A stretch of DNA of 64,000 nucleotides from assembly GCA_026745465.1 (NCBI GenBank), contig JACYXH010000310.1, positions 5,682,001 to 5,746,000 of the forward strand. The letters run 5' to 3'. Of this stretch, positions 1-64,000 are shown one piece after another. The number at the start of each line of letters is the position of its first letter. Position 1 is the first letter of the stretch. The notes under the pieces are model-generated. The model saw nothing but the letters and a program-made list of their open reading frames with translations. It was not told the DNA's origin and searched no databases. The position numbers and the translations under genes were made by a program. This DNA is from Lota lota (Eukaryota; Chordata; Actinopteri; Gadiformes; Lotidae).

Positions 1-43
1 TCTCTCTCTCTTATACTTTGTTTTGTTTCCTTGGACCATCCAG
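1..43 (+). other. ncam1: ncam1 intron end: pyrimidine tract and acceptor before MSD1 exon a
   Basis: The window opens inside an ncam1 intron. The first 43 bases are pyrimidine-rich (a TC run, then T-rich sequence) and end in CCATCCAG, a good 3' splice site for the 15-nt exon that follows. The upstream ncam1 exons (Ig domains and first FnIII domain) lie before the window. Confidence 0.55.
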
Positions 44-58
44 GGTATACTTTCACAA
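44..58 (+). CDS. ncam1: NCAM1 15-nt micro-exon, MSD1 exon a
   Basis: The exon is GGTATACTTTCACAA, flanked by a CAG acceptor with a pyrimidine tract and a near-perfect GTAAGT donor at 59-64. In mammals and birds the muscle-specific domain MSD1 of NCAM1 sits between the two FnIII domains and is built from exons of 15, 48, 42 and 3 nt; this one has exactly the 15-nt length and lies first in order. The next constitutive exon begins in phase 1 (GG GAA CCC), so this insert reads x|GG TAT ACT TTC ACA A|, giving Tyr-Thr-Phe-Thr after a junction residue, with no stop. Seen: length, splice sites and phase. Inferred: identity with MSD1a, since five codons are too few for homology alone. Confidence 0.6.
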
Positions 59-968
59 GTAAGTGTGCTTCTCTTCCCATCTCACCTTCATTATTTTCTA
101 TCGTGTTCCTTTATTTCCGCTACAGTTACACCGCCAGCAGCATTCATTTGAAGTCACCCGTTCTCTCAGTGCATAAAAATCTATATAATGATAGCAGGGA
201 AATGTTTCTATAATGGTATCGTATCATTGTGTTTCATTGCTTATAGCTTGAGCAAAAGAATAGGAAACAAATGACTCCCACTGAAATGCAGTTGTTTTAT
301 TCTGACTGCGTTCAAGTAATGGAAATATACTTTATTATTACATTTTCTTAGACCAGCCATTCATAAGTCTTGTCTCTTTCAACTTTTCCAGACAACATTC
401 CATTTCATTACACTAATGGGGATTCAGGTTTGTGTAGCTGTATATTCGGTTGGCTCATTTAAAACCCTGTAGCAAGTATTGATCATGCAGACCTAAACCC
501 CATTTACTCTACTCTTAAATGCTGTGTCTCTTTAAGTTGGTGGTAAGTTAAGACCTGCTTTATGTGTATATATTTTTTGCAGAAAGTGAAAAAAATACTT
601 TACCAGAGAAATGGCTTTGGTGCAATGTTTAGGAATACAAAACTTTCCAAAAATACAGCGGCAAGCTATTTTACACACATTTATCCATTTTAAAGTATCT
701 TCAATCGATCGTCCCTTCATTTCCTAAGGCTTCTAATGCAGAATAAGTAACATACACACACACACACACACAGCCATGGCTAGGTGTGAAGTCCAGGTGT
801 ACAGTTTGGGGTTCAGGGTGGATCTCCATAGCTTGCAGATAAATGATCAAGTAGAGAGAGAGAGAGAGAGAGAGAGTGAAATCAGAGAGTCAGTGATGTT
901 AGACCGATGCTGTCTGGAGATGGCTAGGGAGAGAAACGGCCACTCACCCTGTGTCCGCCATCTTTCAG
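59..968 (+). other. ncam1: ncam1 intron between MSD1 exons a and b
   Basis: The sequence is AT-rich intron with a short (CA)n at 755-772 and a (GA)n at 853-876. No coding signal or recognisable mobile element was seen. Confidence 0.55.
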
Positions 969-1016
969 CTGCACCAGAGACCTCAACCCCCATCCCTCCA
1001 ACCACTCTGCCCCTTA
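969..1016 (+). CDS. ncam1: NCAM1 48-nt exon, MSD1 exon b (Thr/Pro-rich hinge)
   Basis: An acceptor CATCTTTCAG at 959-968 and a strong donor GTGAGT at 1017 enclose exactly 48 nt, the known size of MSD1 exon b. Read in phase 1, as the neighbouring NCAM1 exons require, it gives APETSTPIPPTTLPL after a split codon. This is a Thr/Ser/Pro-rich, mucin-like stretch, and MSD1 is known as the O-glycosylated hinge of muscle NCAM between FnIII-1 and FnIII-2. Both ends are phase 1, so inclusion or skipping keeps the frame. Length, phase, order and composition all agree, so I regard this as a real alternative exon despite its small size. Confidence 0.75.
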
Positions 1017-1070
1017 GTGAGTATGCCTATCCAGAAGTGTGCGGTGTCTGCAATAACTCCCACAACTCTC

Positions 1071-1131
1071 TCTCTCTCTCTCTCTCTGTCACTCTTCCAC
1101 TCTCTCTCTCTGTCACTCTCCCACTCTCTCT
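1071..1131. repeat. (TC)n-rich microsatellite
   Basis: This is an interrupted CT/CTCT run (TCTC with GTCACTCTTCCAC interruptions) lying between MSD1 exon b and the candidate exon c. It supplies the pyrimidine-rich context upstream of 1155. Confidence 0.8.
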
Positions 1132-1155
1132 CCATCTCCTGCTTGGCTTCCCCAG

Positions 1156-1201
1156 CTAGCGTAGCCTCTCTCCCCATTATCAATGGCGCTGCCACAGAGA
1201 C
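1156..1201 (+). other. ncam1: Candidate MSD1 exon c, doubtful reading frame
   Basis: A very good acceptor (pyrimidine tract ending TTCCCCAG at 1155) leads into sequence reading x|CT AGC GTA GCC ..., i.e. SVASLPIINGAATET, up to a GTAATG donor at 1202. That gives 46 nt, which is not a multiple of three. Using the weaker AG at 1158-1159 gives 1160-1201, exactly the 42 nt known for MSD1 exon c, but in phase 1 that reading meets TAG at the second codon. The position directly after exon b fits exon c. I cannot tell whether the exon is decayed, carries an assembly indel, or is not used. Confidence 0.3.
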
Positions 1202-3668
1202 GTAATGTAGTGCCATGGAGCAGCATCACATTTCTGTTGGTGATCAAGATAATGGGTTTTAAAAAATACAGAGCAAACTAAAACAACAACAACAAAAAAC
1301 AAGCCGCCACACTACTAGCTTTTTGCTAACATTAGGCTATAGGCCCTCATGAATATCATCCCCCTAACATAAGCCTGGCGGCCCTTCTTTTATTTGATTC
1401 TCTTGTTCAATATTAACGGGAACACAGTGTGCATGGCTGTACATAAACCACGGTGGCATTGGGTTCACAATAACTCGCCCGATTTTCTAATTTGGAATGA
1501 AAATGTGGATCCTGTATGCTGTTTGCTTTACGTTTGGGTATTGCAACATGTCGGGCCAGTTTGACTTAAGTGTAACTCCCCTGGATGCATGCCGCTGTGT
1601 ACGAATATCAATAGAATATGTAGATAAAAAGAAGGGACCCTCCCACCCCACCCTGCAACCGTAGCAACTCTGTTCTAGATGGCTTGATAGTCACCCCTTT
1701 GTCTGTCTTACATTAAACACATAGAGGTGTCGTGAGCCGAATGTTGTTAGTGGCCAGTCGGCAGCTGTGATATACACTGTCCATAATGCCCACCACTCAG
1801 AGCCACAGAACAGCCACAATGTGCGAGAAATGGCTTTCATTGGTTTTTTGATCAGTCTTACTTTATCAGAATATAACAATGTCCAATGTGGTGAGGAGGC
1901 GCATGGCTTTATCCCAGAATGAAAAAAACTAAACACTTTGGCCTTTGAACAATTTTCAGAAACATCTTTTCATTAAAATGTGAAAGTATGTTTTAAGTAT
2001 ATTTTTTCCACAAGTGTTTGGTTGGAGGAATGACAATGAGTACTGGGCATTAAGAAGTGAATGAAGCATCTTCATAGAACAGTCAATTAGCTCAGCAGCA
2101 GCCGCTAGACCTAGAAAAAAATCAAGGTTATGGAAAGCCGAATGTGAGATGGGGGAATAAAAAAAATTAACATTGGTGAATGACTTCCAATTAAAAAGTA
2201 ATTTAAAGTTTTCCTCATACATTTGAGGATCTATTTTTAATTAAACGCAGGTTTTTTTTTACAGAAAGCAGCTGCATGCAAAAACATTTTACCCAACAAA
2301 ACAAAAACAACCCAACATATTTTTGGATTTGTTGTGTGGAGTGCATGTGTATGGAGTTATCTGCGATGCTAATGATCCTAGTTAGTTGTTTGCCCCCGTG
2401 TGTTGGTTTGATATAAAATCAAACCAGAAACTGACGATGTAGCCGTAGCATTTAGCATTTGGATGCTAATACCCGTTGTAGGTACTGTTTAGGAGTGTCC
2501 TTGTACTGACATAGTTTACTGACAAGAGTTTACTCTTGGGCTTGTCTCACTAACATGAGTATTGTCTGTATTTATTGCTGACTCATTTTGTGGTTCTTCA
2601 CACAAAATATAAATAGTATTTTGAGTGTGATGTTTATTTGGTCTGAACATTTGGTCGGTAAGTAAATGCAATGTTGAAATGTTTTACTTTAATTTGAAAT
2701 GTATAATGATGTTTGATGCAGCTGTTCCAGAGATGCCACCTAACCACATTGAAAAATTTATTAACTGATATTTATTATATCAAATACACACCTGTTACAC
2801 CTGTTTCGAATTGATTGCAGCTAAATGCTTGCTCTACTCTACTGTACAAGTATGTGATGCCATGCACCTAGTCATACTTGTACAAAAGGAGACTGGGGAG
2901 GTTAAATCGTACAAATGATTTTAACCAAAACCTTCATATTGATGTAAATCGTTTTTTCCCTAATCCTCCATCTGTTCATCCTGTTGTTCTGCAGAGTTGT
3001 GTATCATTGCCAACTGTCGCATAATAGGCAGCTGCATTGCCTATTATGCAGACTTCCCCCTGTTGTATTTATTCACTCCATGGCTTTTTAAGCATAGCTT
3101 GCAATGTTCACAATTATACTTTTCATAAAGATTTTATAAATCTATACTGTATTGCCCATCAGGAAGATTCTTGAATTTTCAAACATCAATTGCTCTCTGA
3201 AACAAATCCAGGAATGGGCAATTTAAATTCAGTTTTGTATTATAATAATGTGAAATGATAAGCGATTGATGCTGGATGCATGGTGCAGTCCCAGACCTTT
3301 GTATACGTTTGTTTGTAACATAGCAATAACAACAAATTATTAACTGTTTAGAATTAACTCAACTCAACGTCTGCAAATGCACCATACATTCAGCTGATTT
3401 TGTTTTTTTATTTTTAATAAATTAATTATATTTATGTACCACTTTGTTTTTTGTGTTCCCGTTTATGTTTTTTAATTTTGTCATTAACATACATTTTCGT
3501 TAATTCCCCATGTTTACATCATTTCCAATTTGTTTTATGTCTTCCATGTGACCCTCCCCCCCCCCCACCCCTCCCTTACCTTTCAACCAATCATGTGCGT
3601 GCGTTTCATATGACTTTGTCATGTGGCTCTTGCATGGTGCTGATGATGTCGTCTTCGCTGATGAACAG
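1202..3668 (+). other. ncam1: ncam1 intron, no gene seen
   Basis: AT-rich intron without a convincing exon or recognised mobile element. Short open frames on both strands (for example 1691-1936 and 1956-2222 on the - strand) show no protein-like composition. Confidence 0.5.
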
Positions 3669-3671
3669 AAG
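3669..3671 (+). CDS. ncam1: NCAM1 AAG triplet micro-exon (MSD1)
   Basis: The sequence GAACAG|AAG|GTAAAA has a 3-nt AAG between an AG acceptor (3667-3668) and a GT donor (3672-3673). Mammalian NCAM1 has a famous AAG exon at this place, just before the first exon of FnIII-2. Inserting AAG at a phase-1 junction (C|GG) changes an Arg codon into Gln-Gly, as in human versus mouse NCAM isoforms, and the exon at 6714 starts with GG GAA exactly as this requires. The upstream pyrimidine tract is weak and a 3-nt match is little evidence alone. Confidence comes from position, phase and the other MSD1 exons. Confidence 0.45.
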
Positions 3672-6600
3672 GTAAAATCATTTTGCTTAGTTTAAGAACT
3701 CAAAACCACCCCCGATCATTTAGAGCCTATTTAGACATATAGCATTAGATGTGACATTAGCAACATCATGTTTTATTTATTATTGTGTAAAACTTTTATT
3801 TGCAGTCAAAATTATAGTCTAGAATTATTCATTTATTTTCTTTTTTTTGGCAACCTGCACTCATCTAGTCCATCACCTTTGACATTGCCTCCATTTCTCC
3901 CTCCAGTCATTTCACTACTAGGTGATCTCACTGGACAACATGTCGTCCATCTTACACGCAGTGAACTAAAAGTCCTCTCTGCTGCCCACAAGTGCCTTTC
4001 TATTTGGTCACAGGCTAGTTTGAGTTGGAGGAAACCAAGGTAGCTAAATTGGTCTCAAACATTAGGGATCACACTTTGAACATCGCACTTGCAGGTTTTT
4101 TTGAACGATTGCCACAGGTTGCAGTCTGCATCGCACGCACATCTTATTTCCCTTTTTTCCATGTGTGCTAAACTAACCCTAATCTCCTCTCCTCTTTCCC
4201 TTAACCTTTTTTGTTAAATCCTTTTATAACAAAATAACTAACAGCACTATGGAACTGACTCCTTCACTGCATGTTTGTATCCTACTAATTTCAGCTGTCT
4301 CCTGACTCTGCAGTCCAGCCCGTTAGCATGTTTGTTCTGACGTTCACATCTAATTGATGTGCCTCTTATGTTATTCCCATGTTGGGGTGACTGTTTGATG
4401 AGTTATTTGACATATGAGTGTCATTAGCCACACATCTGGTGTGAGGGTAAGGGTGATTACAAATGAATGACCAAGTTGAAGTTGTAAACAATTATTTCTA
4501 ATCAGTGTCATACTTTATGCTAATCAATGTCAAACGTGGAACAGAAGATAAATGGAAACTGTACCACGTCAAAACAGCATGAGGAGCAAATTTCTTCAAC
4601 TTCCAATGTCTAATTCCAAAAAGTGATGTATGGGTTTTTGATGCCTGAAATACTTGTACAGTTATTGTTGCATTAGATGACTGACATAAAAAAAACATAT
4701 TAACATCCAAATCATGCCAAAAAGAATAACAAAGGTGTGTTCCACAAAGTGCATGGTGATAGGGCTCATGTATTTAACCTCTCTCTCTCTATTTCGAGCT
4801 CTCTCACTCTCACTCTCTCACACTTAGCCATCTTGGATTCTGTGCTTAAGCGATTGTGACAATCATGAAAAAACCTTCTTGCCATTCTGTCTAAAGTCAC
4901 AGTTCGACTGCTGCTCTTATCTCTAACTCCATTCTTTCTAGTTCTGGCATCTGCCACTGCTTACTCCAGGAGAATGTTCAGATTGCATTTTCAAAAGATT
5001 GTAACCCTAAAATTGGCCTACGACCAAAAACGATCAGAGGTCCCTATGTCCATTTATATTTTTTCCAGTGTTAACGGATTTTGATGGTGCAGAGATAATT
5101 AAGGAAAATGAACCATTACGAAAATCATGACGAAGAACCATAAAGTGCTTGAGAAGAATTAATGTTTGCCCCAAAATTAACAAATATGGAAATATGTCTG
5201 ATTGCTCACTAAAACACAACATTTCACATTCCAGTAGAATTGTAAATCATCATATTTGTTGTGTGTTGTTTTGGTTTAACAATACTCCAAGCTACACAAC
5301 AATAATTCTACTTCCAAAACAGAGTAATACATTTGGAATAATTGCAACATATTTTCGCCAGATTGTGAGTTTCACAATCTCGGTTTGCTTTTCCCAAGCT
5401 GTAGCTCATATTATATATCTCTATAGACTACAAAACATTAATGCTGAAGTTCATGAGATGCAGAAGACATGTGTTTACAAATGTAAATCGCAAAACAAAT
5501 GGCGTAAAGAAGCAAACGCAGAAATAATCCAAAGCTTACCGTGCGTACGCCTTGATAATTCGATTCTGCATTCATGGTGTCAGCCCCTGAACCTGAAAAA
5601 CACATCAATTGGAGAGCATACAAGTGGCATCAGTACACAAATGCTGATGTGTATTCACACCCCCAACACACACACACACACACACACAGCTTCTTGACCT
5701 TTCTGATCTCCAGACTACATTAACGTTATTAGAAGTAATAGAGTAACACATCCAATCAAGATACGCAGACTCATTATCTGCCGTGGCCTTTCATTATCCC
5801 AGAGGGGGCCCGGGGCCCGATTAAACAGATGCTCATTGAGAATAATGCCCTGCCGGCTCACATACGTCACACATGTGAATATAGCTGTGTGCCCACGCCA
5901 AGAAAATGCCAACGTTCCCAGCTTAAAGACCTTGCCCACCTGAAAATAAATTGTCTATGATTTGTTTCGAAAAAGAAAAGAAAGTTGTTGAATAAAAAGA
6001 TTGAATCATTTATATAAAATAGTGTAATCGTATATATGTAAATCTTTTCCGAAAAATATAAAAAGGCTACCGCAAAAAGTATTAATAGGCAACGGCAAAT
6101 GACCGCACAGTTTAATTACACTAAATATTATTCTATATATATTCAGTCAATCAGCTTGTGTGAGGATTCTTCTTTTCCCACCAATCACAGGCCTCCCACT
6201 TTGATTGGTAGAAAATAAAGAGGAAGAGGCCGTTCTTTCTCTGCTTGTCATGCTGGAGAGAAAGAGCCCTGCCAGATTATTCAGCACTAATATTAAAAGT
6301 GACAGGTGAAAGATGGGTTTCATTATCTCCTATTCCTGCCAATTGATTTAGGAGAAGAGGGGGTGGGGAGGGGGGGTAGTGAGCGTAATGTATTCTGTTT
6401 CTCACGATTACATTTTAGCATCCATTTTGTGGTTCAAGAGATTAATCTGAGTGGACACAACCTTTAAAAGTCTTGATACGTCACGACGTGATGAAACGCA
6501 TCCTTGAATTTTTGACAGATTGTCCTCTGCATCGTGCGTCTTTATTGGAATACCTGTTACCAATTTGACAAGGACACATGAAAAAAACAAGCAATCAGAT

Positions 6601-6713
6601 ATAATCCACGGTACCGGATGAATTGACATTGAGGATGACGTGGGTCCCATGGGGAATGTTTAGTCTGAAACTGCTGGTGGTTAAAGATGCTGTCCCTGTT
6701 ATGATCTGCCCAG
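3672..6713 (+). other. ncam1: ncam1 intron before FnIII-2
   Basis: Intron of about 3.0 kb. It contains short repeats only ((TC)n near 4781, (CA)n at about 5670-5690). Open frames at 5149-5697 and 5438-5623 are not protein-like. The intron ends with the acceptor ATCTGCCCAG at 6713. Confidence 0.6.
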
Positions 6714-6838
6714 GGGAACCCAGTGCACCCAAGCTGGAGGCCAAGGTGCAGAAGAAGGGTAACACCCTCAAGGTGAACTGGTTGAAGCAGGATGACGGAG
6801 GCACCCCAATCAAGCACTACCTGATCAGATACAAACCT
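6714..6838 (+). CDS. ncam1: NCAM1 exon: first half of second fibronectin III domain
   Basis: The exon reads (x)|GG GAA CCC ... and encodes GEPSAPKLEA followed by NTLKVNWLKQDDGG and ending HYLIRYKP. This is the N-terminal half of NCAM1 FnIII-2 and very close to the mammalian sequence (GEPSAPKLEG, IKQDDGGSPIRHYLVRY). NCAM1 is a homophilic neural cell-adhesion molecule of the Ig superfamily at the plasma membrane; the FnIII domains lie next to the membrane and interact with FGFR. It starts in phase 1 after CCCAG and ends in phase 0 before GTGAGT (6839). Length is 125 nt. The phase-1 start is what allows the MSD1 cassette to be inserted in frame. Confidence 0.95.
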
Positions 6839-7212
6839 GTGAGTATCCCAGGGGCTGTCTGAGAGAGGGGGGCCCAAAGTGTGCATCTGTATTGTTTGAC
6901 TGTATTATTTCATGACGGGTCGTGTGTCACTCTTCATCATGTCAATCTTTAAATGGGCCGTATATGTATTTGGTTGTGTGTCAGGGATATTGTTGAGTCA
7001 TCCCTAACTCAGTGTCTGCATTCATCAATTGACGTCATTTGAGGAGAAAATGAGTGTGATTTAGATTTGAATCAGTCCTCTTTAATTGGCCCCTAGCATG
7101 TTTTGTAAAAAATATGCATAACACGACTCTGTTGCTGATCAGGTTCCACATTAGTTTTCTCCTGCCTCGATGGTGTAGCTAAACGTATGGAACTCATCGT
7201 GCTGGCCTTCAT

Positions 7213-7316
<104 letters not shown>

Positions 7317-7335
7317 CATCCCGTCCCTCCTCCAG

Positions 7336-7516
7336 AAGCACGTGTCTGACTGGAAGCCCGAGATCCGCGTGCCGCACGGCAGCGACTACGTTGTGCTCCA
7401 GGCGCTGGACTGGAACACCGAGTATGAGGTGTACGTGGTGGCCGAGAACCAGCTGGGCAAGTCCAAGCCCGGCATGGTCTCCTTCAGGACAGCCACGCAG
7501 CCCACCGCCATCCCAG
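7336..7516 (+). CDS. ncam1: NCAM1 exon: second half of second fibronectin III domain
   Basis: The exon follows CCTCCAG and encodes KHVSDWKPEIRVPHGSDYVV, then LDWNTEYEVYVVAENQLGKS and ending QPTAIP plus one base. It matches the second half of NCAM1 FnIII-2 (human WKPEIRLPSGSDHV, LDWNAEYEVYVVAENQQGKSK). It has the FnIII signature Tyr-x-Val-x-Val-x-Ala near the F strand. Length is 181 nt; it starts in phase 0 and ends in phase 1 at a GTACGG donor. Downstream it can join either the GPI exon at 10121 or the transmembrane exon at 18024; both begin with two bases that complete the split codon. Confidence 0.96.
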
Positions 7517-8104
7517 GTACGGTCATTACCAACCATTATTGGCTCTGGCTGGGCATCCATCCAGTAGGAACATAAGCCGGTCAAAGCTATTGTACTTCTG
7601 GGTGGAGAAAGTCGATTTTAGCTGGGTTGGGCTGGTAATGATGGAGGAGTAGTCGGTTCAGTTGTTATGCCTTAACAACCTTTGACCTTTCAAAAAACCA
7701 ATTGATAAATTCCTCCAGAAACAAAAAAAAAGGGAATCCTCCAAAGTCCTCTTAAACCACCATAGTCTTGACCATAACTCATATTGACGTCATGAGGCTC
7801 TTCGGATGCGATCCGCCCCCTCATCCGCTGAGATTTGGTGCAGTTCAAGTTCAAATTACAGGGCCTTATCAGGCTTTGTTCTCCTGGCCCTAAATTTATT
7901 GGAGAATAGCTTCTCCACTGCACTAGGTGAGCCGAGCCTAAGCGCATATTATCCATCAGATGCACTCCCACATTTCACAGTCTGCCTCTGCGCTCCTACG
8001 CCAGTGGCAGTCTCTCTGTGCTCCGCCTCTGTTTGGTGTGAACACTTTCAGTGTGTTATTTGGGGCTTTTGTGGGCTGCCTCCCCGCATTCTAATCTATT
8101 GTGA

Positions 8105-8325
8105 TCTCTATCTATCTAACTTTCTGTCTGTCTGTCTGCCTGGAGTATCTATTTGTCTGTCTGTCTATTTGTATGTCTGTCTGTATGTCTGTTTGTTTGG
8201 AGTATATCTCAATTTTTCTGTCTATCCATTTGATTATCTCTCTGTCTGTCTGTTTCTATATATGTGTCTATCCATCTTTCTTCTCAATCTCTGTCTGTCT
8301 GTCTCTGTGTGTGTGTCTGTCTGGC

Positions 8326-8375
<50 letters not shown>

Positions 8376-8392
8376 CTCTATCTCTAATGTGC
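8105..8392. repeat. Degenerate TCTG/TCTA tetranucleotide array ending in (TC)n
   Basis: The block is built of variants of TCTG, TCTA and TTTG units with a pure (TC)n core at 8331-8371. Frames through it encode low-complexity SLSLSL and CLSVCL strings, which are not genes. Confidence 0.9.
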
Positions 8393-9659
8393 CTGGAGTA
8401 CCTCTGTCAGGAGGTAGCCCTTTGGGCCCTTTTGCATGGCGCGGTGCATAACCAGATTGATTTGGCTAATTGTTTACCAGAGACGCTACACAGGCAGCCT
8501 CGGGTGCATGGTGCATTACAAGGAAATCATGTTCCGTTATTATTTTCATGCGCTCGTTCGGATGAACGACCATAATAGCAACGGGAGGTTTGGATCACGC
8601 AAAATAGCACTCAGACAGGTGTAAATAAGTCACCTGCCTTTTCTTTTGTTTATTCATGTATTTATTGTTTGAGTACGTGTATTATCAAACTGCTTTGGCT
8701 GCTGTTACGACCTGGCTTTATTTTTAACTCCAAGCCATGTGAAATGTGACACGGTTGAATTGGGTGTATACTTAGTCGTACCACACACACACCCTATAAT
8801 AGCAACAGGGCTCACAGCTAGAAGTGGTTGAACACTTCTGTCTGTTCACTTGGCGCTACATTATAATTTATATTGTACAAGGTGACTTTTCGCTAACTGT
8901 TTGTTTTGGGCTCATTTTGAAAAAATATATAATAATCTGTAAAGAGCGTGTCATTTTTTTTGTCCATGAGTGATGAGTCCTTTTGAGTAAGTAAGTAAAC
9001 ACACAAGCACAAAGCTGATGTTTTGATTCTTTTTTCATTAATAATTTTCACAATTGGACAGTATTTTCCACAGACTCACAAAGGCAATCTTACAAGACAA
9101 AAAATACCATACTGCATGTTGATGAAAGAGGTACAAACATTAAAACATATCTATTATGGTTATTAAGCGTCGGTCGAAACAATTTCTCTCAAGGCCACCC
9201 AATATAACCAAAATCCAGCCCATCTAAATCTCACAAGCTACAGTTGATCGTACAGTCATTTTTAGATATATTTATTTTATTTAATGTATTATTTTCTTCT
9301 TCTTTTTTATTACTTGGGCTAAACAGTTCATGGACAAAACAAAAATCAGATTCTGAAATTCATGTTGTTTTGGTTATTTTTTGCATGGCTATTTGAGGGC
9401 ATGCCATGATGCGTTAAAAATACAAAACCAACATCCCCCTGTTCATGGATGTCAGGTTCACATCCATGCCTCCTGCTCCCTTTCCAATGCTTTGTGGCTG
9501 ATGACAATGTGACCATCCGAAAAATATTAACTTTTTGTTTGTATTTTGCATTCAAAAGTTGGCACTTCATCTTGTCTTTTCTTTCTGAATAACTGACCTA
9601 CCTCTTTCTTCCGGTAACTTTCCATACATACATGCATGCATGCCCCCATTCTTCACACA

Positions 9660-9665
9660 AGTGTG

Positions 9666-9696
<31 letters not shown>

Positions 9697-9923
9697 TCTA
9701 CTAACACACACACACACACTGCGCTGAACCTTTACTTGCCTAAATTCAGCCTCTGATGACCTTTCAGACTTTTGTTTCCATGTTCTGACCTGTTTTTCAA
9801 TCTTCTCTTTCTCTCCTTCTGCCCCGTTTGTCTCTCCCCCATGCCCCTTGCCCCCCCCCTCCTCCCTCACTCTCCCCTTTTCCTTGTCTTGTCTACCTTC
9901 CCCTCATGTGGGATCTTATCCCT

Positions 9924-9969
<46 letters not shown>
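9660..9969. repeat. Cluster of (GT)n and (CA)n microsatellites
   Basis: There is a GT run at 9660-9697, a CA run at 9705-9719 and a pure CA run at 9925-9969. A pyrimidine-rich stretch (9790-9905) lies between them. Confidence 0.9.
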
Positions 9970-9973
<4 letters not shown>

Positions 9974-10120
9974 GCTTATGACCTTTTTTTTCGGCTCTTG
10001 ATGTGGCACTCTTCTTTTCAATTTCACAAACACACAAAACCCACGGGATCCATTTCCTCCATTTGATGTGATTTATTTTTGTTATGTCTCCGTGGTTTCC
10101 GTTCTCGTCGGTGACCTCAG

Positions 10121-10200
10121 CCACCCTGGGCTGCTCATCCCTGGCCTGCAACGCCGCGTCTATCCTGCTGTCCATGGTCACTGTCTTGTGGCTCTCATAA
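10121..10200 (+). CDS. ncam1: NCAM1 alternative terminal exon for the GPI-anchored NCAM-120 form
   Basis: After the acceptor GACCTCAG, two bases complete the Ala codon left by the FnIII exon. The reading continues TLGCSS, ends SILLSMVTVLWLS, then TAA at 10198-10200. NCAM-120 in mammals ends in the same way: ATLG, small residues, a hydrophobic tail near LLFSAVTLLLL and stop. The small residues (Gly, Cys, Ser, Ser) before the hydrophobic tail suit a GPI attachment site, and the tail would be cleaved in the ER. The exon lies between the FnIII-2 exons and the transmembrane exon, as in mammals. Use of this exon with its own poly(A) site gives the lipid-anchored isoform without a cytoplasmic domain. 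The coding part is only 80 nt, so homology rests on phase, the ATLG start, hydrophobic end and position. Confidence 0.85.
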
Positions 10201-10214
10201 ACTGTCCCCCACCG

Positions 10215-10249
<35 letters not shown>

Positions 10250-10528
10250 AACATGCACACACACACAAGCACGCCCATTCACAGACACACACACCGCCCA
10301 AGAGGAGTCTGGAAGAGCCCACCAACCCCACACACACCCACCCTACCGTGCACCTCCTCACAACTCACACTTGACCCCCACCACCACCACCACCTTCTAC
10401 CGACTCCTCGCCCAATCGCGTGATTGGCTCCCCCCTTTTGTTTAAATTGTTTTGCCTATCTTGACTCCTTGTGCCGCCACACACAAGACCGAAAGAATGA
10501 AAGAAAGAAAGAGAGCGAGAGAATAAAA
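10201..10528 (+). other. ncam1: Probable 3' UTR of the NCAM-120 transcript
   Basis: The sequence follows the GPI-exon stop. It contains CA repeats (10213-10288) and CAC/ACC-rich sequence, then a purine-rich stretch that includes AATAAA at 10523-10528, which could serve as the poly(A) signal. The exact cleavage site cannot be read from sequence. Confidence 0.45.
10523..10528 (+). terminator. ncam1: Candidate poly(A) signal AATAAA for NCAM-120
   Basis: The hexamer lies 323 bases after the GPI-exon stop, in an A-rich context. It is the first AATAAA downstream of that stop. Confidence 0.4.
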
Positions 10529-13500
10529 AAAAAGTAATGTCACGTTGAAAAATCGAGAAAAATACAGTCATGGCATCTGTTCCTCATGACATCACAGGGG
10601 GGTCAGCGTCATTCGGAAGTTGTGCTTTCGTTTTTTTTTTTATTCCTTATGATGGTTATGATTGTTTTTCAAATCTTTAATATTTGCGTAGGGAAACATG
10701 CAGCACTGTTTTTGGTTTTGTTCACTGTTGTCAATATCACACAACAGAAGTGATTATACTGTCAAGGATGCGCTAGCACTGAATGAGAAGACACTGCTAA
10801 TAATTTAACACATGATAAAGGCATTCATTTGATCTTCAGAGATGTGCCGAATTTGAGCTATTAATCCGTTATCCGACAATGTCCGCATCCCCCAACGTAC
10901 AAATTGTGGAAAATTTGCTCAATATTCCAACACAATCACCATGTGTCTTAAAATGACACTCATTTGTTGTGTATAAAAATGTCCATCATCGTACGTTCCC
11001 AGCGCACGTTATTGATGGCAGTACACTGAACAGTGGCAATGAAACTTGCTTGGTGCTAACTGGTATGGTCACTGGTATGCCAACTCACATGGCCCATACT
11101 CACTGACATCTAGCCGAATCTTAGTCCCTCATCCTGGTGTTTGACCACAATGGACAGACGAACAAATATGCCATTATAAAGAGGATCACTTTTAAGTAGA
11201 CAGTGTTTCTGTCGTTGAGATGCTTATTCATCTCAGCCGCAGGACCGAAGACCAACACTATCTTGACGTTTTAGTAAGACACATCTCCAAATATCCAATA
11301 CAGGTTTTTTGTGTAACAACATACGACTTCTGATCCGATTATCATACTATTGATCGCCGAACCTCATTGGAAATGGTTATTGGCAAGCGATCGTGAGGTG
11401 ACCTACATTAATTATTCCGTAGCGCCACGCATGACGTAAGTGTGAACAAGGCAGCGCGAAAGCAGATGCCAGGCGTGACGCCGGTATATTCATGAAGGTG
11501 CGCATCCCCCTCTCTGAAGTTCTAATGGAATTATGAATATGCTAATGTGTGTTAATTTCAACCTGGTTGAGGTTACGCGGAGTGTGTCCACAAAACGCCG
11601 TGCCTAGTCTCTGGACTTCTGTTAGGTTTTGTTTGTTTTTTCTATCCACAATTTCAGGCTTGAAAATGTTAATGGTCCACAAGGTAAAATGAGGACATGC
11701 TATGCGAGATTAATTAATTGCTGGTTGTGATGATGAAATATATTTTTTTCTTGTTGTGTGTCATAAGATTGAAGTCCATTATTGTAGAGAGAGAGTGGCC
11801 CGGGACTGCATTGTCAGTTAAAAGGAGATGGTTGATGATGAGAGAAAAATAAAAGAATCAAACATAATGTTTTGTGACAAAGTGTACATAATCTTTTAAA
11901 AGGTATTCTCCAATATTCTCGATATGCACACTCGTTATTTTGACGCTTTACGCTCTCTTTTTACCTGACAACTGAGCAAATCTGGAACTTAACGCTTTAG
12001 CTGTACTTCATTTTCAATAACATGAAATTATTATATTGAGACTTTTGTTTTGTAAGTACATCTCTGTGTATTGCCATGTATTCATTGTAAGTATGAATAA
12101 ATTGTGTTTCTTTTTTCTTTGAGGAACGACGTGTATTTCCGAGAACAAGTGTACACATTTGAATGTTTGACCATGTGGAGATCAACCTACTTTTGATGGA
12201 TTTATGAATAACAAAAAAAAGCATATTTTCATTTTCTTTCTTCTCTCTTCCATTCTTTTCACTTTCTCTTCCCTATTCTATTCTTCATTTGACTTTGCAA
12301 GTTTTGCGGTCGATAGCACATAATGTGCTATAAATGTGGCCATGCCATCTTTGGTTTTGTTAAGCTGGGGAAAAGTCTGGTTTCTGGCTGTCAAACAGTG
12401 AAGGAACAGTCAATGTTTTTGCCTCAAATGATTTGCCCATGATGCACTGCATCACGAGCGACTGTGATCAGAACTTGTGAACTCAGTGTCAACACACAGC
12501 CACACTAGTTAGCTAGAATAAAGCAAAAAAAGGTGTCACCTTGCCATATCTTGATTTTGTGCTGGAGGTGTAACATTGGGGACAATATATTTGTTTCCCA
12601 TATATTGTAATATACCATCTAATCAGTGGACCGATGCTTTGACTGGAAAGTGGGTGCAAATGCAGAATGCACTGGACATCAATGTACGAGTCCTTGCATG
12701 TCAATGCAAGGATACCCAATGTCTAGAAAGACACCCTTGCAGGCTATTTTCTAATGAAATGTCACCAGAGAGATGATACCCATTTAAAGCCTACATTTCC
12801 TTCACTACTGATGTTTTTGTAAAGGAATTATAAAACTGTGGCTATGGTGAAGTCCAGGAGCCAAACGTTTATCAGTGTTGTTTCAACAGGATTTTGTTTC
12901 CCTCCATTGTTATTCATACTTTTTCAGCTTAAAACACACTTCCATCTCTCTAAAATGTCCACCACTTGCTCTGAACTGGTCACAAGAGCCTCAGTCTAAC
13001 ACACGTATCATCTTTTAATCTTTTAATACCAGGCAGAGGTGCAATCTCCTCCTGCCCAGATACACAATCCTTTCTGGGTATCATTAACAACCAAGATTGT
13101 ACTGTGAAGCTAATCAGATTTCAATCAAGAAGGGAACTTCAGGGTCGCTGCCATGAAATCCCATAGACTTGAGGGCAAACTTGAATTGTCTTGTGCACTG
13201 CAAGACAATAGAAAACAACAGAAATCGAGAAGACTACGATCTTCTCAATTGTGAGAATCACTCGCTTTAATGTTGATTTTTATTATATATTATGAGTTTT
13301 TGTTTTGTTTTCAATGTTAGTTCCATGGAGCCGAAAATTATCAACATAATAACAAATATACGACAGTGAATACAAAAATATACAAACTAACAACTATAGC
13401 TAGAAACAGCAACAAAACAAAAAGGACAAAACAAACCATTAAAATAAAATAAAATGCAGGGGCTTCATTTGGCCATTTCCTTTCATCAAAATCGTTTGAG

Positions 13501-14216
13501 GGAAGATATTGATAGATATCAAAATTATTATAATTTATTTTCTGAAAGTGTTTAAAATATGTTATACCACTGGAGACTTTAAGTGTTGTAAAGATGCAAA
13601 ATGTGCTTGAGGATGGCCCATTCAGCACCATGTATCCAACATGTATTCAGGTAACGCGTATCCATGCAGAAACATGTCAAAAAACAGTTAAAGAAAAGCT
13701 GTTTTCTAAAACGTGCACATATAAAATACCTTATACATATGCAAACGTATTTGCGTTACTACTACTGCCTTGGAGAGATTGCATTGAGTATATCCTGAAT
13801 GCTGGTTACTAAATCACAGGCTTAACATTTCAAGATAAACCTTCTTCCATGAAGAGGTGGCTGCAGTCCGAGGCTGCACCCCGACTGGTGTAAAGAGAAG
13901 TTCCTTTCAGCAGCTCTAGGCTGGGCTTGTGCTGTGAAAGCCTGACAAGCCCAAAAAAGAAATATTCTTTACTCCACGCTGACACTTAGATACGTGACTG
14001 CTCCTGTTCCGGGGGGGCTTACACATGCTGCGACAGCCTTCCTTGGCACTGGTGGGGGGTGGGATGGGGTGGTGGGAGGGCGGAGGGGTTTAGAAAAAAC
14101 ATGGCACATGATTTATCACACCTGTTAAAATGTAAATGAAGTGCATGGCAAAAGGAATAAGCAAGGGTGGCCTGTACGGCCACCCGCATGTGTGGTGTCT
14201 CACTCTCTGCGTATGT

Positions 14217-14218
<2 letters not shown>

Positions 14219-14275
<57 letters not shown>

Positions 14276-14286
14276 CCCCCCCCCCC
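14219..14286. repeat. (CT)n followed by poly-C
   Basis: About 54 bases of CT are followed by a run of C ending in CAGCGG. Overlapping frames encoding SLSLSL are artefacts. Confidence 0.95.
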
Positions 14287-14587
14287 AGCGGGGATGTTGC
14301 GGCGGCTCACAACACTATTTATTTGTCACCGGCCGCCCAGAATGTCAACGACGGACACAAAAGACGGCAACTTATTTATTTATTTTTTCCCCGGTGAGAA
14401 GTGTGAGTGCATATTGTTATGACATTCGGCAGGCAAAGTGAGGACAATGGCCACCCATGCTTTCCCCTCCCACCACCGGCTCTAAGTGAAGAAGAGGTGG
14501 TGGTAAACCTTAATGCTGAAGTAAATACACACTCGCTTGGCTGGTGGGTCGGAAGGATTTCATAGTAAACGCTGTGGTGTGTGTCAA

Positions 14588-14613
14588 CCCCCCCCCCCCC
14601 CCCCCCCCCCCCC
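14588..14613. repeat. Poly-C tract (26 nt)
   Basis: An uninterrupted C run. Its true length is hard to sequence and may be wrong in the assembly. Confidence 0.95.
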
Positions 14614-17600
14614 GCAGCTCCTAGCGGTCTGATGATGCTGAGTACAGAGGCATATTGTTGGAAATGATTAAACATCTTTTCACCTGAGGAGAAAAACACC
14701 AAACCTCACCGAGTCAATACTAATACTCCTCGATAGAGCGAGAAAACATCTAGGCACCTTCTTTCAAGATGTCATGTTCCCCGTTACAGAACATACCTTC
14801 TGTTGAGAGGGCACATTGTGCATTTATTCCTTTCATTGCAGAATGTCCAGCATTGATTCATATTGTTAAAAAAGCGGAATAATATTTTGACTATAAAGTA
14901 GCCAACAATTCAGGTCAGGTACACAGTTGGTTCTGACAACAAATAAATACATAACAATTTGGGATTGCATGAAACCAAATAGGACCAAAATAATTTGTAG
15001 GGATGTTAACATTTATGGAAACCTTTACAACACGTAAGGAGAACTAAGGGACTAAGGAAAATGATCGCATTAATATCCCCTTAATACACAAAAACATTGT
15101 TTTTGTGGGGTAATCTCTATTGATCTCACTAGAACCTCATAACCTGGCAGTGTGCCTATTAATCAATAGCTTTATGTGTATGGTTATGACTCTAAAGTTT
15201 CCAAGCTTTTTTCAAATGGTTCTCTAATACATACATCTCGCATCTCTAATACAAAGCACTTCCGTGAGGTGTGTTGAAGGACTGGATACCAGGAATATTT
15301 TTCGATGTTTGTTGAGGAGTGAGGAGATAAAGAATATAGCCTTGAGCGTCACCCCACAGCCCTTCCATCTAGTGACCCCACAAATTAATTTCAAATGAAA
15401 GGTAGACTCCATTTTAATTGATTAGTAAGAAAAAGGGACAGCTACGGAGAGTGGCTGAAGGATCGTTTTAAATGTGTGTTGTGGTATGCTTACGTGCAGT
15501 TCAGATGGTTAATGTATTCTGAACAATTTTGTTTAAATGTTTGCTTCTATTTTGGTGCAGTGCTTTTTTTGTTTCCTTTGGATTTTTTCATGTCAAAGTT
15601 TACCAACGATGAAGGAAGTGTCCGCACATTCCACATGCACATTGAAATTAACATCTTCTTTCTATTTTATCGTATTTACTTTGTATTTCCTATTTATTTA
15701 TTTTATTTAGCTATTGATTTGAAATGTTGCAGGACAAAAGTTTTGAGATTTGGTAAGTAGCTGGCTGTCATCCTCGCTGAAAACAACTAACAAGAAAACA
15801 ATCATAAAGACATAATGTCCCATTTTTAGAGGCAATTCAATTGATGTCTAAAATATTTTCCAATATATTCCATTCCCAAGGTTTCAATAGAGAACAGATA
15901 ACATTGCAGAATACAAATGGTTGTGTATTATGCAACCAGGCATCAATGCCCACCTCGTATGCATTGACTCGTAATAAAACAATTAAAAAACATAAAACAA
16001 GTGCATGACAACTTTACAGACTTACATGACTGATTTGGTTTCAATTGGGCTGTTATGACAGCATCATCAAAACAATGCCTTATTCTCCTGTCTGGCATTG
16101 GTTGTCAACTTGTATCCTGGGTCATTATCAAAATATCAGGTTGAATGGATGATTGTGTTTGTTGTGTTTTTGTCCTCCACTAATGCGCAAGGGCTGCCAT
16201 TGGTTGCATACTGGGATGTCAATTGCACAATGCCTCTCCTGGGCTGTTCATGGTAAATTGTTTCGCCACAGTGCAGTTCTTGGAAATGCATGTGTTGTTT
16301 TCATATAGAAAACAAATGTGTTGCCTACTGCATCGATTAATTTGAATGTGCTGGATCTTCCATGCCATTTACCAATGATATTCTCTTCTTAAAGGGCTTT
16401 TGCCAAGTTTTCCTTTTGAAATTATATGATTGATTGTAAGTGGACTACTTAAGTGGACTAAACTACTACTACTACCACTACTACTACTACTTATACTACT
16501 ACAGCATTGTATTAGTATCGAAATAGTAAATTGTAATGTAATATAAAAAAAAAAGATATCCAACAAATGACTCCCTATACTATAGTATATAAAGTATTTT
16601 GTATGTAGCATGTAGTAAAATCAATATGAGCATGTAAACCCTTGGTGATGTTTCCAGTGAAACATTGAAGACATAGCACTCATCTGTTCGGCATGCCATT
16701 TGCTTTGATTTGAGCATTATGACAACACCACATCAGAGGTATTCTGTTTAACTCCTGCGGTTGGTCTATTTATCGACCAATCAATGGGGTGCAAGCAAAT
16801 CATCTTGGAGAGTTGTGTGGCCCGTGAAGCACTGAACATAATTGTCTTGTGATTCATGGGTTCAGTAATCAGGGCTAATAATTTACCCCTGATTTATTTT
16901 ATTTTATGTGGTAAACAATTTTGTTCACACCCATATTGGAAAACGCGTTTGGCGCACATTTGATGAAACCTTGATGCGCTTCTGGCAGGATCACACCAAA
17001 TACCCCTTGATAATGGCTTCCACATAGTCAGTCCACATACATATTTGAATAAAAAAAAAATGCTTCGGTTTAAACAACCTTGTGACATTTCAAATTGTAT
17101 ACATAATATACAATTAATGGCATGTATAAAGAATTTATCAGGCCATGCATTTCTCATGAGACATTTCACACGGCCCGTTGCATGAAATGTGCAATTTTAA
17201 CCATATCCACACACAATAAATAATTTCCTTCAGGCTATGCACCTAGTGAACTTCTGGCATGCAATATGTTTTTCCCTTCCCCATTGATATTGTGCATCCT
17301 TTACCTGGCTCTTAGCACATAGCTTGTTATTCGGCGATTGGATGCTATTTGTGTTTAAACAAAGTGATTATAAGAATGTGTGTTCATCCATTTTAGCCAC
17401 TAATGAAATCTTGTATGAGATGCAATCGAAGGCCTCAAGTGTGTGCGTATGATGGTCGTGTAAGTAAACACGCTGCTGGTGAACATTAGATGATGAAACA
17501 TCATGATTTGTTTTCTCTCCGTATCTCTCCTCTATAACGAACCGCACGCTCGATGCCTTGATCGTTCCAATTGCCAAGATTATTTCATTAAAGCCTGACA

Positions 17601-17629
17601 CTTCTCCACTTATTCTCCCCATTTCCACT

Positions 17630-18020
17630 CTTCTCTCTCTCTCTCTTTCTCTCTCTCTAATGTTCCTCTTGACTCGTCTTTCAATGTATCTGTCCTTCTT
17701 TTCCTCATTTCCTCTACTATTGTTATCCCAATGAATAATTTTTTTCTATTTCTTCTATCTCCTATTGTCGTTTGCTGCTGTGTCTCTTTGCTACCCTCCT
17801 CTTCCTCCTCCTCCTCCTCTGTCTCTTCCTTGATCTTCTTCATTCTCTTCCTCCTCTTCCTCATTCACCTCCACTTCCTCTTCTACTCTTCCTCCTCTTC
17901 CCCTGTCTCCTCCTTTTTCTTCCTCTTCCTCTTCCTCTTCTTCCTCCTCTCCATCTCCTCTTCCTCCTCCTCTGCGTCCTCCTTCTCTGCCTCATCCTCC
18001 TCCTCTCCTCCTCCTCCATG
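17630..18020. repeat. Long polypyrimidine (CTC/CTT-rich) tract upstream of the transmembrane exon
   Basis: About 390 bases are almost entirely C and T on the + strand, dominated by CTCCTC, CTTCCTC and similar units. The tract ends three bases before the transmembrane exon, at CCATGCAG. It functions at least as an oversized pyrimidine tract. Confidence 0.9.
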
Positions 18021-18023
18021 CAG

Positions 18024-18225
18024 ACGTGGGGGGCTCAGGCCTTGGGACGGGCGCCATCGTGGGCATCCTGATGGTGGTCTTTCTGCTGCTGCTGGTGGGC
18101 GTGGACGTCACCTGCTACTTCCTCAACAAGTGCGGCCTTCTCATGTGCATCGCCGTCAACTTCTGCGGCAAGGCGGGCCCCGGGGCCAAAGGCAAGGACA
18201 TTGAGGAGGGCAAAGCCGCGTTTAC
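18024..18225 (+). CDS. ncam1: NCAM1 transmembrane exon
   Basis: Two bases complete an Asp codon, then VGGSGLGTGAIVG begins the membrane segment GILMVVFLLLLVGVDVTC, followed by YFLNKCGLLMCIAVNFCG and KAGPGAKGKDIEEGKAAF. This matches NCAM1 (human LSTGAIVGILIVIFVLLLVVVDITCYFLNKCG) closely. The four juxtamembrane cysteines, palmitoylation sites in NCAM-140 and -180 that affect raft targeting, are all present. The exon is 202 nt, starting in phase 1 and ending in phase 2 (TTT AC|GTGAGT). It is used in the 140 and 180 forms in place of the GPI exon. Confidence 0.96.
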
Positions 18226-18230
18226 GTGAG

Positions 18231-18266
<36 letters not shown>

Positions 18267-19071
18267 GATGCGTACACACAGACCCGCCTGTAAGGTGACA
18301 GAAGTTCATGGTGTGGAATTGAAAACATTCAACACCGTGTTCCACATGGTGTGGAATACTGGGAAACCAGTAGATTATTCAATGTTTGAAATGTGGTGTT
18401 CTAAATTGTCGGCTGTATGTTGTGTTGCGTTTTATTGTATGCTGCTACTGGCTTGGGTCCAGGTCTCTCTTATGTCATTGAGACCCTAAAGGTTAAATCA
18501 GGGTTCGATAAATGCATTGTTAGCAGTTTGGTGTGCAATGCATAAGAGATCAAATGTGGATCAAAAGGGGTGGCTGTAGTGAGCGATGGTGGGGTTAACT
18601 GGACTGATGGTGGTGGAGTATTGCTTTGTGTGGGGGGGCCTAGAGCTCTGCCAAGCCATCCCCCAACAAGCTATGGAAAGGTTTGTTGGTTACTTTGTCT
18701 GGGTGTCCTTTTCTTTGTGATATATGGGAAATAGGATTTGCCATTGCACAATTTTCAAGGGAATAAATCATTGGTATATTGTACAGTCTAAAGTTTAACT
18801 TGCAGGTATATATACTGCTCAAAAAAATAAAGGGAACACTTGGAGTTACATTGTGCTGTTTAAGTGTTCCCTTTATTTTTTTGAGCAGTATATAATATCA
18901 AATATTAAATATATATTTCAGAGAAGAAAGCAATTGAGAGACACAGAGAGTGAGAGAGAGAGAGTATCTGGGCTGTGACGGTATTGATGGAGGTGGGCTG
19001 ACCATCATCAGCTGGCCTCAATTGCATGTTCACGCTCATGTTCACACTCATGTTTGGCTCTGCAAACACAG
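18226..19071 (+). other. ncam1: ncam1 intron after the transmembrane exon
   Basis: Intron of 846 nt starting with a GTGAGT donor followed at once by (CA)n (18235-18262). It contains the palindromic MITE at 18809-18894 and ends in AAACACAG at 19071. Confidence 0.9.
18809..18894. mobile_element. Palindromic MITE with 32-bp perfect terminal inverted repeats (Tc1/mariner type)
   Basis: The left arm (18809-18840, TATATACTGCTC then an A run and AAGGGAACACT) is exactly reverse-complemented at 18863-18894, with a 22-nt loop. It is flanked by TA as expected for Tc1/mariner target duplication. The terminal motif TACTGCTCAAAAAAATAAAG is one I recognise from fish Tc1-like elements; the internal part, including any transposase, is missing. 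The class assignment is from memory of the terminus. Confidence 0.8.
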
Positions 19072-19188
19072 AAAAGATGAATCCAAGGAGCCCATTGTGG
19101 AGGTGAGGACAGAGGAGGAGAACACCCCCAACCAGGAGGGAGGTGCTCCCACAGAGCCCAGCGAGACCACCCCTTTGACTGAGCCTGA
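19072..19188 (+). CDS. ncam1: NCAM1 cytoplasmic exon common to the 140 and 180 forms
   Basis: After CACAG one base completes a Thr codon, then [20 protein letters not shown] and an ending ETTPLTEPE. The mammalian equivalent is [20 protein letters not shown] and [13 protein letters not shown]. This cytoplasmic segment is shared by NCAM-140 and -180. The exon is 117 nt with phase 2 on both sides; the donor is GTGAGT at 19189. From here the transcript joins either the NCAM-180 cassette at 19803 or the last exon at about 25068. Confidence 0.96.
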
Positions 19189-19802
19189 GTGAGTACCTCT
19201 GCCACAGCCAGGGGCAGGCCCATCCACTACCCACTTATAGCAGAATAGGTCTATGTGTGTCTATGGACATTGTTGTTTGTCTGAACACACTTATGGTAGA
19301 CTTAAAGCCTATTGCAATGCTTAGGGCCCAGTGCCCGAGCCCCATTTGCGAGTGATTTCCATATAATGGTAGGGGAAATGTGGTTCTTAGTTCAAAGAAC
19401 TAAACTAAATACTCCTGGGTCGGTTCAAGGTTTGCTATCCTGATCCTGAGTCATGTCAGTAAGCATGCCTCTCTTTGATTTTGTCATTTTTTTTCAAGAT
19501 GTATGATTTTGTCACTAACTATTGACACTTGAACACCAAGGCCTCGGTAACACTCGCTCTTTGTTCTTGCTTCAGAAAGACTCTTTGTTCTCCCGTAACG
19601 AACAAACCTCCCTCGATGCACAACACTCTAAATTCTCTCTTCTCTGCTCTCCTTGTCTCTCTCGCTCTCTCTTCATCTCTCCTCGGGTGATCTGTCTTTT
19701 GTCTCCACTCCCCCACCCACTTATTCCTTCCTCTACCACCACAACACCCTTCCACCACCTCCCCCACTTCCTCACATCTTCCACCCACTCACCCCCCATC
19801 AG
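19189..19802 (+). other. ncam1: ncam1 intron before the NCAM-180 cassette
   Basis: Intron of 614 nt. Its second half is C/T-rich (19620-19800) and ends in CCCCCATCAG. Frames overlapping it run on into the next exon without a stop but are not themselves coding. Confidence 0.85.
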
Positions 19803-20150
19803 GCCCACCAATCCAGACAGCACTTCCCCGGTGGTGAACTCGCTCCCCGCTGCTCCCACTAACTTGACCCCCGGCGCTAGCGAACGCAACGCGGCGGCGG
19901 TCGAAACCGGCGAAAGCGTTGCTGAAGCGTCTCCTCTGGCTAGCGTGGGGACCGAAGATAGCAGGCCTGCTCCAACTGGCGCTACGTCCTCCGCCCAACC
20001 CGACGTGGGCCCCCTGGTGGACCTGAGCGAGATCTCCGGCATTACCGCGGCGTCGAAGGCGGCTACCGCTGCCTCAGAGCCGGATGCTAAGGCCGCAGAG
20101 GCGAAGGGGTCCACGGGTTCCCTGAGCACTGCTTCCACTGCAAAGGCCGA
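19803..20150 (+). CDS. ncam1: NCAM1 NCAM-180-specific cytoplasmic cassette exon
   Basis: The acceptor CCATCAG leads to (GA)|G CCC ACC AAT, giving PTNPDSTSPVVNSLPAAPTN, an Ala/Ser/Thr/Pro/Glu-rich region, and the motif VGPLVDLSEI, ending TAKAE. In mammals the large insert of NCAM-180 is likewise Ala/Pro/Ser/Thr-rich and contains APLVDLSDT. The exon is 348 nt (116 codons) with phase 2 at both ends, so it can be skipped to give NCAM-140. The human insert is about 267 residues, so this is well under half. The donor GTATGA at 20151 is less than ideal, but is the last GT before the open frame enters a poly-C/ACC repeat. NCAM-180 is the form linked to spectrin at synapses. Confidence 0.88.
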
Positions 20151-20178
20151 GTATGACCATCTCCATAACCAACCACCA

Positions 20179-20234
20179 ACCCCCCCCCCCCCCCCCCCTC
20201 CCCCCACCACCACCACCACCACCCCCCCCCCCCC
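20179..20234. repeat. Poly-C / (ACC)n low-complexity tract
   Basis: Runs of C surround about six ACC units just downstream of the NCAM-180 exon donor. An open frame continues into it (Pro and Thr runs), but the donor at 20151 makes this intronic. Confidence 0.85.
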
Positions 20235-21417
20235 TGCAACCTCGCCCCAGACTCATCTTGCCATCACGCTCGGATAGCATGCCGACTGGCTTGCTCGGAT
20301 ACTGCGGCTCTCATCCATCTTGCTAATAGGTGGAAATTCCAGGTCTAGAAAGTAAAAGTCCTCTCTGGCTTTTAGAGTTGCAATTTAACTCAAGACAACA
20401 GAACAATAGCTGGGTTGGGGCTGGAGCACAGGAAGAATTGTATTGTTTTCGAACCTGGAATTGACCACCGCAGAGCACCAAACATAAGAACGCCACCAAT
20501 GTCTGTCTGACTTCATTGACCCCCCCCCCCCCCCCCCCCCACCCCCAAACAATCACAAACAATCATCACCAATCAACCAATGTAAATCAAGCTGTGTGTT
20601 AATGGTAGCAGATTTAGCCCTCGCGTGATTGCAATAATGCGCTCTAATTAAGGTGGCATGTACTTGACAATTTAGACAATTTACCGTAATCTGAGTACTA
20701 ACCTGGACTACTAGCCTAATTACTCAGCTAACCTGGCAATAATCAGCGTATCATAGTGATTAGAAGCGTAGTGATTAGTTTTACATTTAATATAGGGGTA
20801 CTTCTTTTTGCCACTCTCTTTCCCATATTCGATTTGCATTTCCAGCCCACATTGCTTCATTTCTTTCTTTCTTCAAAATTTTTCCAGTGACTTTCTACCA
20901 TTTATTTTCATTCTCCCTATTTTCGCAGTTGAAAAAACAAGGCAGGCACAAGGTTTCAACTGATTACAAAACACATTGATCATTGGCTGCTTATCGTTGT
21001 TCTCCAAGAGCCCAGATGTGATAAAAAATGATAAAAAGTTGTTTTGCCTCAGATGCTTTACCTCTGACAAGCCAATTCTCAGCGTTATGTTTTATACACC
21101 TGATTACGTGACCAGGCCGACACGGCCGTGAACAGAACAACACCGCGTGGATCGCTCCATCTGATCGCAGTTCCCTAACCTCCTCGGTATTGACGCATTT
21201 ACCTTTTTGTTGACATCACTACTGGCTTCTCCTCCCCTGACAACTGACAGCATTGGTGTTATGAATTATGAGTGATGCAGCTCTGATGGTGGTGGTGGTG
21301 CTAAATATCACATGAATCAAACTAGACTTGGTCATGTGGGGACATTTATCTTTCTAACTCTCAGATTGAAGTGCACTTTCTCAGCCGCTACTCGGCATCT
21401 CTGTGATAACCCTCCCC

Positions 21418-21453
21418 CCTCCCTCCCTCCCTCCCTCCCTCCCTCCCTCCCTC
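21418..21453. repeat. (CTCC)n tetranucleotide repeat
   Basis: Nine near-perfect CTCC/CCCT units. Confidence 0.95.
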
Positions 21454-22416
21454 ACTATCGCTGCATTTCTCTTGTCAGGATTTAACTTATGACATGGTTT
21501 CTTGTATTCTTTCACCAGTAATTCTGCAAGGAATTCTTCTGTCTTTGCTCGTTTAAAAATGTATCATTCCTGTGCAGTTTAACTGCTCCAAACTTTCTGA
21601 AAAAGAAGTTAAATATAAAATCCTGAAATCCAGTAGCTGAATTGCACAGCCCATACGATGATGTGTTTTGATGAAGCATACAAGCACTAAGTGCTTGTAT
21701 GTGATTGGTTTTATACTCACTGTTCATCGGCACACAGTAGGAGAAAGAAGTGTTAGTGATTTGTTTTCTAATGAAACATGAATCACAACCGCTAAATGTC
21801 AACACTAGTTCAGGGGCTGCCTCTTGTTGATATCTCTCTCTCAGCCGAGAGCTACAGTATGTTTGGCAGAATCCACCGGAGTGAGATGGCTGTTTGAGCT
21901 GAAGAATGCTGAGGCAGCTCCAAGTTTCATGCTGGATTTAAGAGCGCAGCGCTCAGAAACAAACTCTCTTTGAGTGTGTTGGTTTGCAGACTTTTTTTTC
22001 AGGACATATATTTGCTGAGACAGTAGGCTAAAAGCATTTTGTTTGACTCACATCAGTGAAGTGTGCACACATACACGGCAACATGCACACTCACATACAT
22101 ACATTCACACTCACTCACTCACTCACATACGCTCACACACATTATCTTCCACACATACACACACACATATATCAACAGTATATATATACTTATATATATA
22201 TACACACACACATGCACACACGCAAAAAACGCTGCAGCAGAATTAAGTAAGATATTACTCCTTATGGAGTGAGTCATTTACCCATATAGATAAGCAAGCG
22301 GACAGACAGGCAGACAGGCAGACAGAAAGGATTTTAGGTCGCTATATAGATGGTTAATTGGCTAGATAGATTGGTAGCCAATTGGAAAGCCAGAGTTAAA
22401 ATGTGTAGTTTTATGA

Positions 22417-22564
22417 TTAAAGGTGTAGTATGTAGGATTTAGTGCCATTTAGTGGTGAAGTTGCAGATTGCAACCAACTGAATACTGAATACTGAATCAC
22501 ATACTTTAAAACATTTCACTCCGTTCCGCTGGATGCCACTCAATTCGAAACAATGCACCTTTAA
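22417..22564. mobile_element. Short MITE with TTAA ends (copy 1 of a family also at 32947)
   Basis: It starts TTAAAGGTGTAGTATGTAGG and ends CAATGCACCTTTAA; the outer 39 bases are an imperfect inverted repeat (the right end reverse-complemented begins TTAAAGGTGCA and ends GGCATCCAGCGG). It is 148 bp. The same termini occur in a second copy at 32947-33328, so this is a dispersed non-autonomous DNA transposon. The TTAA boundary suggests a piggyBac- or Kolobok-type target site. Confidence 0.75.
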
Positions 22565-23473
22565 GTTCAATTTACTTTAAATAACAGGGCGCTTAATGTT
22601 AAAAATGCTAAATACTAAAACCAAACTGCTGAGACAGCGTGCACAAAAATAACAACCTAACAACTTCTTAACCACCGCTAAGTGATGAGTGTGCAGGAAC
22701 CTGCCCTGGTGTTCAACTTCCTCTGATTTCCGAGGGTTTGTGGTGCGGCGCCTCTTGCCAAACTCAGTTGTGCTCAAACATGGCCAGGAGGGATGCGGCT
22801 GTAACAGGGCCCTGTTAAAATATTTACACCAGCTACGCTCTTTGGGTCCTTCGTTTTTTATTTTGCAGTCATGCAACCCCCCCCCCCTCCCCCACCCCCC
22901 ACCCCCCTCCTCCTTTGCTGTGATGTGTGAGGTTATGTCCTGTTTGAGTGCCAGCCACTGAAGGACGTCCACGTGACTGGTGTTGTAGAGGCGCCACGTA
23001 GTTGTTAACAAATACCGGCAACGCTACTAGTGTCTCACAAAGTTTGGACACGCGCATTCACACACACACAGTCACACAAACACACATGCACACACAAACT
23101 GAAATAAAAATGCACACAGAAATACAGACATGGACAGAAAGACACACATAACACACAAACATGGACACACACACACACACTCAGAGGGCATTGTGAAGAT
23201 AATAATTATAAGTGGATATTGATTCCCTGCACTAGCAACACAAGGTGGTGAAGCAGGTTCCCAGTGTTACAGGCAGCCATGTATTAAAGAATGGTCTGGA
23301 CAGATTACAAGCAGGGGGCTAACATAGACTTCCTCTGCTCCTTGAGGCACACCAGAATGTGATGAGATTCACTTTGTCAGATTGAGGAAAACATTTCAGA
23401 TGTTAAAAAACACATCGTCGTGTATCATATTTTTATATTTTTGTTGTATTTGTAATAGAAAATGCCTTTTGCC

Positions 23474-24072
23474 TTAAGCCCCTTTAACACATAGTTCCCG
23501 GTAAATGACTGGGATAACCTTTAAGACACCACTACTATTCACAAATTAATGGAAGATTAATGTCCACACGTCTGGAAGATTTCTGTCTTGCGCCTTCTTA
23601 CACATGGCATAGCAATGCCGGAATAGATGGGCCAATAGACGTTCCATCAGATGGTGGTAATGCAACACTTATGGATGCCACCCGCCATAAAACTCGCGGA
23701 CCGCTTGCAAACAAAATAAGCTGTATTGATATTGCTATCGGATCACCCGAAAAGCATTGGAGCATTTAGATAAACCGTTGTGGATTCAAATATGTCCTCA
23801 GCAGAGTCTTGTGATTGGTTCGATCGCTGCACGTGAACGTGTCTAGTCAGACAGAACTAACCCTCGACGTGCCTCTCCCGGCAATATGACTGATTTCATT
23901 CACAACACAGCGATACCGGCAGTTATCCGGAAATGTTACTAGGTCTTGAGCAGGCAGTTTGCCGCTGCAGATTTCCCAGGTTATCGATCCCTGTTTCCAT
24001 TCACAAATGACCCCATGCAGGAAATCTTCCAGAACTTTCAAGGATAATACTGCAAGTGTGAAAGGGGCTTAA
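23474..24072. mobile_element. 599-bp non-autonomous DNA transposon bounded by TTAA
   Basis: The left terminus TTAAGCCCCTTTAACAC is mirrored at the right by GTGTGAAAGGGGCTTAA, with TTAA on each outer edge as a likely target duplication. Parts of the interior are also inverted (CTGGAAGATTTC near each end). No transposase frame is present. I cannot name the family; TTAA targets point to piggyBac or Kolobok. Confidence 0.7.
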
Positions 24073-24540
24073 GAAAGCTGTTGATACTACGATTTGAAAC
24101 CGGGTGGTATTTTGTAAAGACACACTTCCAAATGGTCGCCCTTAAATGCCTTCGCCAACATCAACAACATCATCCACAACAAAAGGATCCCGCCAAAAGA
24201 CAAACATGCCTTTCATCCTTGCGTCCCGCTTGTAATCCCACTTGTCACAGGTGAGGAACGCTGGACCCACAGCTGGCTTCCCTCTGGTTCTCGCCGTTCC
24301 ATCCCATCCTCTTTGGCCATTGTGCCGCTGCACTTCCTTCGACATACTGTACCGTATCACGTGGCCCGTCTCCACTCCACCGTCACATTGTTTATGTGAA
24401 AATAGCTCGGACGTCCGTGCTCTCCCGAGTCCATGTCTGGCCAGGATCGAGAGCCACGATCCCATTATGTGTGAAATGCATTCAGTTCCACAAGGACTAA
24501 ATAGAGAGGAGACAAACACTCCATTCATGCATGTGTTTTT

Positions 24541-24542
<2 letters not shown>

Positions 24543-24588
<46 letters not shown>
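24543..24588. repeat. (CT)n microsatellite
   Basis: A pure CT run of about 46 bases. Confidence 0.95.
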
Positions 24589-24592
<4 letters not shown>

Positions 24593-25067
24593 CTGCACAC
24601 ATACACACACACTAGTTTTTTTGGGGTATGACATTAAGTGTATGCTCCACAAAGGAGCGTCACAAAGAAAAGCAGCTGAAGTGTTTATTGCACACAGGGT
24701 ATTCTTTCGTCTTTCTGCGCATACACAACTGAGGTAGAAACTTAAAGCGAGGCAAAAAGGCCTTTTGCACAACATCAAGTTTGCTTCAAAAGGGTACTAT
24801 GATTACAGTGCTTAGAGACACACTATGAAAGCAACAAGGTTACCTCGTGTTAATGTTACTGAGGAAATATGTTGAAAGAAACAATGTGCTACAAAGGCAA
24901 CAAGGATCATTTGAATTATTTTATATTTTTTGTACTGCGAGCAGATGTTTTCTTTTAATTTGCTGAGCAGAAGAATCTTTCCGTTTGTGTGCTAACAGAA
25001 TGCCCCCCCATCTCCTTCCTCTCTCTCTCCCTCCCTCTCTCTCCCTCCCTCTCTCTCCCACACACAG

Positions 25068-25260
25068 CAGCAAAGTGGCGAACGACGACAAGGCTAACGC
25101 TAACAATGCTAATGCCAAGGAGGCTAACGCCAAGGAGGCGAAGGAGGTGAAGGAGGTGAAGGAGGTGAAGGAGGTGGACGCCGTGCCCAACTCCACTGCT
25201 GAGGTGAAGACCATCCCAAACGAGGCCCCCCATGCCAACGGCAACGAGAGCAAAGCGTAA
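25068..25260 (+). CDS. ncam1: NCAM1 last coding exon (shared C-terminus of the 140 and 180 forms)
   Basis: The exon encodes SKVANDDKANANNANAKEAN, a KEV-repeat segment, and TAEVKTIPNEAPHANGNESK followed by A and TAA (25258-25260). The ending matches the mammalian C-terminus (PAEVKTVPNDATQTKENESKA). The acceptor is a tandem CAGCAG (25065-25070), so the exon may start at 25068 (adds a Ser) or 25071. Both keep the phase-2 frame from GA|. Four exact copies of a 9-base unit (AAGGAGGTG, 25141-25176) encode KEVKEVKEVKEV. The middle of this exon is much more Ala/Asn/Lys-rich than in mammals and looks expanded by repeat slippage. Confidence 0.95.
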
Positions 25261-25612
25261 CTCCTCCAGGACCGCCACCCACCGCCACCTTCAACTCCAC
25301 ATGGCCTATACCTTCTAATTCCTCCAACAGTGTTTAATGCGAGCGGGTGTGGAGGAAGAGGAGAGGGTGGAGGTGGAGGTGGAGGTGGAGCTGGAGGAGG
25401 ATGGCTTGGTGGGGTTGGGGTGGGGTTAGGGAGAGGTTGGGCGGTAAGGGTTTGGGTTTTGGGTTTGGGGTGGTGGGGTTCGGTTTGCGGGGCAGTCTGA
25501 AAACCACGTGACTTCTCTAGGATACACAACAACAACAATAGGGAGAACATGGGGAAGGTCGATACAAAAGTTACACAAATACAAGGCAAAAAGAAAGGAT
25601 GGAGAAGTAAAC

Positions 25613-25618
25613 AATAAA
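25613..25618 (+). terminator. ncam1: Candidate proximal poly(A) signal AATAAA
   Basis: The hexamer lies in ACAATAAAAACAG, 353 bases after the NCAM1 stop. It would give a short 3' UTR. Confidence 0.35.
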
Positions 25619-26232
25619 AACAGCCTCCGTTTCCATCGCGGTGGTGTTCTGCACACCTGGGTGCGTTAGATAGCGAGACGGTTGACTGCCTTAGCGCCAC
25701 TTATCGCTCACCTTTGTACCCCCTCGTTGTTTGTCGCTGCGTGTCTCGGAAAAAGGAACCGTCAAATCTTCCAGTCTGCCCATTTTCTTTCTTCCTTTCA
25801 TTTTGTCGTTGTATGCTCTATTGTGTTGACCAGAAAAGGGAAAGACAACGTTTGGTCATTAGTAAATTGTAGCTTTACGTCAAACTGGGTAACTGCCTTT
25901 TGCCCGATGTGCAGTCATTTCTATTTAAGTCTCATACCATAGCACAATGGCTCCTCTGAGTGCGTTGGCCATTACAGCAGTATGTGTGTCTGTATGATCA
26001 TGGATTATTAACCTGTATCACTCTACTGTACAACGTCCACCTATCGCTGCCAGGCTTGGCAGTGTTTTAACTCACGAGATATTGTTGAACTTGGGTTAAG
26101 ACTGATGAACATTGCCATGCCTGATTTTATGTCTGTTTGTTTGTGACATTTTAGACAATGTTAAATATAAGAACACATGGTAGTAGAGGGTTTGATTTCT
26201 AGTCCTGAAGAGATAGAAGGGAAGGGGTGGCT

Positions 26233-26273
<41 letters not shown>

Positions 26274-26318
26274 GGGGGGGGGGGGGGGGGGGGGGCGGGG
26301 GTGGGGGGGGGGGGGGGA
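26233..26318. repeat. Poly-G tract (about 85 nt, two or three interruptions)
   Basis: The run is G except for single T and C interruptions. It could form G-quadruplexes and would be transcribed within the long 3' UTR. Its length in the assembly is suspect. Confidence 0.9.
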
Positions 26319-26874
26319 CCAGACAATATACACACATTGAAGATTTTGTCGAAATAATGTTTATGTATTTCTTTCTTTTCTATTTTTTTATTTAGCAAAT
26401 AAATAACACCACTTTTACTTTATCCTCCGATTGCACATATATTTCATGCACAAAAAACACACACACTCACACACACACACACACACATACTCGCACACAG
26501 ACTTACGCTAAAAAAGGCACTCACATGTACACACAGATATACATGTTTAATATACATCCATCTTTTCCCACCTGCCACCAAATATAACTTACTGTTTGCA
26601 TCGGTTTGCATGTATTCCTTAGGGGTAGAGGGTCACATGGGATAGTCACATGGTCCGAAAGGGGTTTGTCTCGTAAAATAGCAAGTGTAGAGTTTCTGAG
26701 CTCAGGTGTAAATGGCAGAAGCATTGTCTATGCACACACGCTCACTGCCCCCCCAAACTACAGCCTTTTGTTTTCATTTCTGGGGGCCATTTTGCATTCT
26801 TAATAAGATTGACAGAGGAAAAATATGGTTTGTTTGTCTTGTTCTCCCGGTAATCTTTGTATGCATACATTCCA

Positions 26875-26945
26875 ATATATAAATATATATATATATTAAT
26901 ATATATATATATATATATACACATACACACACACACACACACACC
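26875..26945. repeat. (AT)n / (CA)n compound repeat
   Basis: TA/AT dinucleotides followed by ACAC units, ending about 26944. Confidence 0.9.
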
Positions 26946-28523
26946 GATTCAACAAGACAAGTTCTTATTTAAGCCATAGTACGCCATTGGATATGGATTT
27001 AGGAAGAGACGAGAGATAGAGAGAAAATCAACCTGCCATTTTCTTTTTCTTTTGTGTTTGTGTACAGTGTTCCTTATACTTTAGACTGCAAGTTAATAGT
27101 GCACTGTGAATGTGTCGATATCCTAGTGTGAATACGTTGTGTTCTTTGTCTTAAGAGTCCAGAAAAAAATATTAATGCCTGGTTGGATTCTGAAAAGTTT
27201 AACTAATAGTGAACCCACACAGAATTCAGAGTTCCCTGACCGCAGGGCTTTAGGAAAGCAAAAGTAAATGGAGAAAGATAGTGCCTTTAATTGTGAGGAA
27301 AACGGCATTGCATCTCATCTTTCTTATCCTCCGTCGGTTATACACACAGGGATGTTTATACATCATCTCCAATGTTTTTCATTTCACTATTTCACATTTC
27401 ACCGTTTTTAGTAGGTTTTGATGCAAATAAAAAGCGCAGGTTTGTTGAAATTACAAACAACAATCGCAGCCTTTCCCTCTGGAGATAGCTCCATGACCTT
27501 TTTCTAATTTATGAGAACTTCAACGAAACTTGTTGTTCTTGCTGTTGACTAAATCTTGCTTCTATAGAGTTGAGGATAGGATTGAGGGTTAACATGGAAA
27601 TCCACCACGCTATAGCCCTTTAGTGACAGTTGAACACACGAGTATAGTCCATCACATCAATTTCACATGTATGTGTATAAGACAGCGAAGTAAAGACCTG
27701 ATATGTTGAGCTGATTTTAGGCAAATTGTTACTGTAAATTTGTGTTTTCTTGTTCAATATATTTTCATTGGATTTTGTGATGTGTTGAAAGTTGCCTTTT
27801 GCCCAGTTAGATTATGACATGAAAAGGCTTTTATTGTCTTGTTTTTTTAATAATCAAGCAGCTTCTCAAAAAATAGAATGCAGAGGTATTCCACCATGAA
27901 ATTGTAGACTTCATAATAATAAACAAGCTGGAACAAAATCTTTTGTTTTGGAATTTGTAAGTGCCATGCTTTCTTTCTGCTAGAATTCAAACATTTCCAT
28001 GGATGAATAGCTACAATGCAATGTCTTTTGAAATTTAGTGGAGAAAAAAGATGGCTTGGTAAATACTTGTTAACAAAATGTTATGGGAAAAAAAACGTCA
28101 CGATGTCCCTTCCTCGTTTGCAGCGCCTCTTTCGTTTCGCAAGATATTGTTCAGTGTTTCGTTCGCATAATTAAGACACGCTTTCAACTAAGGGACGTGG
28201 CAAAAAAAAAGTACTTTGATTTCAAACAAGTAGGCCTCTTGGTCACCCATTACTCAAATGACAACATTGAATCTTACAATTTCACAATGTCATTTTGAAA
28301 GAGGAATGTATCTCCATTTTGATTGAATCACTCCCAAAATAATTGTTTGAAGTATACATAAATGTTCCCCCTGCTTACTGCTCAATGTACAGATTGCTAA
28401 TGGGGTGTAACGTCGATAGCCCTCCATTTATCCACCGTCACAGATGTAAATACTGAGTACTAACTGCTGAAGAAATTTTTGAAAAAGGTTTGACTTTGCC
28501 TTCTGCCAGAATTTATTGTATTC

Positions 28524-28529
28524 AATAAA
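28524..28529 (+). terminator. ncam1: Candidate distal poly(A) signal AATAAA of ncam1
   Basis: TTGTATTCAATAAAGTTAAA has a classical arrangement and ends the AT-rich 3' UTR-like stretch. Confidence 0.45.
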
Positions 28530-30581
28530 GTTAAAGGGGAAAAGATGGTAATTTTTTTTTTTAATACGGCCCACAGAAGCTAAGAGGTAAAATGAAAATC
28601 AAAACTGAATAGGCTAAGGATAAATACACTCTGCATTAATCTTACCTACATTCAGAATCTTGACTGGTCACATGAATCACTGGTACTCGGTAGATGACAA
28701 GCAGAACATTTTGAATTAGTACGGTGTGGTTCTGAATTGTAAATGTAACTCGGATGAAATGAGAAGTTAACATTGACTGCGTTCTTTGAATAGTATTGTC
28801 AATGGAGTAATGTAAAACTTATAAATAACCATTCAGTTGCCCATAACATACATCGATTTATGCCAAATGCCTATGCCATGTTGCATTTAATGACCTTCCT
28901 CCATCCTTTAGGATACACAACCTTGCTGTTCTAAGTGTTTACCACTAGAGAGCGCCATGGCTCTAATTTACGATTTCCCAAATCCCTATACAGGAGAACG
29001 TTCCAGACAATAGTGATATAATACCAATTCACCATGAATAATATAAACGGTACCCTGCAGAGCTCTACTTTAAATATCGATCTATTGATTTCGAAAAAGA
29101 CAAACATACAACCTTGCCCTACCTACTCTCTGTCTGAAGTCTGTCCGACGTCACAGTGACAAGGGTGATGTAATTTTCAGCATTGGTCAGCAGGTGGCAG
29201 GCGTGCTTGTTTATTTGTAAATGGCAGCACAGGTCTATGAATTGAAAATGTCACACTGTTATTTCCTAATCTTTTCGAACTGATTCTTCCGTGTTGTGTT
29301 TTCCAAAACATTTTCCGAAATGGGTCCAATACTTGAGTTAAGCAGTTTTTTGTTAACTTTGAATGAACAAACTGTGAATATACAAGAATGGTCTCTGAAT
29401 GTCACAAGATGCTATAAGCACTCCCACACACTTACACAAAAAGGGACAATTATTAAGATGAATGATCCTTTTGCAAGTTTGGCTTAACATTACTCACTTA
29501 AGTGGCAAAGACACAGGCACAAAAATAAAATCTAAAACGGCTGAATCAGCAAAATCTTGTTTTCAGCTTCTATTAAAAAGTGTTTACTTAATACTATGTC
29601 AAAGAGACAAGGAACTCATACTATATCGTCAGTATTTTTTCCACCCCTTTAATTTATTTTTGTATGTTAACATTTCAGAAAAAAACTCTCCTTGCCTGAC
29701 CCATGTCACTCCAGCCATTAGTGCCTTCTCTCTCACCATCCACTCTAACTTCTGGCTTCACGCGGACCACCAGATTAGGGTCCTTTTCAGCCCTGGCCCT
29801 TCCATCCCCCCACACCATAACAATGGCCCAGTGTACACCCTGGCCCTGGAAGTGATCTGATTCTCAGATAGAGAAACAGAGAAGAAAAAAAAAACTTTTG
29901 GTTTGGTCAGCAGGCTACCTATGTAGAGTTTTAACTCAAAATTAATATAGAGCTCCAACCTAATGATTTAAGAATATATTCAAAGGGAGACAACTATTTA
30001 TGTATTTATTGATATGTATTGCATATCATCAGAAGTGAAGATCTTGCACTTCTTGTAAAGATAGGTTATTTTATTATATTATTGTTCTATACTTCCTTTT
30101 TTGAGTTGAACAGATGTCTATCATGCTAGGGGTTATTTTTCTACAGAGATTTCCGTTCACATCACACCTTATTTTTGTATACACCACAAACATAAACCAC
30201 GACAACTCCACAATGAGCGTTGAGCTTGTCTTTCTTAATAGACAGTCTGTGAACAACACCACCCCCCCCCCCCCCCCCCACCCCCCAAAGTGTTGCCATT
30301 GTTTATAATCACATTGAGACAATGTGTTCTCACCAGGCAAGATGGCCACAACTGGTTTTAAAAAGCCAAGCACACAGAAAGACTGAACCTCTACAGTCAA
30401 CAATTGCACACATTGAGCACACTACAGAAATTACTGGAAAGGTCTAAAGATTTGTTCACTAATCAAAGAAAAAGTATACTTGTTCTGATGCCAAATAAGT
30501 TCCGACTTTTTTGGTCAACATGAATAAATTGAACACAATGAACGATACAAGTTACTGTTGCTGATGTGTGTCACTAGGGTG

Positions 30582-30584
<3 letters not shown>

Positions 30585-30636
<52 letters not shown>

Positions 30637-30680
30637 TGTGTGTGTCTGTGTGTGTGTGTGTCTGTGTGTGTCTGTGTCTG
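30585..30680. repeat. (GT)n with TCTG interruptions
   Basis: About 48 bases of pure GT followed by GT blocks separated by CT steps. Confidence 0.95.
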
Positions 30681-31668
30681 TGGGTGAGTGCACAAGCACA
30701 TGCATGCTTGCCTTTGTCAGGTCTGTGTCTCTGCTTCACACATTCTAACCTAATGTGTGCAGAATTCACCTGACATATCCTTTATTTCCTCTCACTAATG
30801 GCACTGACTGTATACATTTTCTAAATTTCAATTCTCATCTTTAATCTGGTATTCATACAGGGAGGTGCCTAGAATGTACACTTTTGTATTGTAATGTATA
30901 ATTTGCTTTTATTTTGTTAATTTTATCGCATTTGTAACCGGCATCAAATTTCATCCATAATTGAATACCAGTTACTTCTTTAACTGTACTAAAATATTCA
31001 TTGTTATTTAGATAGACTTAATAAATAAAAATGTATTATATCATAAAAATAATTCAGCAAAATAATGTGCAACCTTGTGACTGCTTGGTACATTTCCCAC
31101 AATAAAATAAAACACATTACAGTCTTGTTCAACAAAAAGTGAATAACATGCTGCCTTAAATTAATGTAGGCCTTTTAGCTATTTTCGTTGTTTGCACTGC
31201 AATAAATGATCTTGCGATTTCTGCATTCCAATTTCTATAAGTCTCTCCAGGGCACTTCAAGAGCCACATATTGTGTCTTTTATTTTTCAACTCATCTCCC
31301 TATTCCCTGTATTTGCTGCTGTTTCTCAGGCCCGTTGCCTGAATACAGAAGCAGCCAGACGTCTAGTGGAGCCAGACCGCTAGCCTCTGATCAAATCCAG
31401 CCAAGCATTTCAATCAAGAAAACTCTCTTGAAATGCTCTCCTCTCATTTCTAGCCTGTAACCTTTCATTAGGGCCTCAACAGGGCACATAATCGTACCCT
31501 ATCGTACCATGTTAGCTGTGTTAAAATACAATTCAAATAAAGTTAAAGGAACATATCTTTCCCGCACTTTTCCACTTCTTCCATCGTGTTGTGGGCTGAA
31601 CAGTGACCCAGCCAAAATGTCGTTCATATAAATTCAACAGAATCTTGCAATTACCAGCCTACTTCTGC

Positions 31669-31709
31669 TACTACTACTACTACTACTACTACTACTATTA
31701 CTACTACTA
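31669..31709. repeat. (TAC)n trinucleotide repeat
   Basis: About 13 units of CTA/TAC, one interrupted by TATTAC. Confidence 0.95.
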
Positions 31710-32946
31710 AGGTCAATTAAATAGCATTTTAATCAAGAATAGCGCACTCCTTTCCTATTCCACTCCCAGACATTGAAACCATAACAAGACAAACAAAATA
31801 CCACAAACTTCCAAAAGTATCTTCCGAATTTGACACCAGATAATTCAAATAAACACAAGGGGTAATTTGGCCTGAATTCCCCAAATAACCTCAAGTTTTT
31901 GATCAGCAATTCTTCAGAAGCTGAAGGTGGGTGAGGGGTGGGGGGGGGGGGGGGGTTAGAGGGTGGGGGGGGGATATCTTCAAAGAAATAACTTCCCACT
32001 TCACTTCTTAGACGGAACAAAAAGTCCTCTTAAATGAATGGCTCCTGCTCACAGCTTGTGGCCGCAGCTGGCAGCATTGTTGGCCACCGTCGTTCTCCGG
32101 CCAAAGAACAAACGGACATATGATTTTTTTTTTGAGGAAATAGAGAAGAAGAGAGAATTAGAGATAGAGACCAAGAGAGAGAGGGTTAGGACACATGCAG
32201 GTAGTAGAGACATGAAAGAACTGCAATTACAACCACCTAAATTATTTGGCTTTGTCTGTTTTAGTCTCTCTTAAAGCATTCGCCGGTTGATTGATGCTAT
32301 AATTGACAGGGTTTTCTATTTTATTTTTGGGAGGGTGATAATGTGGTGAAGATACGATAATTTCTTTCCTCCTTAACTTTTGAACAAGGACCTCAATGAG
32401 ATGTTTTTTGGAAGAATACACACACCACAACCCCCATCCACCAACCCACTCTACCAGCCACTCTGTGTCTCTCTCTTACACACACACAGACACACACACA
32501 CACATTCCACTCAAGTTACTAACACCCATCATTGGCTGTGGCGCTGCTATTGCTATGAAAAATGGGTCAGCCAAAGCACCCGGAAGAAATGGAAATCACT
32601 CTGTGTTCAAGATGACTGTGACGTTCATCAGAAGCAATTCATCAATAGCAGATGATCCATCTTAATTGCCCTCTTCATTGTGGTTCGGCCTGGCAAGGCC
32701 TGGAACCTATTTCTGCTGACTAAGGGCAGAGAACAGGAAGGCACCCTAAAGAGGAAGTCAGCCCATTTCATGGTCACATGGTCACAACCAATGGGAAAGT
32801 CAGGATATTAAATTATTCTACGCTGCATGCATTTGAGTCGGACTTTCAGAATTTCAGTGGTTCACTGTTGAATGTTATTAAGGAGGTGATTAGGAACTAT
32901 TGACAGCTGTATCATTAGGTCCACGAGTTATATTGGTTTAGGAATA

Positions 32947-33328
32947 TTAAAGGTGCAGTATATAGCATTTAGTGGCATCTAGCGGTGGGGTTGCAGATTG
33001 AAGCCCCCCCCACCCCCGATAGATTTATAATTCGTATTGAGTTATTTAGTCTGTACAACTATAAGTGATAGCTTTCAATAAAGATAGTGAATATAATAAA
33101 ACATTTAAAACACGTCCTCTCTGTAGCTACATCGTGGTGAAACATGGTGGGCTCCGTGGAAGAAGACCCGGTCACTATGTAGATATAAAGGACTCAAACA
33201 GGTAACGAAAAACAGAATCATTTATTTGGGATTATACACTAATTAAATCATACTTATAAACATTATATTTAATTTCCACAAAGTCCATTCCGCTAGATGC
33301 CACAAAATTCTACACACTGCTTCTTTAA
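32947..33328. mobile_element. MITE with TTAA ends (copy 2)
   Basis: It starts TTAAAGGTGCAGTATATAGC and contains GTGGCATCTAGCGG, as in copy 1. It ends CCGCTAGATGCCACAAAATT with TTCTTTAA at the boundary, an imperfect 39-bp inverted repeat. It is 382 bp and has no coding capacity. It shares termini with 22417-22564 but has a longer and different interior. Confidence 0.75.
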
Positions 33329-33792
33329 TAATTATGTAGCAAGATATTTACAAAAACTATTCAACTTTATAGAAGCCAAAATAGTTGGAAAATGTACATA
33401 GTTTGTATTGGCATGTCTGTTTAAAGCCATTTTTAGTAACCTCATTGAAAGCACCTCTAGGTTTTTCGCTTGAGTGTCGCTGAACATTTCAGTTTTTCTG
33501 CTCATCTTTTGGTGTGACATTTGTTGTGTCAGGCCGATGTTCCTTCCTGTAGGATACACTTTGTTGTAAAAGAACATCCTGAATATGACTCATGTGCCAG
33601 AAGAACTCCAGCCATCCAGCGTTGTACCAAATTATTTAAAAAACGTTGACACTTCCACGCCAACACTAGACGTTACTGTCATCAGAATCACATGAATGGT
33701 ATGAATATTATTAGTCGAGCGTTGCACGATTTGCATTGTTTTTAGACTTCGGAATGATGTCATTGAGCCAATGTTGGCAGCTGTCTGTACAT

Positions 33793-33834
33793 TAGAGAGG
33801 GAGGGAGCGAGAGAATGAGAATGAGAATGAGAAT

Positions 33835-33866
<32 letters not shown>

Positions 33867-33912
33867 GACAGAGAGAGACAGAGAGAGACAGAGACAGAGA
33901 GAGAGAGAGAGA
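33793..33912. repeat. Purine-rich (GA)n / GAGAAT repeat
   Basis: Units GAATGA are followed by GA and GACAGAGA repeats, about 120 bases of almost pure purine. Confidence 0.9.
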
Positions 33913-34409
33913 AGAGTAGCTGTACTGCTTTATGTAAATCTACATACACGAGGATTTGACTTCGCTATGCCATGTTAGAATGTCAATTCATCCCTGGGCT
34001 CCCTATACATACCAAACAATTTATTTTTAGCATGTGTGCCACTCATTACGCTTGATCTTGTCTCCTATGAGTGATGTGTTGTCGTCCCAACACGTCAACA
34101 AAGTCAACCAGGAGACGCCCCTGTGTCATGGCTGTTTGCCAGAGGTCTAGGAAAACTAGGTGTGCAGTCAAATTGTATGGGATTTAATGCAATATCTTGA
34201 AGATGGGTTACTCATATACATTGATACTATTTATGATGTGCTGATTTGATCATTGTTTAATTATTCCACAAAGTGCAAGTTCTGCCTCAATTTCAATCCA
34301 ATTTTTATGCTGTCAGTTTGTGAACCTGTAGGTCTTTTCATTTTTTGCCAGTGCTGTGTGTGAAATATTGCGATAATTGCTAATGACCTAGTATATATAT
34401 ATAATGTTC

Positions 34410-34486
34410 TGGTTAATTTTAAGTTGGTGTGCCTTTCTGGTTGGGATCGTGGTGTGCCTTAGCACCAAAAAGGTTGGGAACCACTG
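34410..34486. mobile_element. Possible solo end of a hAT-type element
   Basis: The segment ends GTGCCTTAGCACCAAAAAGG and TTGGGAACCACTG. The reverse complement, CAGTGGTTCCCAACC, is a terminus typical of hAT elements of the Charlie type. No matching second end is visible nearby, so this is at best a fragment. The left boundary is approximate. Confidence 0.4.
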
Positions 34487-36178
34487 ATCTTCATGATGGA
34501 TATGATTGGTCAATGGATTGATAAACACTGAGGTGTTTGATGAAGAGAAACAATCAAAAGTCATGGTCCGCAAGCACAATTGATCCATACTTCCAGTGGG
34601 ATTTCATATGGCTAAATGTTGTGACAAGCTCATTGGCAGCAATGGAAACATGCTGGCAGGCTGCCAGCTTATATGTTAACACAGAGATTTGTGTGGTTGT
34701 TCTTCAGGAGAAGATGTCATGTAGTTGGATCACTGAGTATAGGCTACTATATTAGTGTGTATCTGAACATACGTCAGACATGGAACATGTTAAAATATAG
34801 CTGATTTATGATGTTGAAGAACACTACAGTACTACAATCTAATTCAGTTCTGACATAATGTATATGGTTACAATTATATACAGTCTGCAGTTTACAAATT
34901 CTTTCTAAAATGACCATAATACTCATTTTGAAGTTGAGCACTTTTTAGTTAGCCTCGTGAGAACATCCAGAAATTAAAGGTTGCGTTTCGCAATGAATAT
35001 CATTCTGGCCTTGCCTGGCCGCGGCCAAAAAATCCAGCCAATTAGAATGATGCTCTGGCCGAATCCCACTGAAAGTAAAGCAAAAATCTATTCTCCTCGG
35101 TGAAACGCCTTCCGTTTAGTTTTCTTATAACAGCGTTATTCCGACTATTCCAGATTAAAACAATTTTGATTGTTCTGTACATTCCTACACTTTTCGTTTT
35201 TGAACCAAAGGGCATAACCTACATTCGCACAAGGATTTCAGATATTGTGGATTTTTGGTGGGATTCAAAACAACAGTCACTACAGAGCAACCTAGGTAGA
35301 TGAATGACAGCCTCGGGCTAAACTCATTTACATACGAAAAAAGCAATTCCTTATTTGACAACACGGACAACAGTGAATGCATGATATCAATAATTCGTTC
35401 AGACTAGACCAAACGAGATGTGTGTGCAGTGATTTTCAAGCAAATGTGGACCCAACCTCTTCAAACATTTCCTTATTTTCTGTGCTGTTATGTGTGTGCT
35501 GGGAGAATAAGCTTTATCTCACATCATAGCTCTCTCTCACAAAGACACAGAGCTGCTGGATCAATGTCGTAAATATACAGGGTGCGTGTGTGTACAATGG
35601 TATTTTCCGGATAAAGACGGGCCAGAGCACGAAGGCATCTGGGGCCTTTCTCGGGAGATTACCTGACGGATATTATTGACAATGAAAGGGAGAAAGAGAG
35701 TGAGTGAAATAAAGAAAGAAAAAGAGAGTAGGGAGATATGGTGGGAAGGGAGAGATAAGCTAAAGGATTAGCTGTAAGGAACTTCCCTGTGGCTAGCCAG
35801 CCTTTCTAGTTTCCCAGGGCCGCCACTGTAAGATGATTACTATGTCGTTTTGGCCTTCGGCCCACTGGTTAAGCACTATAGAGACAGGAGCTGGACACTT
35901 TCACTCATCGCTGCGGGGGAGCAGAATGTAGAAGTAAAAAAAACAACAATAGAGAATACAATGTTTGTGTGTGTGTGTGTGTGTGCATCTATGTGTCTGT
36001 GCACGCATGTGCGTGTGTATAGAGAAATGCAAATATGAGGGAAGTATGTGAACAAAACATTTTATATGGAGTGTTTAAGAATTATTTTGGCCTTAAGAGC
36101 TGAGCTCCAATGCTATGCATGCTATGTGATGCATGTGCGCTGTTGCATGTTTGGCTAGTGTATGCCTGCATGCGTTTG

Positions 36179-36309
36179 TATGTGTGTGTGTGTGTGTGTG
36201 TTTGCGTGCGTGTGTGTGTGTGTTGTATCTGTGTGTGTATTGTATCCATATGTGTGTGTGTGTGTGTGTTCTATTTGTGTGTGTGTGTCGTGTGTCGTGT
36301 GTGTGTGTT
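36179..36309. repeat. Degenerate (GT)n array
   Basis: GT blocks are interrupted by TTGCGTGC, ATCT and CATA steps. Confidence 0.9.
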
Positions 36310-36442
36310 GGGGTGGTGGGAGGGATTAAGGATCAGGGGAAGGAGAAAGGGTGGGCGCTTTTCTTTTGTGCAGATGGAAGGCAGGCAGCTGTTGCCTCAC
36401 AGTGTACTGGTCAGAGGTGGTGGACGTAGGCACGCACGCACA

Positions 36443-36538
36443 TACACACACATCTTGAACGCTACACACACACACACATCTTAAAGTCTACACACAAACA
36501 CATCTTAAAGTCTACATACACACGCATCTTAAAGTCTA
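36443..36538. repeat. Three to four copies of an ACACATCTTAAAGTCTA minisatellite
   Basis: CACACATCTTRAANGYCTA units of about 25-35 bases are repeated with variable CA spacers. Confidence 0.7.
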
Positions 36539-38480
36539 AATCCCATTCACCCTAGATGGTTATTTATTTCCCTTGTTGGTTATCGTATAATAGAAAAAAC
36601 AACATTTTGCAATTACTTGATTTGCTCATATTAAAAGTAATATTCCTTTAACATTAGACATTCTGAATTGGATCACGGAAAATCCCAGAAAATGGAAAAT
36701 AACATTCTACAAAAACATTTTATATTCATATTCTTTTTAATATATTGTTTGATTGCATAAAGTCAGTAAAATGTTCTGATCCCCTCAATATGGGGAAACC
36801 GGTTTTACTGCCGGTATCTAAAATGATGTTCAACTATCTCTCGCCGGCCCCCGGTCAATCATTAGGCTGTTAGATATGATGCAAGGGCTTTTACAATTAA
36901 CATTCATCCATATGGCACCAGTCAAAGGTCACCACTGTATAACAATATAGTTTCCCATCATCTGCAAACATTAGCACACAAACACAAAGGCCATCCATGC
37001 GACTCCTACTGACTGTTTATTCCTTTCCTTGTGGTCATGAGACCGAACTGTTTTTTCTCCCTTTCTCCTTTTTATTTTTTTAAAGATGGAACTTCATTGA
37101 ATGTGCATTTGCCCCTGCCCCGCTCCTCCTCCACCTCTCCCTTCGTGGTGCCCTCATAGTTAGACAGACACACGAAAGCGGCGCTTAAAATAGTTCAGCC
37201 TGAATGGTAATAGCAGGGAAGCGCCTTTTTAGAGGGATTTGGGTGTTGGTTCGGCCACCTCTCCAGGCGGGGGATAGGGCCGTAAAGAGGTGGTCAGAGG
37301 GCCGTGAAGGAAAGGACGACCCCCCCCTCCCCTCGACCTCATTAGCCGGGGCTTCATGTGTCCACATCAAACACATTAATGTGTGTGTGTAAAAGGGGAA
37401 GGCAAGGAAGATAGATAACAAAAGGACAAAAGACTGAGGCACAAACTGAAAATTGATTGAAATATCGCCAAATCGCTTTCAGTAGTTGACTTTGAAGAGC
37501 TGACAGCACCATCACAAACAGCTGAAGAAATATTTACAACAACTTCAAATAGACCTTAAATTAATTCAATGTATTAATTCCAATTTTCCAATGTCATCAA
37601 TGTCAAAAATCAAAGGATAGTCAAACATATCGTTTCACGTTCCAAAGGCATCACCGTATTTGTTGATTTGGTCAATGAACAGAACTTGGATAAGTTGTGT
37701 TATAGTAAAACTTATGTACGGCACAATGTGGTCCTTTGTTTTGCTATCTATCTAAACTACTATGATCCATCTCCAGCAGCATAACAGTTACAGTGCATGA
37801 TATAAGTGTGCACACAGTCTGTACCCATTTGAATATGGACACACATACACAATCACCTTCCCGTAAACTAGGATTGGCTCAAAGACAGCTTCAAAACATG
37901 TCAACATTTTTCACTTTATTATATGCCTACGTATTTATTTTATTATATATAAATATATATAATATTCGTATAGAAGGCCTACACCTGCAAAATTGTTTAC
38001 AGAAATGTTTTGAACACAAACCAAGATCAACTATGCGGATAAGTTTCCTTTTGGTTTCCATTAGCTTATAATAAGTCATTTACTATGTTTCTCTCTAACA
38101 GTGGCTTCACATGTGGTGACCAGTCAGATACAAATTACAGGGAAAGTGTTAGATTTCTTGCTGGCTGAATATAAATATTAGATACCGGCAGGCAAAATTT
38201 TAAAAAGGATGATAATTCCCAATACAACTTCAGAGTGTTCTTTAGTGGCTCTTCGTTCATCTCACAATTCAACATTAAACATTGAAGGGATATTGTAATG
38301 GGTAAAATAATGAATACTCCATGTTGCAGTTGATCTGATTGTTCTCAATGTATCTGTCCACATGTAAACACAAGGGCCCCCTTGTTGCCCTCAGAACCTG
38401 AATCCTCCTCTCGTCTTTAACTCGTCGGTGTCTCTTGATGTGTTTCCTAAACAAGATGAACTAAACAAGATGCTGCATCT

Positions 38481-38534
38481 CAAGGGGTTTATCCTTTATA
38501 TCCTTTATAGAAATAAAATTGATAAACCCCCTTG
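38481..38534. repeat. Small inverted repeat
   Basis: CAAGGGGTTTATC (38481-38493) is mirrored by GATAAACCCCCTTG (38521-38534), with one extra C and a 27-nt AT-rich loop. It could be a MITE remnant or a chance hairpin. Confidence 0.5.
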
Positions 38535-39255
38535 ATTCTTCCTTTCACTTACCAGACTCATCACAGCGATGGGCCAATAATTCAAGCACACAGGGGTACT
38601 CATCGAGCTCTGGGGCTAGGGGCTGACTTTTGTCAGTCTGAGAGGTCTGAGAGGAATAAGGGTAATACAGCCATCTGTGAGAGGAGCGCTGGAGGGAATC
38701 AGCCCATGGAAATGTGTACAAACACACTGCTAAAGAGATAGCGATGGTGCTATCTCTATATGATTGTTGTATGTTTGTTTCTGCATGTGTGTCTTCCTGT
38801 TTGATTGGGTGGATGGGCAATTCCATATTATGGATGGACGTCACATTTACAAACTTTTTCATAATATTTATAAAATAATTATGATGGCAATTTCTCTTTG
38901 ACATTTTAGTCTGACTTAATGAGCAGTTTGCCAAATCCATTATAGAAGAATATTTGTATTTTAAAGAAGTATATTAAGTTTATATTTTACATGTTTGACT
39001 GGTTACAATTATAGAACTAATGTTTGACTAATAAATAGTCAAACAATAATAAATAGTGTGGATGGGCTTGTGTCACATTTACCAGGAATGGCTTAATGTT
39101 TGTCTACTGTCTGATCAATCAGCCTAGTTTTTGTACAATGTTGGACTTGCTGTGACAATCTTAAATCTCTTAAAGCTAAGTAATTCCTAATTCATTCTTT
39201 TGCTTTAGGTCAATAATCATTGATGCATTGTCTCAGCAAGTCAATGATTATTCAA

Positions 39256-39330
39256 CCCCCCCCCCCCCCCAACACCTCCAATCACCCACACACACACACA
39301 CAAACACCCCCCCCCCCCCCCCCCCCCACA
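39256..39330. repeat. Poly-C runs with CA repeats
   Basis: Two C runs (39256-39270 and about 39307-39327) surround CACACA segments. Confidence 0.9.
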
Positions 39331-39649
39331 CACGCACACACACAAACATGCCACACATATACTTAAGCCACTAGTGCAATCGCTCTTGCGTAACTTTTTT
39401 AACAGCCCCCAAAAAGACTGAAATAAAATAAAAAGTACCCAAGTGCAAACAAAGGCCGGTGAAGGAGGATTGATCTGCTACTTGTGAACCCAGTGTGAGC
39501 TCCTCCTCCACTGCCTGAACATTTAATTTGTTCGTTTGTTCAGACAGTGGACAAATGACACAGATAGATAACTCTGCTGGTGTGGTCTGAGCCTCAAAAT
39601 GGGGTGCACATTTTTTCATTATTGATGAGCAAACTACCACAGTCCACAT

Positions 39650-39805
39650 GGGGTTGGTGGGTGGGTCCACGGGTCAGTTGGTGGGTGGGTTGGTGGGTTA
39701 GTCGACTGGTTGATTGGGTGGTTGGTTCATTGGTTGGTAAATTCATTGGTTGGTTGGTTGGTTGGTTGGTTGGTTGGCCGGCTGGTCGATTGGTTAGGTA
39801 GCTGG
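39650..39805. repeat. (GGTT)n-type tetranucleotide array
   Basis: GGTT, GGTG and ATTG units form about 155 bases, with seven perfect GGTT copies at 39749-39776. A frame through it encodes Trp/Val/Gly repeats and is not a gene. Confidence 0.9.
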
Positions 39806-41388
39806 TCGATTTAAAGTGTGAATGGGAACACCACTGTTGGATGGTGTTCAAACTATTTTCAAAACTTTCAATTGATCTGCGGTGCATGGCTTTTGTTTTG
39901 ATTTGGTTGACTGGGCTGCGTGAAGTCAGCAACAATAAAATAAAGGCAAATTGCAATTACAAAACAAGGAAGACTTCCAGATTAGGACCGTGATGCCGTG
40001 CAGTGAGGGGTCATGTCCTAATATAAAAATGTTGTCCCTAGATCACTTCTGTTGGGTATAGGCTGAGAGACCAACAGAATGACAAGGCTGAGACCAACAA
40101 AAACATCACTGGACTCAAAGTGGTGAGTGGAGTGTTCACTGCTTCTTATTAAAAGACTCATAAAAGCTTGATTTTATTATTTAAATAGTTAATTATAGAA
40201 TCGATAAAATGAGGATGCTTGGCAGACGACCATTTAATCCATATTTATAGACGCGCATATATTGAGTTTGAACCCGGCTGTCACACTCACATTCATTAAA
40301 TGCACAAATTGAAAAAGAAGGATTTTTTAAAGCTATTCCAATAAAGCATTGCTCTCTTTATCCAACCCGACTGTGTGTACACAGTCTTACACAACCACCT
40401 CCGAAATAACAACGCCCTGTCATTTCCAGCTAAAAAGTAGCTAGGGTCAAGGCACGTTTCACCTGAAAGTCACTGCACAAACCAGAATTGTCGCAATGCC
40501 ATTCTCTGTAGGCCCAGACAAACAAACATTGTATTGATCCAAGGGGATTCTCTTAACCTCTGTGGTCCTTCCTTATGAGTGCCGCAGGTGATGTCTGTGG
40601 AATGGAAGGGTAAGTAGGCATTGGGTAAATAAAACACCTAGGTCAACACACCCATTTCACCCATTAACCCGAAGCAAAGGCTTGGCCATTCTTTGAGATT
40701 AGACAGCGCGGTGCATCGGACAGGGCAAACCTGTAACTAGGCAAATGTACGGAGCAGGGTCACTGGGTCACTTGGGGTCGGATTTCAAATAGTTGTGGAC
40801 ACACACTGAATACCAGGGGATAGCCATTGGGCCACACAGATTACAAAATTGAGGTGTTTAAAGGGCTATTAAAAGAGCTGTGAAAATAGCAGCAGCAACA
40901 ACAAAAGCACATCTTTATTGAGGAAATAATTTGATGCATGAATTGGAGATATTTGGTGTGATCAATAAAAAGGTTCTTAAATGAACACTATAAAACAGAG
41001 TGGCATGTTATAGTGTTTAATACATTATTTTATTAATAATGAATTGACAATGTCCCACTTATATTTTTAAGACAGGTAGATAACCAGGACTTTTTTTTAT
41101 TATTATCAGAGTTGCCTTGAGCACATGGCCAGCTAAAAGTTAGTTCCTGACCAAAATCCACCCGAGGTCAGAGGTGAAGGTCAGAGGTCGCGGAGGCGTG
41201 GCCTGAGTGCCGGAGACGCCCCCCAGGTTTACACAAGTGTAAAAAGAGCCCATTCAGTGCGGCTGTATGGACAGAGTTTGACAAAGATCCACTGTGTGGG
41301 GCCGTACCTACCCCCCACTTCATCTCTTCCATAAGCCATGCCTGCATTGGACACCAGACAATAGCAAACTATACTTTTTGGGGGGGAT

Positions 41389-41406
41389 GGGGGGGGGGGG
41401 GGGGGG
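41389..41406. repeat. Poly-G tract
   Basis: An 18-base G run preceded by GGGGGGGAT. Confidence 0.9.
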
Positions 41407-43330
41407 TTGTTGAGCCATGTACATGTTTAACTCAAAGTGTCTCAACATTTTAATATCAATATTTTCCAACTTTTCCCTGGTTTTACAAGTGACCTTTTTT
41501 TTGGATGGCTATAAACAAAAACAATAACAACAACAAAATCTATTCACAATGCAAGTCACTTTTATTTTAAAATGCATCAAAGTCAAAAGTTCCAGCAATG
41601 TTAGATTTTTACAGGACCATTGATTTGTTTGTGTTGTTTGTGTTTTACCATTCCTCTGATGGTGAGGGTGTTGCAACCTTTCACATTGCACAAGACCATA
41701 AGGTCTCTAGCCATCTCCGAGGTCTCAAGTTTCAAGCTGAAGTATTTACACATTCTGCAAGCAAGCAAGTAAGCAAGCAAGCAGCCCATTCTAATGACAA
41801 TTCTCTGGAAGGAACTTAATATACACTAACACTCCATGGCCTAAGCGTTTTCAGGTCATGCATACTTCTGTATTTAGCTTGTTGTGTTTATGCTACTTAT
41901 TCTTCCTATCTGTAAACCTCCTGAGGCTGAAGCTACACAAATGGTGTTTTATAATTCAAAAAGTACTAATTACCACACAGCAGCGTTAAGTTTAGTCCTT
42001 ATCGCTGTTATTAGCCCAATAGTTTGGATTGGAAAACTTCTCATTAGTGTAAATAATGAAGGTTATTATGAATGCAGTAAAGGCAGTTATCATGCTGATA
42101 ACATGGCTAATGATACTACTCCAGGTGTACACGCCTACAGTGAAATAAGTATAATTATACTATATTCATGTGTCATAATCACAACTAGATACAGTATATA
42201 ATGACATGAACAAGGGGCCTATGCTCATTAGCTGATCGATAGTTGGCCATCGCTTGTACAAATCACTGCTACTGCCTTAAACAGTGACCGCTGTTGTTTT
42301 TAAATGTGCCACTAAATATGATTTTCCAATGGTTTGGGATGGGTTCCTTCTATTCCGTTCAGTAAAAGGTGGAAGGAGTGAGGGAGGGGGTGCTGGATTA
42401 TTGCCAGATTAAGGCAGTGCCTTTTTCTTCATCCCTGGGTAAGCCGGCACAAAGCCTGCCGGCCATGGGGCTCAAAGGTGATGAAGCACTCTATGATCCT
42501 TGCTTGGATTAATCCAACAAAAAAAAAACAAGAGCCGCACAGAATTTTCAAAGTTGAAAAGATTTCCCCCTCATTCTAAAATCTCTCTTCCTCCTTCCAA
42601 CACCATTGCTTATTATTATAATTGAGCCTAACTGCCTAACAGTAATACCCACAGGTATGATTAGACCTGTCAATCAATTATCTCATGATGCATATCCATA
42701 TTGACTGAAACCAACAATGTTTTTCTTTACAAAGTACTAATTTTGGGTCTGTCCATGAATCACGAATTTATTCTGTTATTATTTTGAACAATTACTGTTC
42801 TACAAAATAAAAATGTATTTAGCTCAATGTTATATCAGTGGGTGATGTCAATCTGTACATTTAATTGCAAACTGCAGGTAGTGGAATCACATTTTCTTAT
42901 TTAGGAATATGTAATATGAAAATAAATTAAATATTTTCAGTTCATAATGGAGGAACTGTGAGCTGTGTTTGCTGTCACATGATTTGCATGTGAGCATCAA
43001 CACTAGGCTACTAGGCATGTTGGCCACAGGCTATGTAGATGCATGCAAAATGGACTGCTGGGCTGTTACAAAATAAATATGATCTCGATTACATGTCTTA
43101 GATCAAAATATAATAATCAGAGCTACGTGTTCACAATTGTTTCAGCGGATCAGTGAAAATAAAGATCAGAGAAGAATAAAGAGGAAAATGTTATTCAGGT
43201 TCAGAAAACCATAATATGGGAGGCCTACAAATAACAGTCAGAACACCATTTGTTTCTATACATCCTGGACGGTCCCAGACGTCTGTTGTATTTTGTTATT
43301 ATTTAATATTAAATATTTGTTTATTTGTTT

Positions 43331-43400
43331 ATTTAAAGGATCCCCATTAGCTGATGCCATGGCACTCAGCTAATCTTCCTGGGGTCCACACCTGACAAAC
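43331..43400. repeat. Dispersed teleost repeat fragment
   Basis: The motif GGATCCCCATTAGCTGATGC, followed by AGCTAATCTTCCTGGGGTCC, is one I recognise as dispersed in fish genomes, notably salmonids. It also forms a local palindrome around TTAGCTGATGCCATGGCACTCAGCTAA-like sequence. I cannot give its class with confidence. Confidence 0.4.
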
Positions 43401-44459
43401 TGTACATAACACACTACATGGTGGCATTAGTGATGTCCCTTCTCTGTTATAAAATAAAGATCTCAAATAAAGATCCCAGTCATAGTTCATCCCACCCCCT
43501 AACTATTCATTTTCAAATTATCCGTCGACCCATCCATAGTTTGCATGGCACAGGAGGGACTCTTCCTGCATGAGCCAACCAGGAAAATACAATTACACTC
43601 CCTTCCTTGTTTGGTGCACTTCTGCTGGTTTGAAAAAAGTTGAACCACATGAACAACTTTAAACACAGCATCCATCGCAATTCATACCCGAGGATTTCAC
43701 TTGCCATTTTATAACAGAGATGGGACATCACTTGCCACCATTTTGCGCCAATAAACTCACAGTTATTTGAATAACCTGTTTGGTGTTTTTTTTCACCTGG
43801 TGGGGTGCTGCCTGTGCAGTTTTATTTTTCTGTTTGGTTCCTCTTTCAGGAGGAATCGGAATTCCAGGGCCTAGGGGGTTGTTATTTGCATGCTGAGTAA
43901 ATGGCCTTATCATTATGCAAACAATTTTATGTGCAGTGTACAATACATTCTTACGTCAAAGGTTTTGGAAGTTGTGAACATGGTCACTGATAGGACTAAT
44001 GGACTCGTTGGGGGATAATCTGTGTGAATTTAAAGGCCTCCCGTATCTCATTTGCAAGCAAACTGTTCAAATAGACCATGCAGCTAGGCCATCAGCATGA
44101 GAAGGAAGAATAATTATCTTAATGATATTTTAGGCAACAGCTATGCAGAAAGCAGATTGTCTCTGGGTTGATAACTTACACATGTAGTCAGTTAAAAGGC
44201 TAAATAGCTAAACTTGTATTTGTTTTGTATGTTATATCCTCCATAATAACTTTGTCTATCAATAAAAAAATAACATTACATTTCAACAAAGCTAAAATAC
44301 ACCCTCACAAAATGTATTCTGTATGGGATATTGGTTTAATTCTGTCTTGTTGGCTGTTTTTTATTTATTTATCGTGGCGTGAGGAATAGCCCACTAGCCA
44401 GCAGAACAGTATCCATATTGCATATACACGTGGGCACACTCTAATTGCCTAACACTAAT

Positions 44460-44686
44460 GTACACGTTTTAAGATGAGATGATAGCCCCCTAGGTGTCTC
44501 ACTTTCGCAGTCCACGGATTCAAGACAGCGACGGCTGACTCTCTCCGTTGACGTCACCACTGTGTTGATTCGCTCACCCAAAAGAAGAAAGGAGTTAGTG
44601 CGTGTGTGAGAGCGGCTACTGCGAACTGCGTTACTATGCTGTAGCCCCAATAACCACCTACGGAATCAAAACGTGCAACTTACTAG
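44460..44686 (+). other. zbtb16: Probable zbtb16 promoter and noncoding first exon
   Basis: This stretch is richer in G, C and CpG than its AT-rich surroundings, contains a perfect CRE, lacks an obvious TATA box and ends in CTTACTAG|GTGAGTAA, a strong donor at 44687. ZBTB16 genes begin with noncoding exon(s) upstream of the coding exon, which here has an acceptor at 47597. The transcription start cannot be fixed from sequence; the stated start is only a rough limit. Confidence 0.5.
44549..44556 (+). promoter_or_regulatory. zbtb16: Perfect cAMP response element TGACGTCA
   Basis: The palindromic CREB/ATF site TGACGTCA lies 130 bases before the predicted exon-1 donor, in the CpG-containing promoter-like region. 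A full-palindrome 8-mer near a promoter is often functional, but binding here is inferred. Confidence 0.55.
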
Positions 44687-44956
44687 GTGAGTAAAAATAC
44701 GGGCACTCAGCAAATTGACACTGGCAGCGACAGAGCTGCTTCTCTGCACGTGTTTACGCTTATTTTGTGTGTACTTTCATTCACGATGTTGACGTTTTTG
44801 GGGGAGAATTGATGTCAGCCACTGTTTGCTGTCCCTATTCAACCCCATGTCAAGTTACAGCCTAGCGAGTAGTCGTAAACTATCGCGCTGGCAGACAAGT
44901 TGCAATGTGTGCGCGCTCAAGTGTGAAATGATTTCAAGTTGTTGCACATGGTAAGC

Positions 44957-44958
<2 letters not shown>

Positions 44959-45021
<63 letters not shown>

Positions 45022-45042
45022 CGTGTGTGTGTGTGTGTGTGT
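44959..45042. repeat. (GT)n microsatellite with GCGC interruption
   Basis: An 84-base GT array interrupted once by GCGCGCGTGC. Confidence 0.95.
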
Positions 45043-45452
45043 AAAGGTGGTAATGAAGTTTCCACGTAGGGTATTGTAAAGGTATCGACGTTGACGTAAC
45101 CTGCGTGTTTAAGTATTCGGGAGATCACAGCGAGAGAACGTGAGGTCTGGCTCCACTCGGAAAACCAGACAGCATATGACGCTCGTCCGTGTGACTTATT
45201 TGTGAAAATAGACTGTTAGCACTTTGCCGAAGATGCGTTGTGACATTGACACTTGCTTTCCCCAGTGTCTCGTAACACTTGTGTTGCTCATTTAGCCTTA
45301 ATGGCATCACGACGAAAAACGCTGGGGACAGTGCTCTGTCAACTGTGGGCTATCCATTTCCTCAATCATTGATTGATGTGCATTTTACAGTAGGCGTACA
45401 TATCTGGCTTGACCGTGGCAATATATTTGATTTTCTCAAACGCTATATCCAA

Positions 45453-45600
<148 letters not shown>

Positions 45601-46942
45601 CCAAGTGGGATTTGAAATCCTTAACAAATGCAATGCAACAGTGATTTGTTTTCCAGATCGTCTGGTCTCTCTTCTATCTCCCTGTCTATACCGCTCTCCC
45701 TTTCGTTCTCCCTTTCACCTCCATGATCCAGAGACAATTAGGTCGCATGTATGCTGCTTCATTAAAATGGTCTTAAAACGGAAGGCATTTTCGCCTAGTT
45801 TGAACAATACCACCTGTGTGGTAATCGGAATAGCGGTCAATGGGAACATTGAGATCGTCGTCTGTGCACGTTTTCATGTACTTTTTTATTTTTAGTTGGC
45901 TTATCTTCCACCCAAAAGGTGGTTCTTACCACGTCGGGGTTTTGAACGGGAATATGAAATCGCGCGCACATTGTTTCATCATGATCGCTGTCAATTCTTT
46001 GTCATTGAGTCCAGGCTGCGTGCGCCGCTGGCGTTCAACTATAATAGATGGACGTTAAATTCGACGTGATACGATCGATTATGCTGCCTGTGAGTTAAGT
46101 AAAGCTATTAGCACATTGTCAGCAGTCTTATCTTTATTCCTTCTGAGAAAAAAAACATTGGTGTATTTGTTATGAATCGTCTTAAACGCGGCCCAATGTA
46201 AAGCGAGTGCTCTCCCGTCGTATAGGCGCGCTGTCTAGACGCAACACTGTCCTTAAAGGAGAGCTAATCTTACGACACGGGATATGAATGACGACACAAA
46301 TACTGCAACTTTCGATTGTTTTCGATCACGTGAAAGTTCGTCTCCATTTGGATCCGAGTGTGGTGCAACTGACATTTATTTTTATTACAGTAGGCTCATA
46401 AATCGCAGCTTAAAAAAAAGATTAAGGTGATGTCGGGCTTAAGACATGATCTCTGCTCTGTGAGGGAGACAGACTCAATACAACCTTCAGCTTTATAATG
46501 CTTTGGATCTTGTAGGCCTATATTAGACTACACTTTTGTGTTAAAGGTTTACACCTGTTTAATAATCTATTTGCATTGGCTATTTAGTCCCTGTACTGGT
46601 TAATCCATACAACGAACAACATGGGCCTATTTTGCCTGGTCATAGATGTAAGGCAGGCCTATATGTTCATGCGCTTGTATTCTTCTGAACGTCGTGTTTC
46701 TTAACTGGCTCTTTACTTCAATGCTGGGTCGGTCATGCATTTCTCTGCTGATGGAGATGTGAGTAGGCTAGCCTAAAGACCTGAATGTTCTCAGACGGGA
46801 AGAAAAGACATGTTGTAAAACTTATTTTCTTTCAGTTTCTTTTCTAAACTATGCTGGCCTTTTTCTACCACTATCATTAACACCGAAAACATGCAACGTT
46901 CTCGTCTTTTAAAATTGCACACCATGTTTAGCTTCAGTGATA

Positions 46943-46943
<1 letters not shown>

Positions 46944-46985
<42 letters not shown>
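46944..46985. repeat. (AT)n microsatellite
   Basis: About 21 AT units. Confidence 0.95.
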
Positions 46986-46986
<1 letters not shown>

Positions 46987-47597
46987 TTTTTTTTCGGGTC
47001 ATTCACCAATTATGGGAGATAATTATTTTAAAATGTTGAATTTGACAATACTTGTTTTGGTGACAATGTCACTGGCCGTAGGCTACCATTTCCAAAATAA
47101 TAAAGCAACCGGTTTGAGCGAGCCAGTGTGCAGCAACACGCTAGGTGAACGAGTCACTTTGGTTCGGCGTTGGTGAATATATTGTGTAAACCTTGTCGAG
47201 GCTACAACGTGCCTGCTTCATCTTTCCATTGAAGCATCTCTGGCTGCCAGTGCTCGGCCCCTCCCCGGCTCTGGGGTCTTCTGTGTGATAGGAATACTGA
47301 GTAAGATGCCATTTCATCCAACAACGCTCCACCTCTTCTTCCCCCATGCTATACATTTGTTCAACTGACTTTCTTGTTTTGTCAGGTGAACCTTTTTTTT
47401 TTATCCGAAAATGAAATGCAAATGACTATAGTTCAGATTTCTATTATTTAATCGTTTTGAATTTAATTATACAATATAATATTTTTCCACATTTATAGAA
47501 TAAATCATTTGAAAAAAAAGGATCATTTCAATTTGACATGTGCACTTAGTTATCCTGATCGTTTTTCACTGACTCTCTTCTCTCTCTGTTCTGTTAG

Positions 47598-47700
47598 GAT
47601 AGACTTCATCGTTTTATTTTTTACAAAGATAACCGAATACAAAGCTGAACGGGAAAGGCGAGCCCCATGAGTCGGGCTCGTGGACTGCAACAGCACTATA
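47598..47700 (+). other. zbtb16: zbtb16 5' UTR part of the coding exon
   Basis: The exon starts after a pyrimidine tract (CTCTTCTCTCTCTGTTCTGTTAG). The 103-nt leader contains one upstream ATG at 47667. The main ATG at 47701 has A at -3 and G at +4, a strong context. Confidence 0.75.
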
Positions 47701-47714
47701 ATGGACGTAACTAA
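47667..47714 (+). CDS. Overlapping upstream ORF (15 codons)
   Basis: ATG AGT CGG ... ends in TAA at 47712-47714 and overlaps the ZBTB16 start in another frame. Its start context is weaker (C at -3, A at +4) than that of the main ATG. If translated, it would reduce initiation at the main start, because ribosomes terminate beyond it. The peptide itself has no recognisable function. Confidence 0.4.
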   Translation: MSRARGLQQHYNGRN

Positions 47715-48938
47715 AATGGGTATGATCCAGCTCCAGAACCCCAACCACCCCACCAGCCTGTTGCAGAAGGCCAATCAGATGCGTCTGGCGGGCACCCTCT
47801 GCGATGTGGTCATCATGGTGGACAGCCAGGAGTTCCACGCTCACCGGACCGTGCTGGCGTGCACCAGCAAAATGTTTGAGATCCTTTTCCACCGCAGCAG
47901 CCAGCATTACACTTTGGACTTCCTTTCACCAAAGACGTTCCAGCAGATCCTGGAATACGCGTACACCGCCACTCTGCAGGCCAAGGTGGAGGACTTGGAT
48001 GACCTGCTCTACGCCGCTGAGATCCTGGAGATCGAATACCTGGAGGAGCAGTGCCTGAAGATCCTGGAGACCATCCAGTCGTCGGACGAGAACGACGCGG
48101 AGGCCGGCGTCCACGACGGCAGCACGGAGGAGGACGAGGAGCGCAAGGGCCGCAACGGAGCCAAGAACTCCAAGAAGCATTCCATGGAAAATCCCTACCT
48201 GTCCGCCAGCCAGCAAGCCTCCGCCATTGCCGGCATGGTTGACCAGAGCCCCTCGGTCTCCACCTCCTTCGGCCTCTCCACCCTGAGCCCCACCAGAGCC
48301 GCCGTGGACAGCCTGATGAGCATCGGCCAGTCCCTCCTCCAGCAAGGCTTCGGGGGCGAGCACCTCGCCCACGGCAACTCCCACCAGCTGATGGCCGACA
48401 TCAAGACGGAGATGATGCAGGTGGACGTGGGAGGCAACGGCCGCGAGAGCCCCCAGAACATGGAGTCGAGCGCGTCCAGCAACGGCGAGCGGAACGCCGA
48501 GGACCGGAACCGCGACGGGCCCGGGACGCCCACCCGGAGCAGCGTGATCACCAGCGCCCGCGAGCTGCACTACGTCCGCGACGAGGGCGTGGGTGACCCC
48601 CAGGCAGACCTCAGCCAAATGGGCCTGGAAGCCATGGCCGGGATGACGGAGAAGCACCTGGCCTCGCTCTACTCCCTGCCACCCAACCACAAGACGGACG
48701 CCATGATGTCACTGCCGGTGTCCATGGCATCCGGCCTGCCCATGTCCCCGGCGCTGGCCATGTCCATGGACTTCAGCGCCTACGGGGGCCTGCTGCCCCA
48801 GAGCTTCATCCAGAGGGAGTTCTTCAGCAAGCTGGGAGAGCTGGCAGTGGGCATGAAGCCGGACCCCAGGAACCAGCACGAACGCTGCAACGTCTGCGGT
48901 GCCGAGCTCCCTGATAATGAAGCCGTGGAGCAGCATAG
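47701..48938 (+). CDS. zbtb16: ZBTB16 (PLZF) large coding exon: BTB/POZ domain, linker, start of zinc finger 1
   Basis: The product starts MDVTKMGMIQLQNP and is almost identical to human PLZF through the BTB/POZ domain (about residues 20-125, e.g. LCDVVIMVDSQEFHAHRTVL and KTFQQILEYAYTATLQAK). The charged-pocket residues Asp35 and Arg49, needed for corepressor binding, are present. The linker (about 130-390) is diverged, Ser/Glu/Gly-rich, with an IKTE SUMO-type motif at Lys235. The exon ends in phase 2 within CNVCGAELPDNEAVEQH: Cys396, Cys399 and His412 belong to zinc finger 1, and the finger is completed by the next exon (human QHRKLHSG). ZBTB16 is a nuclear, DNA-binding repressor that recruits NCoR/SMRT and HDACs, acting in limb patterning and stem-cell maintenance. 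I chose ATG 47701 by alignment to human MDLTKMG. The donor is GTAAGC at 48939. Confidence 0.97.
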
Positions 48939-49634
48939 GTAAGCCTTTAAAAAAAAAAATTGTTCTTCTTCTCCGATAATAAATCTTCTAGAAATGAGAG
49001 GCTGACCTTGTTGCCATTTGCTTTCTGTTGAGCTAATAAATGTGTTTTCTTTCAATAACTTGTTTTCACACGAGCCAAATGTTTATATGTTCGTTTATAT
49101 CCATGGGAATAGGAAAATAGAATAGATTGAAGGGAATTTCCCAGTGACAAAGTTGAAGTGCCTGTTGAAGTGCCTGTTGATCGGTTGCATGAAGTCAATG
49201 GTGCGTTGCGCTGGCCAATGAGTGTGCTTCACTCATGTCATGTTTGACAAAAAAGATTGTTCCGTTAATTTATTTGTGTTTTCTGTTGGCTTGTGAGGTA
49301 CTACAAATAATTCAACTTCAGTGGGTTATCCATTTCCCCTCGCATTTGCATGGCCAAGTTCGAAATATTTCGCACACATATTTGGGGTTTACTGTTCTGA
49401 AAAAAGGACAAGCAGGCGGGGGGTTAAAAACGGCAGTTGGCATGCGACACTCTTGACTCACCGCAGTAGAAAACACCTGAGCAGACCCTGCCTGACCAGA
49501 TCTGTGTAATGTACACTGCAAAATCCTCATCTGACACAAACTCAGATCCACAGGGTCAGTTTTTGATAACTAGTGTCCAGATGACTGACAGAGCAATTCC
49601 TCTGCAACACCGTCCGAGACCGCTGCGGAAAGAC

Positions 49635-49782
<148 letters not shown>

Positions 49783-51447
49783 GATGGTGAGGTGTAAAGT
49801 TGCAAGGGTCCCTGATAATGGGGCCCTTATTAGCTTTATGATTTGAGCTGGCTGTCAACCCAGGAAATGAGTGCTTTAGACCTACCTGAACCATTTAGTA
49901 GAGGGGATTAACCTAGCTGTGTGTGTAAGCATTTACAAGCATGTACAACCCGTAGGCTTGCCTTGTAGCTTCTTCCAGCTCAGTGTTATGTTACCCCGTT
50001 AATATCTGATATTCTGCAACCACTTACCTTGCATCACCTCTTTAATAGATTTTTCTTCTGCTGAATCAGTGTGTTTATCAGACTACCATCTTTTCTTATA
50101 ACCTGAAGGCCACCCGCTCGGCCAGAAATGTTTGCTCAAATCAATAGGAATGTGGACGGGGCCAAGGTTCACTTGAGGGTTTGAGACCTGCCTAAAATTC
50201 ACATCACACCTCAGCAAATATAAATCAGGGAGGGACTTAACTCGATTCTAAGCCCCATACAGCTGGCAAATCTGTCTCAATCGCCCCATGAGCTCCCGAT
50301 AAAAGTGAGATGGAAAGTTAACACAGTGGATTGTTTTCCTCAGAAGACATTGACATGTCCTTGTATGCAGTTTCTTGTTTGTTTTTTGTTGTTAAAAATA
50401 GGAATTCCATCTTATTCAGTCTGAATTGAAGTGCATTTGATTTATACTTTTCCTAAAATATATATTTTTTTCTGATATATATTTATTTATTAGTTAATTC
50501 ATAGTTCAACATTTGTATTTATTTAAGAGGCAATTTAGAAGGCATTTATCAGACTGGGTTTTCCGTTGGGTACATTTCAAAGAGCACCTTGCATAAAAAG
50601 AAAGTGTAATGTTAATTTGTCAACAGCTGTTTTCAAGATTCAAGTATAGTAATAAAGTAATGTGCCAGAAATTGGTAATTATGTATTTTGTGCGCAGTGT
50701 GGGGTTAATTACGCTGTGATTGTGTGAGGAATTGTGACATTGACAATCATTACATCGAAATGTGATTCTTGTTATCTTCAGTCCTGTGAATTAAAGATTG
50801 GTTTAAGTTAGGGTCATCCAGCTAACCTAATATTTGTTAAAATTCTCCTAGGGCCGTTTTAAAATATATTTTGCCAAATAGGAACGGATTGTAAAAAATG
50901 TGCTCTGCATTATGTATATAGTGTCTTAAACTATCCTGCTAAATTGACGGTATCCTTGAGAAAGATCTGGGATGAGAGCTGTTGCCTGTGTTTCAAGGGG
51001 AATTTCGTCAATTTCCCCGAGCTCGGAAATCCGGAATCAAAGGAGATTTCCAAACCGTTTTATCCATTGATCTGGCTGCTATTCCCCATCTTTAGAATAC
51101 TAATGGGTTGATTTTAGATGAGCGGATATTCCAGACATCACTGTGTAATATTATGGGCTTCTTCTGTCCTGTCATTCTCCCAAACTTCTTGAAGTGTGTA
51201 GAAATCCCCCCCATCACAAATTGCATCATCCCCTGGACTTTTCTTCTGTACATGAAAGCCCGTGGTGTGCTGAACTAGTGATCTGAATGCTCTCTCAGAC
51301 AGCCACTCAGTATTTAACTTCCATTATGAAATACATTTTTATTGTTTTGGAACAATTCAGACAAAAGGCTTTTGGTGGCCTTAGCTGACATTTACTTCTG
51401 ACCCTATCATGTATCTACAATATCACCTTGGATTAACTAAAGTCCTA

Positions 51448-51598
<151 letters not shown>

Positions 51599-51683
51599 CT
51601 CATGCAACAGTGGTCTGTTATACCAGGTTGGTGTTCAGTGTCGTATTTCTGGTAACTAATTGCAGCTCATTCCCTGCCTAACA

Positions 51684-51706
51684 CCCCCCCCCCCCCCCCC
51701 CCCCCC
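51684..51706. repeat. Poly-C tract
   Basis: A 23-base C run between two long GT arrays. Confidence 0.95.
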
Positions 51707-51846
51707 ATAGCAGGGTTGCTGCTGTCTTTGAATGCAAACACATAAAAAAAGTGGACAGAGTTCACTTGGTGCAGGCAGGTCAAGTCAAACATGAGTTTAA
51801 TTGTTTCCAGATGCAGCACAGGTCCAGAGTGTGAGGTGTATATTTG

Positions 51847-52012
<166 letters not shown>

Positions 52013-52094
52013 GACCAAATGCAGCCGAAAGTACTCTCTTCCTCTATAAATTTAGTCTCTGCTCCCATTCATTCTTGTGTGTCCTGGATTAGAT

Positions 52095-52097
52095 CCC

Positions 52098-52128
<31 letters not shown>

Positions 52129-52146
52129 ACACCCACCCACCCGCAC
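52095..52146. repeat. Poly-C followed by (CA)n
   Basis: A 20-base C run followed by ACAC and CCACC units. Confidence 0.95.
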
Positions 52147-52887
52147 ACCCCTTCTCTCTTTTCCACACACTCGCACTCTCAAAAAAAAAACTGAAGGAGT
52201 TCTGTCTTGACTTTGGGTCAGGGTTAAGGAGATCACAGATTGACAACATTTTGTGTGTGTGTATTTCATGGAGAGAGCGTAAAAGACAGTGAGCGAGAGA
52301 GGTTAAGAGGGAGGGAGCAAGCAACCAGTAGCTCCGTTACTAGAGAAAAAAATGCAAACCTTTGGAAATGCAAAGGTTTGTGCAAGACAAGGGTTATGTC
52401 TGTTTACAGTCAGTAAAAGTCAGTTAGCAACACACACACACGTGCCACAAGCGGCCGCCCTCGATTTATGTCTTCAAATGGAGAAGGGAGTGTGTTCGCT
52501 CTTATGACTACAGGGAGCGGGGGATTACAGCATTATTTCAGTGACCCTCACACGGAAAGGAAGGAAACAAATAATTCCGCTGGTCCAGTCTGAGCAATGT
52601 ATTGGGAAAACGAAACGCATGATGCAACATGGCAAGGCAGTGTAGAGAAGAAGGAAAAAAACACACGAAATGAACCAAAAAACAACTGCTTGGTATTCCA
52701 AACGCAGCGTTCCAATTGAAGGGAAGTAGCCTTGGGTTTATCTCTTTCAGTTAATCGTCCATTCTCATGCAAATCACTGACCCTTGTGGTAATGTACATC
52801 ACATAGCCCCAAAAAAACACAGAAAAGACCCAGTTTGCGGAAAAATAGCTTTCTGGCATACAGCAGTTAAACATTACTGATAACCAT

Positions 52888-53034
<147 letters not shown>

Positions 53035-54970
53035 CATGGCGTGGGAGGTGTTAATGTGACTGAGGCAAGTGAATGGTTTCCTGTTTTGTTGCTATATATA
53101 TATTTTATTTTATTTTATTTGTTAATATGTCTATTTTTTTCAGTGTCTCCAACAACGCTATAGCAAAGCTAAACTGGCAACTCGCCACCCCTTCTCTACC
53201 GACTCTGCCCTTAGCAACACGGGGACAGTGCCAGTGCCTCACTCTTCCATTTCCTCTCCATTGTGGCCGGAGGGGCGTTGGGGTCGCCAGCAGTCGCTAT
53301 ACTGCTACCCCTGGTCCTCTAATACCAGGGTGGCCCCTGGAGAGAGATAGAGAGAGGTTTTCCTTTATCTGTGCATATCAGAGTAGGACAGATAACCCTT
53401 GGCACTCCAACCGGGTACAACCAAGAGTGGAGTCCCAGGTGATGAGGCTGTGCACATGGGCATGCGGGGCAGCTGTTGAGCCTGCCGTCGAACGGTGTTG
53501 GTTGGTCTCTTGTTTTTCCTCTGGAGTTGAGGTAAAAGATAAGTGAATCACCTCTCAACTGCTGGGAAGTGTGGATTTAGTTTATGAGACACTGATGGGT
53601 TTCTTTATCGATTCTGCCTTCTCAATTTGCAGTTTCACTTAAATATTTTTTTTTTTTGTCAGATCTATTAAACTATAACAGCTTATTTTTTTACAAAACC
53701 AACAGGGACAGATTCAAACTCTCATTCTTTTTGATAATTTGAGGCATTTTACATGCCGACAATAAAGATGCTTTTCCACTTATTATCCATTTTGATATGA
53801 TCCCTCCTCACTATCTAATCTTCTGTAATAAAAACACATTCTCAGCAACCTGAGTTGCATCATGGCATAGGATCCGTATCAGGTATTGTCATTGGCGCAC
53901 ACCGAGACGTATACCCGGAGCTAACCAATGACCATAAATATAAATATGGACCCCCACGAAGCCACCCGGGCAGTTATCACCGTTATCCTGCTCTTGACGG
54001 AAAGCCCCGTTGGCGAGGTAGCATCTATTACCCTGTTTGCAGGATTACCCTCCATTCGAAATCACTTTGCAAAGCTAAATCGCTCCAGCTAGCACCTCCC
54101 CGAGCTAGCATTCTCAGGTGAAGAACGTGTTGCCTTAATAACCTAAACTGGCTAGCACAATAGATGGGCCCGCGCGCAAGCAGCACACCTCCTGCCAAGA
54201 AATCTCTCAGCCGTGGGGTGGTGGCAGCGAAGAACATTCAGGTCCCCTTGTCTCTTGCTCACTCTTTCACTCTCACTCACACACGCGCACCTCCTTCTCT
54301 CAGGTGTCTCCTTTGGCCCCAATGTGTGGATGCACGGGGAGCGTTTCTGTTTACGTCTCCCCGTGAAAGCCTACCAGACAGGGGCAGGGGCGGGGCCCGG
54401 GCGAGGCCCTTCTTGGAGGCAACGGGCGAGGCCGGTGCTACGGACAAGACATTTTAAAGTCAGAGTTGAACCTTAAAGATTTACAACGCCATCGCTCTGA
54501 TCCCAGATCTGGGCCCTGTCGTCACTGTCAGGCGAGGGGAGATGTATCGATTAGGGACTTAACGCGCCGGGGGAGGGGAGGGGTGAGGTGTGGGACCTAC
54601 TTCATGAGAAAAGGGAGATTGGGTTGGTGGGGGTGGGGGTGGGGGCGGGGGGGGCACCTGAATGAGCACCGAAAACGCCTAGAAACCCACGCGTGCATCA
54701 CATGTTAGAGATACCGGCCGTCATTCAAGGCATCGCTGAAGCCTTCGCGCGGCGCCGGGCCAGCTGTCCTTTCACCATTATCTGATCACTCCCAGAGTGA
54801 GCGTTCCAGACCGTCGAGTGACCAGGCCGCGCACGCCTGCGTCCATTGGCTGAGGAAATTATGGTCCGGATGAGTGGAAGAAAGGAAAAGGGGAGATGGA
54901 AGGAGGGAAAGGAAATGTAATATCCAGACAGTGCCCATGGTGATCTAATCTACAGGCTGATTTAGATAAG

Positions 54971-55107
<137 letters not shown>

Positions 55108-55316
55108 TCCGTTGGTGAGGCCAGCTGGCTCCTGCTTTTATTTTATTCTTTCCTTTTTTTTTTCTCCTTCATTTTATATCCTTTCTCTCACCTGCTTCGT
55201 CTGGGCGCATGGTGAAAGACCAGAGCCGCCCCTCCACCCTCAGCCAGACGCGACCCAAGCTTATGTTTTCTGGCAAGGGACCAAAGTTTAGTCTCCTGTA
55301 CTGTGGCCTCTAGGCA

Positions 55317-55336
55317 CCCCCCCCCCCCCCCCCCCC
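55317..55336. repeat. Poly-C tract
   Basis: A 20-base C run. Confidence 0.95.
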
Positions 55337-55568
55337 TTATTTTTGGCCGCATGAGGGCCTCCGTGGATGGGGTCCAAGAGAGGGGGTGTGGGTAAGCTTA
55401 CACTGTCACGCTAAGTGGCCTCTGTCAACGTATTCATAATTCGTTTTGATATTGCCATATGAGGAGCAAATTGTTAAAACAGCAACAACACAACGCGTTG
55501 TGACATTTCATCACACTTTGTACCTGCTGGCTAAAATGTCACAAGAGTTTCCTACAGCATATGCACCA

Positions 55569-55687
<119 letters not shown>

Positions 55688-57014
55688 ATCTGCGGCCCCC
55701 ACCTCGCGGGGCCCCTGAGCCGTCCTGGGAAGTATCAAATCAGAAGCGTCCGCGGGCTTTCCAGGGAAGAGGGAGCTTCTAATTAGCCTCTTTGTTGCTA
55801 CTTGAATGGGCTAGCTGGCGATGGGCAAAGGGGGGCCCCTGATGGAGTGATACCAGCGATACGCTAAGAAGCTGCTCATAAAACCCACCCCCACAATCTC
55901 CCCTCCCACAACACTCCCATGCTCTTTCTGTAAAAACCAATACAGAATTTTTGAGACATGCATTAAAAGTAGACGAATAAACTGTCACTCTCGCTCTTCC
56001 CTCTCTTTCTTCTTCTCTCTCTACTCTTTCTTTCTCTCTTTACACACCTTCCTCTTTATCTTGGCCATAACTCAGGGCCTCATAAACCACCCCGGAGACT
56101 CCATGTTGGTTCTTTTAACGAGGGGTTGCACGCCCATCAAGTAGTTTTGTTCAGCTATTTATTTTTTTCTCTTTCATTGTGCATATTATGCCTCCATCTA
56201 TTTTGTGGATATGGTGAAGGTTATAATATGTTGCAATAGGGGACAGCTCCCACTAAAAAAGGTAACTATTCTAGGCAGTTTTCATAATTTAAGGATGTCC
56301 AAATGCATCCGTAGAGCCGTTTTGTAGGGGTGATTCATCTGCATTGATTTTGAAGGTTAAAATCAATAGTGACTCCTATTTATAGTGGATACATAATAAT
56401 TCTACATAATATACATTTCTGTTGGACAGGTTCTTCATCAAAATAAGATGTTGAGTAATACATTATTGTTCAACCTCTTTAATAAATCTACTATATTCCA
56501 CACTTATAAATGAATCCTCTCTCTTTGTGAATTTAATGTATTTATGAAAATCACTTCCCTGGCCTTATATTGTGATTTGAGTCTCGTGGAAATGACTGAA
56601 TAGTTTAAATGTATCCTTTACATGTCAACCTCTTCCCGGGAATGGATAAGACGCATACACTGGGTTGAATACTTACTGTGTGCTCCGAATGTCAAGGCAA
56701 AGTCAAAATGATCACATTCTTTTTGAACGCTGCGAGTTCTGTGCAGGGTTTCCGTGGGAACACAGGTGAGAGGAGCAGGTTACATTTTTGGTTGTTGTGA
56801 AGTGTCAGTACAATGTGGTGGTTTTGACTTGCCATGACATTTTGAGTGCATAACATATCGCGTACATTCAGCTCAATGTCATTTTATAAATAAATTCTAT
56901 CCAAAGAACTAGACTATGTAGATTCCCGTGGGACATTTTGAGGTATATTTCCAGAGATTCTGATGCAAATAAAATCATTTGAATTGTTTGTAGTTATACA
57001 AAGATCTAAATTAC

Positions 57015-57161
<147 letters not shown>

Positions 57162-58711
57162 GATAGCCAACTTCTATGATTACCCATCTGGCATTCTAAA
57201 AAACTTTTTTGCATCACTCTGTACTGCTTCCTCAGCTGCCTGTTGCATTTGACTCCTACGCGTTTTGTTTTAAAGATGCTCGGTAATCCAGGAGGGATTG
57301 GGTGACTAAATCGCGGCATCAAGCTTAAAACCATAATTGATTTATGTTTTTTTTTCTGACTAAACACACCGAAGAAGATTACAGAAGGCACAGAGAGATG
57401 ATGATATACCGCGCACGCACGCACGCACGCACACGTTGAGCATTAAGAGGATGTTCGGCTTACAGTCCGAACTCCCCCTTAGACAGACACTTGTATTCTT
57501 TACTCATTATGAATTGTTTTACCTGCTAATGAATTGTATGGCTTATTTCAAGAACATTATTTGACCATGTCGTTGTGGCGCAGGGCAGCAGACGCACAGT
57601 TAAACTGGCTCCTGGATGGCTCACCGCAATGTTAGCCGTGATGACATCTTTCTCTCCCATTTAGATTAGACTAACCCTTTCTCTAATAATTAGCCTGTTC
57701 ATTCCTTTCTCCTGACACATTCATCCTTTCACCAGGGTGTTTGTCGTGCTGCTGACAAGCCACGGTTTCCAAGGTCCGTCTCGCTCTTTCTCTCGCTCTC
57801 GCTCCCATGACCACTTACAGATTGTCTTGATCTCTGTTGTTATTGTTGTTGTTGTTGTTGTGCTTATCATCCCTGGGCTTCTAGGAAGGCAACTGCTGCC
57901 AGGTAAAAAATTAAATAGCAATTTGTTAAAAGAATGCGTTCCATTTGTTGGACGGATCTGTGAAGCGGCACGGCTGACATGCAGTGTTTCAAAAGACATC
58001 ATTTCTGTCAGCTCCGCGTGGTCTGACCTTACAAATGATGTTGTAGCTGTGGCGTACATCATTAACCCTCGTGTTAAGAATGGAAATCGCACCTCGACAC
58101 ACACGCACACACACCCGCACTTCCCTCCACTAACAACGAACATTCTGACACTGCAGTCACCTTTTTTGTTTTCTTTGGTTTTTGCATCATTGTTTACTTT
58201 TCCCCTGTCTGATGGTTCAAATCGACCTCTTGTTTTTCATCTCTTGCCATGTGTATTCATCCTCCTCTGAAGCTGTCTTCCACTGTTTGTTTGTGTTTAG
58301 TTTTTGGGGTGTGGGGGAGGGCGTTTTTGTTTCTTCCTTTGTGTGTCGGTCAGGGGCCGGGACTGCAAGGGACGAACACTGGCTAGCACTTCACTAACAG
58401 GTGCCTTGGGGGCCCTTTTATCGGCTCATGACTCTGCTCTTATCTTGGGCCCTCAGCTTCTCTCTCGCCCTCGCCCTCGCCCTTGCCCTCGCTCTCTCGC
58501 TCTCTTTCTCCCCCCCCCCAATAGATTCTGGATGTATTTCACTTAACCTCTGACACTAAAGCCTGTCAGTACCTATTTTTATTTTCTGCTCCATGTTTCT
58601 TTCTCTCTGTCTCTGTCTTTCTATTGGTTTCTACACCAACACAAGCACATTGTTTAATATATTGCATCATCGGTGTCCATCTTACCCTGATGCCCTGGAC
58701 ACAACTAGTTA

Positions 58712-60509
58712 GGGTGTCGAGCACGAAGTGCAAGACAACCTATTGTAATTGTTAGTTTTATTATTCCGCCACATTTGACTTACACAGCCTAAACCGCTCG
58801 GTCACTTTTTATGAAACTTGGCACAGCTGTAGAAGAGGACTACAGAAGATCTGTCTAAAGAAATTGCACTGATTGGCCCAAAGGTGGCGCTATAGCAATC
58901 GTCTGAAAATGCTAACTTTGAACAAGCATATCTCCTGACCCCTTTGACCTACAGTCATGAAACTTTGACCATAGATGCATCTCCTCATGCTGAACAAATC
59001 TGCCTCAAGAACCTATGACTTCCGCCAGGATAGATTTCCCGCCATTTTGAATTTTGTGAAAAACACTATAATCCCTAAGGATCCTAGGTTTTTTGAGATA
59101 GACAAAAATCCTTTGGCACACGTCATTAGTAGACCAATGCCTTTCATCTAACAATAAGGAAAGTTTGTACACTAAAAGGAATAGCCAATAGGAGTCATTA
59201 AAGTCGAATAGGGTGTGGCCTAAAAACTAAAATGCTTATATCGACATCAAGATGGTGTCCTATGATCTTGAGTCCAATTACAAAGTTGCTTAGAAGTAAA
59301 TTCTAAACAAGATGGCACCCATCATTTTTCAATTGGGGCGTGGCATCTAAAAGGGCGTGGTTATGACTAAAATGACCACAGCTCCTAGAGGGATTGTTGG
59401 ATTTGAGCGGGACCAACTGTCACACAATCAGGGTTCAAATCCCCAAATGCTTAAGTAAGATTTAAGTTGATTGACAAAACAACATGGCCGCCAGACGAAA
59501 AAAACTGAAAAATTGATTTAAATGCTTTTCACGATATCAGGATGGATTCCTATGATCTTAAGTCCGATATAAAGTTGTTGGGCATGGAATTCTGAACAAG
59601 ATGACGTTTTCACTTTTTCTATTTTGGTAAAACAACATGGCCGCCAGAGGCTAAAAACGGTCAGAATGGACGTAAATGCGTTTTTCGATATCAGGATGGA
59701 TTCCTATGATCTTGTGTCCAATACAGAAGTTGTTGGGCATGAAATTCTGACCAAGATGACATTTTCAGATTTTCAAATTTGGTGAAACAACATGGCCGCC
59801 AGAGGCTACAAACGGTCAGAATGGACGTAAATGCGTTTTTGGATATCAGGATGGATTCCTATGATCTTGTGTCCAATATAAATGTTGTTGGGCATGACAT
59901 TATGAACAAGATGACATTTTCACCTTTTCAATTTTAGTAAAACAACATGGCCGCCAGAGGCTAAAAACGGTCCGAATGGACGTAAATGCGTTTTTTGACA
60001 TAAGTATGGATTCCTATGATCTTGAGTCCAATATAAATGTTGTTGGGCATGAAATTCTGAACAAGATATATATCTCAAGTTTCCAATTTTGCCCAAAAAC
60101 ATGGCTGCCAGAGGCTCAAAACGGTTAGAATGCCGTGATTCCAATCCCATTGAACCACTCTTACTATCATTATCTTCATACTGTATGACAATATATAATA
60201 CTTCTTAGATTTAAACCAAAAACAATACAGTACAATGTAAAGTCCATAAGAACTGACCAAACTGTTTGCAATGTTGATGCAATGCACTTGGCACTATCGT
60301 GTGTGTCTTTGTCTAAATGCTATGCCAGTTATGATTCTATTTTAAAGCGTTAAACGAGCGTAACTGCTGAACCCTGACTTTGATACACTTTCATTAAACA
60401 TTGAAGGCTAAATCACCACAATTAAGCTGAGGCTATTCCAACCTTATCAACTGTATAAAATCTGTAAAAGTCTTACAGGTCTGCCTTGTCTGCCCAAGCC
60501 TCGACACCC
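58712..60509. mobile_element. Unclassified 1.8-kb interspersed repeat with short inverted ends
   Basis: The left edge contains GGGTGTCGAGCACGAAGTGC (with a GCAC-GAA-GTGC hairpin). The right edge contains CCTCGACACCC, a 9-base inverted match (TCGACACCC), then a GCTGCTTGCAGC hairpin and TTTAATTG. The reverse complement of the right end, AAAGCTGCAAGCAGCGATTA, is a terminus I recognise as common in fish genomes. The outer boundary may extend to about 60540. The interior has no coding region; it carries phrases such as GAAACTTTGACC and GGTGGCGCTATAGC, plus a tandem array listed separately. Class unknown. Confidence 0.6.
59340..60140. repeat. Tandem array of a ~155-bp unit (about five copies)
   Basis: The landmark ACAACATGGCCGCCAGA recurs at about 59479, 59632, 59787, 59941 and (diverged) 60098, a period of 154-156 bases. 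Other shared phrases are GATGGATTCCTATGATCTTG, GTTGTTGGGCATG and ATGGACGTAAATGCG. Array edges are approximate. The units lie inside the interspersed repeat at 58712-60509. Confidence 0.85.
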
Positions 60510-60844
60510 GTTAATCGCTGCTTGCAGCTTTAATTGTTGTTTTCATACTAGGGGGTCAAAGTGTAGGGGTACAGTGCAAATTGTATTTTCAGGTTAGAAT
60601 ATGATTTATTTCTGAATTTCTTAAATTATGTCGATTTGGTATCAGAAGACAGGGTGGGAGAGCAACTGACTTAACACAAATACATGTTCTAAAGCCAGGT
60701 CTTAATGCATAGTGTTAGAAGATACATCTGGTATTCCTTTGTTGTTCCCTCTTTAAAATTAAAATAAGCTTTTTTGAAAAGGCTTCGATCCAACATGAGG
60801 CAAAATGTGATCAGCCGCCTGGAGCTGAAGGACCTCCCTCACAG

Positions 60845-60870
60845 CCCCCCCCCCCCCCCCCCCCCCCCCA
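60845..60870. repeat. Poly-C tract
   Basis: A 26-base C run. Confidence 0.95.
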
Positions 60871-62249
60871 TTTGCCCCACCCTATCTCCCATTCTCTTGC
60901 TCCCTAGGCCTGGGAGGAGGACAAAGGCTATAGTGTGTGTGTGTGGTGTTGGCTGGGGTGATGACCCCCACAGCCAAAAAAGACCTAACGGGGCAGTCCC
61001 CACTCCCTCTCCCCCTTCTAACCCCCTAATCCTGCTCTGAGTGGGAGGTGACGGAGAAGTTCCCTGCCATCCCCCCACCACCACAGCCCCCACCTCGACC
61101 ACGCCACTCTTAAGACCCTATGAGAGAGTCCATTGTGAACTCTGCTGAGCTCTGTTACAGTAGGGTGGATGCAAATGGTAAGTGTGTGTGTGTAGGGGGA
61201 AGTGGTCGTGTGTGTGTGTGTGTTACGGGGGAGGGGGGGATGCAGATAAATGCCAGGGTTACCCTCACTCCCCTTCCCCAAAACCTATTATTTACAGTAG
61301 ACCCTTTCATTGGCCAAGTGAAACAGGAGCCACTTGTGGACATTTTTTTTTTTTTTGGAGAGCCGGGGGGAGCACTGTTTTTGCTCAGCCAGGCCTCAGG
61401 AAAAGGTCAAAGAGCATAAAGGGTGGGGGCAGCAGAGGTTACAGACTGTGTATGTGTGTGTGTGTGTGTGTGGAAAACCTTCTCCATGGGAAGGAGAATA
61501 GAAAAGGGAGAGGTGGGTAGTGGGAAGGCCGGGGGGGTGGGGCGGTAGTGCTTCCCAGAGAGAAAAAGGCGAACTATTGATCAGCAAAGGAATGGTGGCT
61601 CCCTGGAGCAGACATGGCCCCCCGATGGAAGAGGGACGAACATGGACGGTAGAAACCAGTCGCGCAGGTTAATTCTCTGTCCCTATTTCTCCTGCCGCTA
61701 ACAAACTACAAAGAGGTCTTCAGTAGTTGACTTAGTGACCTATTACAATTGGCTACAAAGACAATTCTGTCGGTTTGAATTTGTCCAGTGTGACTCAGTG
61801 ACCTATATTGCATTTCAACAGAGCCTAGCTTTAGCCCTGCTATGGATTTTGGGGAAACTAAGCACTCACGCGCAACACAAGCACAAAACCTACAGTGAAA
61901 GGGAACTAAACCATTTTTTCTTGCAACTCAATACTATGTGTGCAGAGTATTTTAGGTAATCTCTCTTGTTTATCGTGGTATCCATTGCATTGCGGTAATT
62001 CTCCCGTTCTGTGCCAAAACTAAAATCACAGGAAGTGCCCATAAATAATCACAAACAAATTTAATTCCAACAGAGATAAAACGAAACCCCAAAAAAGCTT
62101 CTCCACCTTTTTGCGAAAAAAGTTGGTATTTCAGTGTGCGGTAAAGTGCAATTATTTAGCCTAATCCTGCCAGTTCCATTACCAACCCCATTCCTATTTG
62201 TTTTCTTTCATTAAGAAATGGAGAGTTGCCAATAGTAGGACTGGGAAGG

Positions 62250-62378
<129 letters not shown>

Positions 62379-62668
62379 GGGGGTGGCGGCGGGGGGCGCG
62401 CACCATCTGTCAGAGAAATCCAATGTAATCTTCTTAGCATCCACCTTCCATATCGGAAGCCATATTAGGAGAGAAGCAGTCCGGCGCTCTGAGAAAGGAG
62501 TGCTGAGCTTTGGGACAACGAAGGACAGCGGTCCTGTTCTTGTCCTGGTCATATTTTTCAGTATTTTTTCATTTATTTTAGAAGGCGGACAATGAGTTGG
62601 AGAATGGTGGGAGGGGGGTGGAGGGAGTGGGCGGGGTCAGAGGTCACCAAGTGTGGTCCTAACAGACA

Positions 62669-62671
<3 letters not shown>

Positions 62672-62706
<35 letters not shown>

Positions 62707-62714
62707 GGGGGGGG
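62672..62714. repeat. Poly-G tract
   Basis: About 43 bases of G with one A interruption. Confidence 0.95.
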
Positions 62715-63436
62715 TGCAGCAGCCGTCCACCCCAAACCTCTCTCACCACCCTCTTTTCACGGCACATGCAGAGCCTTTTTCCAGGCGGGCCGGACAGTTT
62801 CTAGGCAGAGTAGGCAACGGCTGGATGACCTCCCCATTTCCAACTCACAAGTACATATAGCTTTAGCATAGTGTTGGCTTATCTCATCTACCCATGAGTG
62901 TCTTCATATTTCCTCAATTTCTTTCAACCTATTGGACTGTTTGCTCACTCTTTTTATCTGCCTTCCTGACTCTGTAATAGGACTCTCTCCTATTACCCCC
63001 CCCCACACTCCCCCCCCCCTCCCCTTCCCAATGCCACCTACACACACACATCCCCCTCCCCCCGAACCATTGTGATGAAGCAAAGCTTCTATTCTCTGGA
63101 TGTCAGCATACTTCTGTTGGGGAATGGTTAAATATAAACCTGCTTGTTTACCAGCAGGACCAAAACCACCAGTTTGACCAGTTTTAGAGGTTTATTTTTG
63201 GTATTTTTGAATGGCACGTCAACACACGCACACACGCACATGCACACACACAGGGCATCACAGGCTAAGTAACAACCATGACTCCTTTGTAAATATTTTA
63301 AATGTTGACTTCATATTTTGAGAATAGAGTACATTATAATTTTTTTATGGTTTGCTTGTCCTGTCATACGTCACCTTCTTCAACATATTGTCCTCTCTTA
63401 TTGGCTTCTGTAGTGGGCCAGGCCACTTCGAGTTGC

Positions 63437-63776
63437 TCTGGATCTTATATAGTGGTGCTGGATCTTATATAGTGGTGCTGGATCTTATATAGTGGTGCTG
63501 GATTGTATATAGTGGTGCTGGCTCGTATATATTAGTATTGGCTCGTATATAGTGGGGCTGGCTCTGATATAGTAGTGCTGGATCTTATATAGTAGGGGTT
63601 TATCTTATAGGGCTGGATCTTTTACAGTAGGGTGGGATCTTGTGTATTAGGGCAAGATCTTGTTTAGTAGTGCTGGGTCTTGTTAAGCAGGGCTGGATCG
63701 TATATAGTAGTGCTGGATCTTGTATAGTAGGACTGAATCATATATAGTAGGACTGGATCTTGTTAAGTAGGGCTGG
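63437..63776. repeat. Minisatellite, ~20-bp unit
   Basis: The unit GGATCTTATATAGTGGTGCT is perfectly repeated three times at the left and then decays (GGCTCGTATATA, GGATCTTGTATAGTAG, GGATCTTGTTAAGTAG), about 17 units in all. Confidence 0.9.
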
Positions 63777-64000
63777 CAGGACTTTCACATGGCCTCAAGG
63801 TCCTGACCCGTCTACCTTTTTTGGCCCCGTTTTCTCTCTCTCCCCCTCTCCCTCTCTCCCCCCCTCCCCCTCCCTCCCCATCCCCAGCGATAGTCCAAGG
63901 CCCTTTTGAGTCGTGGCCCTCAACCCCCTGTGGCGAGCGCCCCTTCAGCACATTTAATAGTGGCACTGGAACTAATTGCCCAACCTTAGATGTGTTTTGA

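Follow-up and report, generated by a model that had tools for sequence, protein, structure and literature searches.

Small phase-1 exons between FN1 and FN2 in two NCAM1 genes of a fish: a probable teleost form of the NCAM1 hinge cassette

In a fish NCAM1 gene, the intron that separates the coding exons for FN1 from those for FN2 very likely carries a teleost form of the NCAM1 hinge cassette, judged here from genomic sequence: a set of small, probably optional phase-1 exons of 15 nt, 36 nt and the triplet AAG. The set recurs, as 15 nt, 33 nt and AAG, in a second NCAM1 gene of the same fish; the three exons are therefore very probably genuine, with an origin before the gene duplication. On the best reading, the AAG exon would be common to fish and mammals, and the other fish exons are of uncertain kinship.

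In amniotes, the MSD1 cassette consists of exons a, b, c and AAG between exons 12 and 13, with lengths of 15, 48, 42 and 3 nt; the third exon is shorter in chick (27 versus 42 nt). Mammalian FN1-FN2 linkers are described with the variants R, QG, HSPPPQG or longer at exactly this joint, from which it follows that mammalian exon a codes for HSPPP, and the joint has been suggested to be a flexible hinge altered by splicing (PMC2267215).

Results

Locus and gene identity

The window, the whole stretch of 64 000 nucleotides that was analysed, is C310:5682001-5746000 of a 575-Mb fish genome and begins within the NCAM1 intron that divides FN1 from FN2. NCAM1 exons follow one another in the order Ig4, Ig5, FN1 (two exons) and FN2 (two exons) over the 20 kb before the window (L003 and L002) and its first 8 kb. 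Exon 12 (L002:7879-8004) ends with GTCC before the donor GTAAGT, in phase 1, one base into a codon; the first half of FN2, exon 13, lies at 6714-6838 and the next exon, the second half of FN2, at 7336-7516, both on the plus strand. Also on the plus strand, the transmembrane segment (18044-18226) and a cytoplasmic segment (19073-19189) match human pieces at 83.6% and 84.6%, respectively, the coordinates being those of the matches and not of exon bounds. Among solved structures, the FN tandem of the window gene matches human NCAM1 best (253.6 bits, versus 136.6 for the best NCAM2 entry), and an earlier note on this DNA was right in naming the gene as NCAM1. The exon 12-13 intron measures 8709 bases; exon 12 joined straight to exon 13 gives the linker PVREPSAPKLE, which is the shortest human form. 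Long poly-C tracts lie soon past the exon 12 donor (L002:8012-8181), and the second NCAM1 gene, too, has a C-run after exon 12. No relative of the FN2 exon was confirmed among the viral and prokaryote contigs searched.

The second NCAM1 gene was found on the minus strand of C763 (FN tandem: NCAM1 238.6 bits, NCAM2 140.6). The FN tandems of the two genes are 61% identical in an alignment with seven gap positions that are partly an artefact, a few residues at an exon joint being absent from the second-gene peptide. Zebrafish are reported to have two Ncam1 genes that originated in the teleost genome duplication (PMC7841142), and we infer that the present genes are the same pair.

The VASE exon of NCAM1, 30 nt long, encodes an ASWTRPEKQE-like peptide in Ig4 and precedes the second Ig4 exon. 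As a control, it was located by this peptide in both fish genes as 30 nt between AG and GT (ASWTRPDTYE at L003:7324-7353; ASWTRPEQHK in the second gene), and the gene pair thus retains known optional exons.

Splice-bounded segments

Splice sites were scored with simple weight matrices, and scores are given as acceptor/donor. At a loose threshold, 38 segments of 3-150 nt pass in the window intron, ten of them in frame and open; the FN1-FN2 intron of the second gene (4928 bases) contains 14 splice-bounded segments, six in frame and open. Three segments named in the earlier note, AG/15/GT at 44-58, AG/48/GT at 969-1016 and AG/AAG/GT at 3669-3671, exist as described and all lie in the exon 12-13 intron; the scan also found the 15-nt and 48-nt segments open in phase 1, as had been claimed. 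Among the 38, the 15-mer ranks second, a 36-mer third, the 48-mer 23rd and AAG 31st, so that splice sites by themselves decide nothing. In the second gene the AAG exon ranks first, the 15-mer second and a 33-mer fourth, and the exon order (15, 36/33, AAG) is identical in both genes. Segments with good splice scores that lacked a partner in the second gene were dropped, among them an 87-mer that precedes the window and the 15-mer at 3907-3921.

The 15-nt microexon

The 15-nt phase-1 microexon (44-58, plus strand) reads GGTATACTTTCACAA up to the donor GTAAGT and would encode R-YTFT-R. Its splice scores are strong (4.5/5.1, sum 9.6), and 400 kb of null strands contained no equally good 15-mer. 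The second gene has GTTATTCACTCTCAA before the same donor GTAAGT; the two 15-mers agree at 10 of 15 bases, and the peptides are RYTFTR in the window gene and RYSLSR in the second. Read in phase 1, the codons pair as R with R (CGG, CGT), Y with Y, T with S, F with L, T with S and R with R, giving a BLOSUM sum of 19, compared with 7 and 11 in the other phases. The null strands and its conservation in the second gene put this segment beyond chance. A long (CT)n tract lies directly upstream (window 1-12 and about L002:9918-10000) and has no counterpart there in the second gene; it could bind a PTBP-type repressor or be a plain microsatellite like others in the window.

The 36/33-nt exon

A 36-nt phase-1 exon at 392-427 (plus strand; H-NIPFHYTNGDS-G) is absent from the earlier note. 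Its splice scores (6.9/1.5) are better than those of the 48-mer, and its partner in the second gene is a 33-mer ending with CAG before GTTTGT. With one hand-placed gap of three bases (a whole codon), 22 of 33 aligned bases match. Four residue changes (I/M, Y/F, D/E, S/T) are conservative and three (N/G, N/T, G/E) are not; in both genes, phase 2 is interrupted by a stop. A genome search with the 36-mer returned only itself, such counts being lower bounds. The 36/33-mer could answer to mammalian exon b, to exon c or to neither.

The AAG microexon

The AAG triplet (3669-3671, plus strand) would change the linker Arg to Gln-Gly, and the same triplet exon is present in the second gene; AG/AAG/GT occurs exactly once in the FN1-FN2 intron of each. 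Its splice scores are weak in the window (1.0/3.0, sum 4.0) and higher in the second gene (4.3/4.3, sum 8.5). Null sequence of 400 kb yielded 20 AAG sites, of which one is as good as that of the window, one reaches the sum of 8.5 and none has both scores at or above 4.2. The 20 intron bases directly upstream of the AAG exon agree between the two genes at 11 positions (best of the 20 null sites, 10), and TCTTC stands at -17 of both AAG exons and at none of the null sites. Within 250 bases, each AAG exon has TGCATG upstream (-38 and -114), a motif that the other five exons scanned lack nearby; apart from TGCATG and TCTTC at the AAG exons, splicing motifs within that distance form no pattern common to both genes. 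The genome search found the AAG exon itself only (again a lower bound). From the genomic comparison, the AAG exon is judged probably genuine in the window gene and very probably so in its counterpart. The earlier note was right about a triplet exon, which in both fish genes would give the change known from mammals (R to QG); that the one in the window goes beyond chance is probable.

Chance tests on the gene pair

Splice-bounded segments of the two introns that are open in phase 1 were compared by alignment score minus the forced AG and GT, and 80 null blocks were taken from 20 other stretches of one contig, on both strands; both pairs were known before this null test was designed. At strict thresholds (4 by 4 candidates) the two top pairs have scores of 10.0 and 8.0, followed by -4.0, whereas the best of the 80 null blocks reaches 3.0. 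When the thresholds are loosened (12 by 5 candidates), the two pairs in collinear order add up to 18. Set against the 80 null blocks, the window intron reaches at most 7.0 for a pair and 6.0 for a sum; the corresponding values for the second gene intron against 40 null blocks are 5.0 and -6.0. None of 3040 comparisons between unrelated blocks attains 18 as a sum (maximum 11), and with only 20 stretches behind the blocks these comparisons are not independent; single pairs of at least 8 occur in eight of them and of at least 10 in four.

Eight intron pairs of the two genes were scanned in the same way: six are without a candidate pair, the VASE intron has one chance pair at -13, and positive pairs occur in intron 12 only. 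The control by other introns is weak because most of the six are short and offer few or no candidates. The true VASE pair was missed by the strict scan because the VASE donor of the second gene (0.3) falls below the threshold of 0.5, and the scan can therefore miss true exons. Whole-intron blastn between the two genes did not single the exons out among the best 40 hits, the 36-nt (E 0.12) and 15-nt (E 0.37) matches standing level with several others.

Discussion

Alternative readings

That the matches are chance splice-like segments is highly improbable. The introns are long and repeat-rich, and single pairs this good do occur in null sequence (8 of 3040 comparisons), but the two-pair score was never reached there, and order, phase, donors and triplet are the same in both genes. 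That the fish has a nearly complete orthologue of MSD1 (a, b, AAG), with an O-glycosylated hinge of muscle type, as the earlier note reads it, is unlikely. This reading draws on the right intron and phase, a 15-nt first exon, an AAG last exon and a Thr/Pro-rich 48-mer. The fish 15-mer does agree with exon a in length, phase and first place, so that kinship is possible from the sequences compared, but none of five residues is alike (RYTFT versus HSPPP), and the proposed equation with exon a stands in the former respects only. The 48-mer is weakly bounded and absent from the second gene, and the place expected for exon b is occupied by the 36/33-nt exon. The argument from the order 15, 48, AAG is not supported, because this conserved 36-nt exon sits between the 15-mer and the 48-mer. 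The conserved set is 15, 36/33 and 3 nt; a complete or nearly complete MSD1 is unsupported, and exact identity with MSD1 on the basis of lengths alone was rejected.

More tentatively, all four exons (15, 36, 48 and AAG; 102 nt in total) might be real and the 48-mer lost from the second gene, in which case fish 36 and 48 would correspond to mammalian b and c with changed lengths; we regard this as possible, though doubtful, and it depends on the unproven candidate exon at 969-1016 (plus strand). In its favour, the segment is open in phase 1, and open 48-nt segments are expected by chance only 0.02 times per intron at its own scores and 0.09 times at laxer ones (one and four null cases); none of 50 null open 48-mers with an acceptor score of at least 2 is as rich in Thr, Pro and Ser. 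Against it, shuffled versions of the segment are equally rich in 5.8% of cases and a share of 0.6 is reached by 3 of 43 null 48-mers that are C-rich, the length of 48 nt had been sought beforehand, and the donor score is 1.05 (3.6/1.05, sum 4.6, moderate). Even at low thresholds the second gene intron offers no Thr/Pro-rich partner (eight candidates, highest share 0.33). The 48-mer lies directly before (CT)n repeats, and a genome search found itself only (counts being lower bounds). Of the Thr/Pro-rich exon b claimed earlier, the bounds, the open phase and the composition were found; the rank of 23 among 38, the weak donor, the absence of a partner and the richness of shuffled bases leave it unproven as an exon, with a composition largely explained by C-richness. 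A plausible reading that falls a little short of probable is that the fish cassette is its own and ancient: the FH[YF]T-containing 36/33-nt exon and the Y[TS][FL][TS] microexon would have no amniote counterpart, AAG alone would be common vertebrate stock, and the hinge inserts would have arisen or diverged separately.

Proposed function and significance

Under the preferred reading of a teleost hinge cassette with exons of 15 and 36 nt and AAG, any combination would keep the frame, because each exon is a multiple of three and exon 12 ends on the first codon base. Were no small exon included, the linker would read PVREPSAP; AAG alone would give PVQGEPSAP, and all three together PVRYTFTNNIPFHYTNGDSEGEPSAP, 18 residues beyond the shortest form. 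The small exons may be spliced alternatively and by tissue. With them inserted, the FN1-FN2 hinge would become longer and looser, which might tune adhesion or receptor contact, the longer linker freeing the two FN domains.

An AAG exon common to two fish NCAM1 genes and to mammals would date NCAM1 hinge splicing before the fish-tetrapod split, and the other exons raise the question whether fish and amniotes share muscle-type NCAM hinges by common inheritance or put them together in different ways. No description of an NCAM1 hinge cassette in a fish was found among the titles and abstract openings listed, and the word ncam is absent from the main text of two zebrafish microexon papers (PMC12626424, PMC12626420). 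An Ncam1 microexon is reported in mouse, together with 402 mouse-zebrafish microexon pairs, in a study according to which microexons under 10 nt, the size class of AAG, are lost by common read aligners (PMC7821500); the zebrafish AAG exon or other exons may already stand in its tables.

Comparison with known systems

The fish cassette resembles MSD1 of amniote NCAM1 in its position in the same intron, in phase 1, in exon lengths that are multiples of three, in the AAG exon (R to QG) and in the 15-nt first exon. It differs in that the 15-nt exon encodes YTFT/YSLS and not HSPPP, the conserved second exon measures 36/33 nt, and no Thr/Pro-rich exon is conserved; the conserved fish order is 15-36/33-AAG, that of mammals 15-48-42-AAG.

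VASE, too, is a short optional NCAM1 exon that keeps the frame, and it is present in both fish genes. It belongs to another domain, and its peptide begins with ASWTRP as in mammals; the peptide of the 15-mer, by contrast, disagrees with exon a.

Vertebrate neural microexons are described as having UGC and a UC tract upstream (PMC12626420). Unlike these, the window 15-mer, the window 36-mer, the second-gene 15-mer and the 33-mer have TGC counts of 0, 1, 1 and 0, respectively, in the 100 bases upstream; like them, the fish exons are very short and in frame, and in the second gene both TCTTC and TGC lie close upstream of the AAG exon.
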